Below, piece by piece: positions 1 to 64,000 of a stretch of 64,000 nt of DNA (its first letter is position 1; each line of letters opens with the position of its first letter). The notes under the pieces are model-generated. The model had not been told where the DNA came from, ran no database searches, and saw nothing but the letters and a program-made list of their open reading frames with translations. The stretch lies in contig NZ_JAMSLR010000001.1 of NCBI RefSeq assembly GCF_023806485.1, positions 124,001 through 188,000 of the forward strand, written 5' to 3'. The position numbers and the translations under genes are program-made. Source of the DNA: Thermalbibacter longus. Its GTDB lineage: Bacteria > Chloroflexota > Chloroflexia > Thermomicrobiales > Thermomicrobiaceae.

Positions 1-15
1 GTAAGGAGAGGTGGT

Positions 16-939
16 ATGGCGAGGAGAGAACTGCGCGGGTCGCTGGTTCCGCTGGTGACGCCGTTCAAAGACGGCCAGTTCGACGAGCCGGCGTTCCGCG
101 ACCTGATCGAGTGGCAGATCGAGAGCGGCAGCCACGGGATCTCGGTGACCGGCTCTACCGGTGAACCCTCGGCGCTCTCTCTGGAGGAGCGAGAGTACAT
201 CATCGAGACGGCGGTCAGGGCCGCGCGCGGGCGCGTGCCAGTGATCGCCGGCACCGGCACCAACAACTTCGACGAGACGCTGCGTCTCACCCGCTTCGCT
301 GAGCGCGCCGGCGCTGATGCGGCGCTGGTGATCGTGCCCTACTACAACCGGCCCACGCAGGAGGGGCTCTACCGGTACTTCACCGCGCTGGCCGACCAGG
401 TCTCGATCCCGATCATCATCTACAACATCCCCGGGCGCACCGCCGTCAACATGGAGCCGGAGACGGTGGCCCTCGTGGCGCGCGAGCGGCGCAACGTGAT
501 CGGCGTCAAGGAGGCGAACAAGGACTTCGAGCAGGTCAGCCGGCTGTTCGACCGCTGCGGGCGCGACTTCCTGGTCTACTCCGGCATCGAGGCGCTCTGC
601 TTCCCGCTGCTGGCGCTCGGCGGCGCCGGCTATATCAGCGCGACCGGCAACGTGCTGCCGCGCCAGTCTGCCGAGCTCTACAACCTCGTCGTCGCCGGCA
701 AGTGGCTGGAGGCCCGTGATCTCCACTACGAGATGCTGGCGATGAACGAGGCCCTGTTCCTGGAGACGAATCCCGGACCGGTCAAGTACGTGTTGAGCCT
801 GATGGGGAAGATCCAGCCCGAGCTGCGCCTGCCGCTGGTGCTACCCTCGGAGGAAAACCAGCGGAAGCTGCGGGCCGTCGCCGAGCGCTACGGCCTGATC
901 CCGGCCGCGGCGCCGGCCGCCGGGAACGGAGCCGGCTGA
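16..939 (+). CDS. DapA-family aldolase, probable HpaI-type (2,4-dihydroxyhept-2-ene-1,7-dioate aldolase)
   Basis: A 307-residue class I aldolase of the dihydrodipicolinate synthase/N-acetylneuraminate lyase family. Visible motifs are GSTGE (residues 46-50), YYNRP (109-113), YNIPGRT (136-142, the Tyr being the usual proton relay) and GVKEAN with the Schiff-base Lys at 165. The gene heads a homoprotocatechuate cluster and overlaps the next start by one base (TGATG). A recognised DapA subgroup (the HpaI-NOT-DapA type) occurs in such clusters in thermophiles and Gram-positives, and is thought to split the last C7 intermediate into pyruvate and succinic semialdehyde in place of the unrelated HpaI. 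I infer that role from context; a true lysine-pathway DapA is the alternative. The start has a GGAGAGG-like ribosome site a few bases upstream. Confidence 0.8.
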   Translation: MARRELRGSLVPLVTPFKDGQFDEPAFRDLIEWQIESGSHGISVTGSTGEPSALSLEEREYIIETAVRAARGRVPVIAGTGTNNFDETLRLTRFAERAGADAALVIVPYYNRPTQEGLYRYFTALADQVSIPIIIYNIPGRTAVNMEPETVALVARERRNVIGVKEANKDFEQVSRLFDRCGRDFLVYSGIEALCFPLLALGGAGYISATGNVLPRQSAELYNLVVAGKWLEARDLHYEMLAMNEALFLETNPGPVKYVLSLMGKIQPELRLPLVLPSEENQRKLRAVAERYGLIPAAAPAAGNGAG

Positions 940-1700
940 TGCGCACGGCACGCTTCATCGCCGACGGGCGACTGCACACCGGCCAGGTCGTCGAAGACCG
1001 GCTGGTCGACGAGAGCGGGCGGGTCCACCGCTTCGACGCGGTGATTTGGCTCCCACCGGTCGAGCCGACCAAGGTGCTCGGCCTGGTGCTGAACTACGCC
1101 GACCATGCCCGGGAGCTCGGGCTGGAGGTTCCGCCAGACCCGGTACTGTTCTTCAAGCCGCTGACCTCGTTGATCGGCCACCGCGCGCCCATCGTATACC
1201 CGACTGGGGTCGAGCGGCTGCACTACGAGGTCGAGCTGGCTGTCGTGATCGGCCGGCGCTGCCGCAAGGTGCGCGCGGCCGACGCCTTCAGCGTCGTCCG
1301 TGGCTATACGGTCGCCAACGACGTAACCGCGCGCGACTTCATCACCAACTACTTCCGCCCGCCGGTCAAGGCCAAGGGGTTCGACACCTTCGGCCCGCTC
1401 GGGCCCTGGCTGGTCGAGAGGGAAGACCTCGATCCGGACAACCTGGAGCTGCGCGCCTACGTCAACGGCGAGCTGCGCCAGCGTGGCCACACCTCGCACC
1501 TGATCCACAAGGTAGCGGAGATCATCGAGTACGTCAGCTCGTTCATGACCCTGGAGCCGGACGACGTGATCATGACCGGCACCCCGGAGGGGATCTCCTT
1601 CGTCCGGCCGGGCGACGTGCTGCGGGTGGAGGTCGAGGGCGTCGGCGCGCTCGAGAACCCCATCGTCGCCGAGAACGAGCTGGAAGGAGGCGGAACCTGA
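939..1700 (+). CDS. hpaG: Fumarylacetoacetate hydrolase family protein, HpaG-like decarboxylase/isomerase
   Basis: A 253-residue single-domain FAH-fold enzyme. The metal-binding signature appears as HYEVELAVVIG (around residues 95-105, with the acidic Glu pair) and ANDVTARD (around 126-133). The C-terminal part carries the MTGTPEGIS segment typical of the family. In homoprotocatechuate degradation HpaG decarboxylates 5-oxopent-3-ene-1,2,5-tricarboxylate and isomerises the product. The E. coli enzyme is a fused two-domain protein, whereas this one is a single domain. A 2-hydroxyhepta-2,4-diene-dioate hydratase role is possible too, because no separate HpaH is visible here. Translationally coupled on both sides: its ATG overlaps the previous stop by one base and its own stop overlaps the next ATG by one base. 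Confidence 0.82.
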   Translation: MRTARFIADGRLHTGQVVEDRLVDESGRVHRFDAVIWLPPVEPTKVLGLVLNYADHARELGLEVPPDPVLFFKPLTSLIGHRAPIVYPTGVERLHYEVELAVVIGRRCRKVRAADAFSVVRGYTVANDVTARDFITNYFRPPVKAKGFDTFGPLGPWLVEREDLDPDNLELRAYVNGELRQRGHTSHLIHKVAEIIEYVSSFMTLEPDDVIMTGTPEGISFVRPGDVLRVEVEGVGALENPIVAENELEGGGT

Positions 1701-3238
1701 TGACGACGGCCAGCTCTGTCCAGTACGCCGAACTGCGCGAGCAATCCCTGGCGGCGGTCCGCACGGTCAGGAACTTCATCGACGGTGCCTTCACCGAGGG
1801 GCCGAGCGGCCAGACCTTCGAGTCGCTCGACCCGGCGACCAACGACCCGATCGCAGCGGTGTACAGCGCCGGGCCGGAAGGCGTGGAGCTGGCGGTCGCC
1901 GCCGCCCGCCGCGCCTTCGACGAGGGGCCCTGGCCTCGCCTGCCGGCGGCCGAGCGGGCTCGGGCGCTGCGCCGGATCGCCGACCTGATCCGCGCGCGGG
2001 CTGACGAGATCGCGGTTCTGGAGAGCACCGACACCGGTATCCCGATCAAGCAGATCCGCGAGGCCCAAGTCCTGCGCGCCGCCGACAACTTCGACTTCTT
2101 CGCCGAGATGGCCACCCGGATCACCGGCGAGACGTACCCAGTGGACGACCTGTTCCTCAACTACACCGTGCGCCGGCCGGTCGGCGTGGCCGCGCTGATC
2201 ACGCCGTGGAACACGCCCTTTATGCTGGAGACCTGGAAGGTGGCACCGTGCCTCGCTGCCGGCAACACCTGCGTGCTCAAGCCGGCGAGCTGGTCGCCGC
2301 TCTCGGCCTACAAGCTGGCCGAGATCATCCAGGAGGCCGACCTGCCGCCCGGCGTCTTCAACCTGGTCTACGGCTCCGGCGAGACGGTCGGCGAGGCACT
2401 GGCGGCGCACCCGGGCGTCAATCTGGTCTCCTTCACCGGCGAGACCACGACCGGCAAGCGGCTGATGCGCGTCGGCGCCGATACTCTCAAGCGCTTCTCG
2501 ATGGAGCTGGGCGGGAAGTCGCCGGTGATCGTCTTCGCCGACGCCGACCTCGAGCGGGCGCTCGACGCGACCGTCTTCGGGGTCTTCTCGCTCAACGGCG
2601 AGCGCTGCACCGCCGGCTCGCGGTTGCTCCTCGAGCGCTCGATCTACGACGGCTTCGTGGCCCGGCTGATCGAGCGCGTGCACGCGATCCGGGTCGGTGA
2701 CCCGCTCGACCCGGCGACCGAGGTCGGCCCGCTGATCCACAAGCGGCACCTCGAGCGGGTGATGGGCTATCTGGATGTCGGGCAACGCGAGGGCGCCCGG
2801 CTGGCGGCCGGCGGGCGCCGGCCCGATGGCCCGGCGCTGGCCCGCGGCAACTACCTGCTGCCGACGCTCTTCGTCGATGCCCGGCCAGAGATGCGCATCG
2901 CCCAGGAGGAGATCTTCGGCCCTGTGCTCACCGTCATCCCGTTCGCCGACGAGGAGGAAGCGCTGCGGATCGCCAACGGCGTGCGTTACGGGCTGGCCGC
3001 CTACCTCTGGACGTCCGACGTCACCCGGGCGGCTCGCCTGGCGCCGGCCATCGAATCCGGCATGGTCTGGGTCAACTCCCAGAACGTGCGCGACCTGCGT
3101 ACCCCCTTCGGCGGGATGAAGGAGAGCGGCATCGGGCGCGAGGGCGGTCACTACTCGTTCGAGTTCTATACGGAGGTGAAGACGATCCACGTCGCGCTCG
3201 GCCGGCACCGGATCCCGAAGATGGGCGCCGGCTCGTAG
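1700..3238 (+). CDS. hpaE: 5-carboxymethyl-2-hydroxymuconate semialdehyde dehydrogenase
   Basis: A 512-residue NAD-dependent aldehyde dehydrogenase. The catalytic Glu is in MELGGKSP (residue 269) and the catalytic Cys in NGERCTAG (residue 303), with the usual 34-residue spacing. The cofactor segment TPWNTPFMLETWK is also clear. This enzyme class oxidises the semialdehyde made by extradiol cleavage of homoprotocatechuate to the acid. The open frame extends well upstream, but the ATG chosen overlaps the previous stop by one base, follows an AAGGAGG-type ribosome site and gives the normal family length. Position between HpaG-like and HpaB genes supports HpaE over a generic aldehyde dehydrogenase. 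Confidence 0.88.
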   Translation: MTTASSVQYAELREQSLAAVRTVRNFIDGAFTEGPSGQTFESLDPATNDPIAAVYSAGPEGVELAVAAARRAFDEGPWPRLPAAERARALRRIADLIRARADEIAVLESTDTGIPIKQIREAQVLRAADNFDFFAEMATRITGETYPVDDLFLNYTVRRPVGVAALITPWNTPFMLETWKVAPCLAAGNTCVLKPASWSPLSAYKLAEIIQEADLPPGVFNLVYGSGETVGEALAAHPGVNLVSFTGETTTGKRLMRVGADTLKRFSMELGGKSPVIVFADADLERALDATVFGVFSLNGERCTAGSRLLLERSIYDGFVARLIERVHAIRVGDPLDPATEVGPLIHKRHLERVMGYLDVGQREGARLAAGGRRPDGPALARGNYLLPTLFVDARPEMRIAQEEIFGPVLTVIPFADEEEALRIANGVRYGLAAYLWTSDVTRAARLAPAIESGMVWVNSQNVRDLRTPFGGMKESGIGREGGHYSFEFYTEVKTIHVALGRHRIPKMGAGS

Positions 3239-3260
3239 CCGGAGCGTAGCGGCTAGGACA

Positions 3261-3266
3261 TACAAT
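3261..3266 (+). promoter_or_regulatory. Possible -10 element (TACAAT) ahead of hpaB
   Basis: TACAAT lies in the 66-base gap between hpaE and hpaB, about 39 bases before the chosen hpaB start. No good -35 hexamer is visible. It suggests a second transcript start inside the cluster, but this rests on one hexamer. Confidence 0.3.
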
Positions 3267-3304
3267 TGGAATCGCGATCCGGCTCGCAGCGATTGGAGGA
3301 GGCT

Positions 3305-4798
3305 ATGGGCGCTCGCACCGGAGCGGAGTACCTCCGGGGGCTCAGGGAACGCCCGCGGGAGGTGTGGATCCACGGCGAGCGGGTACTCGGCGACATTACC
3401 GAGCATCCGGCCTTCAAGAACATCACGCGCAGCGTCGCCGCACTCTACGACATGCAACATGACCCGTCGCTGCGCGACGCCATGACCTTCGTATCGCCGT
3501 CGAGCGGGGAGCGAGTGGGACTCTCGTTTATCCAGCCGCGCTCGCAGGACGACCTCCGGCGGCGGAGCGGCATGATGAAGCGCTGGGCCGACTATTCCGG
3601 CGGCTTCATCGGGCGCTCGCCGGACTATCTCAACGCTGGCTTGGCGGCCATGGCCGCCGCCAGCGACTACTTCGCCCGCAACGACCCGCGCTTCGGCGAC
3701 AACATCAAGCGGTACTACGAGTACGTGCGAGAGCACGACCTCTGCCTAACGCACACCTTGATCACGCCGCAGGTCAACCGCTCGGCTGGCCCGGCGAGGC
3801 AGGCCGATCCGTATATCGTCGCGCGCGTGGTGAAGGAGACCGATGCCGGCATCGTCGTCCGCGGCGCGCGGATGCTCGCGACGCTCGGGCCGATCGCTGA
3901 CGAGATCGAGGTGTTCCCGTCGACCGTGCTCAAGGGCACGGAGGAGGACGCGCCCTACTCGTTTGCGTTCGCGATCCCCTGCGACACCCCAGGGCTGAAG
4001 TTCCTCTGTCGGGAGAGCTTCGACTACGGGCGTTCCCACTTCGACCACCCGCTCGGCTCGCGCTTCGAGGAGATGGACGCGGTGGTCGTCTTCGACGACG
4101 TGCTGGTTCCCTGGGAGCGGGTCTTCCTCTACCAGGACGTCCAGCTCTGTAACGGCGTCTTCGCCGAGACCAACGCGGTCGTCCACATGGCGCACCAGGT
4201 GGTGGTCAAGAACGTGGCCAAGACGGAGTTCATCTTCGGCATCGCCACCTCGATCGCCGATCGGATCGGTATCGACGGGTTCCAGCACGTCCAGGAGAAG
4301 CTGGCCGAGCTGATCATGACCCTGGAGACGATGCGCGCCTTCCTGCGGGCTGCCGAGGCTGACGCGGCCGTCGACCGCTGGGGAGTGATGACGCCGGCGT
4401 GGGCCCCGCTCAACGCGGCGCGCAACCTCTTCCCGCGGCTCTACCCGCGGATGATCGAGATCATCCAGCAACTCGGGGCCAGCGGGCTGATGGCGTTGCC
4501 GACCGAGGCCGACATCCACGGGCCGATCGGCCCGCTCATCGATCGCTACCTGCAGGGGCGGAACGTGGATGCCTACAATCGCGTCAAGCTCTTCCGTTTG
4601 GCCTGGGATGCCTCGCTGAGCGCCTTCGGCGCGCGTCAAGTGCTCTACGAGCGCTTCTTCTTCGGAGACCCGGTGCGGATGGCAGGCGCGCTCTACACGA
4701 GCTACCCGAAGGAGCCGTACAAGGAGCGTATCCAAGCGTTCCTCGACCAGGTGGAGCAGCAGGAGACGGCGACCTCGCCGGTCGCCGACGGCGAGTGA
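3305..4798 (+). CDS. hpaB: 4-hydroxyphenylacetate 3-monooxygenase, oxygenase component
   Basis: A 497-residue member of the HpaB/PvcC flavin-dependent monooxygenase family (acyl-CoA dehydrogenase fold). It hydroxylates 4-hydroxyphenylacetate to homoprotocatechuate with reduced FAD supplied by a separate reductase. Arg104, Tyr108 (in GRSPDY) and His150 (in LTHTL) sit where the substrate and flavin residues of the Thermus enzyme are expected, by my recollection of that structure. The open frame starts 13 codons earlier at a TTG, but the ATG chosen follows TTGGAGGAGG at good spacing and matches the usual N-terminus. The reductase gene follows after 14 bases, as expected for a two-component system. 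Confidence 0.9.
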   Translation: MGARTGAEYLRGLRERPREVWIHGERVLGDITEHPAFKNITRSVAALYDMQHDPSLRDAMTFVSPSSGERVGLSFIQPRSQDDLRRRSGMMKRWADYSGGFIGRSPDYLNAGLAAMAAASDYFARNDPRFGDNIKRYYEYVREHDLCLTHTLITPQVNRSAGPARQADPYIVARVVKETDAGIVVRGARMLATLGPIADEIEVFPSTVLKGTEEDAPYSFAFAIPCDTPGLKFLCRESFDYGRSHFDHPLGSRFEEMDAVVVFDDVLVPWERVFLYQDVQLCNGVFAETNAVVHMAHQVVVKNVAKTEFIFGIATSIADRIGIDGFQHVQEKLAELIMTLETMRAFLRAAEADAAVDRWGVMTPAWAPLNAARNLFPRLYPRMIEIIQQLGASGLMALPTEADIHGPIGPLIDRYLQGRNVDAYNRVKLFRLAWDASLSAFGARQVLYERFFFGDPVRMAGALYTSYPKEPYKERIQAFLDQVEQQETATSPVADGE

Positions 4799-4812
4799 GG
4801 ACGGGGTACGGC

Positions 4813-5412
4813 GTGGGCTTCGCTGAACTGAGCCTGGACGCGACGAGCTTCCGGCGGGTCATGGGCCTCTTCGCCACGGGCGTGGGGCTGGTCACGGCGC
4901 AGGCTGGGACCCGCATGCACGGGATGACGGCGAACGCGATCACCTCGGTCTCGCTCGATCCCCTGCTGGTGCTCGTCTGCGTGGGCAAGCAGGCTCGCCT
5001 GGTGCCGCTCCTGCGCGAGGCCGGGAGTTTCGCGCTCAACTTCCTGACACGCGAGCAGGAGCGAGTCGCTCGTCACTTCGCCGGGCAGGCGTACGACGGT
5101 CCACCGCCGGAGATCCACTTCGAGCCGTGGCAGGGCGGCCCGCGACTGCGCGGGAGCCTGGCGGCGGTCGGCTGCCGGGTGGAGCAGATCGTCGATGCCG
5201 GCGACCATTGGGTGGTGATCGGGCGCGTGGTGGCGCTGGCCGAGGGCGCAAGCGAGGCCGAGCCGCTGCTCTACTACCGCGGGCGCTACCGGCGACTGGC
5301 CGCGCTCGAGGAGACGCCGCCGCGGGAGGCGCCCGACCTGCTCACCAGCGTCGGCGCGGCGCTCTACTACGACGAGGCTGGCGAGCCGGAGCCGCCGCTC
5401 GACTGGGGGTGA
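4813..5412 (+). CDS. hpaC: Flavin reductase component of 4-hydroxyphenylacetate 3-monooxygenase
   Basis: A 199-residue flavin-reductase-like FMN-binding split-barrel protein. Recognisable parts are FRRVMGLFATGVGLVTA near the N-terminus, GMTANAITSVSLDPLLVLVCV (the flavin pocket) and the conserved DHWVVIGRV strand. It should reduce FAD/FMN with NAD(P)H and hand it to HpaB. It begins with GTG; longer frames upstream run into hpaB and have no ribosome site. The C-terminal tail beyond the domain (about 35 residues, ending EPEPPLDWG) is longer than in the E. coli protein. Confidence 0.87.
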   Translation: MGFAELSLDATSFRRVMGLFATGVGLVTAQAGTRMHGMTANAITSVSLDPLLVLVCVGKQARLVPLLREAGSFALNFLTREQERVARHFAGQAYDGPPPEIHFEPWQGGPRLRGSLAAVGCRVEQIVDAGDHWVVIGRVVALAEGASEAEPLLYYRGRYRRLAALEETPPREAPDLLTSVGAALYYDEAGEPEPPLDWG

Positions 5413-5468
5413 TGCCCCTCGGGTGGCAGTCGCTCGCGGCAGGCTACTTGAGCAGGTGAGGCATCGCC

Positions 5469-6503
5469 ATGAGCGAGCGGGAGGAGAGGAGATACCCAGT
5501 GCCTCGCCAGCAGCTTCCCTTCAACGTGCTGAAGACCGGGCACGTCGAGCTGCGGGTGACGGATCTGGAGCGGGCGCGCGCCTTCTACGTGGACCTGCTC
5601 GGCTTCGTCGAGACCGAGCGCGACGGGAGCTGCGTCTACCTGCGCGGGCTGGAAGAGTGGGAGCATCACAGCCTGGTCTTGCGCCAGGCGCCCTCTCCAG
5701 GCCTGGGGCACATCGCGTATCGGGTAGCCGGAGAGGAAGACCTGGAGGAGCTGGCGAGGCTGGCGCGCGACCGTGGCCTGCCAGCCCGCTGGCTGGGGCC
5801 GGGCGAGGAACGGGGCCAGGGGCGGGCGCTGCGCATACAAGACCCCCTAGGCTTTCCGGTCGAGTTCTATCATCAGGTGGAGCGAGTCGAGCGGTGGCTC
5901 CAACGCTTCCATCTTTACCGCGGCGCGCAGGTCATGCGGATCGACCATGTCAACCTCCACACGCCTGACGTCAAGGCCGGGCAGGACTGGTATGTGGGCA
6001 CGCTCGGGTTCATGGTCTCGGAGTACACCGAGACCGAGGACGAGCCGCCACGGCTCTGGGCCACTTGGCTCCACCGGAAGCAGAACGTGCACGACGTGGC
6101 ACTCATGACTGGGGTAGGGCCGCGGCTGCACCATGTGGGCTTCTGGCTACCGGAGCCGGGTTGTGTCCTGCGCGCCGCCGATATCCTGTCCGCGGCCGGT
6201 TTCGAAGGGACGATCGAGCGCGGGCCGGGTCGGCACGGCATCTCCAACGCGATGTTCCTCTACCTGCGCGATCCTGACGGCAACCGCATCGAGCTGTATA
6301 CCTGCGACTACCTGATCCCGGATCCCGACTTCGAGCCGATCCGCTGGGCGCTGAACGACCCCAAGCGCCAGACGTACTGGGGGCACGCGGCGCCGAAGAG
6401 TTGGTTCGACGAGGCGTCGCTCGTCGAGACCTTCGACGGCGTGGGCCTCATGGAAGTTCGGCAGCCGGAGCTCGCCGACCGGCCGGCTCACGTCGGTCAT
6501 TGA
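5469..6503 (+). CDS. hpaD: 3,4-dihydroxyphenylacetate (homoprotocatechuate) 2,3-dioxygenase, type I extradiol
   Basis: A 344-residue two-domain vicinal-oxygen-chelate dioxygenase. The C-terminal domain carries the metal ligands His160 (IDHVN), His222 (RLHHVGF) and Glu275 (NRIELYT), plus His208 (NVHDVAL) at the position of the second-sphere catalytic His of the Brevibacterium enzyme. The relative spacings agree with that enzyme. The N-terminal VOC domain has lost the ligand set, as usual. It cleaves the ring formed by HpaB. The start follows GGTGAGG; a GTG eleven codons later with a strong GGAGAGGAG site is an alternative. It closes the cluster and converges on the dedA-type gene with only nine bases between. 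Confidence 0.9.
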   Translation: MSEREERRYPVPRQQLPFNVLKTGHVELRVTDLERARAFYVDLLGFVETERDGSCVYLRGLEEWEHHSLVLRQAPSPGLGHIAYRVAGEEDLEELARLARDRGLPARWLGPGEERGQGRALRIQDPLGFPVEFYHQVERVERWLQRFHLYRGAQVMRIDHVNLHTPDVKAGQDWYVGTLGFMVSEYTETEDEPPRLWATWLHRKQNVHDVALMTGVGPRLHHVGFWLPEPGCVLRAADILSAAGFEGTIERGPGRHGISNAMFLYLRDPDGNRIELYTCDYLIPDPDFEPIRWALNDPKRQTYWGHAAPKSWFDEASLVETFDGVGLMEVRQPELADRPAHVGH

Positions 6504-6512
6504 GGGTGAGCC

Positions 6513-7121
6513 TCACAGCTCGCACTGGCGCTCCCGGCGACGACGCGCGAGCAGGTAGAGCCCAAAGCCGAGGGCTGCCAGGAGGAGCAGGACGGCCAGG
6601 TCGGAGTAGGTCTCGATCCAGCGGCTGACCCGTTCCCAGTTCTCTCCGAGCAGCCATCCTGCTCCGATCAGCATGGTGTTCCACACGCCGCTGCCGGCCG
6701 CAGTAAGGACGGTAAAGCGGATAGGTGACATGCGCATTGTGCCGGCCGGGACGGACACGACGCTGCGAGCTATTGGGACTACTCGCGCGCCCAGCACGAC
6801 CCAATCGCCCCAGCGGGCGAACCACCCCTCGGCGCGGGCCAGCAATGACGCGTCGATGCGCAGGATGTGACCGTAGCGGAGCACCAGCGTGCGGCCGCCC
6901 CACCGGCCGAGCGAGTAGAGGATCAAGGCTCCAGCACAGGAGCCAATCGTGGCTGCGATGATCGCTCCCCAGAGGCTCATATAGCCCCGGCTCGCTAGAA
7001 AGCCGGCTAGCGGGAGCACTGCTTCAGACGGGATCGGCGGAAAGACGTTCTCGATGACGAGGAGGATGGCGAGACCGAGGTAACCCAGCGCGACCAGAAT
7101 TTCTAGTACCCAATCGCTCAC
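6513..7121 (-). CDS. DedA-family (SNARE-associated) integral membrane protein
   Basis: A 202-residue membrane protein with the DedA signature: ENVFPPIPSE near residues 24-33, and GARVVPIARSVVSVPAG with the conserved Arg/Pro cluster in the re-entrant region. Around five hydrophobic segments and a basic C-terminal tail (ARRRRERQ) fit the family. DedA proteins are linked to lipid flipping and membrane homeostasis; the substrate here cannot be told. It starts at GTG after an AAGG-type site. It is separate from the preceding catabolic cluster, which it faces. Confidence 0.85.
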   Translation of the reverse strand: MSDWVLEILVALGYLGLAILLVIENVFPPIPSEAVLPLAGFLASRGYMSLWGAIIAATIGSCAGALILYSLGRWGGRTLVLRYGHILRIDASLLARAEGWFARWGDWVVLGARVVPIARSVVSVPAGTMRMSPIRFTVLTAAGSGVWNTMLIGAGWLLGENWERVSRWIETYSDLAVLLLLAALGFGLYLLARRRRERQCEL

Positions 7122-7451
7122 CGTGCTTCGCCTTCTCCCACGTCCAAACGCTGCCTCCAGCGACGACCGGGCAGTCGGATACCGGAGTGCGCCGCGGCGG
7201 CTGAAGCCGCGGCTGCCGTCTCGCCCTCCGGGCAGGCGGATCAGGCCGCGCGAAGGATACCCGTTTCCCTTCGAGGAGGGTCGATCGATCCGAGGGCAGC
7301 TCGCTGGAGTCTGAGCAGGTCAGGGTCACCGGGCCCGGAGGAAGCACGCCCGGACGGGGCGGACTCGCGCCTGCAGGCCGAGCCAGGGGGTGCGCGCCCG
7401 CGAGGACGCGCTTCCTTTGCCCGCAGCCTCCCAGCCGCCTGGGCGGAGCCG
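7122..7451. other. Intergenic region with a GCCGCGGC inverted repeat
   Basis: No convincing gene in 330 bases between two minus-strand genes. At 7191-7213 the palindromic octamer GCCGCGGC occurs twice, separated by GGCTGAA, and can form an 8-bp hairpin with a 7-base loop. GGCTGAAGCCGC-type sequences are common interspersed repeats in some Chloroflexota, so this may be a REP-like element; I see only this copy in the window. Confidence 0.4.
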
Positions 7452-8516
7452 TCAGAGCAGCTCGATGATGCGCCCGGCGACCTGGTCGGTGGTCGCGGTG
7501 CCTCCCAGATCTGGGGTGAGCACGTTGCCCTCGGCCGTGAGCGCCTCGATGGCCGTCATGATCCGGTTGGCGGCTTCGGTCTCCCCCAGGTGGTCGAGCA
7601 TCATCGCGCCGGCCCAGACGGTGGCGATCGGGTTGGCGAGCCCGCGCCCAGCGATGTCCGGTGCTGAGCCGTGTACCGGCTCGAACAGGGAGGGGAGGCG
7701 CGGGTTATAGGCCAGGTTGGCGCTGGGCGGCAGACCCAAGCTGCCCATGAGCGCGCCGCCGAGGTCGGTGAGGATGTCGGCGAACAGGTTGCTGCCCACG
7801 GCGACGTCGAACCGCTCGGGCGCGCGCACCATCAAGGCGGCCGCAGCATCGACCAGGAGCGAGGTGACCTCCACATCCGGGTAATCCCGGGCCACCTCGG
7901 CTACCACGGCGTCCCAGAAGACCATGGCGTGCTGCTGCGCGTTGGACTTCGTGATGCTGGTCAGGCGCTTGCGCCGGGTGCGGGCCAGCTCGAAGGTGTA
8001 GCGTACTACCCGCTCCACGTTGAAGCGGGAGAAGACCGCGGTCTCCAGCGCTACCTCGTGCGGCGTGCCGACGTGGACACGCCCGCCGGCTCCGGCGTAC
8101 TCCCCCTCGGTGTTCTCGCGCACGAACACCATATCGATGTGCTCTGGCCCCTTGTTGCGCAGCGGGCCTTGGAGGCCGGGCAGCAGCTTGATCGGACGGA
8201 CGTTGACGTAGAGATCGAAGGCTTTGCGGATGGGCAGGAGCAAGCCCCAGAGCGTGACGTGGTCGGGCACGTGCGGCGGATCGCCGACCGCCCCGAGATA
8301 GATGGCGTCGAAGCCCCGGAGGATCTCCAGACCATCGGGCGGCATCATGGCGCCCGTCTGCCGGTAGTAATCCGAGCCCCAAGGCAGGACTGTCCACGCA
8401 AGCTCGGCGTGGCCGGCGACAGCGGCTTCCAGCACTCTCTGGCCCGCTGGGATGACCTCTTTGCCCACGCCGTCGCCAGGGATCACCGCGATCCGGTATC
8501 GCTTCACGGCATCCAT
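7452..8516 (-). CDS. dmlA: D-malate/tartrate dehydrogenase (isocitrate/isopropylmalate dehydrogenase family)
   Basis: A 354-residue beta-decarboxylating dehydrogenase. It begins with the IPGDGVGKEVIPAG nucleotide-fold signature, then WGLLLPIRKAFDLYVNVRPIKLLPG, FVRENTEGEY, the catalytic Lys region LTSITKSNAQ, and SNLFADILTDLGGALMGSLG. The WG(L/S)LL segment and PVHGSAPDIAGRGLANPIATVWAGAMMLDHLG match D-malate (DmlA) and tartrate (TtuC) dehydrogenases rather than LeuB or Icd. It would oxidise D-malate to pyruvate and CO2, or act on tartrate; sequence alone does not separate these. Start ATG follows GGGAG at eight bases. Confidence 0.83.
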   Translation of the reverse strand: MDAVKRYRIAVIPGDGVGKEVIPAGQRVLEAAVAGHAELAWTVLPWGSDYYRQTGAMMPPDGLEILRGFDAIYLGAVGDPPHVPDHVTLWGLLLPIRKAFDLYVNVRPIKLLPGLQGPLRNKGPEHIDMVFVRENTEGEYAGAGGRVHVGTPHEVALETAVFSRFNVERVVRYTFELARTRRKRLTSITKSNAQQHAMVFWDAVVAEVARDYPDVEVTSLLVDAAAALMVRAPERFDVAVGSNLFADILTDLGGALMGSLGLPPSANLAYNPRLPSLFEPVHGSAPDIAGRGLANPIATVWAGAMMLDHLGETEAANRIMTAIEALTAEGNVLTPDLGGTATTDQVAGRIIELL

Positions 8517-8546
8517 CCCTTTCGCTCCCGCGCCGATTCGCCGGCG

Positions 8547-9395
8547 CTAGCCTAGCCAGCTCGCCGGCTCGTAGAGCGCGGCGCGGATGGCAGCCCACAG
8601 CACCCGGTACTGCTGCCACGGGTCGTCGCCAGGGATCGCGATCGTCACCGGGCCGGTGCGCTCGACTCCTGTTATACGGGCGGCGCGGTCGCACTGCTGC
8701 ATGGTCAGGAAGTCGACCTCCAGCCGCCAGGGACGCTCTGGGCGATAGGGCTGGATGTCCGCGGCGCGGCGGAGTGCCCGCGCGGCGGCCTCGGTGATCT
8801 CCGGTCGAGTGGCCGACGGTGGGCGGCAGATGGCCGCGTTACGGCCACAGGCCTCCTTGACCGCAACGGTCTCGATCTGGTCGCCCAGGAAGGCGCGGGC
8901 CTCGGCGCAGGTGGCGCTGTCGCCGGTAACCAGCACCACCGGGATGCCGAACGACCCGAGCACGGCGGCGTTGAGGCCGGTCTCGCCGTGGGGACGGCCA
9001 TTGAGCCGCAGCTCGGCGACCGCCGCGCCAGCGATGGTGTGCGGGTGGATCGCGCCGGGCGTGCGCGCCATGGCGTGGTATCCGATGAAGACCGCGGCGT
9101 CGAACGGCCGGCTGTCCGCCCCTTCGAGCTGGCAGTACTCCTTGGCGTCACCGCTGCCGGAGATCAGGTGGGCCGCGGGGTGGAGGTCTTCGATCAGCAG
9201 GTTGCGCATCGGGCCGTGCGAGTCGTTGACCAGGACGAAGCTGGCGCCGGCCTTCACCAGTCCTTCGACCGCCGCGTTGGCGTCGCTGGTCATCAGCCGG
9301 CGACCGCGGTCGTACTCGCGCTCGCCCGGCATCATCATCTCGCCGTGGACGATGCCGCTGATCCCCTCCATATCGACCGAGACATACACGTTCAC
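8547..9395 (-). CDS. M55-family D-aminopeptidase (DppA-like)
   Basis: A 282-residue zinc peptidase. With the GTG start chosen here (GGGAGG seven bases upstream) the metal residues fall at Asp8, Glu10 and His60, the same positions as in Bacillus DppA, with further His in GYHAMA and Glu in HGETGLNAAV. That match is the reason for preferring this start over the longer frame that begins 12 codons earlier. The family forms self-compartmentalising decamers that release D-amino acids from peptides. It lies 30 bases upstream of the dehydrogenase gene on the same strand, so the two may be cotranscribed. Confidence 0.85.
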   Translation of the reverse strand: MNVYVSVDMEGISGIVHGEMMMPGEREYDRGRRLMTSDANAAVEGLVKAGASFVLVNDSHGPMRNLLIEDLHPAAHLISGSGDAKEYCQLEGADSRPFDAAVFIGYHAMARTPGAIHPHTIAGAAVAELRLNGRPHGETGLNAAVLGSFGIPVVLVTGDSATCAEARAFLGDQIETVAVKEACGRNAAICRPPSATRPEITEAAARALRRAADIQPYRPERPWRLEVDFLTMQQCDRAARITGVERTGPVTIAIPGDDPWQQYRVLWAAIRAALYEPASWLG

Positions 9396-9556
9396 GCTGC
9401 GCCTCCCTTCATCCCTGCGCGCCACCTCCATTCTCGCGCCTCAGTCGCGGTCGAGCCAGTGGCGCGTGTTCGAGCGTCAACCGAACTCCGGCACGACGAG
9501 CCAGTCGCTACGTGCTGGATGAGGCTCGTCGCGAACCAGCGAACCAAGCGGCTGCC

Positions 9557-10339
9557 ATGGCGCTCTTCTTCGCCCGTGCAACTGTGACCCCTCTGGCCGA
9601 CATGCCGGGCAGGACGCTCTACGAGATCTGGGATCGCGAGGCCCGGGCTTCCCTCGAGGCGATGGAGACCGGCGTCATCAAAGGGCTCTGCAAGGTCGCC
9701 GGGCAGCGCGTCGTGGTCGGAATCCTCGACCTGCCCGGCGGCGACGCGATCGACCAGGCCATCGCGAGCCTGCCCATCATGCGGGAGATGGGCCCGTCGG
9801 TGTCCTGGGAGGTACTGCAGGTTCGCCCATACGAGCATTTTGCGGCCGGCCAGCGCAAGGCGGTGAGCGGCTCATCGCCTGGTAAGCTGACGGGTCAGCC
9901 GATCGACCCGCTCGGCCGCCGGAGAGGTGACGCGAAACGAGGACACCTCAGCCGAGGAAGTAGCCCGCTCCACTTAGGAGCGAGCGTGGACGAAGGCCGG
10001 GCGGCTAGGATCGCGTCCGCAGGGCGCGCTCGATCTCGCGCCGCGCGTCGCGCTCGGCGATCGCCTCGCGCTTGTCGTACAGCTTCTTGCCGCGGGCAAT
10101 CCCGAGATCGACTTTGGCCAGGCCGTGGCGGATGGCTAGGCGGAGCGGGACGAGGGTGTAGCCTTTGGCTTCAGTCTTGCTCCGCAGGTAGTCGAGTTCC
10201 TTCTTGTGCACGAGGAGCTTGCGGGGCCGAGTCGGGTCGTGCTGTGCCCGGCCGCTCGCCTGCTGGTACGGCGAGATATGCGCCCCGACCAGCCAGAGCT
10301 CGCCGTCCTCGATGCGGGCGTACGCGTCGCGCAGGTTGA
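9557..10339 (+). CDS. Muconolactone delta-isomerase-like protein; ORF runs on antisense into smpB
   Basis: The first roughly 95 residues (MALFFARATV to LQVRPYEHF) look like the muconolactone isomerase/YCII-like alpha-beta fold: a strand, a helix with REARASLEAMETG, KVAGQRVVVGILDL, then IASLPIMREMGPSVSWEVLQV. Family members end about here. The open frame, however, continues about 165 more residues of basic, low-complexity translation and overlaps smpB on the other strand by 335 bases. Both alternative frames stop within about 20 codons of the domain end (9864-9866, 9883-9885, 9888-9890), so a single-base indel near 9838-9860 could explain the tail. Start uncertain: a GTG 15 codons earlier is in frame, and neither has a good ribosome site. 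Confidence 0.5.
   Translation: MALFFARATVTPLADMPGRTLYEIWDREARASLEAMETGVIKGLCKVAGQRVVVGILDLPGGDAIDQAIASLPIMREMGPSVSWEVLQVRPYEHFAAGQRKAVSGSSPGKLTGQPIDPLGRRRGDAKRGHLSRGSSPLHLGASVDEGRAARIASAGRARSRAARRARRSPRACRTASCRGQSRDRLWPGRGGWLGGAGRGCSLWLQSCSAGSRVPSCARGACGAESGRAVPGRSPAGTARYAPRPARARRPRCGRTRRAG
9868..10004. other. Inverted-repeat-rich stretch between an isomerase-like domain and smpB
   Basis: Three nested or adjacent hairpins can be drawn: GGGTC...GACCC (9892-9909), GAGGTG...CACCTC (9924-9949) and CGCTCC-ACTTA-GGAGCG (9966-9982), the last enclosed by AGCCG...CGGCT (9950-10006). It does not resemble tmRNA, SRP RNA or RNase P RNA. It could be a two-sided terminator region or an unrecognised structured RNA. 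Confidence 0.35.
9966..9982. terminator. Hairpin downstream of smpB, possible terminator
   Basis: A perfect 6-bp stem (CGCTCC/GGAGCG) with a five-base loop ACTTA, starting 22 bases past the smpB stop on the minus strand. No T tract follows on either strand, so intrinsic termination is only suggested. Confidence 0.35.
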
Positions 10340-10490
10340 CGCGGCCCGCCCGGATGGACTTGATCTCCGAGCCGGTGAGCTGGATACCGGCTTCCAGCTC
10401 TTCTTCGATATGGTAATCGTGGTACGCCTTGCGGTTGACCGTGATGACCTTCTCATCGCCGGCCCGCGGCGCGTGCTGCGTCCTGCTCAT
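10005..10490 (-). CDS. smpB: SsrA-binding protein SmpB
   Basis: A 161-residue tmRNA-binding protein. Conserved segments are VNRKAYHDYHIEEELEAGI, LTGSEIKSIRAGRVNLRDAYA and the basic C-terminal stretch GKKLYDKREAIAERDARREIERAL, which enters the ribosomal A site. It acts with tmRNA in rescuing stalled ribosomes. The ATG chosen gives the normal family length; the frame is open for 12 more codons with no better start. tmRNA itself was looked for nearby and not found in the window. Confidence 0.94.
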   Translation of the reverse strand: MSRTQHAPRAGDEKVITVNRKAYHDYHIEEELEAGIQLTGSEIKSIRAGRVNLRDAYARIEDGELWLVGAHISPYQQASGRAQHDPTRPRKLLVHKKELDYLRSKTEAKGYTLVPLRLAIRHGLAKVDLGIARGKKLYDKREAIAERDARREIERALRTRS

Positions 10491-10559
10491 AGCACAAGCG
10501 TACCCCGGGACAGATCCCGGCAGCAACGGTCACCGCCTGCATCAGCGCTCGCGGCCAGT

Positions 10560-10565
10560 TACAAT
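10560..10565 (+). promoter_or_regulatory. -10 element TACAAT of a likely leaderless transcript
   Basis: TACAAT ends seven bases before the ATG of the downstream methyltransferase gene, so transcription would begin at or next to the start codon. No ribosome site precedes that ATG, which agrees with a leaderless mRNA. A -35 hexamer is not convincing. Confidence 0.45.
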
Positions 10566-10572
10566 CCTCGGC

Positions 10573-11346
10573 ATGGGGCAGGTGCGCGACCCGTACGACG
10601 TGATCGCCGAATACTACGACCTCGAGTTCGACGCCTTCACTGAGGACGTCGACCTGTACCTCGCCTTCGCCCAGCGCGCGGGCACGCCGGTGCTCGAGCT
10701 CGGCTGCGGCACCGGACGCCTGCTGCTGCCGCTGGCGCGGGCGGGCTTCGAGGTCGAAGGCGTCGATCGCTCGGCGGCCATGCTGGCTCGGGCGGCCGAG
10801 CGGCTGAACCGGCATGGCCTCAGCCATGTCCGGCTGCGCCAGGCTGATGTCACCGATCTCTCTGAGCTCCCGGAGCGCCACTACAGCCTGGTCGTTCTGG
10901 CTGTCAACGGGTTCCTGCACCTGCTGGATCGCGCGGCCCAGGTGACGGCGCTCGAGCAGATCCACCGGGTGCTCCGGCCCGGCGGGCTGCTGCTGCTCGA
11001 CGTGCTCCATCCCACCCCGGCTCAGCTCGAGGGCTGGGAGGGGCACCTGCTCCACGACGCTTCGTGGGCGCTTCCCGACGGTAGCCTGCTCGACCGCTTC
11101 TCGGCGCGCCGCGTCTCGCCGGCCGAGCAGACGATCGAGACCTGGCTCTTCTACGACCGCCGCCGTCCCGACGGCACGCTCACCCGCGACGCAGTCACTT
11201 ACGTGCTGCGCTACGTCCACCGCTTCGAGCTGGAGCTGCTGCTCGAGGGGGCCGGCTTCCGGATCGAGGCGATCTACGGCTCGTACCAGCTCGACCCGCT
11301 CGAGGACGAGAGCCCGCTGATGCTCGTGGTGGCTGTGCGAGCTTGA
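10573..11346 (+). CDS. Class I SAM-dependent methyltransferase
   Basis: A 257-residue methyltransferase with the glycine-rich SAM motif LELGCGTGR (residues 41-49), the acidic residue ending strand beta-2 (VEGVDRS), and the post-IV segment RVLRPGGLLLLDVLHP. The N-terminus (DVIAEYYDLEFD) is like those of UbiE-like and small-molecule methyltransferases. Substrate unknown. The longer open frame upstream lacks a credible start, while the ATG chosen lies directly after a TACAAT box, suggesting leaderless expression. Confidence 0.8.
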   Translation: MGQVRDPYDVIAEYYDLEFDAFTEDVDLYLAFAQRAGTPVLELGCGTGRLLLPLARAGFEVEGVDRSAAMLARAAERLNRHGLSHVRLRQADVTDLSELPERHYSLVVLAVNGFLHLLDRAAQVTALEQIHRVLRPGGLLLLDVLHPTPAQLEGWEGHLLHDASWALPDGSLLDRFSARRVSPAEQTIETWLFYDRRRPDGTLTRDAVTYVLRYVHRFELELLLEGAGFRIEAIYGSYQLDPLEDESPLMLVVAVRA

Positions 11347-11357
11347 GCGAGCCAGGA

Positions 11358-11366
11358 TGCTATACT
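11358..11366 (+). promoter_or_regulatory. Extended -10 promoter (TGCTATACT) for the cupin-aroA pair
   Basis: TGC-TATACT lies just after the methyltransferase stop and about 67 bases before the cupin GTG. The same TGC-TAxxxT arrangement precedes other genes in this window (17343, 27461, and 31659 on the minus strand). Confidence 0.5.
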
Positions 11367-11432
11367 GGCACATCGTTGCCGGAACGCGGCTGTCGGGTTC
11401 AACGGCGGAAGGGAAGGCTGCGGAGGGCTGCC

Positions 11433-11888
11433 GTGATCCACGGCGTCGAGATCAAGCGGCTGGTCACCCACGTGGACGAGCGCGGGTCGCTGACCGAGCT
11501 GATCCGCTGCGATGACCCGTTCTTCGAGAAGTTCGGACAGTGCTATGTGTCGGTCTCCTACCCCGGCGTGATCCGGGCCTGGCACTGGCATCGCAAGCAG
11601 ACTGACTATTTCACCTGCGTGCGTGGGATGATCAAGGTGCCGCTGTTCGACATGCGCCCCGAGTCGCCCACCTACCGCGAGCTCAACGAGTTCTTCATCG
11701 GCGACGATAACCGGATCGTGCTCAAGATCCCGCCGGGGGTGGCCCACGGGTTCAAGAACATCGGCACCGAGCCCTGCTATCTCCTGAACTTCCCGACCGA
11801 GCCGTACAACCCAGACGATCCCGACGAGTACCGCCTGCCCTACGATACGCCGGAAATACCCTACTCCTGGGAGATTCGCTACCGCTAG
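11433..11888 (+). CDS. RmlC-like cupin, dTDP-4-dehydrorhamnose 3,5-epimerase family
   Basis: A 151-residue protein resembling the RmlC family but shorter than the classical 180-residue enzyme. It has ERGSLTELIR, VSVSYPGVIRAWHWHRKQTDYFTCVRGMIKVPLFD (where RmlC has the GVLRGLHYQ...VRGEVFDVAVD core), and PPGVAHGFKNIG. The His-Trp-His cluster occupies the catalytic His region. Likely a nucleotide-sugar epimerase or isomerase. Start is GTG after GGAGGG at five bases. aroA follows after eight bases, so the two probably share a transcript although no pathway link is obvious. Confidence 0.78.
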   Translation: MIHGVEIKRLVTHVDERGSLTELIRCDDPFFEKFGQCYVSVSYPGVIRAWHWHRKQTDYFTCVRGMIKVPLFDMRPESPTYRELNEFFIGDDNRIVLKIPPGVAHGFKNIGTEPCYLLNFPTEPYNPDDPDEYRLPYDTPEIPYSWEIRYR

Positions 11889-11896
11889 GAGCCGCG

Positions 11897-13201
11897 ATGT
11901 CGATGGCCCCCGACTACCCGCCGGCCATCACGCTGGAGCCGGTCGCCGGCCCGATCGATGCCGAGGTGACCCTGCCTGGCTCCAAGAGCTACACCAACCG
12001 GGCGCTGGTGCTGGCCGCGCTCGCCGAGGGTACCTCCACGCTCCACGCTGCCCTCTTCAGCGAGGACACTGCCGTGATGGCCGAGTCGCTGCGGCGGCTG
12101 GGTATCCCGGTCGCGGAAGACCCCGTGGGACTCACGTTCACGATCGAAGGCAAGGAAGGCCGTATCCCAGCCGACCGAGCCGAGCTGTTCGTTGGCAACT
12201 CCGGCACCACTGCGCGGTTCCTGACCGCGCTGCTGGCGCTCGGCCAGGGGGAGTACCTGCTGGACGGCGTCCCCCGGATGCGCCAGCGGCCGATCCAGCC
12301 GCTGCTCGATGCGCTGCGACAGCTCGGCGTCGACGCTGCCTCGGTCAGCGGGAGCGGCTGCCCGCCGGTGCGCGTCCGGGCACAAGGCCTGGCTGGCGGC
12401 AAGGTACTGCTGCCCGGTAGCCTCAGCAGCCAATACCTCAGTGCCCTCCTGATGGTTGGGCCCTGCACTCGGCTGGGGTTGGAGATCGAGATCGAAGGCG
12501 AGCTGGTCTCTAAACCCTACGTCGAGCTCACCATCCAGGCGATGCAGGCGTTCGGAGCCAGCGTCTGCTGCGAGGGTTACCGGCGATTCGTCGTCCCGGG
12601 CGGGCAGCGGTACCGCGCGCGAGACTACACCGTGGAGCCGGACGCCTCGGCCGCGTCGTACTTCTTCGCGCTGGCGGCTGTCACCGGCGGGCGCGTGCGC
12701 GTCCACAACCTGGGTTCCCGCTCGGCGCAGGGGGACGTGCGGTTCGTCGACGTCCTCGAGCGCATGGGTTGCCAGGTAATCCGCGAGCCGGACTCCATCA
12801 CCGTCCAAGGACCAGCCAGCCTGCGCGGGGTGGAAGTCGACATGAACGCCATCTCCGACACCGTCCAGACCCTGGCCGCGATCGCGCCGCTGGCCAGCGG
12901 CCCGGTCGTGATCCGCAACGTCGCGCACATCCGCCACAAGGAGACCGACCGCATCCACGCGCTGGCGACCGAGCTGCGGCGCCTCGGCGTGGTCGTCGAC
13001 GAGTTCCCGGATGGCCTCGCCATCTACCCCTCACCCGTCCGGCCGGGCACGGTGCAGACCTACGACGATCACCGGATGGCCATGAGCTTCGCCGTGCTCG
13101 GATGCCGGGTGTCCGGGATCACGATCGACAACCCGGGCTGCGTGGCCAAGACCTTCCCGGACTTCTTCCAGCGACTGGCCGCTGCTCTCGGCCGAGCCTG
13201 A
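11897..13201 (+). CDS. aroA: 3-phosphoshikimate 1-carboxyvinyltransferase (EPSP synthase)
   Basis: A 434-residue EPSP synthase of the shikimate pathway. Clear motifs: LPGSKSYTNRA (residues 27-36, Lys30 binding substrates), FVGNSGTTARFLTALLAL (phosphoenolpyruvate region), RMRQRPIQPLLDAL, EPDASAASYFFALAA, and HKETDRIHALATELRRLG. It joins shikimate-3-phosphate and phosphoenolpyruvate. It converges with aroC, the next step of the pathway, with 47 bases between the stops. Confidence 0.95.
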   Translation: MSMAPDYPPAITLEPVAGPIDAEVTLPGSKSYTNRALVLAALAEGTSTLHAALFSEDTAVMAESLRRLGIPVAEDPVGLTFTIEGKEGRIPADRAELFVGNSGTTARFLTALLALGQGEYLLDGVPRMRQRPIQPLLDALRQLGVDAASVSGSGCPPVRVRAQGLAGGKVLLPGSLSSQYLSALLMVGPCTRLGLEIEIEGELVSKPYVELTIQAMQAFGASVCCEGYRRFVVPGGQRYRARDYTVEPDASAASYFFALAAVTGGRVRVHNLGSRSAQGDVRFVDVLERMGCQVIREPDSITVQGPASLRGVEVDMNAISDTVQTLAAIAPLASGPVVIRNVAHIRHKETDRIHALATELRRLGVVVDEFPDGLAIYPSPVRPGTVQTYDDHRMAMSFAVLGCRVSGITIDNPGCVAKTFPDFFQRLAAALGRA

Positions 13202-13248
13202 GCCCGCGCCTCGCGGCAGCCGGTCGTTGGCCGCGGTGCTCGGCTGGA

Positions 13249-14316
13249 CTAGATCCGGGCCGCGCGGTTGAGGAGGTAGAAGTCGGCCAGCACCAGGAGC
13301 AGCATCGCCTCGGCGACCGGCACGACGCGCGGGCAGATCGAGGGGTCGTGTCGCCCTTCGACGGAGATGACCCGCTCGTTGCCGTGGATGTCGACCGTCC
13401 GCTGTGGGCGCGCCACCGAGGAGGTCGGTTTCACCGCCAGCCGGACGACGATCTGTTCGCCGTTGGAGATCCCACCCAGCATGCCGCCGGCGTGGTTCGA
13501 GACCGTCCGCACCCGGCCGTTTTCGAGGTAGAACTCGTCGTTGTGCTCGTGCCCGCGCATGCGCGTGGAGGCGAACCCCTCGCCGATCTCGACCCCCTTG
13601 ACCGCCGGGATCCCCAGCATGGCGTAGCCGATCACGGCATCCAGCTTGTCCATGGTCGGCTCGCCGAGCCCTGGCGGCACGTTGTCGGCCCGAACCTCGA
13701 CGATCCCACCGACACTATCTTGCTGCTCCTTCGCCTCCAGGATGGCTGCGACCATTTTCTCGGCCGCTACGGGATCTGGGCAGCGTACCAGGTTGCGGTC
13801 GATCTCCTCGCGGTCGAAGGTCTCCATCTGGATACCGGCGAGCTCGCGCACGAAGGCGTAGACCTCGATGCCGGCAACCGTGCGCAGGAGCTGGCGAGCC
13901 ACAGCTCCCGCTGCTACCCGGCCCCAGGTCTCGCGCGCGCTCGATCGCCCCCCGCCGCGGTGATCGCGGTGCCCGTACTTGGCCCAGTAGGTGTAGTCCG
14001 CGTGGCCGGGGCGAAACACGTCGCGCAGCGGCTCGTACTTGCTCGAGTCGGCGTCGGCGTTGTAGGTGATCAAGGAGATCGGCGCGCCGGTCGTCTTCCC
14101 CTCGAAAACGCCGGAGAGGATCGTCACCCGATCCTGCTCCTGGCGTGGCGAGGTGACTTTGCTCTGTCCGACCCGGCGCCGGTCGAGGTCATGCTGGATC
14201 AGCTCTTCGGAGATCTCCAGCCCGGCCGGGCACCCGTCGATGACGACGCCGATCGCCGGGCCGTGCGACTCGCCCCAGGTCGTGATCCGAAACAGACGGC
14301 CGAATGTGCTCCCCAT
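13249..14316 (-). CDS. aroC: Chorismate synthase
   Basis: A 355-residue FMN-dependent chorismate synthase, the last shikimate step. Signature segments are [22 protein letters not shown] at the N-terminus, [55 protein letters not shown], and [17 protein letters not shown] with the second catalytic His. The ATG chosen follows GGTGGAGG at seven bases; the open frame has an alternative start six codons upstream. It faces aroA. Confidence 0.95.
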
Positions 14317-14457
14317 GCTCGCGCCTCCACCCACGCGGCTCAGCTTCGATCTGCATTATCCACTATGACGGTGCCGATCTACAGCAACAACAGCGCCGGC
14401 CAGCAGCCTCGGTCTCGAGAGCCGGCGTGCCGCGCTCCGGCTGGAAGCCAGCCGGGC

Positions 14458-15309
14458 TCAGTCGAGCAGCACCGGCTCGCCGAGCCAGCGACCGTAGATG
14501 TCGTAATCGAACGAGGGAGCCCGGCGAAAGCCGAAGCGCTCGTACATCCGGCGGCTGCGCGCGTTGCGTGCCTGCGTGCTCAACGCCACCCGCCGCGCTC
14601 CGCGGCTGCCGAGCACCTGAACTGCCCACTCGAGCGATTCACGCCCGTATCCGAGTCCCTGGTACGCCGGGGCGACGGCCAGTCGATCGAGATGGCCCCA
14701 TCCCCGCATTCGAGTGATGCCGACGTAGCTGACCGGAACGCCGTGCTGATCGCGGCCGAGGTAGATATCGACACGGGGATCCCGAAGGTACTCCGAGAAC
14801 TCGTCCTCGCTGTTCCACCAGAGCCAGGAGAACGCCTGGTGATCGAGCTCGAGCAGCTCTCCCATCACGAACGGATCATCGCCGGTCACGCGCTCGAACC
14901 GCAGCCGGGCCACCATCTGCGGCAGGCTGAAGATGACCGCCTCGTAGACCAGAATCTCTTCGAGCAGGCGCATCCCCGCATCCGCGTAGAAGAGCGGGCT
15001 ACGTCGCTCGTGTTGCTCGTGCATGACGATCAACCGTTTCCCCTGCGCGGCCGCCGCCTCCGCGAGGTGGTCGATCAGCCGCACGGTATTCGGGCCGGTC
15101 GTCACTTCGAGGATGACCACCACCTCATCGCGGTGACGCCAGCGTCCAGCGATCAGGTACTCGCCAGTGCGAGGCAGCCACTGCGAGAGCCCTGGGGCCT
15201 CGTTGACCACCTGCGCGAGCTCCTGCTGGCTGTAGCGGCTCGCCCACTTCAGCCGCACGCGATGGACATCGGTGACTTCGAGCGGCACGATGAGGCTGTG
15301 CGCAGCCAT
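14458..15309 (-). CDS. GNAT-family N-acetyltransferase
   Basis: A 283-residue protein whose C-terminal half is a GNAT domain: HLDRLAVAPAYQGLGYGRESLEWAV is the acetyl-CoA binding motif A (QGLGYG), followed by VALSTQARNARSRRMYERFGFRR (motif B). The N-terminal half may be a degenerate second GNAT domain, as in MshD-like tandem proteins. Substrate unknown; RimI-type protein acetylation is one possibility. Start chosen at the internal ATG after GGGAG; an ATG ten codons earlier is also possible. Confidence 0.75.
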   Translation of the reverse strand: MAAHSLIVPLEVTDVHRVRLKWASRYSQQELAQVVNEAPGLSQWLPRTGEYLIAGRWRHRDEVVVILEVTTGPNTVRLIDHLAEAAAAQGKRLIVMHEQHERRSPLFYADAGMRLLEEILVYEAVIFSLPQMVARLRFERVTGDDPFVMGELLELDHQAFSWLWWNSEDEFSEYLRDPRVDIYLGRDQHGVPVSYVGITRMRGWGHLDRLAVAPAYQGLGYGRESLEWAVQVLGSRGARRVALSTQARNARSRRMYERFGFRRAPSFDYDIYGRWLGEPVLLD

Positions 15310-15444
15310 ATCAGAAGTCTCCCGATGCCTGATCTCCATGGCCCGATGCCGATGGCGCGATCACTTCGGCCGCGCGCCTCCCACCCATGCTGAGCTGGGT
15401 GACTTCGTGGCCACCCGAACTGGAGCGCCGCTGGATCATCCCTC

Positions 15445-17175
15445 TCATCTGGCGATCCACACGCGCTCCAGTCCCAGGATACCTAACGGGGTCAACTCGA
15501 TCCCCCGCACGTGTGGCTTGACCAGCAGATAGGAGACATCCCAATAGAGGGGGATAACGACGAAGTCGTCGAGGATGCGCTGCTGCGCCTCGGCATAGAG
15601 CTGGGCGCGGGCGTGCTCGTCTCGTTCCTGTGCTGCCGAGTCCAACAGCCGATCGACCTCGGGATTTCGGTAGCCGAGGTAGTTGTCCGGGCTGGCTGAG
15701 TGGAACAAAGCGGTCAGGAACGACGCTGGATCCGGGTAATCGGCGACCCAACTCAGGACAAAGATCGGCAGTCGCCGGTCGGTGAGATCCTGCAGGTAGT
15801 CTGGCCACTCCATCAGGAGCACTTCGACCTGGATCCCGAGGTCACGCTCGTAGACCTCCTTGAGGGTCACCGGAACACCGCTTCCGGCTGTGTAGAGCAG
15901 GAGCGGCTGGCCTGACAGGCGCGACTGGAGCGCGGCCCTGGCAGCGGCCGGATCGTACGGCGGCAGCGTGGCCGGCCAGTCGCGCCCCAGCATGCCATCC
16001 GGCACCAGACCCTTCGCCGGCTGGACGACTCCGTTGAGGCTCACGAGCGCGATCTTCTCCCGCTCGAACCCCTGGATCAACGCCTGCCGGACTGCCGGAT
16101 CGTCGAGCGGCGGGAGGTTCGGGTTGAGCAGGATGAAGCTTCCGGCGAAGAGCGGCTGGACACGCAGTTCCTGCCGCAGCGGTGAGTTCGGCGCCTGCAC
16201 CCGGTCGAGCGCCCACAGCGGCACCGAGACCAGATCGATCTGGCCGCGCTCGTACTGGTTCATCGGCTCGAGGGCGTCAGCTCCCAGCCGGATATCGACC
16301 TCTTGCAAGACTGGCGCACCCGGCGCGTAGCTCCGGTAGGCGCGCAGCACCAGCAGCCGCTGCTCCTCCCACCGCTCGAGCACGAAGGGGCCACTACCGT
16401 TCGGCGTCCGCCACCAGTCTTCGCCACCGGCGACGTCCCAGCGATCGACGATGAATGCTGGAGGCGAGCTCAGCTTCGCCAGAAAGTCTGGAGCTGGCCT
16501 CACCAGTCGGATTCGGACGGTCAGGGTATCGACGGCCTCAACTCCTGGCAGGTCTGGGCGCTGCCCGGCCATCCGCTCCTCGGCTCCCAGGATATCGCGC
16601 AAATACGTCCAGGCTGGGAGCCGTCGGCCGTCGCCCCCAACGAGCGCGGGGTCGGTCGCGCGTTCGAGCGAGTACTTGACATCGTCGGCGGTCAGGAGCC
16701 GGCCGTCGTGGAAGCTGGCGCGGTCACGCAACTCGAAGGTGTAGACCAGGCCATCGCCCGAGATCCGGATACGCTCGGCGAGATCCGGCACCGCTTGTAC
16801 GTTTGCGTCCAGACGTACCAGCCCGCGGAAAATCTGGCGAACGAGGAAGGCCGAGTCGGCGTCGCGGACCAGCGCTGGATCGAGCGTGAGCGGGCCATCT
16901 TGGCTGCCGGCGAGCGTGAGCCGTTGCTCGCCGCTGGCTGGGGGAGCGGGGGCTGGAGGTGGTGCCTCGATGACCGTCTCGGTGCCAGCCGGCACTGGCG
17001 TACCGGCTGGGGATCTCGGCGCGGTCGGGACAGCCGCTGGCGTCGCCGTCGATACCGGAACACCCGGTGTCGTGGCCGATCGTTCCCCGAACTGCACGCG
17101 GCAGCCCCCGAGCAGGAGGACGAGCGCCAGGACCAGGCCAGCGAGGGGACGAGCTGAACGCGCTTGCTGCGGCAT
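15445..17175 (-). CDS. Family 5 extracellular solute-binding lipoprotein (peptide/oligopeptide ABC transporter)
   Basis: A 576-residue exported lipoprotein: basic start, hydrophobic stretch and lipobox LLGGC with the lipidated Cys at 25, then a Pro/Thr/Ala-rich linker of about 55 residues. The body matches SBP_bac_5 proteins: LAERIRISGDGLVYTFELRDRASFHDGRLLTADDVKYSLER, NGSGPFVLERWE, and a C-terminal ILDDFVVIPLYWDVSYLLVK. It would capture peptides or similar solutes outside the membrane. No permease or ATPase genes adjoin it, so it must work with a transporter encoded elsewhere. The flanking gamma-glutamyltransferase and M55 aminopeptidase genes fit a peptide-scavenging theme. Confidence 0.85.
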   Translation of the reverse strand: MPQQARSARPLAGLVLALVLLLGGCRVQFGERSATTPGVPVSTATPAAVPTAPRSPAGTPVPAGTETVIEAPPPAPAPPASGEQRLTLAGSQDGPLTLDPALVRDADSAFLVRQIFRGLVRLDANVQAVPDLAERIRISGDGLVYTFELRDRASFHDGRLLTADDVKYSLERATDPALVGGDGRRLPAWTYLRDILGAEERMAGQRPDLPGVEAVDTLTVRIRLVRPAPDFLAKLSSPPAFIVDRWDVAGGEDWWRTPNGSGPFVLERWEEQRLLVLRAYRSYAPGAPVLQEVDIRLGADALEPMNQYERGQIDLVSVPLWALDRVQAPNSPLRQELRVQPLFAGSFILLNPNLPPLDDPAVRQALIQGFEREKIALVSLNGVVQPAKGLVPDGMLGRDWPATLPPYDPAAARAALQSRLSGQPLLLYTAGSGVPVTLKEVYERDLGIQVEVLLMEWPDYLQDLTDRRLPIFVLSWVADYPDPASFLTALFHSASPDNYLGYRNPEVDRLLDSAAQERDEHARAQLYAEAQQRILDDFVVIPLYWDVSYLLVKPHVRGIELTPLGILGLERVWIAR

Positions 17176-17342
17176 CGGTATCTGAGACTCCTATCGCATC
17201 GCGCGAATTGTACTGGACGCTGGCCGGCCGGCAGGGCACACCAGCTCCGCTCACTACGAGGACATCGACAGGTATCGTGCTCTCCGCTCGTCACAGTCGA
17301 TTCGTCCACTGGCCCGCGGGTAGTCTCAAGCTGGAACTCCCG

Positions 17343-17351
17343 TGCTAGGAT
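17343..17351 (+). promoter_or_regulatory. Extended -10 promoter (TGCTAGGAT) for the first gamma-glutamyltransferase gene
   Basis: TGC-TAGGAT lies about 39 bases before the ATG in the divergent gap with the binding-protein gene. It matches the TGC-TAxxxT form seen ahead of several other genes here; no clear -35. Confidence 0.45.
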
Positions 17352-17389
17352 GCGCCGGGAGGACTCACCACGAGGATGGGAGGCTACGA

Positions 17390-18991
17390 ATGGGCGGGAT
17401 GGTCGTCGCTCCCCAGGCACCGGCGGTCGAGGCCGGGATCGAGGTGCTGCGGCGCGGGGGCAACGCTTTCGACGCGGCTGTCACGACGGCGTTCGCGCAG
17501 ACCGTCGTCGACCCGCAGATGTGCGGGATCGCCGGCTTCGGGGTGGCCAATCTCCGGACTGCCGACGGGCGTCACCTGATCATCGACTTCAACGCCACGG
17601 CTGGCTCGCGCGTCCGGCCGGACATGTGGCGCGAGCTGCTGGTCGAGCAGGACTGGACCGGCTATGGGTACCACCTCGAAGGGAAGATCAACGACGTCGG
17701 CTACCAGTCGATCATGACCCCTGGCACCGTCGCCGGGCTGGCCGAGGTGCTGCAGCGCTTCGGCACTATCTCCTGGGCCGAGGCCATCCAGCCGGCGATC
17801 GGACTGGCCGAGCAGGGCTTCCTGGTTTCACCCGAGCTGTGGCGTCTCTGGAACCTGCCAGCCGCGGGCGAGCGGGTCCCGATGCGCGAGCGGATCGCTC
17901 ACACCCCGGCGAGTCGCCAGCTCTACATCAAGCCGAACGGGGAGACCTGGCGGCCGGGCGAGCGGCTGCGCAACCCCGACTATGCCCGCGTCCTGCGCCG
18001 GCTGGCCGAGGCTGGCCCTGAGGACTTCTACACCGGAGAACTGGCGAAGCGGATGGCTGAAGACCTCGAGGCTAACGGAGCCTTCGTCACCGCGGAAGAC
18101 CTGGCGAGCTACCGCGTGCGCGTCCTGGAGCCGTTGTGGTTCAGCTATCGAGGCTATGAGCTGGCGACGAACCCGCCGGCCGGTGGGGGCATCTGCCTGG
18201 CCGAGATCCTGAAGATTCTCGAGCGCGAAGATCTCGCCTCGCTCGGGCTGAACAGCGTGGAGTACATCGACTTCGTCGCCCGAGCCATGCAGGCTGCCTT
18301 CGCGGACTGGTACGGGAAGGTCGGAGACCCGGCGTTCGTCGATGTGCCGGTGGATCGGCTGCTCTCGGATGACCATATCCGGGTCCTCTACGACCTGGTG
18401 CGCTCCGGCGCGCCGATCGTCGTCCCGTGCCGCGTCGCCGAGCAGGGCACGACCCATGTCACCGTGATCGACCGTGCGGGTAACGTCGCGTCGATCACCC
18501 ACTCCCTCGGCTCCTCCAGCGGCGTCGTCACGCCGGGCCTGGGTTTCACCTACAACAACTGCATGAATGCCGCCGATCCGATCCCCGGCAGCCCCAACTC
18601 GATCGCGCCCGGCAAGGCACGCATCACCGGAATGTGCCCGACGATCGGGCTGAAGCGTGGCGAGGTCGTCTTTGCGCTGGGAGCACCCGGCGGCACCCGG
18701 ATCATCACCGGCGTGCTCCAGGCTCTCATCAACCTCGTCGATCATGGGCTGACTCCCGTCGAGGCGGTCTCTGCTCCGCGGTTCGACTCGCAGAGCGAGT
18801 ACCTGGACTGCGAGGCGCGGATCCCCTCGTGGGTGCGGGCCGCGCTCGCCGAGCGGGGCTTCAAAGTTGTCGAGAACCCCTCGCTTTATGGTAACTTTGC
18901 ACGGGTACAGTTGATCGCGCGCGACCCGCTCACCGGACAGCTACGTGGAGGCGCCGATCCTCGCAGCGGAGGCGTCGTCCTGGAGGTCTGA
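17390..18991 (+). CDS. Gamma-glutamyltransferase family protein
   Basis: A 533-residue Ntn-hydrolase of the GGT family with no signal peptide, so probably cytoplasmic. N-terminal VVAPQAPAVEAGIEVLRRGGNAFDAAV is the family start. Thr354 in GTTHVTVID is the expected autocatalytic cleavage site and nucleophile that would begin the small subunit; SITHSLGSSSGVVTPGLGFTYNNCM and LGAPGGTRIITGVLQALINLVDHG follow. Substrate could be glutathione or another gamma-glutamyl or acyl amide. The ATG has GGGAGG six bases upstream; the frame is open 16 codons further. A second family member lies at 28889-30586. Confidence 0.87.
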   Translation: MGGMVVAPQAPAVEAGIEVLRRGGNAFDAAVTTAFAQTVVDPQMCGIAGFGVANLRTADGRHLIIDFNATAGSRVRPDMWRELLVEQDWTGYGYHLEGKINDVGYQSIMTPGTVAGLAEVLQRFGTISWAEAIQPAIGLAEQGFLVSPELWRLWNLPAAGERVPMRERIAHTPASRQLYIKPNGETWRPGERLRNPDYARVLRRLAEAGPEDFYTGELAKRMAEDLEANGAFVTAEDLASYRVRVLEPLWFSYRGYELATNPPAGGGICLAEILKILEREDLASLGLNSVEYIDFVARAMQAAFADWYGKVGDPAFVDVPVDRLLSDDHIRVLYDLVRSGAPIVVPCRVAEQGTTHVTVIDRAGNVASITHSLGSSSGVVTPGLGFTYNNCMNAADPIPGSPNSIAPGKARITGMCPTIGLKRGEVVFALGAPGGTRIITGVLQALINLVDHGLTPVEAVSAPRFDSQSEYLDCEARIPSWVRAALAERGFKVVENPSLYGNFARVQLIARDPLTGQLRGGADPRSGGVVLEV

Positions 18992-19042
18992 CGGCACAGG
19001 GCGGTGAGAACACTCATCGCTCGGCCCATCTGCCCTCGTAGC

Positions 19043-19103
19043 GGCTCGGGTGCAGGGGGATGACCCCGGCGGCAACCCGGGCCGGCCGTAGTTGCTGGGA
19101 GCC
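19043..19103 (+). other. Structured leader candidate upstream of the tandem-module secreted protein
   Basis: GGCTC and GAGCC close a roughly 60-base region containing GGGG-GATGA-CCCC and CCGG pairings and the string CGGCAACC that recalls the S-box core. The other S-box elements are missing and the downstream gene is not methionine-related, so this is described only as a foldable leader. Confidence 0.25.
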
Positions 19104-19229
19104 GTAGCCAGGCAGCGCCCAGGGTAGGACAGTATCTTCTGTTCTACTGCCAGGCTGAACGTCCGGTAGGGTGGCGCCGTCATCTGAGGCCGACCTGCGC
19201 GGAGCGATTACCCTCGCTAGGGAGCCGCA

Positions 19230-20405
19230 ATGACGAAATGGCTCACTGCTCTGGCCGGCGTCGTCCTCGTGCTGCTGCTTCTCCTGACGATGCCGGTGGC
19301 AACCAGCCCAGGGATCGTGGAGTTACTGCCACAGCCCGGCAGTACCACTCCTCCCGGGCGGGTCACCATCGGCGCTACGCTGGTTGGGGGCCGCCCACTC
19401 CAGCGCGTCGAACTCCAGCTCAACGGCCGTCCGGTGCAGCCCGCTGTGTTCGTGCGCGATGAGCGGACCTGGGTCGTTCGCTATCAGGCTGAGCTGCCGG
19501 CTGGCTTGTACACCGTCAGAGTCACCGCTCTCGACGATCGGGGCCACAGCCGGACACATAGCTGGGACTTTGCCGCTTCCGGGTTGCGCCAGCCCCCCAC
19601 GCTCATGCTCGTGGAGCCGGGGCCAGAGAGCCGCTTTGCGCGCGGTGTGGTGCCGATCGTCGTGCGCGTGGAGGCGCAGGGCGATATCGCGGAGCCGCTC
19701 CTGCTGGTCGATGGCCAGCCGGTGCCAGTCGAGCTCACTCTCCTGCCACCGAACGGGAGCGAGAAGCTCGTCCGTGAGATCGAAGCGACGATCTGGCTCG
19801 ATTCTGGAGAGCACCGTGTCGAGGCTCGCGTGACCGACGAGTACGGCGCAAGCGCGAGCGGCGAGTGGACGTTCGCGGTCGCGGCCAGCGAGGCTGAGTC
19901 GAACGCTCGCTACTTCCGTGAGACCGGACTGACGATCCGGGGCCCGTTCAAGCAGTACTGGGAGTCGCGCAACGGCGGCATCGTCTTCGGGCCGCCGGTC
20001 AGCCCGGAACTCTCCCAGCCCGATGGCATCACGGTGCAGTACTTCCGATATGCGCGCATGGAGCTTCATCCCGATGGTTCAGTCACCCTCGGGCACCTCG
20101 GCCTGGAGACCCTCGGCGCCGTCCAGCCACCGGTGTCCGACCCCGCTCAGCCTGGAGTTCGCTACTTTCCGGAGACGGGGCACACGCTGCGGGGCGACTT
20201 CCTCGCCTTCTGGGAGCAGCATGGGGGGCTGGAGATCTTCGGTTTCCCGATCAGCGAGCCCCAGCTCGAGAGCGGTTACCGCGTCCAATACTTCGAGCGC
20301 GCGCGCTTCGAGCAACGCCTTACGACCCGCAATGAACCGCAGCCGGTCGAACTGGCACCGCTCGGCGAGCAGCGCTGGCGGCGCGAGCAACAGGTGGCCG
20401 GATGA
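19230..20405 (+). CDS. Secreted or membrane-anchored protein with Ig-like segments and two RYFPETGH-type modules
   Basis: A 391-residue protein. One N-terminal hydrophobic segment (ALAGVVLVLLLLLTMPVATS) acts as signal or anchor. Residues about 30-220 read as two beta-sandwich, Ig-like regions. The C-terminal third holds two tandem modules of about 75 residues: ARYFRETGLTIRGPFKQYWESRNGG...VQYFRYARME and VRYFPETGHTLRGDFLAFWEQHGG...VQYFERARFE. Such modules are common at the C-termini of Chloroflexota surface proteins; their ligand is unknown to me. Starts at ATG six bases after GGGAG. It ends with its stop directly abutting the convergent kinase-like gene. Confidence 0.7.
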   Translation: MTKWLTALAGVVLVLLLLLTMPVATSPGIVELLPQPGSTTPPGRVTIGATLVGGRPLQRVELQLNGRPVQPAVFVRDERTWVVRYQAELPAGLYTVRVTALDDRGHSRTHSWDFAASGLRQPPTLMLVEPGPESRFARGVVPIVVRVEAQGDIAEPLLLVDGQPVPVELTLLPPNGSEKLVREIEATIWLDSGEHRVEARVTDEYGASASGEWTFAVAASEAESNARYFRETGLTIRGPFKQYWESRNGGIVFGPPVSPELSQPDGITVQYFRYARMELHPDGSVTLGHLGLETLGAVQPPVSDPAQPGVRYFPETGHTLRGDFLAFWEQHGGLEIFGFPISEPQLESGYRVQYFERARFEQRLTTRNEPQPVELAPLGEQRWRREQQVAG

Positions 20406-20759
20406 TCAGCGCTGCTCGTTCCGAGCGCGGTCTCGTGCCAGCGCCAGGACTCGCTGGACAACCGCCTCGACTGTGTGGCGCCCGGTATCGATGACGAGAT
20501 CGGCGTTCGCGCGAGCATCGGCCAGCCGCTCCAGCTCGACGCAGTACAACCATTCTGGCCAATCGTCTCCCCGCCGCTCCCGGATCACGCTGAGGCTCGC
20601 GTCGAGAAACACGACCAGGTCCGGTTCGGGACGACGCCAGAGATCACGGATGATCGAGTGCTCCTGCCCGACCGCGACGGCATCGACTCCGTGCTCGCGC
20701 AGTCGCTCGGCGATCGTCGTCTTCCCGGATCCGCAAGGGCCGACCAGGACTATACGCAC
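20406..20759 (-). CDS. Small P-loop NTPase, unknown substrate
   Basis: A 117-residue protein with a Walker A motif GPCGSGKTT near the N-terminus and a Walker-B-like hydrophobic strand ending in Asp (DLVVFLDAS). Resembles small nucleoside or adenylate-kinase-like proteins but lacks a recognisable lid. Starts at GTG with GAGG five bases upstream. Convergent with the secreted protein gene without any spacer. Function unknown. Confidence 0.65.
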   Translation of the reverse strand: MRIVLVGPCGSGKTTIAERLREHGVDAVAVGQEHSIIRDLWRRPEPDLVVFLDASLSVIRERRGDDWPEWLYCVELERLADARANADLVIDTGRHTVEAVVQRVLALARDRARNEQR

Positions 20760-20843
20760 GCGTGCCTCGTCAGCGGTCGTGGCAGAGCGACGAACGTGTC
20801 CGACCTGGATCGCCCTGTCGACCGTCGCTCCGGTGCTTCCTGT

Positions 20844-21785
20844 TCAACTCGCTTCAGACGAGCCCTCGACCCGAGCGAGCGGCGGCGAGGTGGAAGCTTC
20901 GGTTCCTGACCCTGGCTGGCGGGGGAGACCCCGTCCTGCCCGTCGCCGGTCGAGTCGCTCGAGTAGCCGCTCGGTGTAGGTCGGAGCTGCTGGGTCGAAG
21001 TGCTTGCCCGCTCGCTCCAAGTAGGGGCTGCTGATCCGGCGTAGGAACGCGAGCAGGCCCTCTTCAGCGATACTCCGCAGCGCCCTGCGGTAGTAGTCGA
21101 ACACGTAGGTGTCGCCGATTCGAATCCCAGCGCGGGCCGCGCCGAGCCCGACGAGCGTCGACACCTCCAGCAGCGACCGGCCCTCTCGCCGAGCAGCTTC
21201 CTGCAAGCCCGCGAAGATCGAAGCCAGCCCTTCGGGCGACGGGAGATCGGTTGCCTGGCTCTGGAGCGCGCGCCAGGATGCGCGTAGGTCGTCCACGCTC
21301 AGGGGTGGCACATCGACCGCGTCGGCGAGCACTCCCGATGTCCCCTCGAGCCGCGAAAGCAGGTCCTCGTACGTCGAGATATCGGTGCCCGGCTCGAGGA
21401 GTCCAGCCTGCTCCAGCTCTTGGACGAGCGCCCGCAGATAGACCTTCGACCCGCCGATGACGTCCGCGGCCCCAGCCAGCAGCCACAGCGGGGACCATCC
21501 GGCCACGACGACGCTCGCGAACTCTACAACGTTTCCCGCTGCCTTGCGAACCGTCAGTTCTTCGACCGTCATCGGGCTGTCCGGGTAGACGCCTCGTACA
21601 TCGCCGAGTAGCTCGATCGTGATGCGCAGCACTCGGGCGACTGTCGCCTCGTAGAGCTTCGAGCGGCGAACGAACTCCGGCAAGGCCGTCTCGCTGAACT
21701 CGTACGCCGCGCCGCCGAGCAACGCAGCTCCAGCCCGGCCGGCCCGCTCAGGCAATGACGCCAGATAACGTGTCGGAATCTTCAC
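20844..21785 (-). CDS. Hypothetical protein, mostly helical
   Basis: A 313-residue protein I do not recognise. The N-terminus (VKIPTRYLASLPERAGRAGAALLGGAAYEFSETALPEF) and the segment GNVVEFASVVVAGWSPLWLLAGAADVIGGSKVYLRALV include moderately hydrophobic helices that might associate with membrane. The tail is Pro/Ser/Arg-rich. The GTG start chosen has GAGG at five bases and is preferred to a TTG ten codons upstream. Same strand as, and 84 bases upstream of, the small P-loop gene. Confidence 0.55.
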   Translation of the reverse strand: MKIPTRYLASLPERAGRAGAALLGGAAYEFSETALPEFVRRSKLYEATVARVLRITIELLGDVRGVYPDSPMTVEELTVRKAAGNVVEFASVVVAGWSPLWLLAGAADVIGGSKVYLRALVQELEQAGLLEPGTDISTYEDLLSRLEGTSGVLADAVDVPPLSVDDLRASWRALQSQATDLPSPEGLASIFAGLQEAARREGRSLLEVSTLVGLGAARAGIRIGDTYVFDYYRRALRSIAEEGLLAFLRRISSPYLERAGKHFDPAAPTYTERLLERLDRRRAGRGLPRQPGSGTEASTSPPLARVEGSSEAS

Positions 21786-21833
21786 CGGTACCTCATGCTT
21801 TCGTCTATTGTGCAAGAGCCTCTGCGCTTCGCG

Positions 21834-22661
21834 TCAGAGCCCGCTTGCCCGGATCACCTCGAGGCCACGAGCTTCGAGCTCACCGACGTAACGGTTGATG
21901 CCGACGAGATCCGCCGCGATATGCCCCGCGACGATCAGGTTCCCGTCGCTCTCCGCGCGCAGGCGCTCGACCTCTTCCGGCGCCACATGGATGTAGACCA
22001 CTGTCGGGACGCCGTGAGCGAAGTATGCCTTGGCCACCGCAGCGCCGCCATTCGTCCCCGCGCCGTGCACCACTGCCACTTTGCCGGCTGTTCGGTCGAC
22101 TGCGCCGACCGGCACCATGATCCGCGTCGGCGCCCCAGCGAACTCCGGCAGCGTCAACAGCGCGTCGATCACGTCCTGCACCAGCGGCTCCCGGCCGAGC
22201 TGACTCGTATGCCGCTCGATCGCCTCGACCATCAGTCGACGCCCGATCTCGTCGAGCGGCAGGTGGATGTTGAGAAACGGCATCCGGAGCAACCGCGCGA
22301 ATGACGGCGCATGGTCGTAGTTCGCCGCCTGGGACCGGAGAATCGATCGGGAGACGAGCGGCTTGATCGCCTCGCGGGCAACCTCCCGCGGCACTCCGTG
22401 CTCGACCATCAGCTCGACATGACGGGTAAGCACCTCCGGGAAACGCAGCGTCGCGCTGCCGCCAGCCGGGTGGTGGGCGACGACGCCGTCGCACCCGAGC
22501 TCGCGGGCAATCAGGAGCTCCGCCGGCCCGATATCGATCCCGAACAGTACCCGGCGGAGCGAGTCCCCAGGCACATAGATCGCGCTGTCGGCCGGAGGTC
22601 GGCTCATGCCGGCCATCTCCAGCGCCACCTGCATCAACTCATCAGTACTCAAGCCAGCCAC
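21834..22661 (-). CDS. Nif3-like dinuclear-metal-centre protein
   Basis: A 275-residue protein with features of the Nif3/YbgI family: the acidic early strand (RRVLFGIDIGPAELLIARELGCDGVVAHHPAGG) giving the His-His pair, and a late VAGHIAADLVGINRYVGELEARGLEVIR carrying the second metal His near the C-terminus. The family's cellular role is unsettled; GTP cyclohydrolase-like folds and metal-dependent hydrolase activity have been proposed. GTG start after GGGAGG at five bases; in-frame TTG starts flank it. A 7-bp hairpin lies 20 bases upstream (22682-22699). Confidence 0.68.
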   Translation of the reverse strand: MAGLSTDELMQVALEMAGMSRPPADSAIYVPGDSLRRVLFGIDIGPAELLIARELGCDGVVAHHPAGGSATLRFPEVLTRHVELMVEHGVPREVAREAIKPLVSRSILRSQAANYDHAPSFARLLRMPFLNIHLPLDEIGRRLMVEAIERHTSQLGREPLVQDVIDALLTLPEFAGAPTRIMVPVGAVDRTAGKVAVVHGAGTNGGAAVAKAYFAHGVPTVVYIHVAPEEVERLRAESDGNLIVAGHIAADLVGINRYVGELEARGLEVIRASGL

Positions 22662-22882
22662 GAGCCCTCCCAACGCGAGGTCATCCGGGTTACCGGATGT
22701 CTAACTGGCAGCGGATAGGCGGCTGAGCGCCAGCCGCTCTCGATTGTCGCACAGCGACTGTGCCAGCCTTTCGGGCGAGCGCTACCAAGGGGCGACGCGG
22801 TTGCCGGTACTACTCTCGGTGACTTCCGGCGGGTCGTTCCGGGCTGCATCGCGAATGAGTAAAGCGGAGCGCAGGGCTTGCT

Positions 22883-23686
22883 CTAGCCCTCAGGCTGAGG
22901 CACTGCCTGGGGTCGGAGTTTGGGAGAGCTCGCCAAGATCAGCACCTTGTCGTCGCGGAAACTTCGGATCGAGCCACGGTCGAACTCTACGTCGAGGAAC
23001 CGACATAAGCGATCCTGAGCCAACAGCCACCTCGCCAGCGCATCCCGCGCCGCCTCGCTCATGCCAGAGCGGACAGTCCAGTCCTCCCACTCGTGCCGGC
23101 GGTAGATCACTTCGACGCGCTCGACCCGGAGACCGGCCGCGGCCAGAAAGCCGCACCACTCCGCGAGGGTGTACGAGCGGACGTGGCTCGTGTCGCGTCG
23201 CCGCTCCAACTCGTTCACCAGCTCGTCCAGCTCGTGGTCGGCCGAGCTGAGGCTGTCGATCAGGAGAAAGCGCCCGCCCGGCGCGAGCACGCGAGCGACC
23301 TCCCGGACGAACGCTGCAGGATCGGCGAAGTGGTGGGGAGCGATCCGGCAGGTTAACAGGCTCACGCAGCGGTCGACCAGCGGTAATGCCTCGGCATCGG
23401 CGGCGATGAAGCCTGCCGGCGCGATTCCGCGCTCGACGGCATTCCGGCGGGCGGCCTCGAGCATCTCGGGTGTCAGATCGAGCAGGATGACGCGAGCGCC
23501 GTGGCGAGCAAGCGCCAGCCCGGTGTGCCCTCCACCGGTGGCCACGTCGAGGGCCAGCTCGCCGGGCCGCACCGAGGCCCATTCGAGCAGGCGCCCGAGG
23601 TCATGCCCGAACGCGTGCGATCGGCTCCGCACGTAGGACTCGGCCGTCGCGCCGAACTGCTCGCGCACCCGCTGCTTGATCTCCAT
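22883..23686 (-). CDS. Class I SAM-dependent methyltransferase (UbiE-like)
   Basis: A 267-residue methyltransferase. N-terminal KQRVREQFGATAESYVRSRSHAFGHDLGRLLEWA, then the SAM motif LALDVATGGGHTGLALA, VILLDLTPEMLEAAR, and ARVLAPGGRFLLIDSLSSADHELDE. The DVATGGGHT form of motif I is typical of a UbiE-related group often annotated as ubiquinone or menaquinone or arsenite-type methyltransferases. Substrate not determinable. A TTGCAG-17-GATAAT promoter lies upstream. Confidence 0.78.
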   Translation of the reverse strand: MEIKQRVREQFGATAESYVRSRSHAFGHDLGRLLEWASVRPGELALDVATGGGHTGLALARHGARVILLDLTPEMLEAARRNAVERGIAPAGFIAADAEALPLVDRCVSLLTCRIAPHHFADPAAFVREVARVLAPGGRFLLIDSLSSADHELDELVNELERRRDTSHVRSYTLAEWCGFLAAAGLRVERVEVIYRRHEWEDWTVRSGMSEAARDALARWLLAQDRLCRFLDVEFDRGSIRSFRDDKVLILASSPKLRPQAVPQPEG

Positions 23687-23726
23687 CTACGCCCCCGATC
23701 CAGCGCCCCTGTGCTCTGCCGGGCGG

Positions 23727-23755
23727 ATTATCCTCTCCAGGCGATAGCACTGCAA
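23727..23755 (-). promoter_or_regulatory. Promoter TTGCAG-17-GATAAT for the UbiE-like methyltransferase
   Basis: On the minus strand TTGCAG (23755-23750) and GATAAT (23732-23727) are separated by 17 bases, about 40 bases before the ATG. Matches are 3/6 and 5/6 to the sigma-A-type consensus. Confidence 0.45.
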
Positions 23756-23876
23756 TGCGGGCGCAGTCGCCACCCCGGACGCGAGCGCATGTCGTCAGTG
23801 GGGGAGACTTGGCTGTTGGTGTGGTACACCTGAGCGGGATATAGGGAGTGGCAGCGAGCGTCAGGGAGGCGCAGGC

Positions 23877-26084
23877 TTGTTCCGCTGGATCGGCAGGCAG
23901 TCGTACCGGTATCGCTGGTGGGTAGTCGCATGCTGGTTGTCGCTCTTCCTGGTCACGCTGCCTGCGCTGCCGCGCGTTTCGGGCGCGCTCGAGGTCGGCG
24001 GTTTCTCCAGCCCGCATACGGAGGCCGCCCGCGCGCGGGATCTGCTCGCGCGGGAGATCCCCGAGTACAGCCCGACGTCGCTCATCGTCCTCTTTAGCCA
24101 TCCGACGCTGCGACCTGAAGATCCCGAGTTCATCGCGCAGGCTCACCGCGCGCTCAGCCAGCTTTCGACCATCCCCGAGGTCGACGGGATCTCCTGGTTC
24201 GACCAGAACCCCGGTCAGATCGCGCCCGATGGTTCACTCGCCTACGCGCTGGTGCGGATCGACTTGCCTCCGGAAGAGTCCCAGCGGCTGAAGGATGACT
24301 TCGAGCGACTGATCGTGCCCACGGAGCTCGAAGTGCGGTTGGCCGGTTCACCGGTCTTTTACGCCGACCTCGAGACGGTCACTGAGCGTGACTTGCGCCG
24401 GGCGGAGCTGATCGCCTTCCCCTTCGCGCTAGGTGCGCTCGTCTTCGTCTTCGGGAGCCTGATCGCGGCCGGGGTACCGCTGGCTATCGGTGGCGTCAGC
24501 GTCGCCATCGTGCTCGGGCTGGTCTACGCGCTGACCAGGGTGACCGAGCTCTCGATCTTCACGCTCAACGTCGCGACGCTCTTGGGACTGGGCCTCGCGA
24601 TCGACTACTCGCTCTTTATCGTCAGTCGCTTCCGAGAGGAGCTCCAACACGGGAGCGTCGCGCGAGCTGTCGAGGTGACCACGGCGACGGCCGGTAGGGC
24701 TGTCTTCTTCTCCGGGCTGACGGTGCTCATCGGGCTGAGCGGGCTGGGGTTTTTCGAGTTCCTGTTCATGCGTTCGGTCGGCATCGCTGGGGTGCTGGTG
24801 GTCGTGGTCGCGGTGATGGCGGCGCTCACGTTCCTGCCGGCGATTCTCGGGCTGCTCGGCCATCGGATCAACGCGCTGACGGTGCTCCGCCGCTCGGCTG
24901 AGACGGGGGCCTTCTGGATACGCGTGTCGAACGCTGTGATGGCTCATCCCTGGCGGGTAGCGATCCCGGTGATCGCATTGCTGCTCGTGCTCGGCGCCCC
25001 GTTCCTGCACGTCAGGCTGAGCTCGCCTGATGCGACCATCCTCCCCACGACGACTCCGTCTCGCCAGGCGTTCGAGCGCTTCCGCGCAGCCTTCGGCGAC
25101 GGCGCGATCTCGCCGATCATCGTCGCGGTCGAGAGCGAGCGCCCGGTGAACGATCCGCAGACTATTGCTGCCCTCTACGACCTTGCCCGGCGGATCGCCG
25201 CCGATCCACGGGTCACCCGCATCTCGAGCATCGTGACCATCGACCCGCGGATCTCGCTTGGCCAGTACCAGCTCCTCTACGCCGAGCCGTCGCTCATCCG
25301 GGACCCGGTGATTGCCAGCGTCTACCGGCAGCTCGCCGGGCAGCACGTCGCAGCCATCTACGTGTACACCGACGCGCTTCCGGCGAGCGACGAGGCCAAG
25401 GCTCTGCTCCAGACTATCCGAGCGATGGATCCGGGTTCGGGACTCCGCATGCTAGTGGACGGAGGCACTGCGGAGATCGTCGATGTCGTCGACCTGATGT
25501 ACAGCGAGTTCCCGTATGCCGCGCTCACCGTCGTGATTGCGACCTACCTCGTGCTCTTCCTGCTTCTTCGCTCCGCGTTGTTGCCACTCAAGGCCGTCAT
25601 CCTGAACGCGTTGAGCCTCACCGCGAGCTACGGCGCGCTCGTCTTCATCTTCCAGGACGGTCACCTGAGCGGTCTCTTGAACTTCCAGCCGCTGGGCTTC
25701 ATCGAGGCCTCGCTGCCGATCGTGATGTTCTGCGTGCTCTTCGGCCTGAGCATGGACTATGAGGTCTTCCTGCTCAGTCGTGTGCGCGAAGCCTGGGAGC
25801 AGACGGGCGATAACCGTCTGGCGGTCGCGACGGGCCTGGCCCGGAGCGGGCGGATCATCACTGGAGCTGCGCTGATCTTAGTCGTGGTCGCGGCAGCCTT
25901 CGTCAGCGCGGATGTCGTGCTGATCAAAGCGCTCGGGCTCGGAATCGGGCTGGCCATCGCGCTCGATGCGAGCATCGTCCGCATCCTGCTCGTGCCGGCG
26001 ACGATGCGGCTCCTAGGTGACTGGAACTGGTGGGCGCCGCGGATCGTCCTGCGGTTGTTGCCCGAACGAGGCTTGGAACACTGA
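23877..26084 (+). CDS. MMPL/RND-family transporter
   Basis: A 735-residue membrane protein with two homologous halves, each with a large extracytoplasmic loop after the first membrane segment followed by a five-helix bundle. The two MMPL signatures are GLGLAIDYSLFIVSRFREEL near residue 240 and GLSMDYEVFLLSRVREAW near 623. Such proteins export lipids, hopanoids or hydrophobic drugs using the proton gradient. It begins with TTG, seven bases after GGGAGG. The next gene starts one base after its stop, so they form an operon and the CrtC-like lipoprotein may act on or with the exported lipid. Confidence 0.85.
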   Translation: MFRWIGRQSYRYRWWVVACWLSLFLVTLPALPRVSGALEVGGFSSPHTEAARARDLLAREIPEYSPTSLIVLFSHPTLRPEDPEFIAQAHRALSQLSTIPEVDGISWFDQNPGQIAPDGSLAYALVRIDLPPEESQRLKDDFERLIVPTELEVRLAGSPVFYADLETVTERDLRRAELIAFPFALGALVFVFGSLIAAGVPLAIGGVSVAIVLGLVYALTRVTELSIFTLNVATLLGLGLAIDYSLFIVSRFREELQHGSVARAVEVTTATAGRAVFFSGLTVLIGLSGLGFFEFLFMRSVGIAGVLVVVVAVMAALTFLPAILGLLGHRINALTVLRRSAETGAFWIRVSNAVMAHPWRVAIPVIALLLVLGAPFLHVRLSSPDATILPTTTPSRQAFERFRAAFGDGAISPIIVAVESERPVNDPQTIAALYDLARRIAADPRVTRISSIVTIDPRISLGQYQLLYAEPSLIRDPVIASVYRQLAGQHVAAIYVYTDALPASDEAKALLQTIRAMDPGSGLRMLVDGGTAEIVDVVDLMYSEFPYAALTVVIATYLVLFLLLRSALLPLKAVILNALSLTASYGALVFIFQDGHLSGLLNFQPLGFIEASLPIVMFCVLFGLSMDYEVFLLSRVREAWEQTGDNRLAVATGLARSGRIITGAALILVVVAAAFVSADVVLIKALGLGIGLAIALDASIVRILLVPATMRLLGDWNWWAPRIVLRLLPERGLEH

Positions 26085-26085
26085 G

Positions 26086-27180
26086 ATGCGTCGAGGTCTG
26101 CTTGTCAGCGTGTGCCTGGCTCTGCTCCTGGCTGCCTGCGGATCGGGCGAGGCCGTGACCGGCCCGGTATCGCAGCCGCCAACCGCAACTGCCGAGCGCC
26201 CGGCGGGGCTCTTCCTCACGCCTGCTCCGTCGATCCAGCCGGTCACCTTCCCCCGCGATGCTGGCCCGCACGACGTCCTCACCGAGTGGTGGTACTACAC
26301 TGGGCATCTCATGACTGAGAGTGGGCGACGCTTCGGCTTCGAGTTCGTGATCTTCCAGGGACAGCGCTTCGGCTATCCCACTGCCTACGCTGCGCACTTC
26401 GCCGTGAGCGACATCGACCGCCAGATCTTTCGCTGGGCCGAGCGAACCGCTGTCCTGCCCAGGCCGGAGGGGATGCCGCCGCTTACCCTCCAGGTGGCCG
26501 AGTGGCGGCTCGACGTTGGGCTGGGCGAAGACCGCATCCAGGCGACCATGCCTGGCTATGCGCTCGAGCTCACGGTGCGCGATCGCAAACCGCCGGTGCT
26601 GCACGATGAAGACGGCTACTTTACCTGGGCACCCGAGACGGGCTCGTACTACTACTCCCGTACCCGGCTGGAGGCAACAGGCACGCTGGTCGTCGAGGGG
26701 CAGCCGCTGGAGGTGACCGGCCAGGCCTGGATGGATCACCAGTGGGGCAATTTCCTGCTGAGTGGCCGGGGCGGCTGGAACTGGTTCTCGCTCCAGCTCG
26801 ACGACGGCCGCGATCTGATGCTCTGGAACACGCATAACGGCGGCGGGCAGGTCACGTTCGGCAGTGGCACGCTCGTGCAGGTGGACGGCACACCGGTCTA
26901 CCTGAGCAGCGACGATTTCACGGTCACGCCCACGGGCCAGTGGACGAGCCCGCACAGTGGTGCCACTTACCCCTCGGGCTGGGTCGTCGATCTCCCGGCC
27001 GAGGGCCTGAAGCTCAGGGTGACCCCGCTCCTGCTCGACCAGGAGCTCCAGTCGCTCCAGTCGACCGGCGTAATCTACTGGGAGGGGGCGGTGGAGGCGG
27101 TGGGCACAGCCGCGGGCCAGCGGATCACCGGTCTGGGCTATGTGGAGCTCACCGGCTATGCGCCAGATCCTGGCGATTAG
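26086..27180 (+). CDS. CrtC/AttH-like lipocalin-fold lipoprotein (predicted secreted hydrolase, COG5621-type)
   Basis: A 364-residue lipoprotein with lipobox LAAC (Cys18). The mature part has the hallmark EWWYYTGHL, RRFGFEFVIFQ, the SYYYSRTRLEATGTL region, and AWMDHQWGNF, as in hydroxyneurosporene synthase (CrtC) and AttH proteins, which form two lipocalin-like domains. CrtC hydrates carotenoids; the widespread exported relatives have unknown roles. Coupling to an MMPL transporter gene suggests work on a lipid at the outer face of the membrane (inference). Confidence 0.78.
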   Translation: MRRGLLVSVCLALLLAACGSGEAVTGPVSQPPTATAERPAGLFLTPAPSIQPVTFPRDAGPHDVLTEWWYYTGHLMTESGRRFGFEFVIFQGQRFGYPTAYAAHFAVSDIDRQIFRWAERTAVLPRPEGMPPLTLQVAEWRLDVGLGEDRIQATMPGYALELTVRDRKPPVLHDEDGYFTWAPETGSYYYSRTRLEATGTLVVEGQPLEVTGQAWMDHQWGNFLLSGRGGWNWFSLQLDDGRDLMLWNTHNGGGQVTFGSGTLVQVDGTPVYLSSDDFTVTPTGQWTSPHSGATYPSGWVVDLPAEGLKLRVTPLLLDQELQSLQSTGVIYWEGAVEAVGTAAGQRITGLGYVELTGYAPDPGD

Positions 27181-27510
27181 CCAGTCGTCAGGATCAACCT
27201 GTGCCTCCCCCGATTCCCTACCTCCCTCTTGACATCGACCGCGCGATTCACTAACCTTCTGTTTGACAACGGATTGCGACGATTCCCACGCTGGGTGTCC
27301 CGTCTCTGGTGACGGGAACGAAGGTTGCATACCCCTCCCCTCCTCACAGCCCTGGTCCCGTCGGCCATGCGCCGGCGGGGCCTCTTTCCGCCCGGCATAC
27401 AGCTCCGGCTTCGGTCGATACCGGTCGGAGGGACCTGCCTCGGCGCGCCAGACAGCCCTGTGCTAAAGTTCCGCGGTGCAGTGGCGAGCGGTGAGGGAGG
27501 GAAGCGCGCC
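27181..27510 (+). other. Intergenic region with promoter-like elements
   Basis: No gene seen in 330 bases. It holds a TTGACA (27229-27234) followed after 17 bases by TAACCT (27252-27257), a second TTGACA (27263-27268) without partner, and an extended -10 TGC-TAAAGT at 27461-27469 close to the ridA-like start. Confidence 0.4.
27461..27469 (+). promoter_or_regulatory. Extended -10 promoter (TGCTAAAGT) for the ridA-LLM pair
   Basis: TGC-TAAAGT lies 41 bases before the GTG start of the RidA-like gene, the same arrangement as at 11358 and 17343. Confidence 0.45.
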
Positions 27511-27918
27511 GTGGTGGAGCGGATGAAGGTCTCTTCGGGCACGGTCTGGGAGGAGCGCGTCGGCTACTCGCGCGCGGTGCGCGCCGGCGACCTAGTGTTC
27601 GTCTCAGGCACGACCGCCACCGACGACCAGGGCAATGTCGTCGGCCGGGGCGATCCGGAGGCGCAGGCCCGCTTCATTATCGAGAAGATCAAGCGAGCGC
27701 TCGAAGCCGCCGGAGCCTCGCTGTCCGATGTCGTGCGCACGCGCGTCTACGTCACCAATGCCGACGACTGGGAGGCAGTGGGCCGTGCCCACGCCGCGTA
27801 CTTCGGCGAGACCCGGCCGGCCAACACCCTAGTCGAAGTCAGCAGGCTGGTGGGGCCAGATTACCTGGTCGAGATCGAAGCCGATGCGGTCATCGGTAGC
27901 GGTGGAGCGCGTGCGTGA
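27511..27918 (+). CDS. RidA-family (YjgF/YER057c) protein
   Basis: A protein of about 135 residues with the RidA fold: SRAVRAGDLVFVSGTTATDDQGNVVGRGDPEAQARFIIEKIKRALEAAGASLSDVVRTRVYVT and a C-terminal LVGPDYLVEIEADAVIG. The Arg in VVRTRVYVT is the residue that binds the carboxylate of imine intermediates in active RidA proteins. It could deaminate reactive enamines or act in a specific catabolic route. GTG chosen because an AGGGAGG site lies ten bases upstream; an ATG four codons later is possible. Overlaps the next gene by four bases (GTGA). Confidence 0.8.
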   Translation: MVERMKVSSGTVWEERVGYSRAVRAGDLVFVSGTTATDDQGNVVGRGDPEAQARFIIEKIKRALEAAGASLSDVVRTRVYVTNADDWEAVGRAHAAYFGETRPANTLVEVSRLVGPDYLVEIEADAVIGSGGARA

Positions 27919-28892
27919 GGTTCAGCGTCCGGCTGAACAACGACCTGCCGCTCCGCGAGTACGCGCGGCTGGCGCGTGCCGCAGAGGCTGCCGGCTTCGA
28001 CCAGATCTGGGTCAGCCACGACCTCTTCCTGCGCAGCGCGCCGGTACTGCTGGCAACGATGCTCCAAGCTACGGAGCGGATCGCTGTCGGCAGCGGCGTG
28101 CTCAACCCCTACACGCTGCACCCGGCCGAGATCGCCATGCTGGCGGCGACGCTGGACGAGCTGAGCGGCGGCCGCTTCTTGCTCGGCCTGGCCGCGGGTG
28201 CCGCCAACTTCCTGGAGTGGATCGGCGTCCGCCAGGAGCGACCGCTTGGGACGACCCGGCAAGCCATCCGCGCGATCCGGGCTGTGCTTGCCGGAGAGCC
28301 CGTCCCCGGGTGGGGACCGGAGGCGTACCTGCGCTTCCCGGCCTGCCTGGTGCCGATCTACCTGGGTGCCATGAGCCCGGGCATGCTGCGGCTCGCTGGC
28401 GAGCTGGCCGACGGCGTCCTGCCGCTGCTCTTTCCGCCCGAGCACTTCGCAACTGTCGCCCCGCTGATCGCCGAGGGGGCGGCGCGGGCCGGCCGCTCGC
28501 TCGACGAGATCGACCTGGCTGCCTGCGTCTGGTGCTCGATCGCGGACGACCGCGATGAGGCCGAAGCCGTGCTGCGCGATAAGATCGCCTACTACGGCAG
28601 CGCCTTCAGCCCGTTGATCCTCGAGCGCTTCGGGCTGACACGAGCAGACTTCGAGGCAATCGATCGGGCGTTGCAAGTCGAGCGCGATCCGGCCAGAGCG
28701 AGACGCCTGGTCACTGAGTCGATGCTCCAGATCGGCCTAGTCGGCACGCCCGAAGCGATTCTTCCGCGCCTGGAGCGCCTGGTCGAGATGGGCGCCCGGC
28801 ACCTCAGCTTCGGCCCGCCGCTCGGGCCCGATCCGGTCGCTGCCATCGAGCTGCTCGGCCGCGCGGTGCTGCCGCACTTCGGGCGCCGCTAG
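27915..28892 (+). CDS. LLM-class (luciferase-like) flavin/F420-dependent oxidoreductase
   Basis: A 325-residue TIM-barrel protein of the bacterial luciferase/methylene-tetrahydromethanopterin reductase superfamily. Seen: LARAAEAAGFDQIWVSHDLFLR, ERIAVGSGVLNPYTLHPAEIAMLAATLDELSGGRFLLGLAAG (cofactor region), and PIYLGAMSPGMLRLAGELADGVLPLLFPPE. The pattern around GSGVLNPYTLHP resembles F420-dependent members. Substrate unknown. Translationally coupled to the RidA-like gene (GTGA overlap), so the pair likely acts on one compound. Its stop overlaps the stop of the convergent gamma-glutamyltransferase gene. Confidence 0.8.
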   Translation: MRFSVRLNNDLPLREYARLARAAEAAGFDQIWVSHDLFLRSAPVLLATMLQATERIAVGSGVLNPYTLHPAEIAMLAATLDELSGGRFLLGLAAGAANFLEWIGVRQERPLGTTRQAIRAIRAVLAGEPVPGWGPEAYLRFPACLVPIYLGAMSPGMLRLAGELADGVLPLLFPPEHFATVAPLIAEGAARAGRSLDEIDLAACVWCSIADDRDEAEAVLRDKIAYYGSAFSPLILERFGLTRADFEAIDRALQVERDPARARRLVTESMLQIGLVGTPEAILPRLERLVEMGARHLSFGPPLGPDPVAAIELLGRAVLPHFGRR

Positions 28893-30586
28893 ATCCCGAT
28901 GGCCATCGCTGGGTAGTACGGGTTCGCGCCCCCGCGCAGCGTGCCGTCCGCTTCGACCAGGATGCCGACTGGGCTGGCGAAGGGCACGTTGCCGACGTCT
29001 TCGACGACCACCTGCAGACGGTGGCCGCGTGCGCGCAGCCCCTGGATGACCTCGGGATCGATCCGGCTGCTCACCTGAGCTGGCTGGACGCTACAGTCGA
29101 TCCGCGGCGCGGTGATGGCCGCCTGGATCCCCATGCCGTGGTCGACCACGTTGGAGATGATCTGGGCCAGCGCGTTGATGATCTTCCGCCCGCCCATCGC
29201 GCCCAACGAGAGGTACACGCGCTCTCCCTCGAAGACGAGCGCGGGCGACATGTTGGCCAGCGGCCGCTTGCCCGGCTCGATCGAGTTGGCGCGGCCCGGC
29301 TCGGGGTCGAACCACATCATCCCGTTGTTCATCAGGATGCCGGTGCCGGGCGCTACCACCCGCGAGCCCCAGGCCGAGAGCAGCGTCTGGGTCAGCGAGA
29401 CGGCGTTGCCCCAGCGGTCGACGACCGAGAGGTGCGTGGTGGAACCAGCGCCGTAGTTCGGCATCGAGCGGGCGTACCGCTGGCGGACACCCAGCCGCTC
29501 CGGGTCACCCGGCTCCACGGTCGGGCGTGCCCGCCCGCCGATCCGCGCGGCCTGCTCGCGGGCATAGGCCGGATCGATCAGCGCGCTGACCGGTACCTCG
29601 GCGAAGGCGGGATCGGCCAGATAGGCGAAGCGATCGACGAATGCCTGGCGGAATACCTCGATCAAGCGGTGCAACGTCTCGACGGTGTTGTGGCCGCTCG
29701 CCCGCAGGTCGAAATGCTCCATCAGGTGGAGGCACTCCAGCAGCGTGGGGCCGCCGGAGGGCGCTGGGGCAGCCGCAACCCGGTGGCCGCGGTAGCGTCC
29801 CCAGAGTGGCTCCGAGACGCGCACCTCGTAGGAGCGCAGATCGTCTTCGGTCAGGATCGCGCCCAGCTCGCGCAGTCTCTCGACCAGCGCCCGGCCGAGC
29901 TCGCCGCGGTAGAAGACATCCGGGCCGTGCTCGGCGATCGCCTCCAGCGAGCGCGCAAGGTCGGCCTGGACGAGCGTCGTCTGCTCCTGGCCGGTGAGGA
30001 CGGGCCAGGGCAGGCCATCGCGGGTGAAGATCGCCCGGCTCGAGGGGTAGCGGTTGAGCAGTTCGAGATCCTGAGCGATCTCGAGGCTCGTGTGCCAGCT
30101 TACCGGGAACCCGTCGCGCGCGTAGCGGATCGCAGGCTGGATCAGCTCACGCAGCGGCATCGTACCGTAGCGCTCGGCGGCCAGCGCGAGCCCGGCCACC
30201 GTGCCCGGCACCGCGATCGAGAGCGGGCCGTGGATGTTGGCGTCGTCACGGACGGCCCGCCAGCCGAACATGCTCGGGCTGGTCGCGTCGAGCAGCTCGT
30301 ACATGTCCGGTCGAGCGGCTCGAGGTGCCGCCATCGCGAAGTCGATGGCGACCGTCTGGCGGCGATCGGAGAGATAAATCAGCATCAGGCCACCGCCGCC
30401 GATCCCGTTCATGAACGGCTCGACGACACCCACCGTGAACGCGGTCACGACCGCGGCGTCGACGGCGTTGCCGCCCGCCTCCAGTACCTGCGCGCCGGCC
30501 TCGGCGGCGAGCTCGTGCTTGGCGGCTACCATTCCGCGCTCGCCGATGGCCTCCGTCCGGTCGAGCACCCATTCAGTCCGCCGCAT
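28889..30586 (-). CDS. Gamma-glutamyltransferase family protein (second copy)
   Basis: A 565-residue GGT-family Ntn-hydrolase without a signal peptide. It has GMVAAKHELAAEAGAQVLEAGGNAVDAAV, the processing site STTHLSVVD with the nucleophile Thr at 383, and NNGMMWFDPEPGRANSIEPGKRPLANMSPALVF. It differs clearly from the copy at 17390-18991, so it is not a recent duplicate. Context with RidA, LLM oxidoreductase and an amidohydrolase suggests amide or gamma-glutamylated intermediates in a catabolic route (inference). ATG start after GGAGGAAGG. Confidence 0.86.
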   Translation of the reverse strand: MRRTEWVLDRTEAIGERGMVAAKHELAAEAGAQVLEAGGNAVDAAVVTAFTVGVVEPFMNGIGGGGLMLIYLSDRRQTVAIDFAMAAPRAARPDMYELLDATSPSMFGWRAVRDDANIHGPLSIAVPGTVAGLALAAERYGTMPLRELIQPAIRYARDGFPVSWHTSLEIAQDLELLNRYPSSRAIFTRDGLPWPVLTGQEQTTLVQADLARSLEAIAEHGPDVFYRGELGRALVERLRELGAILTEDDLRSYEVRVSEPLWGRYRGHRVAAAPAPSGGPTLLECLHLMEHFDLRASGHNTVETLHRLIEVFRQAFVDRFAYLADPAFAEVPVSALIDPAYAREQAARIGGRARPTVEPGDPERLGVRQRYARSMPNYGAGSTTHLSVVDRWGNAVSLTQTLLSAWGSRVVAPGTGILMNNGMMWFDPEPGRANSIEPGKRPLANMSPALVFEGERVYLSLGAMGGRKIINALAQIISNVVDHGMGIQAAITAPRIDCSVQPAQVSSRIDPEVIQGLRARGHRLQVVVEDVGNVPFASPVGILVEADGTLRGGANPYYPAMAIGI

Positions 30587-30610
30587 GGCGTCCTTCCTCC
30601 CCTGCTCCGT

Positions 30611-31603
30611 TCAGGCCGCCGCGGTCTCGATCTTGAGCAGCCGCCGCGCGTTGCCGCTGAGGATCTTCTCCTTGACGGTTCGCTCGACCGGGAGCTCTTT
30701 GATGACCCGGACCGCCTTGAACAGGTCTCCGACCTGGTGGGGGTGATCGCTGCCCAGCAGCAGCCGGTCTTCACCGGCGAAGGCCAGGCCCAGTTTCAGG
30801 CAGTCGGGGTCGAAGAGCACGGTGTCGAGGTACATCTCGCGGAAATACTCTATCGGCGTACGCTGGAGCTTCCCCTTTAGTTCGGGATAGACCGCGTAGC
30901 CCCGCTGCACCCGCTCGGCCAGGTACGGCAGCACGCCGCCGAGGTGGGTCTGGATCAGCCTCAGGCCGGGGAAGCGGTCGAGCACGCCGCCGAGCACCAT
31001 CCGAACCGCCACCATGGTCGTGTCGTAGGCGAAGCCGAGCAGCGCGACCAGCCGGTACTCGCTCAGGTACTCGGCGAAGGCCGGGGCCGTCGGATGGACG
31101 ACGATCGGCGCGCCCAGCGCCTCGGCTGCCTCGTAGATGGGCCAGAACCTGGGGCGATCGACCGGCTCGCCGTTGACGTTGGAGAAGATCATCGCGCCGG
31201 CTAGCCCGAGCTGGCGTACAGCGCGCTCTAGTTCCTTCGCCGCCTCGTCGGGCGCCTGCAGCGGGAGCGTCGCGAAAAACCGGAATCGCTCGGGGTACTG
31301 GCGCTGCAACTCGGCGTACTCGTCGTTGACCAGCTTTGCCAGGGTAACACCGCGCTCGGGTCGCTCGACGTGCACCCCCGGCGTGGTGAGCGACATCACC
31401 GAGAGGTCGATCCCGGCAGCGTCCATATCGGCCAACCGCGCCTCGACCGAGTGGTGCGCCGGCGCTAGCACGTTGTAGTCGCCGGCGTAGTGGAGCACGA
31501 GTTGCCCCGCGTCGTCGACAGTGACCGAAGCGTGGTCGCTGTGGCGCCGGATCTCCGCCAGGTACCCCGAGGGGTAAAAGTGCGTGTGCACGTCGATGCG
31601 CAC
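30611..31603 (-). CDS. Amidohydrolase-family 2 metal-dependent hydrolase/decarboxylase (ACMSD-like)
   Basis: A 330-residue TIM-barrel protein with the N-terminal HxH (RIDVHTHFYP, His6 and His8), an IVVHPTAP metal His, LIQTHLGGVLPYLAER and the C-terminal GSDHPH with the metal Asp. This is the ACMSD/gamma-resorcylate decarboxylase group, which removes a carboxylate from aromatic or semialdehyde substrates. Real substrate unknown. GTG start eight bases after a GGAGGA site. It lies 24 bases upstream of the second GGT gene on the same strand and probably shares its mRNA. Confidence 0.82.
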   Translation of the reverse strand: MRIDVHTHFYPSGYLAEIRRHSDHASVTVDDAGQLVLHYAGDYNVLAPAHHSVEARLADMDAAGIDLSVMSLTTPGVHVERPERGVTLAKLVNDEYAELQRQYPERFRFFATLPLQAPDEAAKELERAVRQLGLAGAMIFSNVNGEPVDRPRFWPIYEAAEALGAPIVVHPTAPAFAEYLSEYRLVALLGFAYDTTMVAVRMVLGGVLDRFPGLRLIQTHLGGVLPYLAERVQRGYAVYPELKGKLQRTPIEYFREMYLDTVLFDPDCLKLGLAFAGEDRLLLGSDHPHQVGDLFKAVRVIKELPVERTVKEKILSGNARRLLKIETAAA

Positions 31604-31650
31604 GGCCGTATTCCTCCTCCCTGTCCTCCCACTGGCCTGATACCCGGCGT

Positions 31651-31659
31651 AGCCTAGCA
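31651..31659 (-). promoter_or_regulatory. Extended -10 promoter (TGCTAGGCT) for the amidohydrolase-GGT operon
   Basis: On the minus strand TGC-TAGGCT sits about 48 bases before the GTG start. Same form as the extended -10 boxes at 11358, 17343 and 27461. Confidence 0.45.
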
Positions 31660-31708
31660 TGAAGGGGCAACACGGGGAAGCGGCTAGTGGCTGGACGGCG
31701 CGATCTAG

Positions 31709-32314
31709 TCAGCGGTCGGCTTCGAGCAGCCGAATGCCGAGGAGCGATGCCCCGGCTCGGGCCCGATCGAGCGGACCGGTCGCGAGCATCCCGAGTGACC
31801 CGTCCGGGAGCCGGTAGATCTCCCCGATTCTCGCGAACCCGGCCTTGAGAATGCCTCGGGCGGAAGCGAGGTTCGGCGCGTCATGCCCGATCCAGAACCG
31901 GCTGGCTTCTCCCTCATGCTTCAAGATGGCCTGCAAGAGTCGTGGGTAGATGCCTCGACCGCGCCAATCGGGCAGCGTGACGAAGTCCCAGAGGTAACGG
32001 TTCCCTCGCGGTATCGAGAAAGAGATGTCCAGCGCGCCGATGGATGCATTCCTGGTGGCCACCCAGCCGTAGGCGACCGCCACGCCGTCCAGTCGTGCCA
32101 GGTAGGGCCGGTGCCCCGAGTCGACTCGGGACTGTATCTCGTGTGCCGGGAGATCGCTGAGCTCGGCGAGCAGGTCCAGGTCACGAGCGAGCTCGATCGC
32201 GAGGCCGGGCAGGGCCGTGAGCGTGGGGAGCGGGTCGCCTCGCCACCAGGTGTAGAGCGGCCCGGCCGGTTCTCCGGGCAGCGTACCCTCTGTCCGGAGG
32301 AGCGATTCGCTCAT
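31709..32314 (-). CDS. GNAT-family N-acetyltransferase
   Basis: A 201-residue protein with a GNAT core: WDFVTLPDWRGRGIYPRLLQAILKH carries the acetyl-CoA loop (RGRGIY), followed by APNLASARGILKAGFARIGEIYRL. Substrate unknown. Its ATG overlaps the stop of the upstream acyltransferase gene by four bases, making it the last gene of the rluB-cmk-plsC string. Confidence 0.75.
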   Translation of the reverse strand: MSESLLRTEGTLPGEPAGPLYTWWRGDPLPTLTALPGLAIELARDLDLLAELSDLPAHEIQSRVDSGHRPYLARLDGVAVAYGWVATRNASIGALDISFSIPRGNRYLWDFVTLPDWRGRGIYPRLLQAILKHEGEASRFWIGHDAPNLASARGILKAGFARIGEIYRLPDGSLGMLATGPLDRARAGASLLGIRLLEADR

Positions 32315-33093
32315 CGGGTGTCCAGCGCGCTGCCGGCGGGGGTTGGCTGGAGCGCATCACGGGGGCGCTCCGGCTCCTGGAGTGCTAGGTGGTCTCGGTA
32401 GATGCCCCGGTATTGCGGTGGCAGCAGCCGGGCGATCGCTAGCATGATCTCTTCCGCCACCTCGTCCAGCTCCCGGCGCCGGCCGGATTCATCGCGCGTC
32501 GCGATCTGGAACGGCTCGCCGATACGGACGGTCACTCGCGGCCAGCCCCGGCCGCGTACCCGGCCCTTGTAGCCGTTGAACGGTAGCACCTCAGTTCCGA
32601 AGATCGCGGTCGGGACGATCGGCACGCCCGCGCGCAGCGCCAGCAGCGCCACTCCGGGGTGCGGCGCCGTGAGGCCACCCGTGACGCTCCGTGTCCCTTC
32701 CGGGAAGATGCCGACCAGCATCCCCTCGGAGAGCAGTTTCTCGGCATGGCGCAGGGCTGATCGGTCGGGCTTGCCGCGATCCACCGGGAAAGCGCCCGAC
32801 TGGCGGACGAACCAGCGGATCACCGGGATGCTGAACAGCTCCTTCTTCGCCATGAAGAGCACTGGTCGGGTATAGGCGGCGATGATCAACACCGGGTCAG
32901 CATTGTGCAGGTGGTTGGCGACCACCAGTGCTGGCCCGACAGGCGGTACGTGCTCGAGCCCTTCGATCCGAAAGCGGATCAGCAGCCGAAGGGTCGGCAC
33001 GACGAAGACGCGCGCGGTCTTGAAGATCAGCGTCTTCAAGCGCCGACGCGGTGAGAGTCGCCATGCCTCTGGAATGTCAGCCGTGCTGCGCAC
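32311..33093 (-). CDS. plsC: 1-acyl-sn-glycerol-3-phosphate acyltransferase (PlsC family)
   Basis: A 260-residue membrane-associated acyltransferase. The catalytic NHxxxxD block is NHLHNADP (His61, Asp66), FPVDRGKPDRSALR is motif II, and VGIFPEGTRS is motif III. It makes phosphatidic acid in phospholipid synthesis. In many bacteria plsC follows cmk, as here. GTG start; the start lies inside the last codons of cmk (17-base overlap). Confidence 0.87.
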   Translation of the reverse strand: MRSTADIPEAWRLSPRRRLKTLIFKTARVFVVPTLRLLIRFRIEGLEHVPPVGPALVVANHLHNADPVLIIAAYTRPVLFMAKKELFSIPVIRWFVRQSGAFPVDRGKPDRSALRHAEKLLSEGMLVGIFPEGTRSVTGGLTAPHPGVALLALRAGVPIVPTAIFGTEVLPFNGYKGRVRGRGWPRVTVRIGEPFQIATRDESGRRRELDEVAEEIMLAIARLLPPQYRGIYRDHLALQEPERPRDALQPTPAGSALDTR

Positions 33094-33796
33094 AAGCGCA
33101 CCGTTCCTCGATCACCTTGATCACCAGCCTGACGACGTCTTCGATGCTTCGCCCGTCAGTGTCGATCACCACCGCGTCCTCGGCCGGTCGCATGGGAGCC
33201 ACTGCCCGCTCAGCATCGCGCCGATCCCGCTCAGCGAGCTCGGCCTTGACGTCCTCCAACGAGACGACGACGCCGCGCGCGGCCAGGTCTCGCTGCCGCC
33301 GGCGCGCGCGCTCCTCGAGGCTCGCGTCGAGCCACACCTTCACCGGCGCGTCAGGCATGACAACCGTGCCGATATCGCGTCCCGCCATCACCACTCGGCC
33401 TGATCGCCCGATCTCGCGCTGGAGCCCGAGCAGCGCCGAGCGCACCTCCCGGTGGGCGGCTACCTGCGAGGCCGCCCGGTCGATCTCCGGCGTCCGGATG
33501 GCCCAGGTGACGTCGCGACCATCCAGCCAGACATCGTAGAGCCGGCCGTCCTGCTTCGACGGCGGCGCCACCCGGATGCGCAGCTCCCGCGCCAGCTTTC
33601 CCAGCGCATCCTCGTCGTCGAGCGCGACGCCGTTCTCCAGCGCGACCAGCGCCAAGGCGCGGTACACAATTCCGGTGTCGAAGTAGAGCCCGCCGATCCG
33701 GCGGGCCACCTCAGCCGCGACGGTGCTCTTGCCGGCCCCGCCCGGCCCGTCGATCGCGACGACGATCTGGGAGTCGCGACAGTGATCGAGCTCCAC
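33077..33796 (-). CDS. cmk: Cytidylate kinase
   Basis: A 239-residue CMP/dCMP kinase: P-loop IDGPGGAGKSTVA near residue 20, YFDTGIVYRALAL, and VVMAGRDIGTVVMPDA, all typical. Beginning at GTG after a GGAGCAGGA stretch. Unusually, the first 86 bases lie inside the end of the preceding pseudouridine synthase gene in another frame. Downstream plsC overlaps it in turn. Confidence 0.92.
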   Translation of the reverse strand: MELDHCRDSQIVVAIDGPGGAGKSTVAAEVARRIGGLYFDTGIVYRALALVALENGVALDDEDALGKLARELRIRVAPPSKQDGRLYDVWLDGRDVTWAIRTPEIDRAASQVAAHREVRSALLGLQREIGRSGRVVMAGRDIGTVVMPDAPVKVWLDASLEERARRRQRDLAARGVVVSLEDVKAELAERDRRDAERAVAPMRPAEDAVVIDTDGRSIEDVVRLVIKVIEERCACAQHG

Positions 33797-34628
33797 GTCC
33801 TGCTCCGTCGAAGTTGCGGCGGGGCCTTCCGCTCGGTGGCCGGCCGCCGCCTCGGCTTACTGGCCGGTCTCGCCCCTCGCGGCCCGGCCTCGGGGATCCT
33901 GCTGCTGGCGGCGTCAAACCCACGGCGCGGAAAAGGTCCTCCAGTTCGCGCCTCGTCAGGTCGCGCCAGGCTCCCGGCTTCAGTCCGTCCAGCCGAAGCG
34001 GCCCGACCCGCGTGCGCACCAGCCGGAGCACAGGATACCCCACCCGCTCGAACATCCGACGCACGATGCGGTTTCGACCTTCGTGGATCACCACCCGGAA
34101 GACGGTGCCGGCCTCCTCGGTGCGGATCGGCTCGATCGAACGCACCGCGACCGGACGCCCGCCGACGGTCACGCCCCGCCGGAGTTGCTCGATCACGCTC
34201 GGCGGTGGGAAGCCGTCGACGAGCACCTCGTACTCCTTCTCGAGCTCGTAGCGCGGGTGGGTGATGCGGTAGATCAGGTCTCCGTCGTTGCTGAGCAAGA
34301 GGAGGCCGGAGCTGTCGCGATCGAGCCGGCCAGCCGGGACGACTCGCTCCGGTACCTCGACCAGGTCGAGCACCGTCCGCCGGCCTCGCTCGTCGCTAGC
34401 GGTCGTGATGTAGCCGACCGGTTTGTGGAGGATGAGGTAGCGCCGCCGCTCCGGTCGCAGAGGCCGGCCGTCGACCCTGATGTCCTGTCGCTCCGGATCG
34501 ACGCGCACGCCCATCTCGCGGACCACTGTCCCGTCCACCGAGACCCGGCCCGCTCGAATCAGCTCTTCCGCTTTGCGGCGCGATGCCACGCCGTGCTCGG
34601 CGAGGACGCGCTGCAGCCGGCGCTCCAT
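33711..34628 (-). CDS. rluB: RsuA/RluB-family rRNA pseudouridine synthase
   Basis: A 305-residue protein with an N-terminal S4 RNA-binding domain (MERRLQRVLAEHGVASRRKAEELIRAGRV), then the catalytic AGRLDRDSSGLLLL with Asp103, and EGRNRIVRRMFERVGYPVLRLVR. It should modify 23S rRNA (RluB-like) or 16S rRNA (RsuA-like). The last 65 or so residues are Arg/Gly/Pro-rich and disordered-looking, and their end overlaps cmk by 86 bases. The ATG chosen has GGAG eight bases upstream; another ATG lies six codons earlier. Confidence 0.88.
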   Translation of the reverse strand: MERRLQRVLAEHGVASRRKAEELIRAGRVSVDGTVVREMGVRVDPERQDIRVDGRPLRPERRRYLILHKPVGYITTASDERGRRTVLDLVEVPERVVPAGRLDRDSSGLLLLSNDGDLIYRITHPRYELEKEYEVLVDGFPPPSVIEQLRRGVTVGGRPVAVRSIEPIRTEEAGTVFRVVIHEGRNRIVRRMFERVGYPVLRLVRTRVGPLRLDGLKPGAWRDLTRRELEDLFRAVGLTPPAAGSPRPGREGRDRPVSRGGGRPPSGRPRRNFDGAGRGARSLSRLPDRRRDRRAGRGRQEHRRG

Positions 34629-34661
34629 CGCGTGCGCTCCTACCATCAGGACCTGCAGCCC

Positions 34662-35999
34662 CTACGATACCGGCGCGAACCGATCGGCCGCGTACAGCGG
34701 CAGACTCAGCACTTCCTGGCCTCTCACCAGCAATACTACTGTACCCTGCTGCCACTGCGCACGGCCGGTGCTTGAGGGTAGGGCTTCGAGACGCACCTCA
34801 AGCGTCGCCGCGTCCTCGCGGGTGAGCAGCAAGGTGCGACTCGTCGCGAGCGTGAGGCCCCGCTCCCGCAGGGCGGCGTCCAGCGGCGCGAAGCCGCCGT
34901 CTGGTGCCACCCGGACCCAAGCCAGGTGCCGGTCGAGCCAGTCGAGCAGCGCCTGCGTATCGGCGTACCGGTCCTGGCTCCCGAGCACGACGGTGACGAC
35001 GCGCGCGTCCCCGCGCCAGACGGCGGCGACGAGGCACTGGCCGGCCGCCGGCGTCGTCCCGGTCTTCACCCCGTGCACGCCCGGCAGCCCGAGCCACTGG
35101 TTCGTGCTGTACAGCGTGACCTCGCGAGGATTCGGCCCCTCGACCCGCACGGTGGCCGTCGGGAACGAGACGATCCGCTCGAGAACCGGCTCCTGGAACA
35201 GCGCTTCGGTCGCGATCGCCAGGTCGCGCGCCGTCACGACCTGCCCCGGCATGTCGCGCCCATCGGGGGCGACGAACCAGGAGCGGCGCATGCCCAGCTT
35301 GCGTGCCAGGCGGTTCATCTCGGCCACGAACCGCTGGTGGGCAGCCGCGTCCGTCGGGGCTCCCAGTCGCTGGCCGGCCGCCCGCGCCAGCGCGTTCGCC
35401 GCGTCGCCGGCCGAGGCGACCAGCAGCCCGGTCAACAAACCCTCGACCGTGAGCCGGTCGCCGGCAGCGAGCCCCATGTTGGCATAGACGGCTGGGTCGA
35501 CCAGGTCTCCCGGCTGAATTTCGACGACCTCGTCGAGGTCGAGCGTGCCCGCGACGACTAGCGCGGTAACGATCTTGGCCGTGCTCGCCGGGGGAAGCGG
35601 TGCGTCCGGGTTATCCGCATAGAGCAGTGCCTGGTTCGTCAGGTCGACCGCGATGGCGGCCCTCGCCGTGAGCTGCGGTGGATCGAGGGCCGTGACGACG
35701 TGTCGCCATGAGCCTCCCGCCTCCGAGGAAGACCACACCTCGATCCGGCTAGGAGCGGGTACTCCTGGGATGGCCGGCTGCGGACGCGCACGCTGTAGCT
35801 GGAGCACGCGCGGCCCCGACGCGGTGAGGCTTAGGGCGGTGCGGCCGGCCAGACTGAACGAAGATGCTGCGCGGCCTGCCGGTAATGGGCCGAGGGCGAG
35901 GATGACCGACAGCAGTACGAGCGGCACGAGCGCGAGCCAGCGCCTGCCTCTCTGGTGTCGTTGAGCTCTTTCGCGCTGCTGGCCGGAGTCCCCCACCAT
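34662..35999 (-). CDS. dacA: D-alanyl-D-alanine carboxypeptidase (S11 penicillin-binding protein)
   Basis: A 445-residue secreted or anchored serine peptidase. An N-terminal hydrophobic segment (WLALVPLVLLSVILALGPLP) precedes an Ala-rich cleavage region. The active-site serine is Ser139 in STAK (Lys142), and the third motif is GVKTGTT. The second motif, usually SxN, reads SAGD at 196-199, with Gly in place of Asn. It trims pentapeptide side chains of peptidoglycan. The ATG chosen lies downstream of a TACAAT box; the open frame runs 19 codons further upstream. Confidence 0.86.
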   Translation of the reverse strand: MVGDSGQQRERAQRHQRGRRWLALVPLVLLSVILALGPLPAGRAASSFSLAGRTALSLTASGPRVLQLQRARPQPAIPGVPAPSRIEVWSSSEAGGSWRHVVTALDPPQLTARAAIAVDLTNQALLYADNPDAPLPPASTAKIVTALVVAGTLDLDEVVEIQPGDLVDPAVYANMGLAAGDRLTVEGLLTGLLVASAGDAANALARAAGQRLGAPTDAAAHQRFVAEMNRLARKLGMRRSWFVAPDGRDMPGQVVTARDLAIATEALFQEPVLERIVSFPTATVRVEGPNPREVTLYSTNQWLGLPGVHGVKTGTTPAAGQCLVAAVWRGDARVVTVVLGSQDRYADTQALLDWLDRHLAWVRVAPDGGFAPLDAALRERGLTLATSRTLLLTREDAATLEVRLEALPSSTGRAQWQQGTVVLLVRGQEVLSLPLYAADRFAPVS

Positions 36000-36033
36000 G
36001 GTGTACCCTGCACCTGCTGGCCACCTGGAAGCG

Positions 36034-36039
36034 ATTGTA
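36034..36039 (-). promoter_or_regulatory. -10 element (TACAAT) for dacA
   Basis: On the minus strand TACAAT lies 35 bases before the chosen dacA ATG and inside the longer open frame, which supports the shorter protein. No strong -35 is visible. Confidence 0.4.
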
Positions 36040-36093
36040 CCGGCCGGGTGGGGCACGGTCTGAGGGGCAGCGCACGGAGAGGGTGGGCGCGCG

Positions 36094-37200
36094 GTGGGAA
36101 GCGTCGACGCTGAGCGCGGGCTGATTCGCCAGGTTGTGCGTGATCTTCCGGGTTACCAGCCGGTCGACAGCCTGGAGGCGGTGGCGCGGGAGACCGGCCA
36201 CACCGTGCACGCGCTGATCAAGCTCGACGCCAACGAGAACCTGTACGGCCCCTCGCCACGCGTGCTCGAGGCTCTGACCCGCCCCGACGACTATCACCTC
36301 TACCCCGATGCTTCCCAACAGGCCGCCCGCCAGGCGCTGGCGGGCTACACCGGGGCCGATCCGGATCGCATCATCGTCGGCAACGGCTCGGACGAGTTGA
36401 TCGATCTGCTGTTGCTCGCCACCGTCGAGCCCGGCGACGAGGTGATCGTCCCGGTACCGACATTCGGCGTCTACCTCGATCGTCCGCCCCTCTTCGGCGC
36501 CACAGTCCGGGTAGTCCCGCGACGAGACGATTTCGACCTCGATCTCGATCAGATCGAGGCAGCGATCGGTGAGCGGACGAAGCTAGTCTTCGTCGCCTCG
36601 CCGAATAACCCCACCGGGAACCTGGTGAGCGCCCAGCAGCTCGTGCGCTTGCTCCGTACCGGCGTGCTCGTCGTGCTGGACGAGGCGTACTTCGAGTTCG
36701 CGGGTCGCACCCTGCTGCCGCTGTCCCGGGAGTTCGAGAACCTGGTCGTGCTCCGGACGTTCAGCAAGTGGGCTGGGCTAGCCGGCCTCCGTATCGGCTA
36801 CGGCATCTTTCCGCCAGCGCTCGCGGAGGCCATCTGGCGTGTCAAGCAGCCCTTCAACGTGAACACTCTCGCACTGCGCGCCGTCGAGGCGGCACTCGCC
36901 GACCTCTCGGTGCAGATGCAGAAGGTGATCCGGATCCGCCTGGAGCGGGGCCGGCTGTTTCGGGGGCTGCGCCGGCTCGACCTGCTGCAGCCGTACCCAT
37001 CGCGCGGCAACTTCATCCTGTGTCGAGTCGCTCGCGGCGATGCCCACGACCTGCACCGGCGCTTGCTCGCGCGCGGGATCCTGGTCCGCAAGTACGACGA
37101 TCCGCTGCTGCGCCAGCACCTGCGCATCACGGTCGGGCTGCCCGAGCACACCGATCGCGTGCTCCAGGCCCTGCGCGAGATCGCGGACGAGGTGGCGTGA
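36094..37200 (+). CDS. hisC: Histidinol-phosphate aminotransferase
   Basis: A 368-residue fold-type I PLP enzyme of histidine synthesis. Seen: [29 protein letters not shown], the NNPTGNLV loop, [10 protein letters not shown] and the PLP-binding Lys225 in [18 protein letters not shown] start preceded by GGAGAGGGTGG. It overlaps hisB by one base, so the two are coupled. Divergent from dacA. Confidence 0.9.
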
Positions 37201-37805
37201 TGAGCGCGCCGCGCCAGGCTCACATCCAGCGGGAGACCGGCGAGACCTCGGTGACGGTGTCGCTCGTGCTCGACGGCTCAGGCCAGGCGGAGATCGACAC
37301 CGGTATCGGCGCGCTCGACCATGTTCTGGCGCTGTTCGCCCGCCACGGGCTCTTCGACCTGGTCGTGCGGGCACGGGGCGACCTGCACATCGACCCGCAT
37401 CACACCACCGAGGACGTCGCGATTTGCCTCGGTCAGGCGCTGCGCGAGGCGCTCGGCGAGCGCCGGGGCATCCGGCGGATGGCCGACGTGGCCGTGGCCA
37501 TGGACGAGTCGCTGGCTCACGTGGCGGTCGACCTCGGGGGGCGCGGGTACTACGTCCAGCGCGAGCCGTTCGTGCCGCAGCCGTTCGGCCAACTCGACAC
37601 CGACCTGGTGCGTCACTTCCTCGAGACCCTCGCGCACGAGGCGCGGATGAACCTCCACCTGGTGACGCTCTACGGCAGCAACGCTCACCACCAGGTCGAG
37701 GCGGTCTTCAAGGCGCTGGGCCGCGCGCTCGACGCCGCGACACAGATCGACCCGCGCCTGGGCCAACAGTTGCCGACCACTAAGGGCTACATCGAGACCG
37801 GCTAG
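37200..37805 (+). CDS. hisB: Imidazoleglycerol-phosphate dehydratase
   Basis: A 201-residue monofunctional HisB of histidine synthesis. The two His-rich motifs that bind the manganese pair are present: [15 protein letters not shown]...[11 protein letters not shown] in the first half and [33 protein letters not shown] in the second. ATG overlaps the hisC stop by one base. No other his genes are in the window. Confidence 0.93.
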
Positions 37806-37844
37806 GGCTGCGCGGCCACGTCGCGGACGCACCTGCCCGGAAAT

Positions 37845-37866
37845 GGAGCGGCTTTCCCGTCGCTCC
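37845..37866. terminator. Weak hairpin between convergent hisB and rph
   Basis: A 6-bp stem GGAGCG/CGCTCC with a ten-base loop lies midway in the 85-base gap between two convergent stops. It lacks a T tract. Confidence 0.3.
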
Positions 37867-37890
37867 ACGGGCCGGCGCGCTGATCTGCAG

Positions 37891-38625
37891 CTATTCGATC
37901 CCGAGGGCGCTCCGCTGGATGGCCATCAACTCGCCGATTCCTCGCTCGGCCAGGTCGAGCAGCTCATCCAGCCGGCTTCGCCCGAACGGCGTGGTCTCGG
38001 CGGTTCCCTGGATCTCGACCAGTTCCCCGCGGTCGGTCATGACCACGTTCATGTCGACCTCCGCCGCGCTGTCCTCCTCGTACTGGAGGTCGAGCCTGGC
38101 CTCGCTGGCCACCACCCCGACGCTCACCGCCGCCACCTGGCGGACGATGGGCAGACGCGGCAGTATCCCCTCAGCCACTAGCCCCTGCAGGGCTTGATAC
38201 AGGGCCACCCAGCCGCCGGTAATCGCCGCCGTGCGGGTGCCGCCGTCAGCGCGGAGCACGTCGCAGTCGATGATGATCATGCGCTCCCCGAGCGCCTCGA
38301 GGTCCACTGCGGCCCGCAACGAGCGGCCGATCAGGCGCTGGATCTCGGCCGTCCGGCCGCCGGGCCCGGATCGCTCCCGAGGTATGCGCTCCCGGCTACT
38401 GCGCGGCAGCATCCCGTACTCCGCTGTCACCCATCCCCGACCGCTGCCGAGCAGGAAGTTCGGCACACGCTGCTCCAGAGTGGCCGCGCAGATGACATGG
38501 GTATCCCCGAGCGCGATGAACGCTGATCCCTCGGCGTAAGGCAAATAGCCTGGGATGATCTGGATTGGCCTGAGCTCATCGTTGCGGCGGTCGTTCGGAC
38601 GACTCCGCTGCTGGGTCTGTGTCAT
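37891..38625 (-). CDS. rph: Ribonuclease PH
   Basis: A 244-residue phosphorolytic 3'-exoribonuclease that matures tRNA ends. Typical parts: [82 protein letters not shown] and the late DMNVVMT. ATG chosen because GGGGAG lies five bases upstream. The gene begins inside the last 50 bases of rarA in another frame. Confidence 0.93.
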
Positions 38626-39952
38626 GCCGCTCCCCTCGTGCCTGCGCACGACGCCGCGCGATCGCCTCGATCCGCTGTGCCAGCTCGCGCTCGAATCCGC
38701 GCCCAGTCGGGCGGTAATATCGCCGGCCGGCCAGTCGCTCTGGGAGATACTGCTGCGTGCCGATGGCGCCCGGCTCGTCGTGCGCGTAGCGGTAGCCGCG
38801 CCCGTAGCCGAGCTCGCGCATCAGCCTGGTCGGCGCGTTGCGCAGGTGGAGGGGAACCGGGTCGTTGCGCGTCTCGGCCACGTCGCGCTGCGCGGCGCCA
38901 TAGGCCTGGTAGAGCGCATTGCTCTTCGGTGCCAGCGCCAGGTAGACGGCGGCCTCCGCCAGCGCCAGCGCGCCTTCCGGCATGCCGATGAAGTGGACTG
39001 CCTGCTGGGCCGCCATCGCCACCACCAGCGCCTGCGGGTCGGCCAGGCCGATATCCTCCGAGGCGGCCCGCACCAGTCGGCGTGCGACGTAGAGCGGGTC
39101 GTCGCCCCGCTCCAGCATCCGCGCAAGCCAGTAGAGCGCGGCGTCCGGATCCGAGCCGCGAATCGACTTGTGAAGCGCCGAGATCGTGTCGTAATGCGCG
39201 TCGCCGACGCGGTCGTAGACGGCCATGCGCTGCATGGCAGCCTCGCGGACGAGCTGCTCGGTGATGATGCCGTCGCGCGCGCCGACTGCCGCCAGCTCCA
39301 GCGTGTTCAGGGCAAAACGCGCGTCGCCGTTGGCGAGGTTGACCAGGAGATCGAGAGCGGCTGGTTCGATCGTTAGTCCCTGACCGCCGAGCCCGCGCTC
39401 GGCGTCGTCCAGTGCCCGCTCGACGATGGCGTGGATCGCCTCGTCGTCGAGTGCCTCCAGGACGACTACGCGCGAGCGCGAGAGCAGCGGCGAGTTGACC
39501 TCGAACGATGGGTTCTCGGTGGTGGCGCCGATCAGGATGATCGTCCCGTCTTCCACGTACGGCAAGATGGCGTCCTGCTGGGCCTTGTTGAAGCGGTGGA
39601 TCTCGTCGATGAAGAGGATGGTGCGCTGCCCGTGCATGCCCAGCCGCTCGGCTGCCTGCTGCACCTCGCGCCGCAGGTCGGCGACACCGGCGGTGACGGC
39701 CGAGAGCTGGACGAAGTGAGCCCGCGTCACGCTGGCGATGAGGCGCGCTAGCGTCGTCTTGCCGCTGCCCGGTGGGCCCCAGAGAATGAGCGAGCTGAGC
39801 TGATCCTGCTCGATGGCACGGCGGAGCAGGGTACCGGGACCGACGACCCGCTCCTGCCCGACCAGCTCGTCGAGCGTCCGGGGGCGCATCCGGTCGGCCA
39901 GCGGTGCCCGGCGCTTGAGCTGCTCACGGCGGTGGGCCTCAAACAGGTCCAT
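38576..39952 (-). CDS. rarA: Replication-associated recombination protein A (RarA/MgsA-like AAA ATPase)
   Basis: A 458-residue clamp-loader-like AAA+ ATPase: [21 protein letters not shown], Walker [19 protein letters not shown], Walker [18 protein letters not shown], sensor [12 protein letters not shown] and the C-terminal tetramerisation region [23 protein letters not shown]. It acts at stalled replication forks. The ATG at [10 protein letters not shown] is chosen over an in-frame GTG seven codons earlier. It overlaps the small upstream gene by 14 bases and rph by 50. Confidence 0.9.
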
Positions 39953-40124
39953 TCCCGATGTCCTGTTCACCACTCATCTGGTCGACGAGCCTGTGCAGAT
40001 CCGCGATCCGAGCGTCCAGCTCTTCGATGGAGCGGATGCCGAGTTCGAGCAGGTCCTCCCGGAGCTCTTCCAGTCGATCCAGCTCCAGCAGCAGCTCGTG
40101 CAGCGAGCGCTCGTCATCGCGCAT
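39939..40124 (-). CDS. Small coiled-coil protein of unknown function, coupled to rarA
   Basis: A 61-residue acidic helical protein, [18 protein letters not shown] and onward, with regular Leu/Ile spacing through about residue 50 that suggests a coiled coil. ATG follows AGGTGA at close spacing. It starts 12 bases after the membrane-protein gene and ends 14 bases inside rarA, so it is translated as a middle gene of that operon if real. I do not recognise a family. Confidence 0.6.
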
Positions 40125-40136
40125 ACGTCACCTGCG

Positions 40137-40988
40137 CTATCGCAACGTTTCCCAGACCAGCACGCCGAACGCGAGCGCGGCCACCGCTCCGTACTCCGCC
40201 ACATCCCGGATCGTGGCGCCGCGCTGCATCTGGATCAGGATCACCCCGGCAAGCAGGTAGAAGAAGACGAGCAACACCGCGCCGCCCAGCCAGCCGGTGG
40301 CGCGCCAGTAGTTGAGTGCCCAGGTAACTTCCCCGAGTACCAGCCCGCCGACGACCGCGTACAGCACCCGCCGGTCGAGCGGGATATCTTCAGCCTCCGA
40401 GAGCTGGAGAAGGAGGAGCCCTGCCAGGAGCAGCACTGCTGTCCCGGAGTAAAGACTGCGCAGCTTGTTGATGTAGATCATGGACAGCGTGACGAGCGCC
40501 ACCCCATGCACGACCAGCGTGTGGACGATTCGAGCGTAGCTGCGGGCTTGCTCATCGGCATCGTACAGGTGGTGCCGTGCTCCCATCCCGGCCACGAGCG
40601 CGAGGAACGAGCCGAGCGCGATCGCGACGATGGCAGTAAACGTGTGGTAGACGCTCAGCAACAGGACAGCTCCGGTGAAGGTCGTGAACGGGAGGATCCA
40701 GGCCAGCGGTACATCGGGCACGGGGTCGTAGCGCACGCCCCGAGCCGCGGCGGTAACCCTGGCGTAGAGCATCGTGCGGTCGGCGAGCTGGTACGTCACG
40801 CCACAGACTACGGCCAGCGCCAGCCCGACGAGCCAGTAGCTCCGGCCTCCTGGATCGATGATCGGGACGCTGCCGAGCGGTGGATCGGCTCGCTGGGCTA
40901 GGAGGCCGAGGGTGGCGAGCATGACGCCGCTGGCCAACCCGAGCAGGGTAAGCCGCAGCAGGACCGCTCGATGCACGTTCGGGAGCAC
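40137..40988 (-). CDS. Polytopic membrane protein, unknown function
   Basis: A 283-residue protein with about eight hydrophobic segments (e.g. LLGLASGVMLATLGLLA, YWLVGLALAVVCGVTYQLA, PFTTFTGAVLLLSVYHTFTAIVAIAL, AVLLLAGLLLLQLSEAEDIP, AVLLVFFYLLAGVILIQM). No catalytic motif visible. GTG start after GGAGGAG. It heads the operon with the 61-residue protein, rarA and rph. Possibly one of the DUF families of Chloroflexota membrane proteins. Confidence 0.65.
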   Translation of the reverse strand: MLPNVHRAVLLRLTLLGLASGVMLATLGLLAQRADPPLGSVPIIDPGGRSYWLVGLALAVVCGVTYQLADRTMLYARVTAAARGVRYDPVPDVPLAWILPFTTFTGAVLLLSVYHTFTAIVAIALGSFLALVAGMGARHHLYDADEQARSYARIVHTLVVHGVALVTLSMIYINKLRSLYSGTAVLLLAGLLLLQLSEAEDIPLDRRVLYAVVGGLVLGEVTWALNYWRATGWLGGAVLLVFFYLLAGVILIQMQRGATIRDVAEYGAVAALAFGVLVWETLR

Positions 40989-41318
40989 GACTGTCTCCTC
41001 CGCTTGCCTCCACTCTCACCAGCAATCGTAACCGGTCGCTCGACCCGCGGCCAGAGAGACCCAGTCTCCACTGGCCTGTGCCCGGCCTTGACGCCTGGGT
41101 TACACTATGCACACGCAGTGCTTCTCGACGATTCGACGGGTACCGCGAGGGTCTCGAGCGGCTACCGGCGGCCACAAGGTCTCTCACGATAGCGAGGTCG
41201 CGAACGCTGATCCAGAGCCACGCGACCGATCGAGGCCACGAGCATGCCCGCTGGTGCGGACCCAAGGACTGCGCACAAGGGTTCGGTTTTGTGCTCTATG
41301 CGGAGAGAGGAGAGCGAC
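40989..41318. other. Divergent intergenic region
   Basis: 330 bases between two divergent membrane-protein genes. I see no gene and no strong promoter; TACACT at 41101-41106 is the only -10-like box on the plus strand and has no partner. Confidence 0.4.
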
Positions 41319-42314
41319 ATGGCGAACCGACGCTGGTCGACCTGGGACCTGATCTACTTGGCGCTCTTGATCGTCGCAATTCCAGCAGGGATCTTTCACC
41401 TGGTTCAAGGGCGCTATGCGCAGGCCCTCATGGCTGCGGCTGCAGTTATCGTCGGTATCGTGGTGCTGGTGACCGGATGGCTGCGGCCGGTCGAAGCAGC
41501 GGTCACGGCTGCGGTCGAGCGCGCTGCAGCACCGGTGTCGCGTCGCCCTGCCCGAGAGCCGGAGCGACTTCCTTCAGGCCGGCTCCGTGATTGGCTGCCG
41601 CTGGGTCTTCTGGCCGGCTTCGCAGCCACCGGTGCGGCGACCACAGTTCTGATCGGGGCCTGGGGCCTGGTGGTCCGTCCTCTCGCCGGGATATTGCCCG
41701 CTGGCTCCACACTCCAGCGCTGGTTCGACGGATTGGCCAACAACACACTTACCGAAACCGCGGCTGTCAACTTGCCGCTGGCACTGCTGGTGCACTTCGC
41801 CGCGGGTATCGCCTGGGCGATACTCTACGCTCTGTTCGTCGAGCCCAGGCTGAGCGGTCCGGGATGGCGTCGTGGTCTGATCTTCTCCTTCGTGCCCTGG
41901 CTGGCCTCGCTCATCGTCTTCTTCCCACTGGTCGATGCCGGATTCTTCGGGCTGAACCTGGGCGCCGGACCGCTCCCGATCATCGGCAACCTGATCCTCC
42001 ACCTGGTCTACGGAGCGGTGCTGGGCGAGACGTACGTTGTCCAGCAGACGCTGACCGAGACCGGCATCGGCCCTGGCCGGGAGGAGTGGATCCTCTCGCA
42101 CGCCGAGCGGCTGATGGCCTGGGCAATCATTCCCGGGTTCGTCCTCGGGGCCTTGCTGGCGCTGGTCGGGCGCCCGTTGATCGCGGAGACCGCAAGCACT
42201 GTGCTGGTCGCAATACTCGGCGGATTGCTCGGGAGTGCCGTCGGCTTGCTCATCGGGTCGTACGCCGGTCTCAGCCCGGCGCAGGAGAGCAAGCCGTCCG
42301 AGCGCACTCCGTGA
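41319..42314 (+). CDS. Polytopic membrane protein, unknown function
   Basis: A 331-residue protein with about seven hydrophobic segments. Two open the protein (LIYLALLIVAIPAGIFHLV, MAAAAVIVGIVVLVTGWL), a charged linker rich in Pro/Arg follows, and five more make up the rest (LPLGLLAGFAATGAATTVLIGAWG, LALLVHFAAGIAWAILYALFVEP, IFSFVPWLASLIVFFPLVDA, LVYGAVLGETYVVQ, and a Gly-rich C-terminal one). ATG preceded by GAGAGAGGAG. Function unknown; it resembles DUF6789-like uncharacterised membrane proteins by general form only. Confidence 0.62.
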   Translation: MANRRWSTWDLIYLALLIVAIPAGIFHLVQGRYAQALMAAAAVIVGIVVLVTGWLRPVEAAVTAAVERAAAPVSRRPAREPERLPSGRLRDWLPLGLLAGFAATGAATTVLIGAWGLVVRPLAGILPAGSTLQRWFDGLANNTLTETAAVNLPLALLVHFAAGIAWAILYALFVEPRLSGPGWRRGLIFSFVPWLASLIVFFPLVDAGFFGLNLGAGPLPIIGNLILHLVYGAVLGETYVVQQTLTETGIGPGREEWILSHAERLMAWAIIPGFVLGALLALVGRPLIAETASTVLVAILGGLLGSAVGLLIGSYAGLSPAQESKPSERTP

Positions 42315-42407
42315 CCTGCCAGCGTCGTCCAGCCTCGTAGCCCTGTGCCGCCCCACGGGGAAGCGGTGTGGCAGTTGTTCGCGGTCCCACCGGGCCGTCC
42401 TGGAGGA

Positions 42408-43700
42408 CTACCCCGCCGAGCCGGTCGAAACGAGTCTCTCTACCTCTACCTTTTCGTTAGACTGCTCCTGGGCCCCCGCGTTACCGGCAATGGGCGAGCG
42501 GGGTGCTCCGGCCGGGAGCAAGGAGAGCAGGGCAACGCTCGCGGGCACTCCCGTTTGGACCTCTGGCGGCTGAAGCCTGACCGTCCCTTCGGCTGCGGCG
42601 CGCAGCAGAGCCCGCAGCTCCTCCGCCGAGCGTGCCCAGTGGGCCGCGCCGGCACGCGCCATCGTCTCCGCGTTGAGCCGCCCGTGGCCGGCGATCGGGC
42701 GATAGAGCACGATCGGCAATCGCGCGGTCACGGCCTCGAGACAGGTCAGGCCGCCCGCGCTCTGCACTAGGCAGTCCGCTGCCGCCATATACCAGGGTAG
42801 CTCGTCGGTCCACCCGAGGACACGGACGGTATCGATCCCGGCGAACCGGAGCGCCAGCCGGGAGGCGAGCGCTGCGTTCCGGCCACAGACGATCACGGTA
42901 TAGACGCCGCTGGCGGCCACGTCTACCGCGATCTCCTCCAAATCGCCGATACCCCAGGCGCCACCCACGACAAGCGCGATGAAGTCGCGACGGGGCAGGT
43001 CCAGGCGCGCGCGGGCAGCTTCGCGGTCTCGCAGCACGCGGTAGGCCGGGTTCACCGGAGGCTGCATGATCTCGACCCGGCCATCGGCGTCGACGACCTG
43101 CCGCGCTGACTCTCCCGAGACGACGAGATGCAAGTCCACGCCAGGGGCCGTCCACAGCCGGTGCACCCCATAATCGGTCACCACCGCGGCGCATGGACAC
43201 TGCACTCGGCCCTGCGCGCGGAGCCGACCGAGGACGGCCGTCATGAGCGGGTAGGTAGAGACAATCAGGTCTGGCCTGACGATCCCGATCAGGTCGAGCA
43301 GCCGCTCGCTCCACAGGGCGGCACACAGCCAGCGCACGGCGTGGGCGACCCGGCGCCCGTTCGAGAGCCGGATTTGCCAGTCGTAGAGCCAGGGGATCCG
43401 CTGGAGCTGCCAGGGGTACGCCCACTGGAAATACCGATTCACTCGGGGACTCGCCAGCGCCAGACCGTCGACGATGCACGCGCGGTGACCGGCCTGGAGC
43501 AGGTCGTTCTGGATCACGGCAGCCGCGGCGTTATGCCCACCGCCGACCGATGCCGAGAGGATCAGCACGCGCCAGCTCTCGCTCGGAAGCGGCCTGTGCG
43601 AGTGCGGGTGTTCCGGGATTCTCAATCGTCGCCGTCTCCGGCGGCGAACCAGGCTGATCGAGAGGAGCCCGATCATCCCCACGGTGGTCCAGCGTGGCAC
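42408..43700 (-). CDS. MGDG synthase/MurG-like glycosyltransferase
   Basis: A 430-residue GT-B glycosyltransferase. The N-terminal WRVLILSASVGGGHNAAA is the hallmark of monogalactosyldiacylglycerol synthase-type enzymes (GT28), followed by ASPRVNRYFQWAYPWQLQRIPWLYDWQ and RPDLIVSTYPLMTAVLGRLRAQG. The donor-binding region is CGRNAALASRL, LGWTDELPWYMAAADCLVQSAGGLTCLEAV and PIAGHGRLNAETMARAGAA. It most likely glycosylates a diacylglycerol. GTG start behind AAGGGGGA; a basic hydrophobic N-terminus may help membrane binding. Confidence 0.8.
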   Translation of the reverse strand: MPRWTTVGMIGLLSISLVRRRRRRRLRIPEHPHSHRPLPSESWRVLILSASVGGGHNAAAAVIQNDLLQAGHRACIVDGLALASPRVNRYFQWAYPWQLQRIPWLYDWQIRLSNGRRVAHAVRWLCAALWSERLLDLIGIVRPDLIVSTYPLMTAVLGRLRAQGRVQCPCAAVVTDYGVHRLWTAPGVDLHLVVSGESARQVVDADGRVEIMQPPVNPAYRVLRDREAARARLDLPRRDFIALVVGGAWGIGDLEEIAVDVAASGVYTVIVCGRNAALASRLALRFAGIDTVRVLGWTDELPWYMAAADCLVQSAGGLTCLEAVTARLPIVLYRPIAGHGRLNAETMARAGAAHWARSAEELRALLRAAAEGTVRLQPPEVQTGVPASVALLSLLPAGAPRSPIAGNAGAQEQSNEKVEVERLVSTGSAG

Positions 43701-43966
43701 TCATCCCCCTTCCCCACCAGACCCTGGCGGCGCGCTCTAGGTGATCACCCAGGTCGCCGCGAGCAATTTCACCGAATCCTAGCGACGGCGACAACGGTGT
43801 CAACGGGAAGGAGGTACTCATCCCCGCGTCGTCGATGATGCCGGTGTAGCGAGTCTGCCCCGGTCTGCGCCGGCAGGTGGCTCACGGGGAGGCATGGGGA
43901 GATTGCAGCGAACTGGCTGGGCCAGTGGGGCTGGAAGAACAAGCTTCAGCGAGCGTGCTGGTGGTC

Positions 43967-44611
43967 TCAGGTCTCGCCGCGAAAGACGCGCTCCACGAAG
44001 TCCGGCTCGAGCGCCCCGACACGCAAGATCCGCAGCGAGTCTCCTTCCACCGCGACCACGGTCGATGGCACACCACCCGGCGAGCGTCCACCGTCGATGA
44101 TCAGCTCCACGCGATCGCCGAGCGCTTCCACTGCCTCGTCAGCCGTGCAGGCCTCGCGCTCCCCCGAGCGGTTGGCGCTCGTAGTGGCGAGTGCACCGCC
44201 CGAGGCTTCGATCACGGCCAGCGCCACCGGGTGGTCAGGCATGCGGAGTCCGACCGCTCGGGTGTCCCGGACGATCTCCTCGGGAAGCCAATCCTGCGCG
44301 GGCAGAACGATGGTCAGCGCACCCGGCCAGAACGCCTCCGCCAGGCGCCGCACCCGCTCGTCGACCCTGGTAACCAGCCGTTCGAGCTGATCGAGAGAGG
44401 AGATCAGCACCGGAATCGGCCGCTCGAGCGGTCTCCCCTTAACTACGTAGATGCGGGCTACAGCCTCCGGCCGGTCAACCGCCGCACCGACACCGTACAC
44501 GGTATCGGTCGGGAACACGACCAGCCCGCCTTCGCGCAAGACCGAGGTCGCCAGGGGAATTGCCTGCGGGTCATCGGCCCTGACCACTCGTGCTCGTCCG
44601 GCTTCGCTCAT
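43967..44611 (-). CDS. tsaC: L-threonylcarbamoyladenylate synthase (Sua5/YrdC/TsaC family)
   Basis: A 214-residue protein for the first step of tRNA t6A37 formation. Motifs: GGLVVFPTDTVYGVGAA, KGRPLERPIPVLI, WPGALTIVLPA, TRAVGLRMPDHPVA, ALATTSANRSGEREA and RVELIIDGGRSPGGVPSTVV. ATG overlaps the uvrC stop by four bases, so it is translated behind uvrC. Confidence 0.9.
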   Translation of the reverse strand: MSEAGRARVVRADDPQAIPLATSVLREGGLVVFPTDTVYGVGAAVDRPEAVARIYVVKGRPLERPIPVLISSLDQLERLVTRVDERVRRLAEAFWPGALTIVLPAQDWLPEEIVRDTRAVGLRMPDHPVALAVIEASGGALATTSANRSGEREACTADEAVEALGDRVELIIDGGRSPGGVPSTVVAVEGDSLRILRVGALEPDFVERVFRGET

Positions 44612-46449
44612 CTGCCCAACTCCGTCTTGATCTGTTCCGCCAGTGTTCTTCCGATGCCCTTGATGGCCGCAAGCTCCTCCACGCTCGCCTGCCGGATCCC
44701 TTCGACCGAGCCGAAGCGGCGCAGCAGCTCGCGTCGCCGGCGCGGGCCTACTCCAGGGATCTCGTCGAGCACTGAGCGAATGCTCGTCCTGGTGCGTCGC
44801 TTGCGGTGGAATGCGACCGCGAAGCGATGCGCCTCGTCTCGAATGCGCTGCACCAGGAACAGCGCCTGCGAGTCCCGCGGCAGCAGCACGGCATCAGGCC
44901 GGTCTGGCAAGAAGAGTTCCTCGTGCTCCTTTGCCAGCGCCGCGATCGGCAGATCCAACCCGAGCTCTCGGAGGGCACCCAGCGCGGCGCTGAGCTGGCC
45001 CTTACCGCCATCCACGATGATCAGATCCGGCATTGTCTGCCAGGTCTCGGTCTGCTCGGCGTCGAGTGCCCGCCGGTAACGACGCCGGATCACCTCCTGC
45101 ATCATCGCGAAGTCGTTCGGGCCGTCCACCTGCTTGATCTGGAAGCGCCGGTAGTCGCTCTTCTTCGGTTTACCGTTCTCGAAGACGACCATACTAGCCA
45201 CCGCATCGGTGCCGTGTAGATTCGAGACGTCGAAGCATTCGATTCGCCGCGGGATACGGTCGAGCGCGAGCGCATCCGCCAGCTCGCTCAGCGCCGCCGT
45301 CGTGCGCTGCTCGTCGTTGAGCCAGCGTACTCGGCTCTGCTCGAGGTTCTGGCGCGCGCTCTTGGCGATCATCTCGACCAGCTCGCGCCGCAGGCCACGC
45401 TTCGGCACGGTGAGCTTGACTCTGGTGCCGCGCCGCTCGGCGAGCCAGTCCCCGACAACTTCCTGATCCTCTAGCGGGTGCTCCAGCACCAGCTCGCCGG
45501 GGATCTGCGCAGCTTGCTGATAGAACTGGGCTACGAACGAGCTTAGGATGGCGCTCGGCGTGTCGTCGACGCGCGCGCCGCTCATCAAGTAATACTCGGA
45601 GCCGAGCAGCTTGCCGTTGCGCACGAAGCCGACCTGGACACAGGCATCGCCGCCCGCGCCCTGCGCCACCGCCAGCACGTCGAAGGTCTCGTTCCGACCG
45701 GTGATAATCTTCTGGTGCTGGAGGACATGCTCGATCGCTTTGATCTCGTCGCGCAGCCGAGCCGCGCGCTCGAAGTCGAGCTGCTCGGCGGCCTCCTCCA
45801 TCTGGCGGCGCAGGTTCGGGAGCAGATCCTCTCCACGACCCTGGAGAAACAGCACCACGTTCTCGATGACCCGCTGGTACTCGTCCTGAGAGACCGCGCC
45901 GATACACGGGCCCACACACCGCCCGATGTGGTAGTAGAGGCAGGGGCGCGGGGAATTGCCGGTGATCTCGATGTCGCATGCCCGGTACGGGAACAGCCGC
46001 TTCAGCAGCTCGAGCGTGCGGTGGACTGCTCCAGCGCTGGGATAGGGGCCGAAGTAACGACTACCGTCCTGCACGATCCGCCGGGTCGCGATGACGCGGG
46101 GGTAGGGCTCGTTAGTCACCCGGATGAACGGATACGTCTTGTCGTCGCGGAGCATGATGTTGTAGCGCGGCCGGTAGCGCTTGATCAGCTCGTTCTCGAG
46201 AATGAGCGCCTCGCTCGGCGTATCGGTCCGGATGACCTCGAAATCGGCGATGTGCTCGACCAGTTCGCGCGTCTTGCCGTCCATGCCGGTGCGCGAGCCG
46301 AAGTACGAGCGCACGCGAGCGCGCAGGGAGGTCGCCTTCCCGACGTAGATCACCCGGCCCTGCGCGTCCTTCATGAGGTAGACGCCCGGCGCCGGTTCCA
46401 GGGCTGCCAGTCGCTCTGCCAGTGTTTGCTTCGTGACGCTCATCGTCAT
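44608..46449 (-). CDS. uvrC: UvrABC system protein C
   Basis: A 613-residue excision nuclease subunit. Domains in order: GIY-YIG nuclease (PGVYLMKDAQGRVIYVGKATSLRARVRSYF), Cys-rich middle (ACDIEITGNSPRPCLYYHIGRCVGPC), UVR motif (MEEAAEQLDFERAARLRDEIKAI), the RNase-H-like endonuclease (RIECFDVSNLHGTDAVASMVVFENG ... IIVDGGKGQLSAALGALRELG) and C-terminal helix-hairpin-helix (LDEIPGVGPRRRRELLRRFGS). Either of two ATGs two codons apart may be the start. Confidence 0.95.
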   Translation of the reverse strand: MTMSVTKQTLAERLAALEPAPGVYLMKDAQGRVIYVGKATSLRARVRSYFGSRTGMDGKTRELVEHIADFEVIRTDTPSEALILENELIKRYRPRYNIMLRDDKTYPFIRVTNEPYPRVIATRRIVQDGSRYFGPYPSAGAVHRTLELLKRLFPYRACDIEITGNSPRPCLYYHIGRCVGPCIGAVSQDEYQRVIENVVLFLQGRGEDLLPNLRRQMEEAAEQLDFERAARLRDEIKAIEHVLQHQKIITGRNETFDVLAVAQGAGGDACVQVGFVRNGKLLGSEYYLMSGARVDDTPSAILSSFVAQFYQQAAQIPGELVLEHPLEDQEVVGDWLAERRGTRVKLTVPKRGLRRELVEMIAKSARQNLEQSRVRWLNDEQRTTAALSELADALALDRIPRRIECFDVSNLHGTDAVASMVVFENGKPKKSDYRRFQIKQVDGPNDFAMMQEVIRRRYRRALDAEQTETWQTMPDLIIVDGGKGQLSAALGALRELGLDLPIAALAKEHEELFLPDRPDAVLLPRDSQALFLVQRIRDEAHRFAVAFHRKRRTRTSIRSVLDEIPGVGPRRRRELLRRFGSVEGIRQASVEELAAIKGIGRTLAEQIKTELGR

Positions 46450-46494
46450 TCTCGGTGACAGGTCGCCGTACTGTCAGCCGCGTCGTGAAGGCGT

Positions 46495-46758
46495 TCAGAA
46501 GTCGAGGAGCTCTTCAAGGAAGTGCCGCGCCTTCCTTCGCTTGCCGTGCTTGCGGCGCTCGTGCCAGTCGTCATCATCGTCATCATCGTGCCAGTCGGTG
46601 CGGCGGCGATAATACGTCGTCTCGGCCCGGGCGAGCTGCTCGAGTTCGCCGCGGTCGAGGAAGACCCCGCCACATTCGACGCAGCGCTCGAACACCACGT
46701 CGTTGCGCTCAACCGTGCGCATCCTTCCGAGGCACTTCGGGCAAACCATCTCTGCCAT
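46495..46758 (-). CDS. Small zinc-ribbon protein (zf-TFIIB type)
   Basis: An 87-residue protein. CPKCLGRMRTVERNDVVFERCVECGGVFLDRGELEQL has two CxxC pairs and the GGVFLDRGEL ending typical of zf-TFIIB domain proteins. It continues with a seven-residue Asp run and a basic segment (RRKHGKRRKARHFLEELLDF). Function unknown. The ATG chosen has GGGAG nine bases upstream; the frame is open 50 codons further but without domain support. Ends 45 bases before uvrC. Confidence 0.75.
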   Translation of the reverse strand: MAEMVCPKCLGRMRTVERNDVVFERCVECGGVFLDRGELEQLARAETTYYRRRTDWHDDDDDDDWHERRKHGKRRKARHFLEELLDF

Positions 46759-47229
46759 CGTGCTGCGCTCCCTCACCTCCCGGCTGCTCAGACTGCGACT
46801 GAATCTTTGCCTCTCCGGGGCAGTGGTTGGGTTCGATCCTCGCTTATTGAGCATAACATCTCGTTCAAGGGCTGCCGATCGCTCTGCTGCACGTACGTTA
46901 CACACCACCCGGTCGCTCGGTTCTCCAGCGTGGAGAAGGCCGGTCAGCGCCTGCGGCCGGCCAGGGCTCTTGCGCGGCGGAGCGGGGCCCGCCGTCTGGC
47001 TAGGCGATTTCTGTCGTCATTCCGAATAGACGAACCAACCGCTTGACCGTGCTCATGCCATGCATAAAGCTCGTACTGGAGCGCCCAGGCTCGTGAGGAC
47101 GTGGGGGCGATCCCGGGCAGGGCAGTGTGCCCGGAGGGAGACTGGATCGTACACGCCTCGTCGTTGCCTGGCACGCGCGGGCGAACCCGGCAATGGAGTC
47201 GTATCGGCGCGAGGGATGGAGGGACAGAG
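46759..47229 (+). other. Intergenic region upstream of the LigM-like gene
   Basis: About 470 bases without a credible gene between divergent genes. It contains a plus-strand promoter candidate (47043-47070) and then a leader of about 150 bases ahead of the LigM-like ATG. I see no known riboswitch in it. Confidence 0.4.
47043..47070 (+). promoter_or_regulatory. Promoter candidate TTGACC-16-TAAAGC for the LigM-like gene
   Basis: TTGACC at 47043-47048 and TAAAGC at 47065-47070 with a 16-base spacer containing TGC just before the -10. Transcription would begin near 47077, leaving a leader of about 150 bases. Confidence 0.4.
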
Positions 47230-48633
47230 ATGAGCGCACCTGCAGCGAAGCGGAACTTGCAGTCGATTGTCGACTCGGTGTCGAGCATCAGCGAGTATCT
47301 CTACAATAATGTGACTGGGGCACGGGTTTACCCGGTGGTGCCGCCGGAGTTCTCGAACTGGCGCGACGAACAGCATGCCTGGCGAGAGACCGTCTGCCTC
47401 TTCGACCTCTCGTATCACATGACCGACCTGTACGTGTACGGTCCAGATGCCTTCAAACTCCTTTCGCAGCTCGCCATCAACAGCTTCAAGGGATTCGAGC
47501 CGGGACGGGCCAAGCAGCTCGTCGTCTGCACCCCGGCTGGCTACGTGATCGGCGACGCGATCCTCTTCTACCTCGACAAGGAGGCGTTCCAGCTCGTCGG
47601 CCGTCCCTCGGCCCATAACTGGGTGCAGTACCATGCCGAGACCGGCGGCTACAACGTGACGCTGGAGCGGGACGAGTGGTCGGTTGCCGATCCGCACCGG
47701 CCGCGCAAGGTCTACCGCTACCAGGTGCAGGGGCCGAACGCGAAGGCGGTGCTGGAGAAGCTCAATGGCGGGCCGCTACCGGACGTCAAGTTCTTCCACA
47801 TGAGCTGGATCACCATCGGTGGTCACCGGGTGCGGATGCTGCACCATGGCATGTCGGGAGTGGCAGGCGCGGAGCTAATCGGTCCCTTCGAGGAGGGCCC
47901 GGCGGTCAAGGCAGCCATTCTGGAGGCCGGCCAGGAGTTCGGAATCCGGCACGTCGGCTCGCGGGCCTATGCAACCAACACGCTCGAGTCGGGCTGGATC
48001 CCGTCGCCGCTGCCGGCGGTCTACACCGGGGAGGAGCTACGCGCCTACCGGGAGTGGCTACCGGCCACGAGCTACGAGGCAGTAGGGTCGCTGGGCGGTA
48101 GCTTCTACTCGCCGAACATTGAGGATTACTACCTTACCCCTTGGGATCTGGGGTACGGGCCCATCCTCAAGTTCGACCACGACTTCATCGGTCGGGAGGC
48201 GCTGGAAGAGAAGGCGAAGGGGCCGCATCGCAAGAAGGTGACGCTCGCGTGGAACGGCGAGGACGTCGCCCGCGCCTATGCCACGCTCTTTACTGAGCCG
48301 AAGGGCCAGCGAGCGAAGTACATCGACCTGCCGCTCTCCCAGTACGCCACCTGGATGTACGACAAGGTGCTGAACCGGCAGGGAGAACTGGTCGGCATCT
48401 CCACCTTCTGCGGCTACAGCTCGAACGAGGGCAAGATGCTGTCCCTGGCGATGCTGCAGGAAGAGTACGCCGAGCCGGGCACCGAGGTAACGCTGGTGTG
48501 GGGCGAAGAGGGTGGGGGCTCGCGCAAGCCGAGTGTCGAGCGCCACGTGCAGGTCGAGATCCGGGCGACGGTCGGGCCGGTGCCGTATTCCGAGGCAGCC
48601 CGCCAGTACCGTGCCACAGTGGCCCGCCGGTAG
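47230..48633 (+). CDS. Aminomethyltransferase-family protein, LigM-like tetrahydrofolate-dependent aryl O-demethylase
   Basis: A 467-residue protein of the GcvT fold. The segment VPPEFSNWRDEQHAWRETVCLFDLSYHM near residue 40 and the length match vanillate/3-O-methylgallate O-demethylases (LigM, DesA of Sphingobium, about 470 residues) much better than the 360-residue glycine cleavage T protein. Other GcvT landmarks: YVYGPDAFKLL, FHMSWITIGGHRVRMLHHGMSGVAGAELIGP. It would move a methoxyl methyl to tetrahydrofolate. A metF-like and an fhs gene lie just downstream on the other strand, the same partners that accompany ligM in Sphingobium. ATG after GGAGGGA. Substrate is inferred; sarcosine or dimethylsulfoniopropionate demethylases are alternatives. 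Confidence 0.78.
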   Translation: MSAPAAKRNLQSIVDSVSSISEYLYNNVTGARVYPVVPPEFSNWRDEQHAWRETVCLFDLSYHMTDLYVYGPDAFKLLSQLAINSFKGFEPGRAKQLVVCTPAGYVIGDAILFYLDKEAFQLVGRPSAHNWVQYHAETGGYNVTLERDEWSVADPHRPRKVYRYQVQGPNAKAVLEKLNGGPLPDVKFFHMSWITIGGHRVRMLHHGMSGVAGAELIGPFEEGPAVKAAILEAGQEFGIRHVGSRAYATNTLESGWIPSPLPAVYTGEELRAYREWLPATSYEAVGSLGGSFYSPNIEDYYLTPWDLGYGPILKFDHDFIGREALEEKAKGPHRKKVTLAWNGEDVARAYATLFTEPKGQRAKYIDLPLSQYATWMYDKVLNRQGELVGISTFCGYSSNEGKMLSLAMLQEEYAEPGTEVTLVWGEEGGGSRKPSVERHVQVEIRATVGPVPYSEAARQYRATVARR

Positions 48634-48658
48634 ACATCCCGCCCTCTAGTGGTATGCG

Positions 48659-48689
48659 TGCGCCCTGAGGGTACGGCCCTCAGGGCGCA
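48659..48689. terminator. Bidirectional terminator hairpin between the LigM-like gene and fhs
   Basis: A perfect 13-bp stem, TGCGCCCTGAGGG paired with CCCTCAGGGCGCA, around a five-base TACGG loop. It lies between two convergent stops and is the most stable simple hairpin I noticed in the window. Confidence 0.75.
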
Positions 48690-48789
48690 TCCCTTCCACG
48701 CTGCTCTGGCTACCGCGGTATCAGCGCGCTCGCTGGCGTGCCCGCGAACTGCCGTGTTGCGAGTTGCGCGGCTTCCTGCGAGTGTGACC

Positions 48790-50448
48790 CTAGCGAAGCC
48801 CGTGGATAACGCCGTGCTCGTCGACGTCGATCTCCGCGCCGAGCGGGTGACGACCGAGTGCGGGCATCGTCTGAATATCTCCCAGGAGCACGGTGACGAA
48901 GCCAGCCCCGGCCAAGAGTCGAAGCTCCCGGACCTGCACCTCGAATCCCTCTGGCCGGCCCAGCACCGTCGGATCCGCGCTCAGCGAGAGCGGCGTCTTG
49001 GCCATGCAGACCGGCAGGCGGTCGTACCCGTGCCTCGTGAGTACAGCAAGTTGTCGCCTGGCGGCCGCGGTGAAGCGCACGCTCCCTGCGCCGTAGAGCG
49101 TGCGCGCAATGACCTCGACCTTCCGCTCGAACGGCGCGTCGAGGTCGTACAGCGGGCGAAACGCCTTCGGCTTCTCGAAGGCGCGCAGGAGAGCGCGAGC
49201 AACCTCTAGCCCGCCCGGACCGCCGTCCGCATAGACGCTGGCCACGGCGGCTCCCTCGGCGCCGAGGTCCAGCGCCGCGCAGCAGACACGGTCGAGCTCG
49301 CGCTCGCTATCGGTTGGGAACCGGTTAACCGCCACGACCACCGGCACCCCGAACGCCTTGATGTTCTCGATATGCTTGGCCAGATTCGGCAACCCGGCCT
49401 CGACTGCGCCGAGATCCTCGCGGGCCAGCTCCTGTTCGTCGATGCGACCGCGACGACCACTCAGGCCGCCCTGCGCCTTGATGCTGCGTACTGAGGTCAC
49501 CAGCACCGCGGCGTCTGGAACCAACCCGCTCCCCCGGCACTTAATGTGGAAGAACTTCTCGGCTCCCAACTCGGTGCCGAACCCGGCTTCAGTCAGCACC
49601 ACTTCGGCCAGACGAGTAGCGATCAGATCGGCAATGACCGAGCTATTGCCGTGCGCGATGTTCCCGAACGGCCCGGTGTGGACGAACGCAGGCGTGTGTT
49701 CGGTTGTCTGGACGAGATTGGGCTTCAAAGCATCCACCAGCAGCGCGGTCATCGGCCCGGCAACGCGCAACTGCTCTGCGGTCACCGGTTGATTGTCATA
49801 GGTGAAACCGACAACGATGCGCCCGATGCGTTCCCGGAGATCGCGATAGTCCCTGGCCAACGCGAGGATCGCCATCACTTCCGAAGCGGCAGTAATGTCG
49901 AATCGGGTGGAGCGCGTTAGCCCGCCGCTCTCGTTGAGCCCGGTGACGATGTGCCGCAGGGCGCGATCGTTAACATCGAGCACTCGAGGCCAGGTGACGG
50001 TTCTCGGATCCAGAACGACATCGCCGTGGTACAGCGCATTGTCGAGGAATGCCGAGCACAGGTTGTGGGCCGCGGTGACGGCGTGGCCGTCGCCGGTGAA
50101 GTGGAGCGCGATGTCGGGGAAGGGAAGGACTTGTGCTGCTCCTCCGCCAGCGCCCGCCCCCTTCGTACCGAACACCGGCCCCAGCGAAGACTGCCGGACC
50201 GTAACGACCGAGCGCAGGCCCAGGTGCTTGAACGCTTGCCCGAGGCCGATCGTCATTGTGGTCTTGCCTTCGCCGAACTGGGTGGGAGTGGTTCCGGTGA
50301 CGAGGACGTACTTCGCTCGCGGAGCGGTGAGCCGCTCGAGCACCTCGAGCTTGACCTTCGCCTTGTATTGCCCGTAGAGTTCGATCTCGTCCTGCTCGAG
50401 CCCCAGCTCTTCGGCGATCTCGACGATCGGCCGTGGAACAGCGCTCAT
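48790..50448 (-). CDS. fhs: Formate--tetrahydrofolate ligase
   Basis: A 552-residue enzyme making 10-formyl-tetrahydrofolate from formate and ATP, or running in reverse. Motifs: YVLVTGTTPTQFGEGKTTMTIGLGQA (P-loop), VRQSSLGPVFGTKGAGAGGG, FDITAASEVMAILALA, HGNSSVIADLIATRLA, TEAGFGTELGAEKFFHIKCRGSGL and GVPVVVAVNRFPTDSE. Together with the metF-like gene upstream it can process methyl groups released by the LigM-like enzyme. It is the counterpart of ligH in Sphingobium (known there by genetic context). Confidence 0.94.
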   Translation of the reverse strand: MSAVPRPIVEIAEELGLEQDEIELYGQYKAKVKLEVLERLTAPRAKYVLVTGTTPTQFGEGKTTMTIGLGQAFKHLGLRSVVTVRQSSLGPVFGTKGAGAGGGAAQVLPFPDIALHFTGDGHAVTAAHNLCSAFLDNALYHGDVVLDPRTVTWPRVLDVNDRALRHIVTGLNESGGLTRSTRFDITAASEVMAILALARDYRDLRERIGRIVVGFTYDNQPVTAEQLRVAGPMTALLVDALKPNLVQTTEHTPAFVHTGPFGNIAHGNSSVIADLIATRLAEVVLTEAGFGTELGAEKFFHIKCRGSGLVPDAAVLVTSVRSIKAQGGLSGRRGRIDEQELAREDLGAVEAGLPNLAKHIENIKAFGVPVVVAVNRFPTDSERELDRVCCAALDLGAEGAAVASVYADGGPGGLEVARALLRAFEKPKAFRPLYDLDAPFERKVEVIARTLYGAGSVRFTAAARRQLAVLTRHGYDRLPVCMAKTPLSLSADPTVLGRPEGFEVQVRELRLLAGAGFVTVLLGDIQTMPALGRHPLGAEIDVDEHGVIHGLR

Positions 50449-50577
50449 CGTCCCTCCTCACCCTCCAGTTCTCGCGGTTTTCAGCCTCGTGCGACCGGCC
50501 GAATGCCCTTCAATCGATTACTACGTCGATTATCCTACGATCCCGCAAATCCTCGTTCCCCGAGCGCAACGAGGGAC

Positions 50578-51462
50578 TTACCGGGCAGTGACTCTCAACT
50601 CCCGCTGCCTGCTCTCGATCCACTCGACCGTTCGTGTGAGCTCATTGAAGGTGCTCCAGTGGATGCCGACGATCTGCTCGTGATCGGGCCCGAACTGCTC
50701 GAGGAGCGACTCGATGAGCGACCACGGATCGTACCGGTATCCACCGGTTAGGAGCTGCGGCAGTAACCCCTGCTGCTTCTCGAGATAGCGAAGGGATTGC
50801 CCGATCCCGAGGCGTACCGCGATTCGGAGGAGACGATCGATACGGAGCGTCCCGGGGAGACAGAGATAGACCGGCAGATGGAAGCCCTGACTCCTGGCAG
50901 CCCTGAGCCAGCCCAGGATCGCCCCGGCATCGAAGCTCATCTGCAATATGGCGTACGTCGCGTAGGGCTGTTTTTTCAGCAGCATGTCCATCAATACACT
51001 CGAGGGTATCTTCGGGTGCCCCTCGGGATAGGCAGCGACACCGATAGTCTGTGGCCGGCGATCCAGCGTGCTCAGCACTTCGAGCAGCTCGAGCGCGCCG
51101 GTAAACGCGCCGAGCGGTTGCTCCTGGTCGCCACCGATGACAAAGACCTCGTCGATGCCAGCATCGACAAGCGCGTCGATGATGCGCGCTAACTCGTGCC
51201 TGTCGCGCACCGCGCGAGCTGCCAGATGTGGGACCACGGTAAATCCCCGGCGCCGCAGCTCGGTGGCCAGCTCGACCGTGCGCGCGACGCCGAGTTTCGG
51301 CGAGCTGGTCACCGTGAGCTTGTAGCGCTCAGGGATGCCCTTCGCGATTTCATCTGCTTTGGCTGTAGGCAAGATCTCTAATCGCGCATTGTCGAGGAGA
51401 CGGCACACCCATTCCACTTCTGCGCCATCAGCGAACTGGCTCGCCCCCTGCCGATCGGACAC
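50578..51462 (-). CDS. metF: Methylenetetrahydrofolate reductase-like protein
   Basis: A TIM-barrel flavoprotein of about 294 residues. ARLEILPT supplies the Glu that corresponds to the catalytic Glu in the EFFPP motif, though the FFPP part is not conserved. VVPHLAARAVRD, VFVIGGDQEQPLGAFTGALELLEVL, IGVAAYPEGHPKIPSSVLMDMLLKKQ and AILQMSFDAGAILGWLRAARSQG are typical. In this setting it probably oxidises 5-methyl-tetrahydrofolate. It lies 129 bases upstream of fhs on the same strand. Start unclear: GTG (51462) is used, with AGGA about ten bases upstream; a TTG at 51495 is in frame. Confidence 0.82.
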   Translation of the reverse strand: MSDRQGASQFADGAEVEWVCRLLDNARLEILPTAKADEIAKGIPERYKLTVTSSPKLGVARTVELATELRRRGFTVVPHLAARAVRDRHELARIIDALVDAGIDEVFVIGGDQEQPLGAFTGALELLEVLSTLDRRPQTIGVAAYPEGHPKIPSSVLMDMLLKKQPYATYAILQMSFDAGAILGWLRAARSQGFHLPVYLCLPGTLRIDRLLRIAVRLGIGQSLRYLEKQQGLLPQLLTGGYRYDPWSLIESLLEQFGPDHEQIVGIHWSTFNELTRTVEWIESRQRELRVTAR

Positions 51463-51973
51463 AGTCCATCGATCCTTTCCGTATCCATTCCCCAAGAAAG
51501 ATCTACTTCAGCAATTTCTACCATCTTCTGACCAGAATACCTCCTCGGCAAGACCCGCTAGATGTCATCTGTTCAGCTATTCTGAACAGATGACACTCAC
51601 TGCTCTTCAACTCCATAGTACTACGACCTGACCGTGTACGCAATTCCCTCTTTGCCCGAGGGTCGATGACGCGCTGTCACCCTCACCGCGTTGCCTTCTT
51701 CCATGCTTGCAACCGCAGGGGCTCAGGGTATCGCGGCGACGAAGCTCTCCCAGGGCAATCGCGAGCCGGTGAGAAGCTACAGTCGATCTCTCGGCAGTCG
51801 CCGCGCAAATGAGCCTTCACCGCGAGACGAGCGTGCCGCCCTAACCCAAAAGCACTGGCGCCACCGGGATGAGCCGGATAGCTCCAACTCCCGTCATCGG
51901 CTTACGGGAGAGGTGCGGAGACGCGTAACGCTTCAGGGGAGACGTGCCATTCTTCTGGTGGAAGGGAACACCG
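51463..51973. other. Divergent intergenic region between metF and the ECF sigma gene
   Basis: About 500 bases without a credible gene. The half nearest metF is distinctly richer in A+T than the surroundings and contains the long palindrome described separately. The half nearest the sigma factor gene holds a small CTCCCG...CGGGAG inverted repeat near 51890 and no promoter that I can defend. Confidence 0.4.
51563..51595. promoter_or_regulatory. Perfect 14-bp palindrome upstream of metF, probable operator
   Basis: TGTCATCTGTTCAG, loop CTATT, then its exact reverse complement. It lies about 100 bases upstream of the metF start and 380 before the sigma gene, in A+T-rich DNA. The symmetry and length suit a dimeric regulator of GntR, TetR or similar type; an RNA hairpin is the alternative. 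No regulator gene adjoins. Confidence 0.55.
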
Positions 51974-52513
51974 ATGGTCACGGACGAGCTAGTGCAGCGT
52001 GCGCAGCAGGGCGACCGGGAGGCGATCGAAGAGCTCTTCCGGCGCGAGTGGCCCGCGGTCTATCGCCAGATCTCCCGGGCCGTGCCGAACCCGGCCGAGG
52101 CCCAAGATCTGACCCAGGAGGTCTTCATCCGCGCGCTCAAGGGGCTGGATCGCTACCAGCCGACCGGCGCTCCGTTCCGGGCCTACCTGCACGCGATCGC
52201 CCGTAATCTGGTCCGGGAACGCCAGCGCCGGCAGCGCATGCGCCTGATCGCCCTGGAGCAGGCCGGCGACCTCGCTGGCCCGGTGACACCGGAGGAGCAG
52301 GTGCTCGACGCCTTCGCCAGCGCCGACCTGCTCCGTGCCCTGGCCGCGCTCCCTCCCGACTACCAGACGGTCATCCGGCTCAGGCTCCTCGAGGGCCGCT
52401 CGACCGCGGAGGTGGCCGCTCTGATGAACCGGACTCCCGGCGCCGTCCGCGTGTTGCAGTACCGGGCCCTGGCCATGCTGCGAAGCCTGCTGCGTGAAGG
52501 GGCACGACCATGA
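51974..52513 (+). CDS. ECF-type RNA polymerase sigma factor
   Basis: A 179-residue sigma-70 family protein with region 2 (DREAIEELFRREWPAVYRQISRAVPNPAEAQDLTQEVFIRALKGLDRY ... FRAYLHAIARNLV) and region 4 (LRALAALPPDYQTVIRLRLLEGRSTAEVAALMNRTPGAVRVLQYRALAMLRSLL). ATG chosen behind GGAAGGGA; the frame begins with a GTG ten codons earlier. Its stop overlaps the next ATG by four bases (ATGA), so the following membrane protein is very likely its regulator. Confidence 0.87.
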   Translation: MVTDELVQRAQQGDREAIEELFRREWPAVYRQISRAVPNPAEAQDLTQEVFIRALKGLDRYQPTGAPFRAYLHAIARNLVRERQRRQRMRLIALEQAGDLAGPVTPEEQVLDAFASADLLRALAALPPDYQTVIRLRLLEGRSTAEVAALMNRTPGAVRVLQYRALAMLRSLLREGARP

Positions 52514-54735
52514 ACGACCGAGAGCGCGCCGAACAGCTCGACCGGTTCATCGACCGCCTGCTGGCTGGTGAGGCCCCCGACCTCGATGAGGTCGCCGACC
52601 CAGAGCTGCGAGAGCTGTGTGCCCTGGCGCTGGAGGTTCGGAACGCCCGCGAGCCGCAGGCCGTTCGGCCCGAGGAGCTCGCGGTGATGGCCGCGCGGGT
52701 CGCACAGGAGGTGAGGATGAGCCGCCGGCCGGCCGCGCCGGGCGATGGGGCGCGCCTGCCTGATGGCGGACTCGACGAAGGTGGGCCGGAGAGTGCAGGG
52801 GAGCCCGTCACACGGGTAACGGTGGGAGATCGACGGCCTCGCCGGTTGAAGCATGCGGCCGAGCTGCTGGCGGCGGCGATCGTACTGGGGCTCTTCACCG
52901 GTCTCCTGATCCTCCTGCTGGGCGGGCGCGCGGAGCGGGGGCTCGGCGGCTCGCCCGCGAGACCGCCGACACCGGCACCCTCGCCGACCCCTCAGCGCCA
53001 GCCCGAGCTTCCGGGAACGGCCGTCTCACCGCCATACCGGCTAATAGGGACAGCCCGCACGGACGGTGAATATGCCGTCTGGGTGGCTCCGATGGATCCC
53101 GAGTTGACTCGCTTCGAAATCCAGGCGGCCCGGCTCGACGGAGGGCAGATCATCACGGTCGCCTCCTCCGTCGTGCATCCTAGACGATTCGACATCGATG
53201 GCGGCATCGTCGTGTGGGACCAGGCCGACCCGACCTGCCCGACCGGCTGCCCCAGTGTGCACGCGAAGAACCTCGCCACCGAGGAGACGTTCGTGGTCGC
53301 CGACAGCGAGGGCGAGGTCCACGACGAGGCCCCGGCTCTCTCGGGGAGCTGGGTCGTCTGGCTCCGCATCGACCCCCGCACCGGCTATCAGGCCATCATG
53401 GCGCGCGATATCGGCAGCATGGCCAAGCCGATCGTCCTCACCGAGCGCACGCGCGAGCAGTTGGAGCTGAGCCCACCGGCCATCGACGGCGAGTGGGTCG
53501 CTTGGACGGAGGGGGACGACGACGCGTCCCAGCACCCCCTGTTGCTCACCCGGATCGGATCGGGCGAACCGGAAACGATCTCCGTGGACGCGCGGCCGGA
53601 GAGCTATGCCATCGGTGGCGGCGTCCTCGTCTACATCGAGCGGAGCGGCTCACCGGGAGTCGAGGGCTCGACCGGGGTCGAGACCCTGCTCGCCCGGCGT
53701 CTCGACACCGGGGAGACCATGACCGTGCGCGGGCCGCTCCCAGCTGATATCCTCGGGCCGAGCGCACCGGTAACGGACGGCCGCCACGTCTTCTGGGTCG
53801 AGGTGTCCCCTGGTGAGCAGTACCCGCAGATCTGGGGCCATGATCTCGCTACTGGGAAGGCTTTCCATGTCACGGGATACGGCATCGACACGTATCCCCA
53901 TGCAGCCGGTGGCTGGCTCGTTTGGGTGCACCGTCCCGGCCCCGACGCTCCTGCCCAGGTCTACGCCGCGCGGTTCGAGGAGATCGTCGCGCCGAGCGGG
54001 GGGGCCGTGATCCGGCGCAGGCTGCCCGCCTCTCCGGCCTCGCGCGGCTCCGGTATTGCCTGGGACCCGGTTCGCCATCGCGGTATTTCCACCGGCTGGC
54101 CGGATCGGCTCGATCGCGCTGATCCTGGCCTCCGCAGATCAGTGGTCGGCGTGAAGCCTGGGAGGACGCAGGGCATGCCAGCAGCGTGCCAGGAGGAGCA
54201 TGCCCTGCCCACCCAGCCAGCCCACGATCGGACCGCCGACCAGCGCGATCGTCGTGTAGAGCAAGAAGTCGTGCCCCACCATCTGGTGGATCCGCAGTGC
54301 GACCACGCCTCGCCACCAGGCCTCCCACCCCTGGTCCAAGCGCACCCCGAGCTGCGGCCCACCGAAGCCGAGCAAGAGCGTGCCGGCGTAGAGCGCGTAG
54401 TACGCGACAAGCGCGGCGGTCCAGCAGAGCGTCACCGCCAGCGCGGCCAGCTCAGGGCGCCGGCTGGCTCGCATCTCGATCACGATGATCGGCAGTACAG
54501 GCAACAGCCAGAGAAGAAACATCAGCCAATCATTGACGAGATCGTACAGAAGTGGATAGTTGATCAGTGCCTTCGGCGGGCGCCACCACGGATCAGAGCC
54601 AAGGATGTTCGCTGGAGCGTACCAGTTCAGGAAAACGAGCGTGAGCCAGACCACGAGCCCGAAGAGGATACCGGCGACGCCGTAGGCGAAGCAACGTGTC
54701 GATGCACTTCTCATCTAGCGACCTCCGTGTTATGA
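52510..54735 (+). CDS. Membrane-anchored beta-propeller protein coupled to the ECF sigma factor; ORF probably overlong
   Basis: A cytoplasmic N-terminus of about 115 residues (LDRFIDRLLAGEAPDLDEVADPELRELCALALEVR), one membrane helix (AAELLAAAIVLGLFTGLLILLLGG), a Pro/Thr linker, then about 320 residues of TolB-like propeller repeats (YAVWVAP, GGIVVWDQ, GSWVVWLR, GEWVAWTE, GRHVFWVE, GGWLVWVH). No zinc anti-sigma motif is visible, but coupling to the sigma gene suggests an anti-sigma role. The propeller ends near residue 495. Beyond it the frame runs some 240 residues of charged, low-complexity sequence antisense to a membrane-protein gene. A G7 run at 53998-54004 lies exactly at the join; with six Gs a TGA follows at once (54008-54010). 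Confidence 0.65.
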   Translation: MNDRERAEQLDRFIDRLLAGEAPDLDEVADPELRELCALALEVRNAREPQAVRPEELAVMAARVAQEVRMSRRPAAPGDGARLPDGGLDEGGPESAGEPVTRVTVGDRRPRRLKHAAELLAAAIVLGLFTGLLILLLGGRAERGLGGSPARPPTPAPSPTPQRQPELPGTAVSPPYRLIGTARTDGEYAVWVAPMDPELTRFEIQAARLDGGQIITVASSVVHPRRFDIDGGIVVWDQADPTCPTGCPSVHAKNLATEETFVVADSEGEVHDEAPALSGSWVVWLRIDPRTGYQAIMARDIGSMAKPIVLTERTREQLELSPPAIDGEWVAWTEGDDDASQHPLLLTRIGSGEPETISVDARPESYAIGGGVLVYIERSGSPGVEGSTGVETLLARRLDTGETMTVRGPLPADILGPSAPVTDGRHVFWVEVSPGEQYPQIWGHDLATGKAFHVTGYGIDTYPHAAGGWLVWVHRPGPDAPAQVYAARFEEIVAPSGGAVIRRRLPASPASRGSGIAWDPVRHRGISTGWPDRLDRADPGLRRSVVGVKPGRTQGMPAACQEEHALPTQPAHDRTADQRDRRVEQEVVPHHLVDPQCDHASPPGLPPLVQAHPELRPTEAEQERAGVERVVRDKRGGPAERHRQRGQLRAPAGSHLDHDDRQYRQQPEKKHQPIIDEIVQKWIVDQCLRRAPPRIRAKDVRWSVPVQENEREPDHEPEEDTGDAVGEATCRCTSHLATSVL
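54139..54714 (-). CDS. Small polytopic membrane protein, unknown function
   Basis: A 191-residue protein with five or six hydrophobic segments: GVAGILFGLVVWLTLVFLNWY, WLMFLLWLLPVLPIIVIEM, LAALAVTLCWTAALVAYYALYAGTLLLGF, DFLLYTTIALVGGPIVGWLGGQGMLLLA. Trp/Tyr-rich at the interfaces. ATG has GGAGG seven bases upstream. No family recognised. It is fully overlapped, antisense, by the tail of the ECF-partner ORF; the membrane protein is the more believable coding sequence in that stretch. Confidence 0.68.
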   Translation of the reverse strand: MRSASTRCFAYGVAGILFGLVVWLTLVFLNWYAPANILGSDPWWRPPKALINYPLLYDLVNDWLMFLLWLLPVLPIIVIEMRASRRPELAALAVTLCWTAALVAYYALYAGTLLLGFGGPQLGVRLDQGWEAWWRGVVALRIHQMVGHDFLLYTTIALVGGPIVGWLGGQGMLLLARCWHALRPPRLHADH

Positions 54736-54847
54736 GCGCAAGCTCGCAGCCTAAGGTCGGAGCTGTCGGCTGGAAATAGGCCGGACAACCCATTGATCAT
54801 TCTGGGGCAGAGGCCCTTACCGGGTCAAAGACGCTCTGTACACGGTT

Positions 54848-55539
54848 TTAGTCGAAGTACCAGTATCCGTAGTACGTTATGCATCGCAAGAATGAGCATC
54901 GCTCCGTCTGATTGGTGTACTGCCAACCGATATACGAGTCTGGCACAGTCCACCATGCGGTATAGGTTCCAGAGAGCGGGATGTCTCGCACGTGACAGTT
55001 ATAGAACAGCCCATTCGAGCACGACCGAAGCCACCGGGCTCCGTTGTAGGTCGATCGATCCCTGTCCCAAACATCGCTGACATAACAGCTTGGCTCGACC
55101 GTGTACCTCATTTCGTACTCCACAATGTACCCATCGCCGATGTTGTAGCGTCCCCGGATAGTCTTCGAGTGAGCGCTACAGGCTGTCGGTGTGATTCCTT
55201 GTGCCCTCAGGCCATCGTGCAGCTCCTGGACGGCCTTGGCGATCAATGCCGCGTCTGTGTCCTCGTTACCGGTAAGCTCGACTATCACGCTCCGCGGATG
55301 CCGATCGGCAAGGTCTCGCGGCAAGATCTCAGCGGCCATGATCGTACCAGGCGCGCATGGCTGCGTCTCCCAAGGGCCATTGTCGACCTGCACCTCAAGA
55401 TGACATTCGAAGTCGCGTCGTAGACCACAGCCACGAGATGATCTTTCTCTGAGCTATTCTTATTCTCAGCGCTGGCAGATCCCCATGCGACCAGCAGCAC
55501 GAGTCCTGTGAGAATGAGCGAGTATGTGGGTTTCATCAT
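54848..55539 (-). pseudogene. Secreted Cys-rich protein of unknown function, frameshifted
   Basis: Two consecutive minus-strand frames make one gene. The first gives a clean signal peptide (MMKPTYSLILTGLVLLVAWG, ending in the cleavage-like SASA) and then DHLVAVVYDA. The second carries DFECHLEVQVDNGPWETQPC and about 175 further residues with eight Cys in all, to a Tyr-rich end. The frames meet at 55411-55421, where GACGCGAC could contain a five-base duplication; removing five bases gives VAVVYDFECHLEV and a 228-residue protein. GGAGGTG precedes the ATG pair. An operator-like element and a -10 box lie upstream. No family recognised. Either a real loss of function, a sequencing error, or recoding. 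Confidence 0.6.
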
Positions 55540-55664
55540 GACACCTCCTCTGAGCTGATCACCGTCTCTCTGCCCGCGAGCGAGCGAGGCGTTCGGATCA
55601 AACGGGACTATGGCAAAGCCGCGGCGTCGCCTGCTTCCCTGTCAGGGTGCACCGGCCCACTTCC

Positions 55665-55710
55665 ACTCTAGTCGAGATGCCGCAGATCGGCGCTAGGGAA
55701 ATCCCCAGGT
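55665..55710 (-). promoter_or_regulatory. Regulon promoter C: operator-like element plus -10, facing the secreted protein gene
   Basis: On the minus strand ACCTGGGGATTTCCCTAG (55710-55693) matches the copy at 58911 in 15 of 18 bases. The -10-like TAGAGT (55670-55665) begins 40 bases after the element begins, the same distance as at 58911. Transcription would start near 55658, leaving a leader of about 120 bases. Confidence 0.6.
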
Positions 55711-55838
55711 TTTGTTTGGGTCATGGCGAGGTCGGTGCCGCGCCTTCCTTGCCGAATGGACCGGTGCCTCTTCGGCGACGAGGAGCATGAGGGCATCAAG
55801 CGAGGCGCTGCCCAAGTTGTCATTCAGGCTGGGCCGTG

Positions 55839-55885
55839 ACCCAGGGTTTTCCCCAGGACCCTAACCGAGGCACATGCTGTACCAT
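55839..55885 (+). promoter_or_regulatory. Regulon promoter A: operator-like element plus -10, facing the kinase-regulator operon
   Basis: ACCCAGGGTTTTCCCCAGG (55839-55857) is followed by TACCAT (55880-55885), 41 bases from element start to -10 start. It agrees with the copy at 58911 in 17 of 18 bases. No -35 box is evident, as expected for an activator-dependent promoter. Confidence 0.65.
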
Positions 55886-55939
55886 GCGATCAGTTGGTAT
55901 GGTTGAAGCGCGCGAGGTGGGTTCGCGACGGAGACTCCC

Positions 55940-58270
55940 ATGCCCCCGCGCTTCCAGGTGCCGCGCCCGCAGCGGTGGGCCGTCGCGGCCATCGTCATCC
56001 TGGGTCTGGTCTCGCTCGGCGACCTCAGCCTGGCGACGGCCGAGCAGCCGCCAGCGCTCGGCGTGCGAGCGCGCCAGGCAAGCGGGGGACTGATCGTAAG
56101 CTGGGTCCAACCGGGTGGCCTGGCCTGGGACGCCGGCGTCCGCCCGGGAGACCGCATCATCGCGGTCGATGGGCGACCAGTCGTCGCGACCGATGCCCCA
56201 TCGACTGTGGCCTCCACTTCGGAGATTACGACGGAGTCCGGAGATGGGCTGGTCCGGACCGTGCCCTCCAGGGTATTGGAGCCGTTTACCCTGTCCCGGC
56301 TCTACCGGCTCGCCTTCATCGCTATCGCGGCCAGCTTCGCGGTCGTCGGCGTCCTCATCTACGTGCTCGCCGGCGATGCGATCGTGGGAGCGATCGCGCT
56401 CGGCTTCAGCGTCGCCGGCGCGGTCCTGTTCCTCTCTTTGATCGCCGCACCCTCTGGGGCGGACTGGGCGGTGACCGCTCGTCACGCGGCGGCGCTCGCC
56501 TTCGGCGCGGGTGCTCTCCTCCTCTTCCTCGCCTTTCCGGTGGATCGCCTCCGCGCACCGCGGGGCCGCCGGCTCGCGATCGGCTGCCTGTCGGCGACCG
56601 CTGTGCTCCTCGCTGCCTATGGCTGGACCTACTTCTTCCGTCCGGCAGCCTACGATGCACTCCGTCCGGTCACCTACGCGGTGCTCATCGGCGAGGTCGT
56701 CGGGGCGGGCGCGCTGCTCGTGGCCGGCCTGCTCGCCACCCCGGCCGAACGGCGCGACATCGCCACGCCGCTCAGCGTGGTGGCGGTGGGCGCGTTCGTG
56801 GCACTGGCTCCGCCGGTGTGCCTGATACTGGTCCCCTCTCTGCTGGATATCAGCTCCATCGTCCGGCCGGAGATCGCCCTGCTGAGCCTGGCGGCTCTCC
56901 CGGCTAGCCTAGGGACGGCCGTACTGAGCCGCCGGTTCTTCGGTATCACCCGGATCCTCCGCCGCGGTCTCGTCGCGCTGCTGGTCTGGATAGCGTTGGT
57001 CGGCTCGTACACTGCCGGGTTCGCGGGGCTCGCTCGCTGGTCATCCGGGCAGAATGCACCGGTTCCTGTCGACCTGGCGGCACCGGCTGCGACCGTTGCC
57101 CTGGTCGCTGCGACGTTCTGGCCCCTGCAGCACCGGCTGCGGCGGGCGCTGGAGCGCCGGCTCTTCCGCGACGTCTACGACTACCGCGCGACGCTTCGCG
57201 AGCTGAGCGCCGAGCTCGTCCAGTTCGGCGAACTCTCTGCGGTTGCGAGGCATGCCCTCGACCGCTTGGGCCGGACGCTCGATCTCTCCTGGGCCGCGAT
57301 CGAGCTCACCGCCGAGCCCGCGCCGCTCCGGTTTCGCTGGGAAGGCGACGCAGTCATCGCTGCTCCTGACGAAGGCGGGCGGCACGTCATCGCGACTTCT
57401 CCCGCTGCGTACCAGGTGCCGCTGATCGCCGATGGCGAGACTATCGGAATGCTGCAGGTGGGTGCCAAGCGGCACGACATCGATCTCCTGCCGGAGGACC
57501 GCGAGCTGATCGCCACGGTGGCTCCGCACCTTGCGACGGCCCTGCGCAACGCGCTTCTGATCCGGCAGCTCGAGGCGCAGGTGGAAGCCCTGGCAGATCG
57601 GGAGCGGACGCTGGCGACGCTGAACGATCGCCTGCTGAGCGTGCAAGAGGAGGAGCGGCGGCGGCTTGCGCTCGAGCTGCACGACGATCCGCTCCAGCGG
57701 GCCATCCAGCTCTCGCGGGAGCTGGGTGCATGGGCGGACTGCCCCCGAGCCGGGCACTGGCAGGAGATTGTCGAGGATATCATCGCATCGCTCCGGGCCA
57801 TCTGTGACGGCCTTCATCCGCCGGTCCTCGACGACTTCGGGCTTCCGGCGGGCCTGGAGTGGCTGGCCGCGCGACTGCGCGCTGAGACAGACCTGGACGT
57901 CCGGGTGGCCATCGAGGCCGTCGACGGCGATCCGTTCGGGCGTTTGGAGCCGGACCTGGAGCTCGCGCTCTATCGGGTCGCTCAGGAGGCGCTCAACAAC
58001 TGTCTCAAGCACGCGGAGGCGCGGTCGATCACCGTCACGCTCCGGCGAGAGCCGGCTCGGGTGCTGCTCCGGGTGGCGGACGACGGGCGGGGCCCGGCTG
58101 CGAACGGTGTTACCGGCGGATCACAGGTCGGGCTCGGCCTGCTCGGCATGCGGGAACGGCTGCAGCGCTGGCACGGCAGGGTCGCGCTGGAAGGTGGGCA
58201 ACCGCGGGGAGCTGTGCTCACGGCCGAGGTTCGACTCGGGGAGGCCCATGGTGACGAGACCGATAGGTAA
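55940..58270 (+). CDS. Membrane sensor histidine kinase, NarL/DegS type, with N-terminal PDZ-like domain
   Basis: A 776-residue sensor kinase. Order: one membrane helix (residues 13-35), a PDZ-like extracytoplasmic domain (VRARQASGGLIVSWVQPGGLAWDAGVRPGDRIIAVDGRPV), a bundle of eight or so helices from about 115 to 380, a GAF-like domain, then HisKA_3 with the phospho-acceptor His581 in LALELHDDPLQ, and an HATPase domain (YRVAQEALNNCLKHAEA, VADDGRG, GLGLLGMRERLQRWHG). The outward PDZ fused to a membrane sensor is unusual and suggests sensing of misfolded or exported peptides. It overlaps the response regulator gene by 23 bases. Confidence 0.88.
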   Translation: MPPRFQVPRPQRWAVAAIVILGLVSLGDLSLATAEQPPALGVRARQASGGLIVSWVQPGGLAWDAGVRPGDRIIAVDGRPVVATDAPSTVASTSEITTESGDGLVRTVPSRVLEPFTLSRLYRLAFIAIAASFAVVGVLIYVLAGDAIVGAIALGFSVAGAVLFLSLIAAPSGADWAVTARHAAALAFGAGALLLFLAFPVDRLRAPRGRRLAIGCLSATAVLLAAYGWTYFFRPAAYDALRPVTYAVLIGEVVGAGALLVAGLLATPAERRDIATPLSVVAVGAFVALAPPVCLILVPSLLDISSIVRPEIALLSLAALPASLGTAVLSRRFFGITRILRRGLVALLVWIALVGSYTAGFAGLARWSSGQNAPVPVDLAAPAATVALVAATFWPLQHRLRRALERRLFRDVYDYRATLRELSAELVQFGELSAVARHALDRLGRTLDLSWAAIELTAEPAPLRFRWEGDAVIAAPDEGGRHVIATSPAAYQVPLIADGETIGMLQVGAKRHDIDLLPEDRELIATVAPHLATALRNALLIRQLEAQVEALADRERTLATLNDRLLSVQEEERRRLALELHDDPLQRAIQLSRELGAWADCPRAGHWQEIVEDIIASLRAICDGLHPPVLDDFGLPAGLEWLAARLRAETDLDVRVAIEAVDGDPFGRLEPDLELALYRVAQEALNNCLKHAEARSITVTLRREPARVLLRVADDGRGPAANGVTGGSQVGLGLLGMRERLQRWHGRVALEGGQPRGAVLTAEVRLGEAHGDETDR

Positions 58271-58898
58271 GACGATCCGGGTGGTCATCGTCGACGATCA
58301 CCCGATGCTCCGGGAGGGGACGCGGGTGTGCCTGGAGCGCGCGCCAGGCATCGCCGTCGTCGGCGTCACCGGAATAGGACGCGAGGCGATCCACCTGGTC
58401 GCCGAGCACCGCCCGGATGTCCTGCTCCTCGATCTGCGCCTGCCGGACATCAGTGGCGTCGAGGTGGCGCGGCAGGTACGGGCAGCCTACGCCGATACCG
58501 CGATCGTCGTCCTCACCGGCTACGGGGACGCCGGCTATCTCCGGGCGTTGCGGCCGCTCGGCATTCGAGGCTATCTGGCGAAGACGGCGACCGATGCTGA
58601 GATCGTCGACGCTGTCAGGCGGGCAGCGGCCGGCTGCACGATGGTCACGTCGCAATCCGAAGGCGAGATCCTCACCGAGCCGCTGACGCCGCGCGAGCGC
58701 GAGATTCTTCGCCGGCTGGTTGCCGGCCAGCGAAATGCCGAGATCGCCGCCGCGCTCCTGATCTCGGCCAAGACGGTCGAGTATCACGTGAGCAACATCT
58801 TCACGAAGCTCGGCGCCCGCTCACGGGCCGAGGCGATCCGCATCGCCCACGAGCAGGGCATCCTCCTGCTCGAGGATGCTGGCCGAAACCAGGAGTGA
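58248..58898 (+). CDS. NarL/LuxR-family response regulator
   Basis: A 216-residue regulator: receiver domain with VVIVDDHPMLREG, phospho-acceptor Asp62 in LLLDLRLPD, and the late AKTATDAEIVDAV; then a LuxR helix-turn-helix (LTPREREILRRLVAGQRNAEIAAALLISAKTVEYHVSNIFTKLGARSRAEAIRIA). It is the partner of the upstream kinase, starting inside its last codons with GGGGAGG upstream. It is the natural candidate to bind the three ACCCAGGG-TTTT-CCC elements nearby (inference). Confidence 0.9.
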   Translation: MVTRPIGKTIRVVIVDDHPMLREGTRVCLERAPGIAVVGVTGIGREAIHLVAEHRPDVLLLDLRLPDISGVEVARQVRAAYADTAIVVLTGYGDAGYLRALRPLGIRGYLAKTATDAEIVDAVRRAAAGCTMVTSQSEGEILTEPLTPREREILRRLVAGQRNAEIAAALLISAKTVEYHVSNIFTKLGARSRAEAIRIAHEQGILLLEDAGRNQE

Positions 58899-58910
58899 CC
58901 CGCGGGTAGA

Positions 58911-58956
58911 ACCCAGGGTTTTCCCTAGGGTGCTGCGCGCCGCCCTGGTGTAGGCT
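58911..58956 (+). promoter_or_regulatory. Regulon promoter B: operator-like element plus -10, facing a non-coding stretch
   Basis: ACCCAGGGTTTTCCCTAGG (58911-58929), containing AGGG-TTTT-CCCT as an inverted repeat, begins 12 bases after the regulator stop. TAGGCT (58951-58956) starts 40 bases from the element start. Spacing equals that of promoter C. No ORF follows for 250 bases. Confidence 0.6.
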
Positions 58957-58962
58957 GATTGC

Positions 58963-59055
58963 AGCGCGCTACAGTCCTCCCAGTCGGGGGGACGCTCCCG
59001 AACGCTCCTCCTCTTCCCCACCTGCCGCCCGGGCATGCCCCTGCCCGGGCGGTTC
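58963..59055 (+). ncRNA. Candidate small RNA downstream of the two-component system
   Basis: Predicted only from flanking signals: promoter B gives a start near 58963, and an 11-bp perfect GC hairpin at 59025-59052 could end the transcript. The 90 or so bases between have no start codon with a ribosome site. A further local pairing, CGGG...CCCG, lies at 58985-59000. It matches no RNA family that I know. Confidence 0.4.
59025..59052 (+). terminator. Perfect 11-bp hairpin, terminator candidate
   Basis: CCGCCCGGGCA pairs with TGCCCGGGCGG around the six-base loop TGCCCC. The following TTCGGTCCTCT is only moderately T-rich. It lies between the regulator gene and dgt and would also insulate the two. 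Confidence 0.6.
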
Positions 59056-59157
59056 GGTCCTCTGGTACCCGGCTCACCACCCATCCAGGGCACTGCTCAT
59101 GGTAGAACCAAGCACAAGGACAAGGCTGTGCACCGATTCGACTCCAGGTCGCCATCG

Positions 59158-59177
59158 CGAACGTTCGTACGTACACT
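59158..59177 (+). promoter_or_regulatory. CGAACGTTCG palindrome next to a TACACT -10 box ahead of dgt
   Basis: The 10-base palindrome CGAACGTTCG (59158-59167) sits five bases before TACACT (59172-59177), where a bound protein would cover the promoter. Start would be near 59184, 24 bases before the dgt ATG. It is not spaced like a Gram-positive LexA box. Confidence 0.35.
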
Positions 59178-59207
59178 ATGACGTGGTGATGACGCGAGGA
59201 GCAGCGC

Positions 59208-60269
59208 ATGGAACCGGTCGCCATCCGCCAGCGGATCGAGGCGCGCGAGGAGCAGTGGCTGCACCCGGCCGCGACCCGTAGCCGCGATGCCCGCCGTCCC
59301 CGCCCTGAGCCACCCTGCAGCGTGCGCACGGAGTTCCAGCGCGACCGTGACCGGATCATCCACTCCAAGGCATTCCGCCGGCTCAAGCACAAAACCCAGG
59401 TCTTCATCGCTCCCGAGGGCGATCACTTCCGCACCAGGCTTACCCATACGCTCGAGGTGACGCAGATTGCACGGACCATCGGGCGCGCGCTCGGGCTCAA
59501 CGAGGACCTTATCGAGGCGATCGGGCTCGGTCACGACCTGGGGCACACGCCCTTCGGCCACACCGGTGAGCGGGCGCTGGCTGCCGTCTTTCCCGGCTTC
59601 CGGCACAACGAGCAGAGCCTCCGGGTCGTCGACCGGATCGAGCGAGATGGCCGCGGGCTGAACTTGACCGATCCGGTGCGCGACGGCATCCTCCGGCACT
59701 CCAAGCCGGTGACCAGCATCGCCGGCGAAGCCGCTGGCCGGCCGCAGACCCCCGAGGCCCAGGTAGTCAAGATCAGCGATGGCATCGCCTACATCAACCA
59801 CGACCTGGACGATGCCATCCGTGCCGGCATGGTGCGGGCGGAGGAGGTCCCCAGGGACGCGCTCGAGGTGCTGGGCTACACGCACGGGGAGCGCATCGAC
59901 CGGCTGGTGCGCGACGTCATCGAGACCTCGGCGCCGCTGCTCGATCGTTACCTTCCCGGAGAGCAGGTGATCCAGTTCTCCGAGCCGGTCAGGCAGGCGG
60001 CCGACGCGCTGCGGGACTTCCTGTTCGAGCGGGTTTACGATCCGCTCAACCGTGTCGAGGCGACGCGCAAGGCCGAGCACCTGGTGCAGATCCTGTTCGA
60101 GTACTACGTCGAGCATCCGCATGAGGTTCCCCAGGAGTTCGCCCGTGCCCTGGCTGACGATGGGGTGGAGCGGGTCGCAGCCGATTACGTCGCGAGTATG
60201 ACCGACCGCTATGCCCTCTCTCGCTTCGAGCTGATCTACGTGCCGCGCTTCTGGTCGGTGCTGGGGTGA
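59208..60269 (+). CDS. dgt: Deoxyguanosinetriphosphate triphosphohydrolase-like HD-domain protein
   Basis: A 353-residue dNTPase. RTEFQRDRDRIIHSKAFRRLKHKTQVF, the first metal His in RLTHTLEVTQIARTI, the HD pair in IEAIGLGHDLGHTPFGHTGE, and KISDGIAYINHDLDDAI are all typical. It hydrolyses dGTP or other dNTPs to nucleoside and triphosphate. ATG preceded by GAGGAG. Its stop overlaps the dnaG ATG by one base, linking dNTP turnover with primer synthesis. Confidence 0.9.
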   Translation: MEPVAIRQRIEAREEQWLHPAATRSRDARRPRPEPPCSVRTEFQRDRDRIIHSKAFRRLKHKTQVFIAPEGDHFRTRLTHTLEVTQIARTIGRALGLNEDLIEAIGLGHDLGHTPFGHTGERALAAVFPGFRHNEQSLRVVDRIERDGRGLNLTDPVRDGILRHSKPVTSIAGEAAGRPQTPEAQVVKISDGIAYINHDLDDAIRAGMVRAEEVPRDALEVLGYTHGERIDRLVRDVIETSAPLLDRYLPGEQVIQFSEPVRQAADALRDFLFERVYDPLNRVEATRKAEHLVQILFEYYVEHPHEVPQEFARALADDGVERVAADYVASMTDRYALSRFELIYVPRFWSVLG

Positions 60270-62119
60270 TGGCGATGCAGCGAGACGATCTCGAACGGGT
60301 GCGCGACGCGACCGACATCGTGGAATTGATCAGCTCGTACGTGGCGCTGCGCAAGGCTGGGAAAAACTTCAAGGGGCTCTGCCCCTTCCACCAGGAGAAG
60401 ACCCCCTCGTTCATCGTCTTTCCGGAAACCCAGACATTTCACTGCTTCGGCTGTGGCGCCGGGGGCGACGCGATCGGCTTTGTCATGCGGGCCGAGAATC
60501 TGAGTTTCCGCGAAGCCCTCGAGCGACTGGCCGAGCGCGCTGGGATCACGCTTACCCCGTCACGCCCGCCCGACCCCGAGCTCGATGCCCGGCTCCTCAG
60601 GTTGGCTGAACGGAACGCGCTTGCGGCTGCCTGGTTCAGCCATGTGCTCTGGAACACCGCGCACGGCGAGCCGGGCCGGCGCCTGCTCGAACAGCGGGGC
60701 GTCGACCGCGATACCGCCGAGCGCTTCCAGCTCGGATTCGCGCCGGAGAGCTGGGACGCCCTGCTCGGCCACCTGACGCGCCAGGGTGCGACGCCGGATG
60801 AGCTGGTCGAAGCCGGTCTCGCCGGCCGGCGAGACGATGGGAGCGTTTACGATCGCTTCCGCTACCGGCTGATGTTCCCGATTCGCGACCGTGATGGCCG
60901 GGTGATCGGCTTCGGCGCGCGAGCGCTGGGCGAAGCCCAGCCGAAATACCTGAACTCGCCCCAGACCCCCCTCTTCGACAAGAGCGCCAGCCTCTACGCC
61001 ATCGACCTGGCGCTCGAGCACATCCGCCGCACCCGCGAGGTGATCGTGGTCGAGGGCTACATGGATGCGATCGCCGCGCACCAGTTCGGCTACCTGAACG
61101 TCGTCGCGTCGATGGGCACCGCCTTGACGGAACGGCAGGTGCGGCTCGTGCGGCGGGCAGTCGACCGTATCGTCCTGGCCCTCGACGCGGATGCGGCGGG
61201 CCAGGCGGCCACGCTGCGCGGGCTGGACGTGCTGCGCGATTCGCTCGCCGAGCCGGCTCGGCCAGCGCCCGATCCCCAGCAACTCGTCCGTTTCGAGCGA
61301 ACGCTGAGGGTCGATCTGCGGATCGCTCGCCTGCCGGAGGGCAAAGATCCCGATGAGCTGATCCGGCGTAACCGGGAGGCCTGGGAGCAGGCGATCCGCC
61401 AGCCGGTACCGCTGCTCGACTTCTATCTCGATGCCCTGATCGGCCCTGCGCCGCCAGGGGATCCGCGAGCGAAATCGCAACTTCTGCAGCGGATCGCCCC
61501 GGTGCTGTACGAGATCGGCGACCGGGTGGTACAGGAGCACTACATCCGCGAGGTCGCCCGGCGCCTCCAGGTTCGAGAGGAGATCGTGCGGCGAATGCCG
61601 CGCGCAGTTCGCCGGGCGAACGCCCAGGTAATCGAGCGGTCGACACGCCGGCCGATGACGCCGGAAGAGCACCTGATGGCGCTGCTGCTCCGCTATCCGG
61701 CTGTGGTGCCCTCGGTGATCGAGGAGATCGCGGAGGGGGATATCGTCGATGCTCGCCACCTGGCCATTCTCGCGGCTGTCCGCTCGGCGGATGGCGGTGG
61801 GGATCAGCCCCCGCTGCCGGAGTCGCTGCAGCCCTATGCCGAGGCCCTGCTCGCGCGGCTGGGCCAGTTCCCGGAAACGCCGCCGAGGCTGGCTCTCCAG
61901 ATGATCCGAGAGACCCTGCGCCGGCTCCGCCGCGAGCGCCACGACGAGCGCATGCGCCTGCTCCAGGCCGACATCCGGGCTGCCGAGGCGAGCGGAGACC
62001 GCGAGGCACTGCTTCAGGCGCTGGCGCTGGTTGAGCAGCTCAAGCGCCGCTACCCCGAGTTCTACCCGGCACCGAGCCCGTATTTCCCCGACACCCGTAC
62101 CAATACCTTTGGGTCTTGA
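60269..62119 (+). CDS. dnaG: DNA primase
   Basis: A 616-residue primase. The zinc-binding domain has Cys38, His41, Cys59 and Cys62 (CPFH...CFGC). The TOPRIM core follows: GFGARALGEAQPKYLNSPQTPLFDKS, VIVVEGYMDAIAAHQFG with the catalytic Glu, and RIVLALDADAAGQAATLRGLD. The last 170 residues are the helicase-binding type region. ATG used; a GTG immediately before it and an ATG two codons after it are also possible. Coupled to dgt by TGATG. Confidence 0.94.
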   Translation: MAMQRDDLERVRDATDIVELISSYVALRKAGKNFKGLCPFHQEKTPSFIVFPETQTFHCFGCGAGGDAIGFVMRAENLSFREALERLAERAGITLTPSRPPDPELDARLLRLAERNALAAAWFSHVLWNTAHGEPGRRLLEQRGVDRDTAERFQLGFAPESWDALLGHLTRQGATPDELVEAGLAGRRDDGSVYDRFRYRLMFPIRDRDGRVIGFGARALGEAQPKYLNSPQTPLFDKSASLYAIDLALEHIRRTREVIVVEGYMDAIAAHQFGYLNVVASMGTALTERQVRLVRRAVDRIVLALDADAAGQAATLRGLDVLRDSLAEPARPAPDPQQLVRFERTLRVDLRIARLPEGKDPDELIRRNREAWEQAIRQPVPLLDFYLDALIGPAPPGDPRAKSQLLQRIAPVLYEIGDRVVQEHYIREVARRLQVREEIVRRMPRAVRRANAQVIERSTRRPMTPEEHLMALLLRYPAVVPSVIEEIAEGDIVDARHLAILAAVRSADGGGDQPPLPESLQPYAEALLARLGQFPETPPRLALQMIRETLRRLRRERHDERMRLLQADIRAAEASGDREALLQALALVEQLKRRYPEFYPAPSPYFPDTRTNTFGS

Positions 62120-62160
62120 GTGCCGGTGAAGTCCGGCAACTGTGCGGACTGGACTCTCCC

Positions 62161-62182
62161 GGCGCGCCCTGTTTCGCGCGCC
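62161..62182. terminator. Hairpin between convergent dnaG and panC
   Basis: GGCGCGC pairs with GCGCGCC across an eight-base loop CCTGTTTC, inside the 96-base gap between two convergent stops. No long T tract. Confidence 0.45.
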
Positions 62183-62215
62183 TGTCGACTCCCGGCCGAG
62201 CTGCTCGTCCTGACC

Positions 62216-63055
62216 TCACTCGACGCCGAGTAACTCCGAGTCGATCAGGCGGGTGGTTCCCAGCCAGGCGGCGAGGGAGAGGATCGCCGGGCGGTCGACG
62301 ACTACGAGCTCCTCCATCGTAGCGGCATCGGCAACGCTCACGTAGTCCACCCTGAGCAGGGGCTCATCGGCCAGTCGAGCGCGCACAGCCTGGCGTAACC
62401 TCTCGGCATCCCGCTCGCCTTCCTGCCAGAGCGCCCTCGCGCGGGCAAGCGCGGCGTAGAGCGCCGGGGCGACCCGTCGCTCCTCGGGGCTGAGGTAGAC
62501 GTTGCGGCTGCTGCACGCCAGGCCGTCTGGCTCGCGGACAGTAGGCACCGCCACGATCTCGACCGGGATCGCGAGGTCTGCCACCAGCTTGCGGATCACG
62601 ACCACCTGCTGGGCATCTTTCCAGCCGAAGTAGGCGCGGTGTGGCTGCACGATCATGAAGAGCTTGGTCACCACGGTCGCGACGCCGCGGAAGTGGCCCG
62701 GCCGGCTCGCCCCTTCCAGCCGCTCGCCGATCGGCCCGACATCCACCTGGGTCGTGAAGCCGGGCGGGTAGATCTCTGCTATCTCGGGAGCGAAGACGAG
62801 ATTTACTCGCTCGCCCTGCAGCAGCCGGAGGTCACGCTGAAGATCGCGCGGATACCGGGCGAAGTCCTCGTGTGGCCCGAACTGCAGGGGATTGACGAAA
62901 ATGCTGACGACGACCGCGTCGTTCTCGCGCCGCGCCCGCCGTACCAACTCGAGGTGGCCAACATGGAGATACCCCATCGTGGGCACGAAGCCGACCGAGC
63001 CCTCGACGTGCCCGCGCCATGCTCGAACCTGCTCGATCCGCTCGGCGACGAGCAT
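62216..63055 (-). CDS. panC: Pantothenate synthetase (pantoate--beta-alanine ligase)
   Basis: A 279-residue ligase joining pantoate and beta-alanine. Motifs: GFVPTMGYLHVGHLELVRRA (HIGH-like nucleotide site), VSIFVNPLQFGPHEDFARYPRD, FRGVATVVTKLFMIVQPHRAYFGWKDAQQ and PDGLACSSRNVYLSPEER. ATG overlaps the panB stop by one base; the open frame extends 20 codons further into panB but without a start of merit. Confidence 0.94.
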   Translation of the reverse strand: MLVAERIEQVRAWRGHVEGSVGFVPTMGYLHVGHLELVRRARRENDAVVVSIFVNPLQFGPHEDFARYPRDLQRDLRLLQGERVNLVFAPEIAEIYPPGFTTQVDVGPIGERLEGASRPGHFRGVATVVTKLFMIVQPHRAYFGWKDAQQVVVIRKLVADLAIPVEIVAVPTVREPDGLACSSRNVYLSPEERRVAPALYAALARARALWQEGERDAERLRQAVRARLADEPLLRVDYVSVADAATMEELVVVDRPAILSLAAWLGTTRLIDSELLGVE

Positions 63056-63933
63056 CAGCCTGCCCCGGAAGAGCGCGCTCGCTCCGCGAACTGCCGCGCA
63101 AGGTCGTCGAGCCAAGCCGTATCGAAGCCCTTCGGAAGCTGGAAGCTCTCGGCCGTGCCCGGGAACTCGCCGTTCTGCACCGCCTCCGCGTAGCGGGCGA
63201 GCGCGTCGCGGATGAGCTCTCCGGCTTCTAGGAAGGGCCGGGCATGCCGTGGCAGTGGTCCGGGTAGGAGGTGAAGGAGGTCGGCGATCACCTGCACTTG
63301 CCCGTCGCAGTGCGGCCCGGCGCCGATGCCGATCGTCGGGACATCCAGGATCTCGGTGACCGCTCTGGCGACAGGGGCGGGGATTCCTTCCAGCACGAGC
63401 GAGAAAATGCCGGCCTCTCGGAGCAGGAGGGCATCCTCGATGAGGATCTGGATCTGCTCTCTCGCCCTGGCCTGTACCCGGAAGCCTCCCATCTGGTGAA
63501 CTGACTGCGGGAGCAGCCCCAAGTGTCCCATCACCGGGATCCCGGCAGCCACGATCCTGCGCACCTGGTCGACGACGGATCGTCCGCCTTCCAGCTTGAC
63601 GGCCTGCGCGCCGCCTTCCTGGATCAGCCGGCCGGCGTTGCGCACCGCCTCCTCGCTGCTGATCTGATAGGTGAGAAACGGCATATCGGCGACGACCATC
63701 GCGCGCTGTGTCCCGCGTACGACCGCCTTCGTGTGGTGGATCATCTCCTCCAGCGTGACCGGAAGCGTCGTCTCGTACCCCAGGGCCGTCATCCCGAGCG
63801 AGTCACCCACCAAGACGATCGGAATCCCAGCCTCATCGAGCAAACGAGCCAGCGGATAATCGTAGGCTGTCACCATGGCGATCCGCTGGCCGCTGCGCTT
63901 CATCTCCGCCAAATCGCGCACCGTGATCCGCAT
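63055..63933 (-). CDS. panB: 3-methyl-2-oxobutanoate hydroxymethyltransferase
   Basis: A 292-residue enzyme for the first committed pantothenate step, using 5,10-methylene-tetrahydrofolate. MVTAYDYPLARLLDEAGIPIVLVGDSLGMTALGYETTLPVTLEEMIHHTKAVVRG is diagnostic, with AVKLEGG, PVMGHLGLLPQSVHQMGGFRVQ and IGIGAGPHCDGQVQVIADLLHL following. ATG preceded by AGGGA. Directly coupled to panC. Confidence 0.95.
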   Translation of the reverse strand: MRITVRDLAEMKRSGQRIAMVTAYDYPLARLLDEAGIPIVLVGDSLGMTALGYETTLPVTLEEMIHHTKAVVRGTQRAMVVADMPFLTYQISSEEAVRNAGRLIQEGGAQAVKLEGGRSVVDQVRRIVAAGIPVMGHLGLLPQSVHQMGGFRVQARAREQIQILIEDALLLREAGIFSLVLEGIPAPVARAVTEILDVPTIGIGAGPHCDGQVQVIADLLHLLPGPLPRHARPFLEAGELIRDALARYAEAVQNGEFPGTAESFQLPKGFDTAWLDDLARQFAERARSSGAG

Positions 63934-63943
63934 CGCCGTTCCC

Positions 63944-64000
63944 TCACGACTCCTGCGCCGTCTCGACCGCCTCGAGGATTGCCTGGGCCGTCACTCGGTC
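63944..64000 (-). CDS. C-terminal end of a gene running off the window edge
   Basis: The last 18 codons of a minus-strand frame, DRVTAQAILEAVETAQES, end in TGA 10 bases before the panB ATG. Codon pattern and spacing fit an upstream gene of the pan operon. Too short to identify. Confidence 0.5.
   Translation of the reverse strand, partial: DRVTAQAILEAVETAQES

Follow-up and report, generated by a model that had tools for sequence, protein, structure and literature searches.

The best-described relatives of the locus presented here are LigM and DesA of Sphingobium SYK-6, aryl O-demethylases with a GcvT-derived fold, the genetics of which have also been described in Novosphingobium (excerpts of PMC8091115). 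LigM is reported to form a one-carbon (C1) module with S6MTHFR, a methylenetetrahydrofolate reductase (MTHFR) that runs in reverse, oxidising 5-methyl-THF, and so would replace the glycine cleavage absent from SYK-6 (Senda et al. 2025, conference abstract, PMC12585457). DesA-like aminomethyltransferases are also carried by thermophilic metagenome-assembled genomes (MAGs) of Actinobacteria and a gammaproteobacterium, with metF and ligH present in one of them, and a methyl-transferring tyrosine is confirmed there without a residue number (Levy-Booth et al. 2022, PMC9296663). For the ring, excerpts of PMC12314914 describe a linear syringate pathway in Pseudomonas NGC7, in which VanA1B1 demethylates and 3-O-methylgallate reaches the TCA cycle via GalB and GalC with the help of MgaAB, MgaC, MgaD, and GalD. 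The substrates of GalB and GalC are given there as oxalomesaconate and the compound formed by its hydration; cleavage of gallate yields oxalomesaconate directly, and cleavage of 3-O-methylgallate yields it after one hydrolysis. Cleavage of gallate, methylgallate, and protocatechuate (4,5-) is assigned by AromaDeg to the LigB superfamily (PMC4250580, in part), and an Arthrobacter keyseri enzyme is likewise of the LigAB kind (PMC8431788, in part).

We analysed a 64-kb stretch of DNA (the window) from a genome of 80 contigs and 99.93% completeness belonging to the Thermomicrobium/Sphaerobacter family, in line with the sequence-only reading, which had supposed a Thermomicrobia-type genome. The three genes of interest are intact ORFs located where that reading had put them: a 467-residue GcvT-fold demethylase relative (47230–48633, + strand) carrying the expected N-terminus FSNWRDEQHAWRE and having a GGAGGGA-like ribosome site ahead of its start codon (ATG, 47230), and, converging on it, the pair fhs (48790–50448, − strand) and MTHFR (50578–51495, − strand). 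The 552-residue product of fhs, a formate–tetrahydrofolate ligase and LigH analogue, scores 739 bits with Pfam FTHFS and passes NCBIfam PRK13505 (704 bits, cut-off 652). The MTHFR ORF opens at TTG (51495), but the likelier true start is GTG 51462, preceded by AAGGA, because two of the bases that differ between TTG and GTG in the same-genus genome G001 would alter amino acids if this stretch were coded. Gene order in G001 is identical, with identities of 96% for the demethylase and 92% for fhs (covered parts) and 86% for MTHFR. Between the convergent demethylase and fhs lies a hairpin (48649–48699; 23-nt arms, 83% paired), possibly a bidirectional terminator, without a T run; convergence and hairpin together indicate that the demethylase and MTHFR–fhs are probably separate transcription units in this genome.

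The resemblance of the demethylase to LigM is far beyond chance: the PDB LigM chains 5x1i and 5tl4 align over the full length with 558 and 556 bits. Membership of the neighbouring families, proposed beforehand as the alternative to be checked, was discarded, with 99 and 72 bits against GcvT profiles (cut-offs 300 and 236), 49 bits against DmdA (cut-off 410), and the sarcosine oxidases likewise ruled out by the NCBIfam profile search. The protein is 58–60% identical to DesA equivalogues and scores 683 bits with the NCBIfam DesA profile (NF047633), failing its cut-off of 800, where five reference DesA proteins reach 868–907 bits. In an alignment of 122 rows, in which the window gene is counted twice, the positions that we take to be the functional active-site residues of LigM are largely retained: His60, Tyr247, and Trp256 (LigM numbering) in all rows and Arg122 in 114, the window demethylase among them. 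At the fifth such position, Gln57, the window demethylase has leucine, as do 22 of the 122 rows in total, and for this reason its substrate may differ from that of LigM. Position 247 is arginine in the genome's own GcvT; by its GcvT fold, and by a catalytic tyrosine in place of the GcvT residue, the protein is a candidate THF-dependent aryl O-demethylase in the wide sense.

Two trees were built, one of 94 rows with a GcvT outgroup and one of 49 rows rooted at the midpoint. Both put the demethylase in a clade of 25 rows, apart from the DesA clade and the LigM clade, which in the 49-row tree each have 100/100 support and exclude it; in that tree the third clade is split from DesA plus LigM, again at 100/100. 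The outgroup branch of the 94-row tree (8.89) is far too long to order the three clades. Most members of the new clade are thermophiles (Sphaerobacter, Thermomicrobium, Armatimonadota, hot-spring Bacillota), joined by a few Actinomycetes MAGs. On this phylogenetic evidence the demethylase is placed in a third clade beside LigM and DesA and is neither of the two proper; the prediction of a LigM-like enzyme thus stands for the fold and key residues and falls for LigM in the strict sense.

A similar distinction applies to its neighbour, which had been called metF: an MTHFR is indeed present, yet by sequence comparison it is nearest to S6MTHFR and not to canonical MetF. Its best PDB relative is 7xg9, which we take to be the S6MTHFR of SYK-6 (122 bits; 34.6% identity over 272 residues), against 41 bits for the next, the best canonical MTHFR chain, and a weak 40 bits for the Pfam canonical MTHFR family. 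Our assumption about 7xg9 agrees with the finding that proteobacterial genes with 46–60% identity to this chain are found close to demethylase genes. The genome also has, on another contig, a separate HMT–MTHFR fusion, and blastp found no match between the window MTHFR and the canonical MTHFR domain of the same genome. FolD is encoded on the same contig as the window (C1:696242). A gcvT gene lies elsewhere in the genome, followed by ORFs that resemble GcvH and GcvP (these two recognised by eye); since glycine-cleavage genes are thus present, the rationale reported for SYK-6 fails here. The locus differs from the LigM–S6MTHFR module in this respect, in the modest identity of the MTHFR, and in having fhs adjoin MTHFR, and it shares with that module the pairing of a demethylase with an S6MTHFR-like enzyme and the proposed recovery of folate-bound C1 units.

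The association of these genes extends to related genomes. Among 41 genomes (21 of the same family, 20 from families elsewhere in the order), the demethylase occurs in 11, all within the family, and S6-type MTHFR also in 11; both are found in 10, the demethylase alone in one (G018, with no detected S6-type MTHFR), MTHFR alone in one (G010), and neither in 29. Within three genera, there are genomes that lack both (G002 and G003; G012; G016). An extradiol dioxygenase of the VOC type, scored at more than 600 bits, accompanies the demethylase in 10 of its 11 genomes and is found in none of the other 30, the one exception being G001, which is 81% complete. Fisher p values against the demethylase are 1e-7 for S6-type MTHFR and 1e-8 for the VOC dioxygenase over all 41 genomes, and 3e-4 and 3e-5 within the family, values that ignore kinship and are thus descriptive only. 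In the flanks of 80 related demethylase loci (13 of them shorter than 8 kb), MTHFR is of the S6 type in 22, of the MetVF type in 3, canonical in none, and missing from 55, and fhs is present in 5. From gene order and co-occurrence combined, demethylase, MTHFR, and fhs are very probably functionally linked.

The aromatic cluster that had been noticed in the window (16–6503) is real, but its presumed lignin connection is not borne out: the genes encode HpaI, HpaG, HpaB, and HpaD of homoprotocatechuate cleavage, 41 kb from the demethylase, and the cluster was rejected as a route for vanillate or syringate. The likelier ring-cleavage partner lies on contig C5, where a second demethylase, 71% identical to the first, is surrounded by genes for a periplasmic binding protein, a Liv-type transporter, a DUF6282 protein, GalB (202 bits to 5cgz), GalC (206 bits, cut-off 179), and a VOC-type extradiol dioxygenase (322 bits against a C23O cut-off of 320). 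Aligned to homoprotocatechuate 2,3-dioxygenase, the latter keeps the H, H, and E motifs that are presumably the iron ligands of that enzyme. A VOC enzyme is unusual beside GalB and GalC, given that AromaDeg and the A. keyseri enzyme, in the excerpts cited above, point to LigB and LigAB types. We found no LigB-fold catalytic subunit beside GalB/GalC, and the single LigB match in the genome (75 bits) lies away from the C5 operon and has no NCBIfam name. The VOC enzyme could also act on another catechol. For DUF6282, the motifs HxH...K...H...H...D were read by eye, and a model built from three sequences (mean pLDDT 83) gives an amidohydrolase-type barrel, the fold matches of which (TM ≈ 0.5–0.6, large rmsd) hold at superfamily level only; a role as pyrone or methyl-ester hydrolase is plausible on this model. 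Other routes for the ring were sought in the same genome: an intradiol protocatechuate route was rejected, there being no PF00775 match, and a complete protocatechuate route via a DUF1932-type dehydrogenase such as the Armatimonadota and Chelativorans clusters carry is not evident, because no clear orthologue was found (best 42 bits).

Two relatives join the C1-salvage and ring-opening halves in a single cluster. In L144, MTHFR, Fhs, demethylase, an NMT1-type binding protein, DUF6282, GalB, GalC, and VOC follow one another on one strand; in L141, MTHFR–Fhs is divergent from binding protein, demethylase, DUF6282, GalB, GalC, and VOC. The one-strand order MTHFR–Fhs–demethylase recurs in L013. 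Loci L005, L006, and L010 combine DUF6282–GalB–GalC–VOC–demethylase with a MetVF-type MTHFR and Fhs; two Armatimonadota MAGs are included among these three. In Chelativorans (L044, L046, L054, L060, L061, L081), VOC and GalB lie less than about 10 kb from the demethylase, with GalC in five of the six loci.

Our preferred reading, to which we give a probability of roughly 0.7 on these comparisons, is a module that salvages methyl groups from methoxylated aromatic acids, the ring of which would be opened by the C5 operon. The window demethylase, to judge from fold and catalytic residues, would demethylate an acid resembling syringate or 3-O-methylgallate, with THF as the acceptor of the O-methyl group; the S6MTHFR-like enzyme, by analogy with its nearest solved relative and because the separate HMT–MTHFR fusion could serve methionine, would oxidise 5-methyl-THF to 5,10-methylene-THF; FolD would make 10-formyl-THF; and Fhs, by an established chemistry in a presumed direction towards formate, would recover THF and ATP. 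The demethylated ring would be opened and degraded to pyruvate and oxaloacetate by the VOC dioxygenase, the DUF6282 hydrolase, GalB, and GalC. Counted against this salvage reading were the location of its halves on different contigs, the convergent window genes, which are not one operon, the 55 of 80 loci lacking a flanking MTHFR, the exceptions G018 and G010, the change of Gln57 to Leu, the presence of glycine-cleavage genes, and the possibility of another catechol as VOC substrate.

The alternatives concern either the substrate or the linkage. That the enzyme is simply LigM, a vanillate/3-O-methylgallate demethylase, appears rather improbable to us: it is about 56% identical to LigM and passes the NCBIfam LigM profile (NF047885; 613 bits, cut-off 580), but so do DesA proteins (603–640 bits), its score with the DesA profile is the higher one, and both the leucine at Gln57 and its position outside the LigM clade speak otherwise. 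The same leucine would suit an enzyme acting on some other aromatic methyl or methylenedioxy ether, such as a lignan, or homovanillate feeding the homoprotocatechuate genes 41 kb away, and in G011 a paralogue with valine at the Arg122 position (L145) does adjoin an HpaD gene. However, the window demethylase retains Arg122, the HpaD-linked paralogue falls in a separate subclade (L110/L111), and close relatives adjoin VOC–GalB–GalC and not HpaD, which makes this second substrate assignment unlikely.

As for linkage, MTHFR and fhs might serve ordinary folate metabolism and lie near the demethylase by accident, as the convergent arrangement with its hairpin and the many relatives without such neighbours in their flanks would allow. 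We regard this as very improbable in view of the one-strand order in L013 and L144, the co-occurrence and joint absence within genera, the fact that L005, L006, and L010 carry a MetVF-type MTHFR instead in the corresponding position, and the separate HMT–MTHFR fusion in the genome.

Compared with the systems described, the salvage module has chemistry of a known kind, a new enzyme clade, and a probable partner for ring opening that seems not to have been described; in the open-licence literature searched we recognised no description of such a module in Thermomicrobium/Sphaerobacter relatives, nor of a VOC gallate dioxygenase. With the DesA-like proteins of the thermophilic MAGs it has in common the thermophile origin and the catalytic tyrosine, and it differs from them, as far as excerpts of PMC9296663 go, in family, gene linkage, and VOC partner. 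With the NGC7 pathway (PMC12314914, in part), the passage of 3-O-methylgallate to the TCA cycle via GalB and GalC would be shared, a THF-dependent demethylase, a VOC dioxygenase, and DUF6282 taking the other places. A bolder proposal, which we hold tentatively and think somewhat more apt to fail than to hold, is that the Thermomicrobium/Sphaerobacter family and Armatimonadota have put together a syringate pathway from non-homologous parts, namely a demethylase of the third clade, a VOC-superfamily (type I) dioxygenase opening gallate or 3-O-methylgallate, DUF6282 opening the pyrone or methyl ester, GalB, GalC, and a reversed MTHFR with Fhs burning the methyl groups. Should the enzymes work as proposed, they would probably include heat-stable, oxygen-independent O-demethylases for lignin acids; the LigM–S6MTHFR idea would extend to bacteria in which glycine-cleavage genes are present as well, and testable functions would be predicted for a clade of VOC dioxygenases and for DUF6282, a family to which no function has been given by name.

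Finally, a perfect 14-bp inverted repeat with a 5-nt spacer (51563–51595) lies upstream of the probable GTG start of MTHFR, at a distance of about 100 bp. No Rfam element was found within the 64-kb window, and the palindrome is absent upstream of MTHFR in L008, L137, and L144, and in this form also in L141. Its core occurs once in the genome, and the 27 bp of this core are exact in G001, where the surrounding leader is conserved and the sequence further upstream diverges; from this pattern, the palindrome may be an operator of MTHFR–fhs.

The window itself carries homoprotocatechuate (4-hydroxyphenylacetate) meta-cleavage genes at 16–6503 on the forward strand, recognised by NCBIfam profiles, where HpaI, the C-terminal part of HpaG, HpaB and HpaD each exceed their own cut-off. 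Another HpaD gene, 72% alike to this one, adjoins a demethylase paralogue in a relative's genome, G011 (both within L145:8998–11682), and that paralogue has valine at the position of LigM Arg122; homovanillate may be its demethylation substrate. The source genome holds a second demethylase on another contig, C5 (L086:5140–17428), clustered with a TPP enzyme, a binding protein, a Liv-type transporter, DUF6282, GalB, GalC and a VOC extradiol dioxygenase. In Armatimonadota and in Chelativorans, the clusters for ring cleavage repeatedly include a DUF1932 dehydrogenase (L005:5066–5977, L010:1999–2931 and, in Chelativorans, L061:13330–14217), which might serve as a LigC analogue.

Beside the demethylase at L005, L006 and L010 (two Armatimonadota MAGs and one further bacterium), the place of the S6-type MTHFR is occupied by a MetVF-type enzyme, that is, an MTHFR with PF12225, as shown in L010, of which L005 and L006 have 68% relatives; this is an apparent replacement of the S6-type by a distant relative. 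In the window, an LLM-family oxidoreductase (27915–28892, forward strand) scores 227 bits against F420-dependent methylene-H4MPT reductase, below the cut-off of 276. A perfect inverted repeat lies at 51563–51595, its core kept in a same-genus genome and occurring once in the source genome.

Follow-up and report, generated by a model that had tools for sequence, protein, structure and literature searches.

The window analysed here is a 64-kb stretch of Thermalbibacter longus DNA (GCF_023806485.1, contig NZ_JAMSLR010000001.1, positions 124,001–188,000 of the forward strand), and all coordinates follow window numbering. A cassette of ~5.1 kb within it (54019–59146) holds a sensor kinase–response regulator (HK–RR) operon, three operator-promoter elements, genes for a Cys-rich protein and a membrane protein, and a GC-rich hairpin. 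The cassette is missing from two congeners: the flanking positions 54018 and 59146 lie ~100 bp apart in G003, and the block is likewise missing from G002. The kinase occurs in none of the other family members sampled, which makes acquisition likelier than repeated loss, and the cassette was probably acquired. At its left edge, a 741-aa ORF (52510–54735, plus strand) runs ~240 codons beyond the G003 stop codon, through a G-run near 54002. The true end of this ORF is probably near 54013, so it likely does not truly overlap the membrane-protein gene on the minus strand.

The first gene of the operon (55940–58270, plus strand) encodes a 776-aa ComP-like sensor kinase in which TM1 is followed by an extracytoplasmic PDZ domain, further TM helices, a GAF-like domain, HisKA_3 and HATPase_c. 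The PDZ domain named in the initial annotation matches Pfam PDZ_6 (E = 9e-11); HATPase_c is also matched (E = 3e-12), and the HisKA_3 match is weak and below cutoff (E = 0.002). Nine hydrophobic segments point to about 8–10 TM helices. In Bacillus ComP a PDZ fold lies outside the cell, flanked by TM1 and TM2 (PMC9620489), and the window kinase is likened to ComP by this published domain layout: extracellular PDZ after TM1, multiple TM helices, HisKA_3 and HATPase_c all occur in the same order. It differs from ComP in the GAF-like domain that precedes HisKA_3. A scan of the genome contigs with the kinase returned distant kinases only, and tblastn against plasmids returned catalytic-domain matches only. 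The second gene (58248–58898, plus strand) encodes a 216-aa ComA/NarL-type response regulator composed of a receiver domain and a GerE HTH. Its closest solved structures are VraR and NarL, with VraR nearest.

The three copies of the element start at 55839 (+), 55710 (−) and 58911 (+), exactly where the initial annotation had placed them. The plus-strand copies differ at 1 of 18 positions and the minus-strand copy differs from the 58911 copy at 3 of 18, again in agreement with that annotation. The elements read as a dyad, an inverted repeat CYRGGG-N4-CCCYRG with a 4-nt spacer. Site A (CCAGGG-TTTT-CCCCAG, 55841–55856, plus strand) lies 5′ of the HK–RR operon and is followed at offset 41 by the −10 hexamer TACCAT (55880–55885), with a predicted transcription start site (TSS) at ~55891. 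Site B (CTGGGG-ATTT-CCCTAG, 55693–55708, minus strand) would serve a divergent transcript through TAGAGT at offset 40 (55665–55670; predicted TSS ~55658). Site C (CCAGGG-TTTT-CCCTAG, 58913–58928, plus strand) begins 14 bases past the RR stop codon, with TAGGCT at offset 40 (58951–58956; predicted TSS ~58963). The −10 matches are modest (3–4 of 6 positions). The spacing that had been called hard to explain by chance has a mononucleotide-shuffle P of ~0.0004 for the three sites with the offset fixed at 40/41. Sequence likeness between the copies ends at the palindrome edges, and the stretch directly 5′ of the dyad is A-rich (29 of 39 positions).

The element is rare. The next best match within the 64-kb window has five mismatches. 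In the 3.63-Mb genome the exact 15-mer ACCCAGGGTTTTCCC has two occurrences, each of them at this locus, and the only one-mismatch match, on contig C12, has no TANNNT-form −10 at 40–41. A composite pattern of the N4-spaced palindrome and a −10 at 40–41, YRGGGNWWNCCCY-N23-25-TANNNT, has three matches in the genome, which are precisely sites A, B and C. Thirteen genomes of the same family that do not have the two-component system contain two matches in total. The element is thus not scattered at random; such scatter would have told against the initial reading. When the dyad was made stricter and the spacing range widened, one additional match appeared in the genome (on C80); it falls inside coding sequence and was taken as chance, as were several composite matches within coding sequences of G027, G141 and G012.

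Site B had been assigned to a divergent exported Cys-rich protein. A signal peptide and a Cys-rich body are both present on the minus strand, but a frameshift separates them, with the signal peptide in the frame at 55285–55539 and the 181-aa body, which belongs to no recognisable family, in the frame at 54848–55393. The frameshift is either real or an assembly error. The gene (54848–55539) has a GC content of 55.6% against ~66% around it. Its ORF has no relative in Pfam, phage or plasmid searches, and a single-sequence structure model reached a pLDDT of 33.5. The next gene in the same direction encodes a predicted 191-aa membrane protein (54139–54714, minus strand) and may share the site B transcript as its second gene. 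The site C transcript had been described as having no ORF, and no good ORF lies downstream; the description is amended in that the region folds into a GC-rich 12-bp hairpin (59024–59053, plus strand). The hairpin lacks a canonical T-run and was not called a terminator by a terminator scan; either the RR transcript or the one from site C possibly ends here. Alternatively, the site C transcript may read on into dgt (start 59208). An Rfam search of the cassette found nothing credible.

G027 is the only one of 158 genomes of the class, apart from the window genome itself, with a full-length relative of the kinase. When 400 genomes were drawn from across the phylum, five more turned up in addition to the window's own (G228, G141, G257, G289 and G242), so that six orthologous systems were sampled outside the window genome. 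Four of the six (G228, G141, G257 and G027) include a ComX-like peptide of 67–77 aa and a ComQ-like prenyl synthetase. G228, G141 and G257 carry four adjacent genes on one strand in the order X-Q-P-A, with a Trp-containing small ORF (67–71 aa) followed by the prenyl synthetase (PF00348) and then the kinase and regulator (L049 134–4421, L050 5498–9644 and L051 7398–11720, respectively). The comX-comQ-like pair of G027 is on contig C81 (L103, minus strand, 2585–1300), unlinked from the kinase-regulator pair on C100. The G027 comQ-like gene is apparently frameshifted in the assembly, with matches in separate frames. G027 also encodes another kinase paired with a NarL-type regulator, ~4 kb upstream of its ComPA-like genes (L048 2900–4931). 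The four small proteins can be aligned over a conserved amino terminus and an invariant Trp near the carboxy terminus (IW, DW, IW and MW), and the synthetases retain DDxxD. The Trp peptide, DDxxD synthetase, PDZ/multi-TM kinase and NarL-type regulator together make this the gene set of Bacillus ComQXPA; prenylation, secretion and signalling by the peptides of these Chloroflexota are putative functions.

The palindrome is present at the comX-like promoter in three of the four systems, with the best −10 at offset 40–41. The operators are ACCTAGGGTTAACCCTGT in G228 (CTAGGG-TTAA-CCCTGT), GACTAGGGGAAACCCTAG in G141 (CTAGGG-GAAA-CCCTAG) and TCCTACGGTTTTCCGTAG in G027, a perfect CTACGG-TTTT-CCGTAG. 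The search that found these three used no −10 criterion, and a common best −10 offset that good, at any offset, arises in ~0.1% of mononucleotide shuffles (P ~0.001 for the three comX-type promoters). In G027 another copy lies 84 bp past the RR stop codon, the position of site C in the window, with TACCAT at 40, and an ECF sigma factor gene comes next. In G289, TACGGT is found at offset 41 from a site that faces a divergent membrane-protein gene, beyond which lies the regulator gene. Operator and −10 spacing therefore recur at orthologous loci, as the initial proposal needed. A search of the comX promoter of G257, whose regulator has a different helix, revealed no palindrome, and none was found 5′ of the kinase gene in G027. 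The kinase-facing site of G289 has no good −10 at 40–41, and the upstream region of G242 was unreadable at a contig end. Further composite matches precede exported proteins in G228 (a subtilase operon and a LamG/DUF6531 protein), an exported cupredoxin in G289 and a PAS-containing kinase in G141, and they are weaker evidence on spacing since the pattern already required a −10. In front of the secreted LamG/DUF6531 (RHS-like) gene of G228, which has a GTGCTAGACT extended −10, two operators stand in tandem, CCAGGG-TTAA-CCCCAG and CCAGGG-TCAA-CCCTAG (L119 ~1550–1610, contig C250).

Two classes of operator are distinguished by their half-sites. GGG-N4-CCC operators occur with regulators that have the recognition helix K-T-[VI]-E-[FY]-H-V-S (the window, G228 and G141), and CGG-N4-CCG operators occur with the helix N-T-V-E-F-H-V-R (G027 and G289). 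The last helix position (S or R) presumably corresponds to a DNA-contacting lysine of NarL. The CGG composite has two matches in G027, one at the com promoter and one past the regulator gene, and none in the window genome or G228. Because half-site class tracks the recognition helix, binding of these operators by the regulators is the simplest explanation. A NarL-type regulator and the N4 inverted-repeat geometry are both present, and their pairing is predicted from sequence. The proposal that the regulator encoded between the sites is their natural reader is strengthened by this covariation, together with the conservation of operator and −10 spacing at orthologous loci. We give next to no credence to chance similarity, local duplication or the sites of an unrelated regulator, readings already excluded at the sequence level: two copies are almost identical across 18 bases, but the likeness stops where the palindrome does, every composite match in the genome is at this locus, distant genomes keep the element with changed flanks, and the half-site follows the helix of this particular regulator.

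The pheromone half of the system was not detected in T. longus. There is no ComQ-like prenyl synthetase in the 64-kb window, and the best matches elsewhere in the genome (33% and 24% identity) resemble ordinary prenyl synthases. A profile search of the genome found no ComX-like peptide, although short peptides could escape such a search. The only profile match below E 0.1 (on C12, E = 2e-4) was a frame inside ordinary genes, interrupted by a stop, and was rejected. With neither ComX nor ComQ detected, the window genome appears to carry a receptor-only cassette. The signal may be a pheromone from another organism, a peptide that escaped detection, or some different cue.

The initial annotation described a small envelope-stress circuit. 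LiaSR, VraSR and DesKR likewise pair a HisKA_3 kinase with a NarL-family regulator, VraR and NarL are the nearest structures to the RR, PDZ domains can read envelope proteins, and the failure to find ComX and ComQ in this genome fits a sensor of that kind. The sensor domain (PDZ and many TM helices) and the genomic company are ComP-like instead. The PDZ domain of this multi-TM kinase is placed between TM1 and TM2, kinase orthologues stand beside comX- and comQ-like genes, and the operator in the relatives lies 5′ of the comX-like gene. The ComP architecture and this operator placement make a pheromone-type circuit the better reading; envelope-stress sensing is unlikely, and the annotation is revised on this point. 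A ComQXPA-type origin is the most likely one because the Chloroflexota pair and its operator-promoter unit accompany a ComX-like peptide and a ComQ-like synthetase.

In the proposed mechanism, a phosphorylated regulator dimer would bind the inverted repeat across its 4-nt spacer. With a start ~7 bases past the −10, the dyad would be centred at −42.5 (offset 40) or −43.5 (offset 41), overlapping the −35 region in a class II activator position, and RNA polymerase would be recruited to promoters that have a −10 and no −35 box. The A-rich bases 5′ of the dyad would perhaps aid polymerase contact. Three transcripts are the predicted targets: the regulator's own HK–RR operon (site A), the divergent one for the exported protein (site B) and one that departs from the 3′ end of the regulator gene (site C). 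The downstream arm of the dyad overlaps the −35 region, where a repressor could act as well, and the operators might belong to this regulator yet mediate repression or negative autoregulation. This is quite improbable: there is no −35 box to occlude, and the fixed spacing and the centre near −42.5 fit activator geometry, as in the lux box, which is centred at −42.5 in the class II position (PMC3376562), and in ComA, which activates from class I and II positions and binds inverted repeats best when 4 nt separate the arms (PMC4797271). LuxR-type activation likewise combines a GerE-family HTH with a ~20-bp dyad near −42.5 and no proper −35 box, and differs in that its activator is an AHL receptor, whereas the window protein is a phosphorylatable response regulator.

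We infer with good confidence that sites A–C are activating operators of the RR, that its partner is a ComP-type kinase, and that the two form the receptor half of a ComQXPA-derived circuit on a probably acquired cassette. The Chloroflexota systems share with Bacillus ComQXPA the kinase layout, the NarL-type regulator and the inverted-repeat operator with a 4-nt spacer and, in the relatives only, the genes for a small Trp-containing peptide and a prenyl synthetase. They differ in phylum, in half-site (CYRGGG or CYACGG against the ComA box TTGCGG-N4-CCGCAA) and in gene order (X-Q-P-A, or XQ unlinked from PA in G027, against Q-X-P-A), and the window genome has PA only. A census placed ComQXPA loci in Firmicutes and no other phylum (PMC4008528), and a later survey credited Chloroflexi with the kinase-regulator pair only (PMC8895600). 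ComQXPA with peptide and synthetase in Chloroflexota was not found in the open-licence papers searched. The suggestion that the circuit is undescribed hence holds for the Chloroflexota version within that literature; the underlying mechanism, a ComPA pair with an operator that is an N4-spaced inverted repeat, belongs to a known class.

Loci with a peptide, a prenyl synthetase, a ComP/ComA-like pair and shared operators in Chloroflexota would extend ComQXPA to another phylum. They supply a predicted regulon, a specificity rule that links helix to operator, and concrete promoters. The window cassette represents a natural receptor-only version of the system. More speculatively, and at odds we regard as rather long, Chloroflexota may practise ComQXPA prenyl-peptide sensing with an operator code of their own, and the horizontally acquired window cassette would eavesdrop on the pheromones of other Chloroflexota to direct expression of the exported Cys-rich protein and of the site C transcript towards dgt-dnaG.
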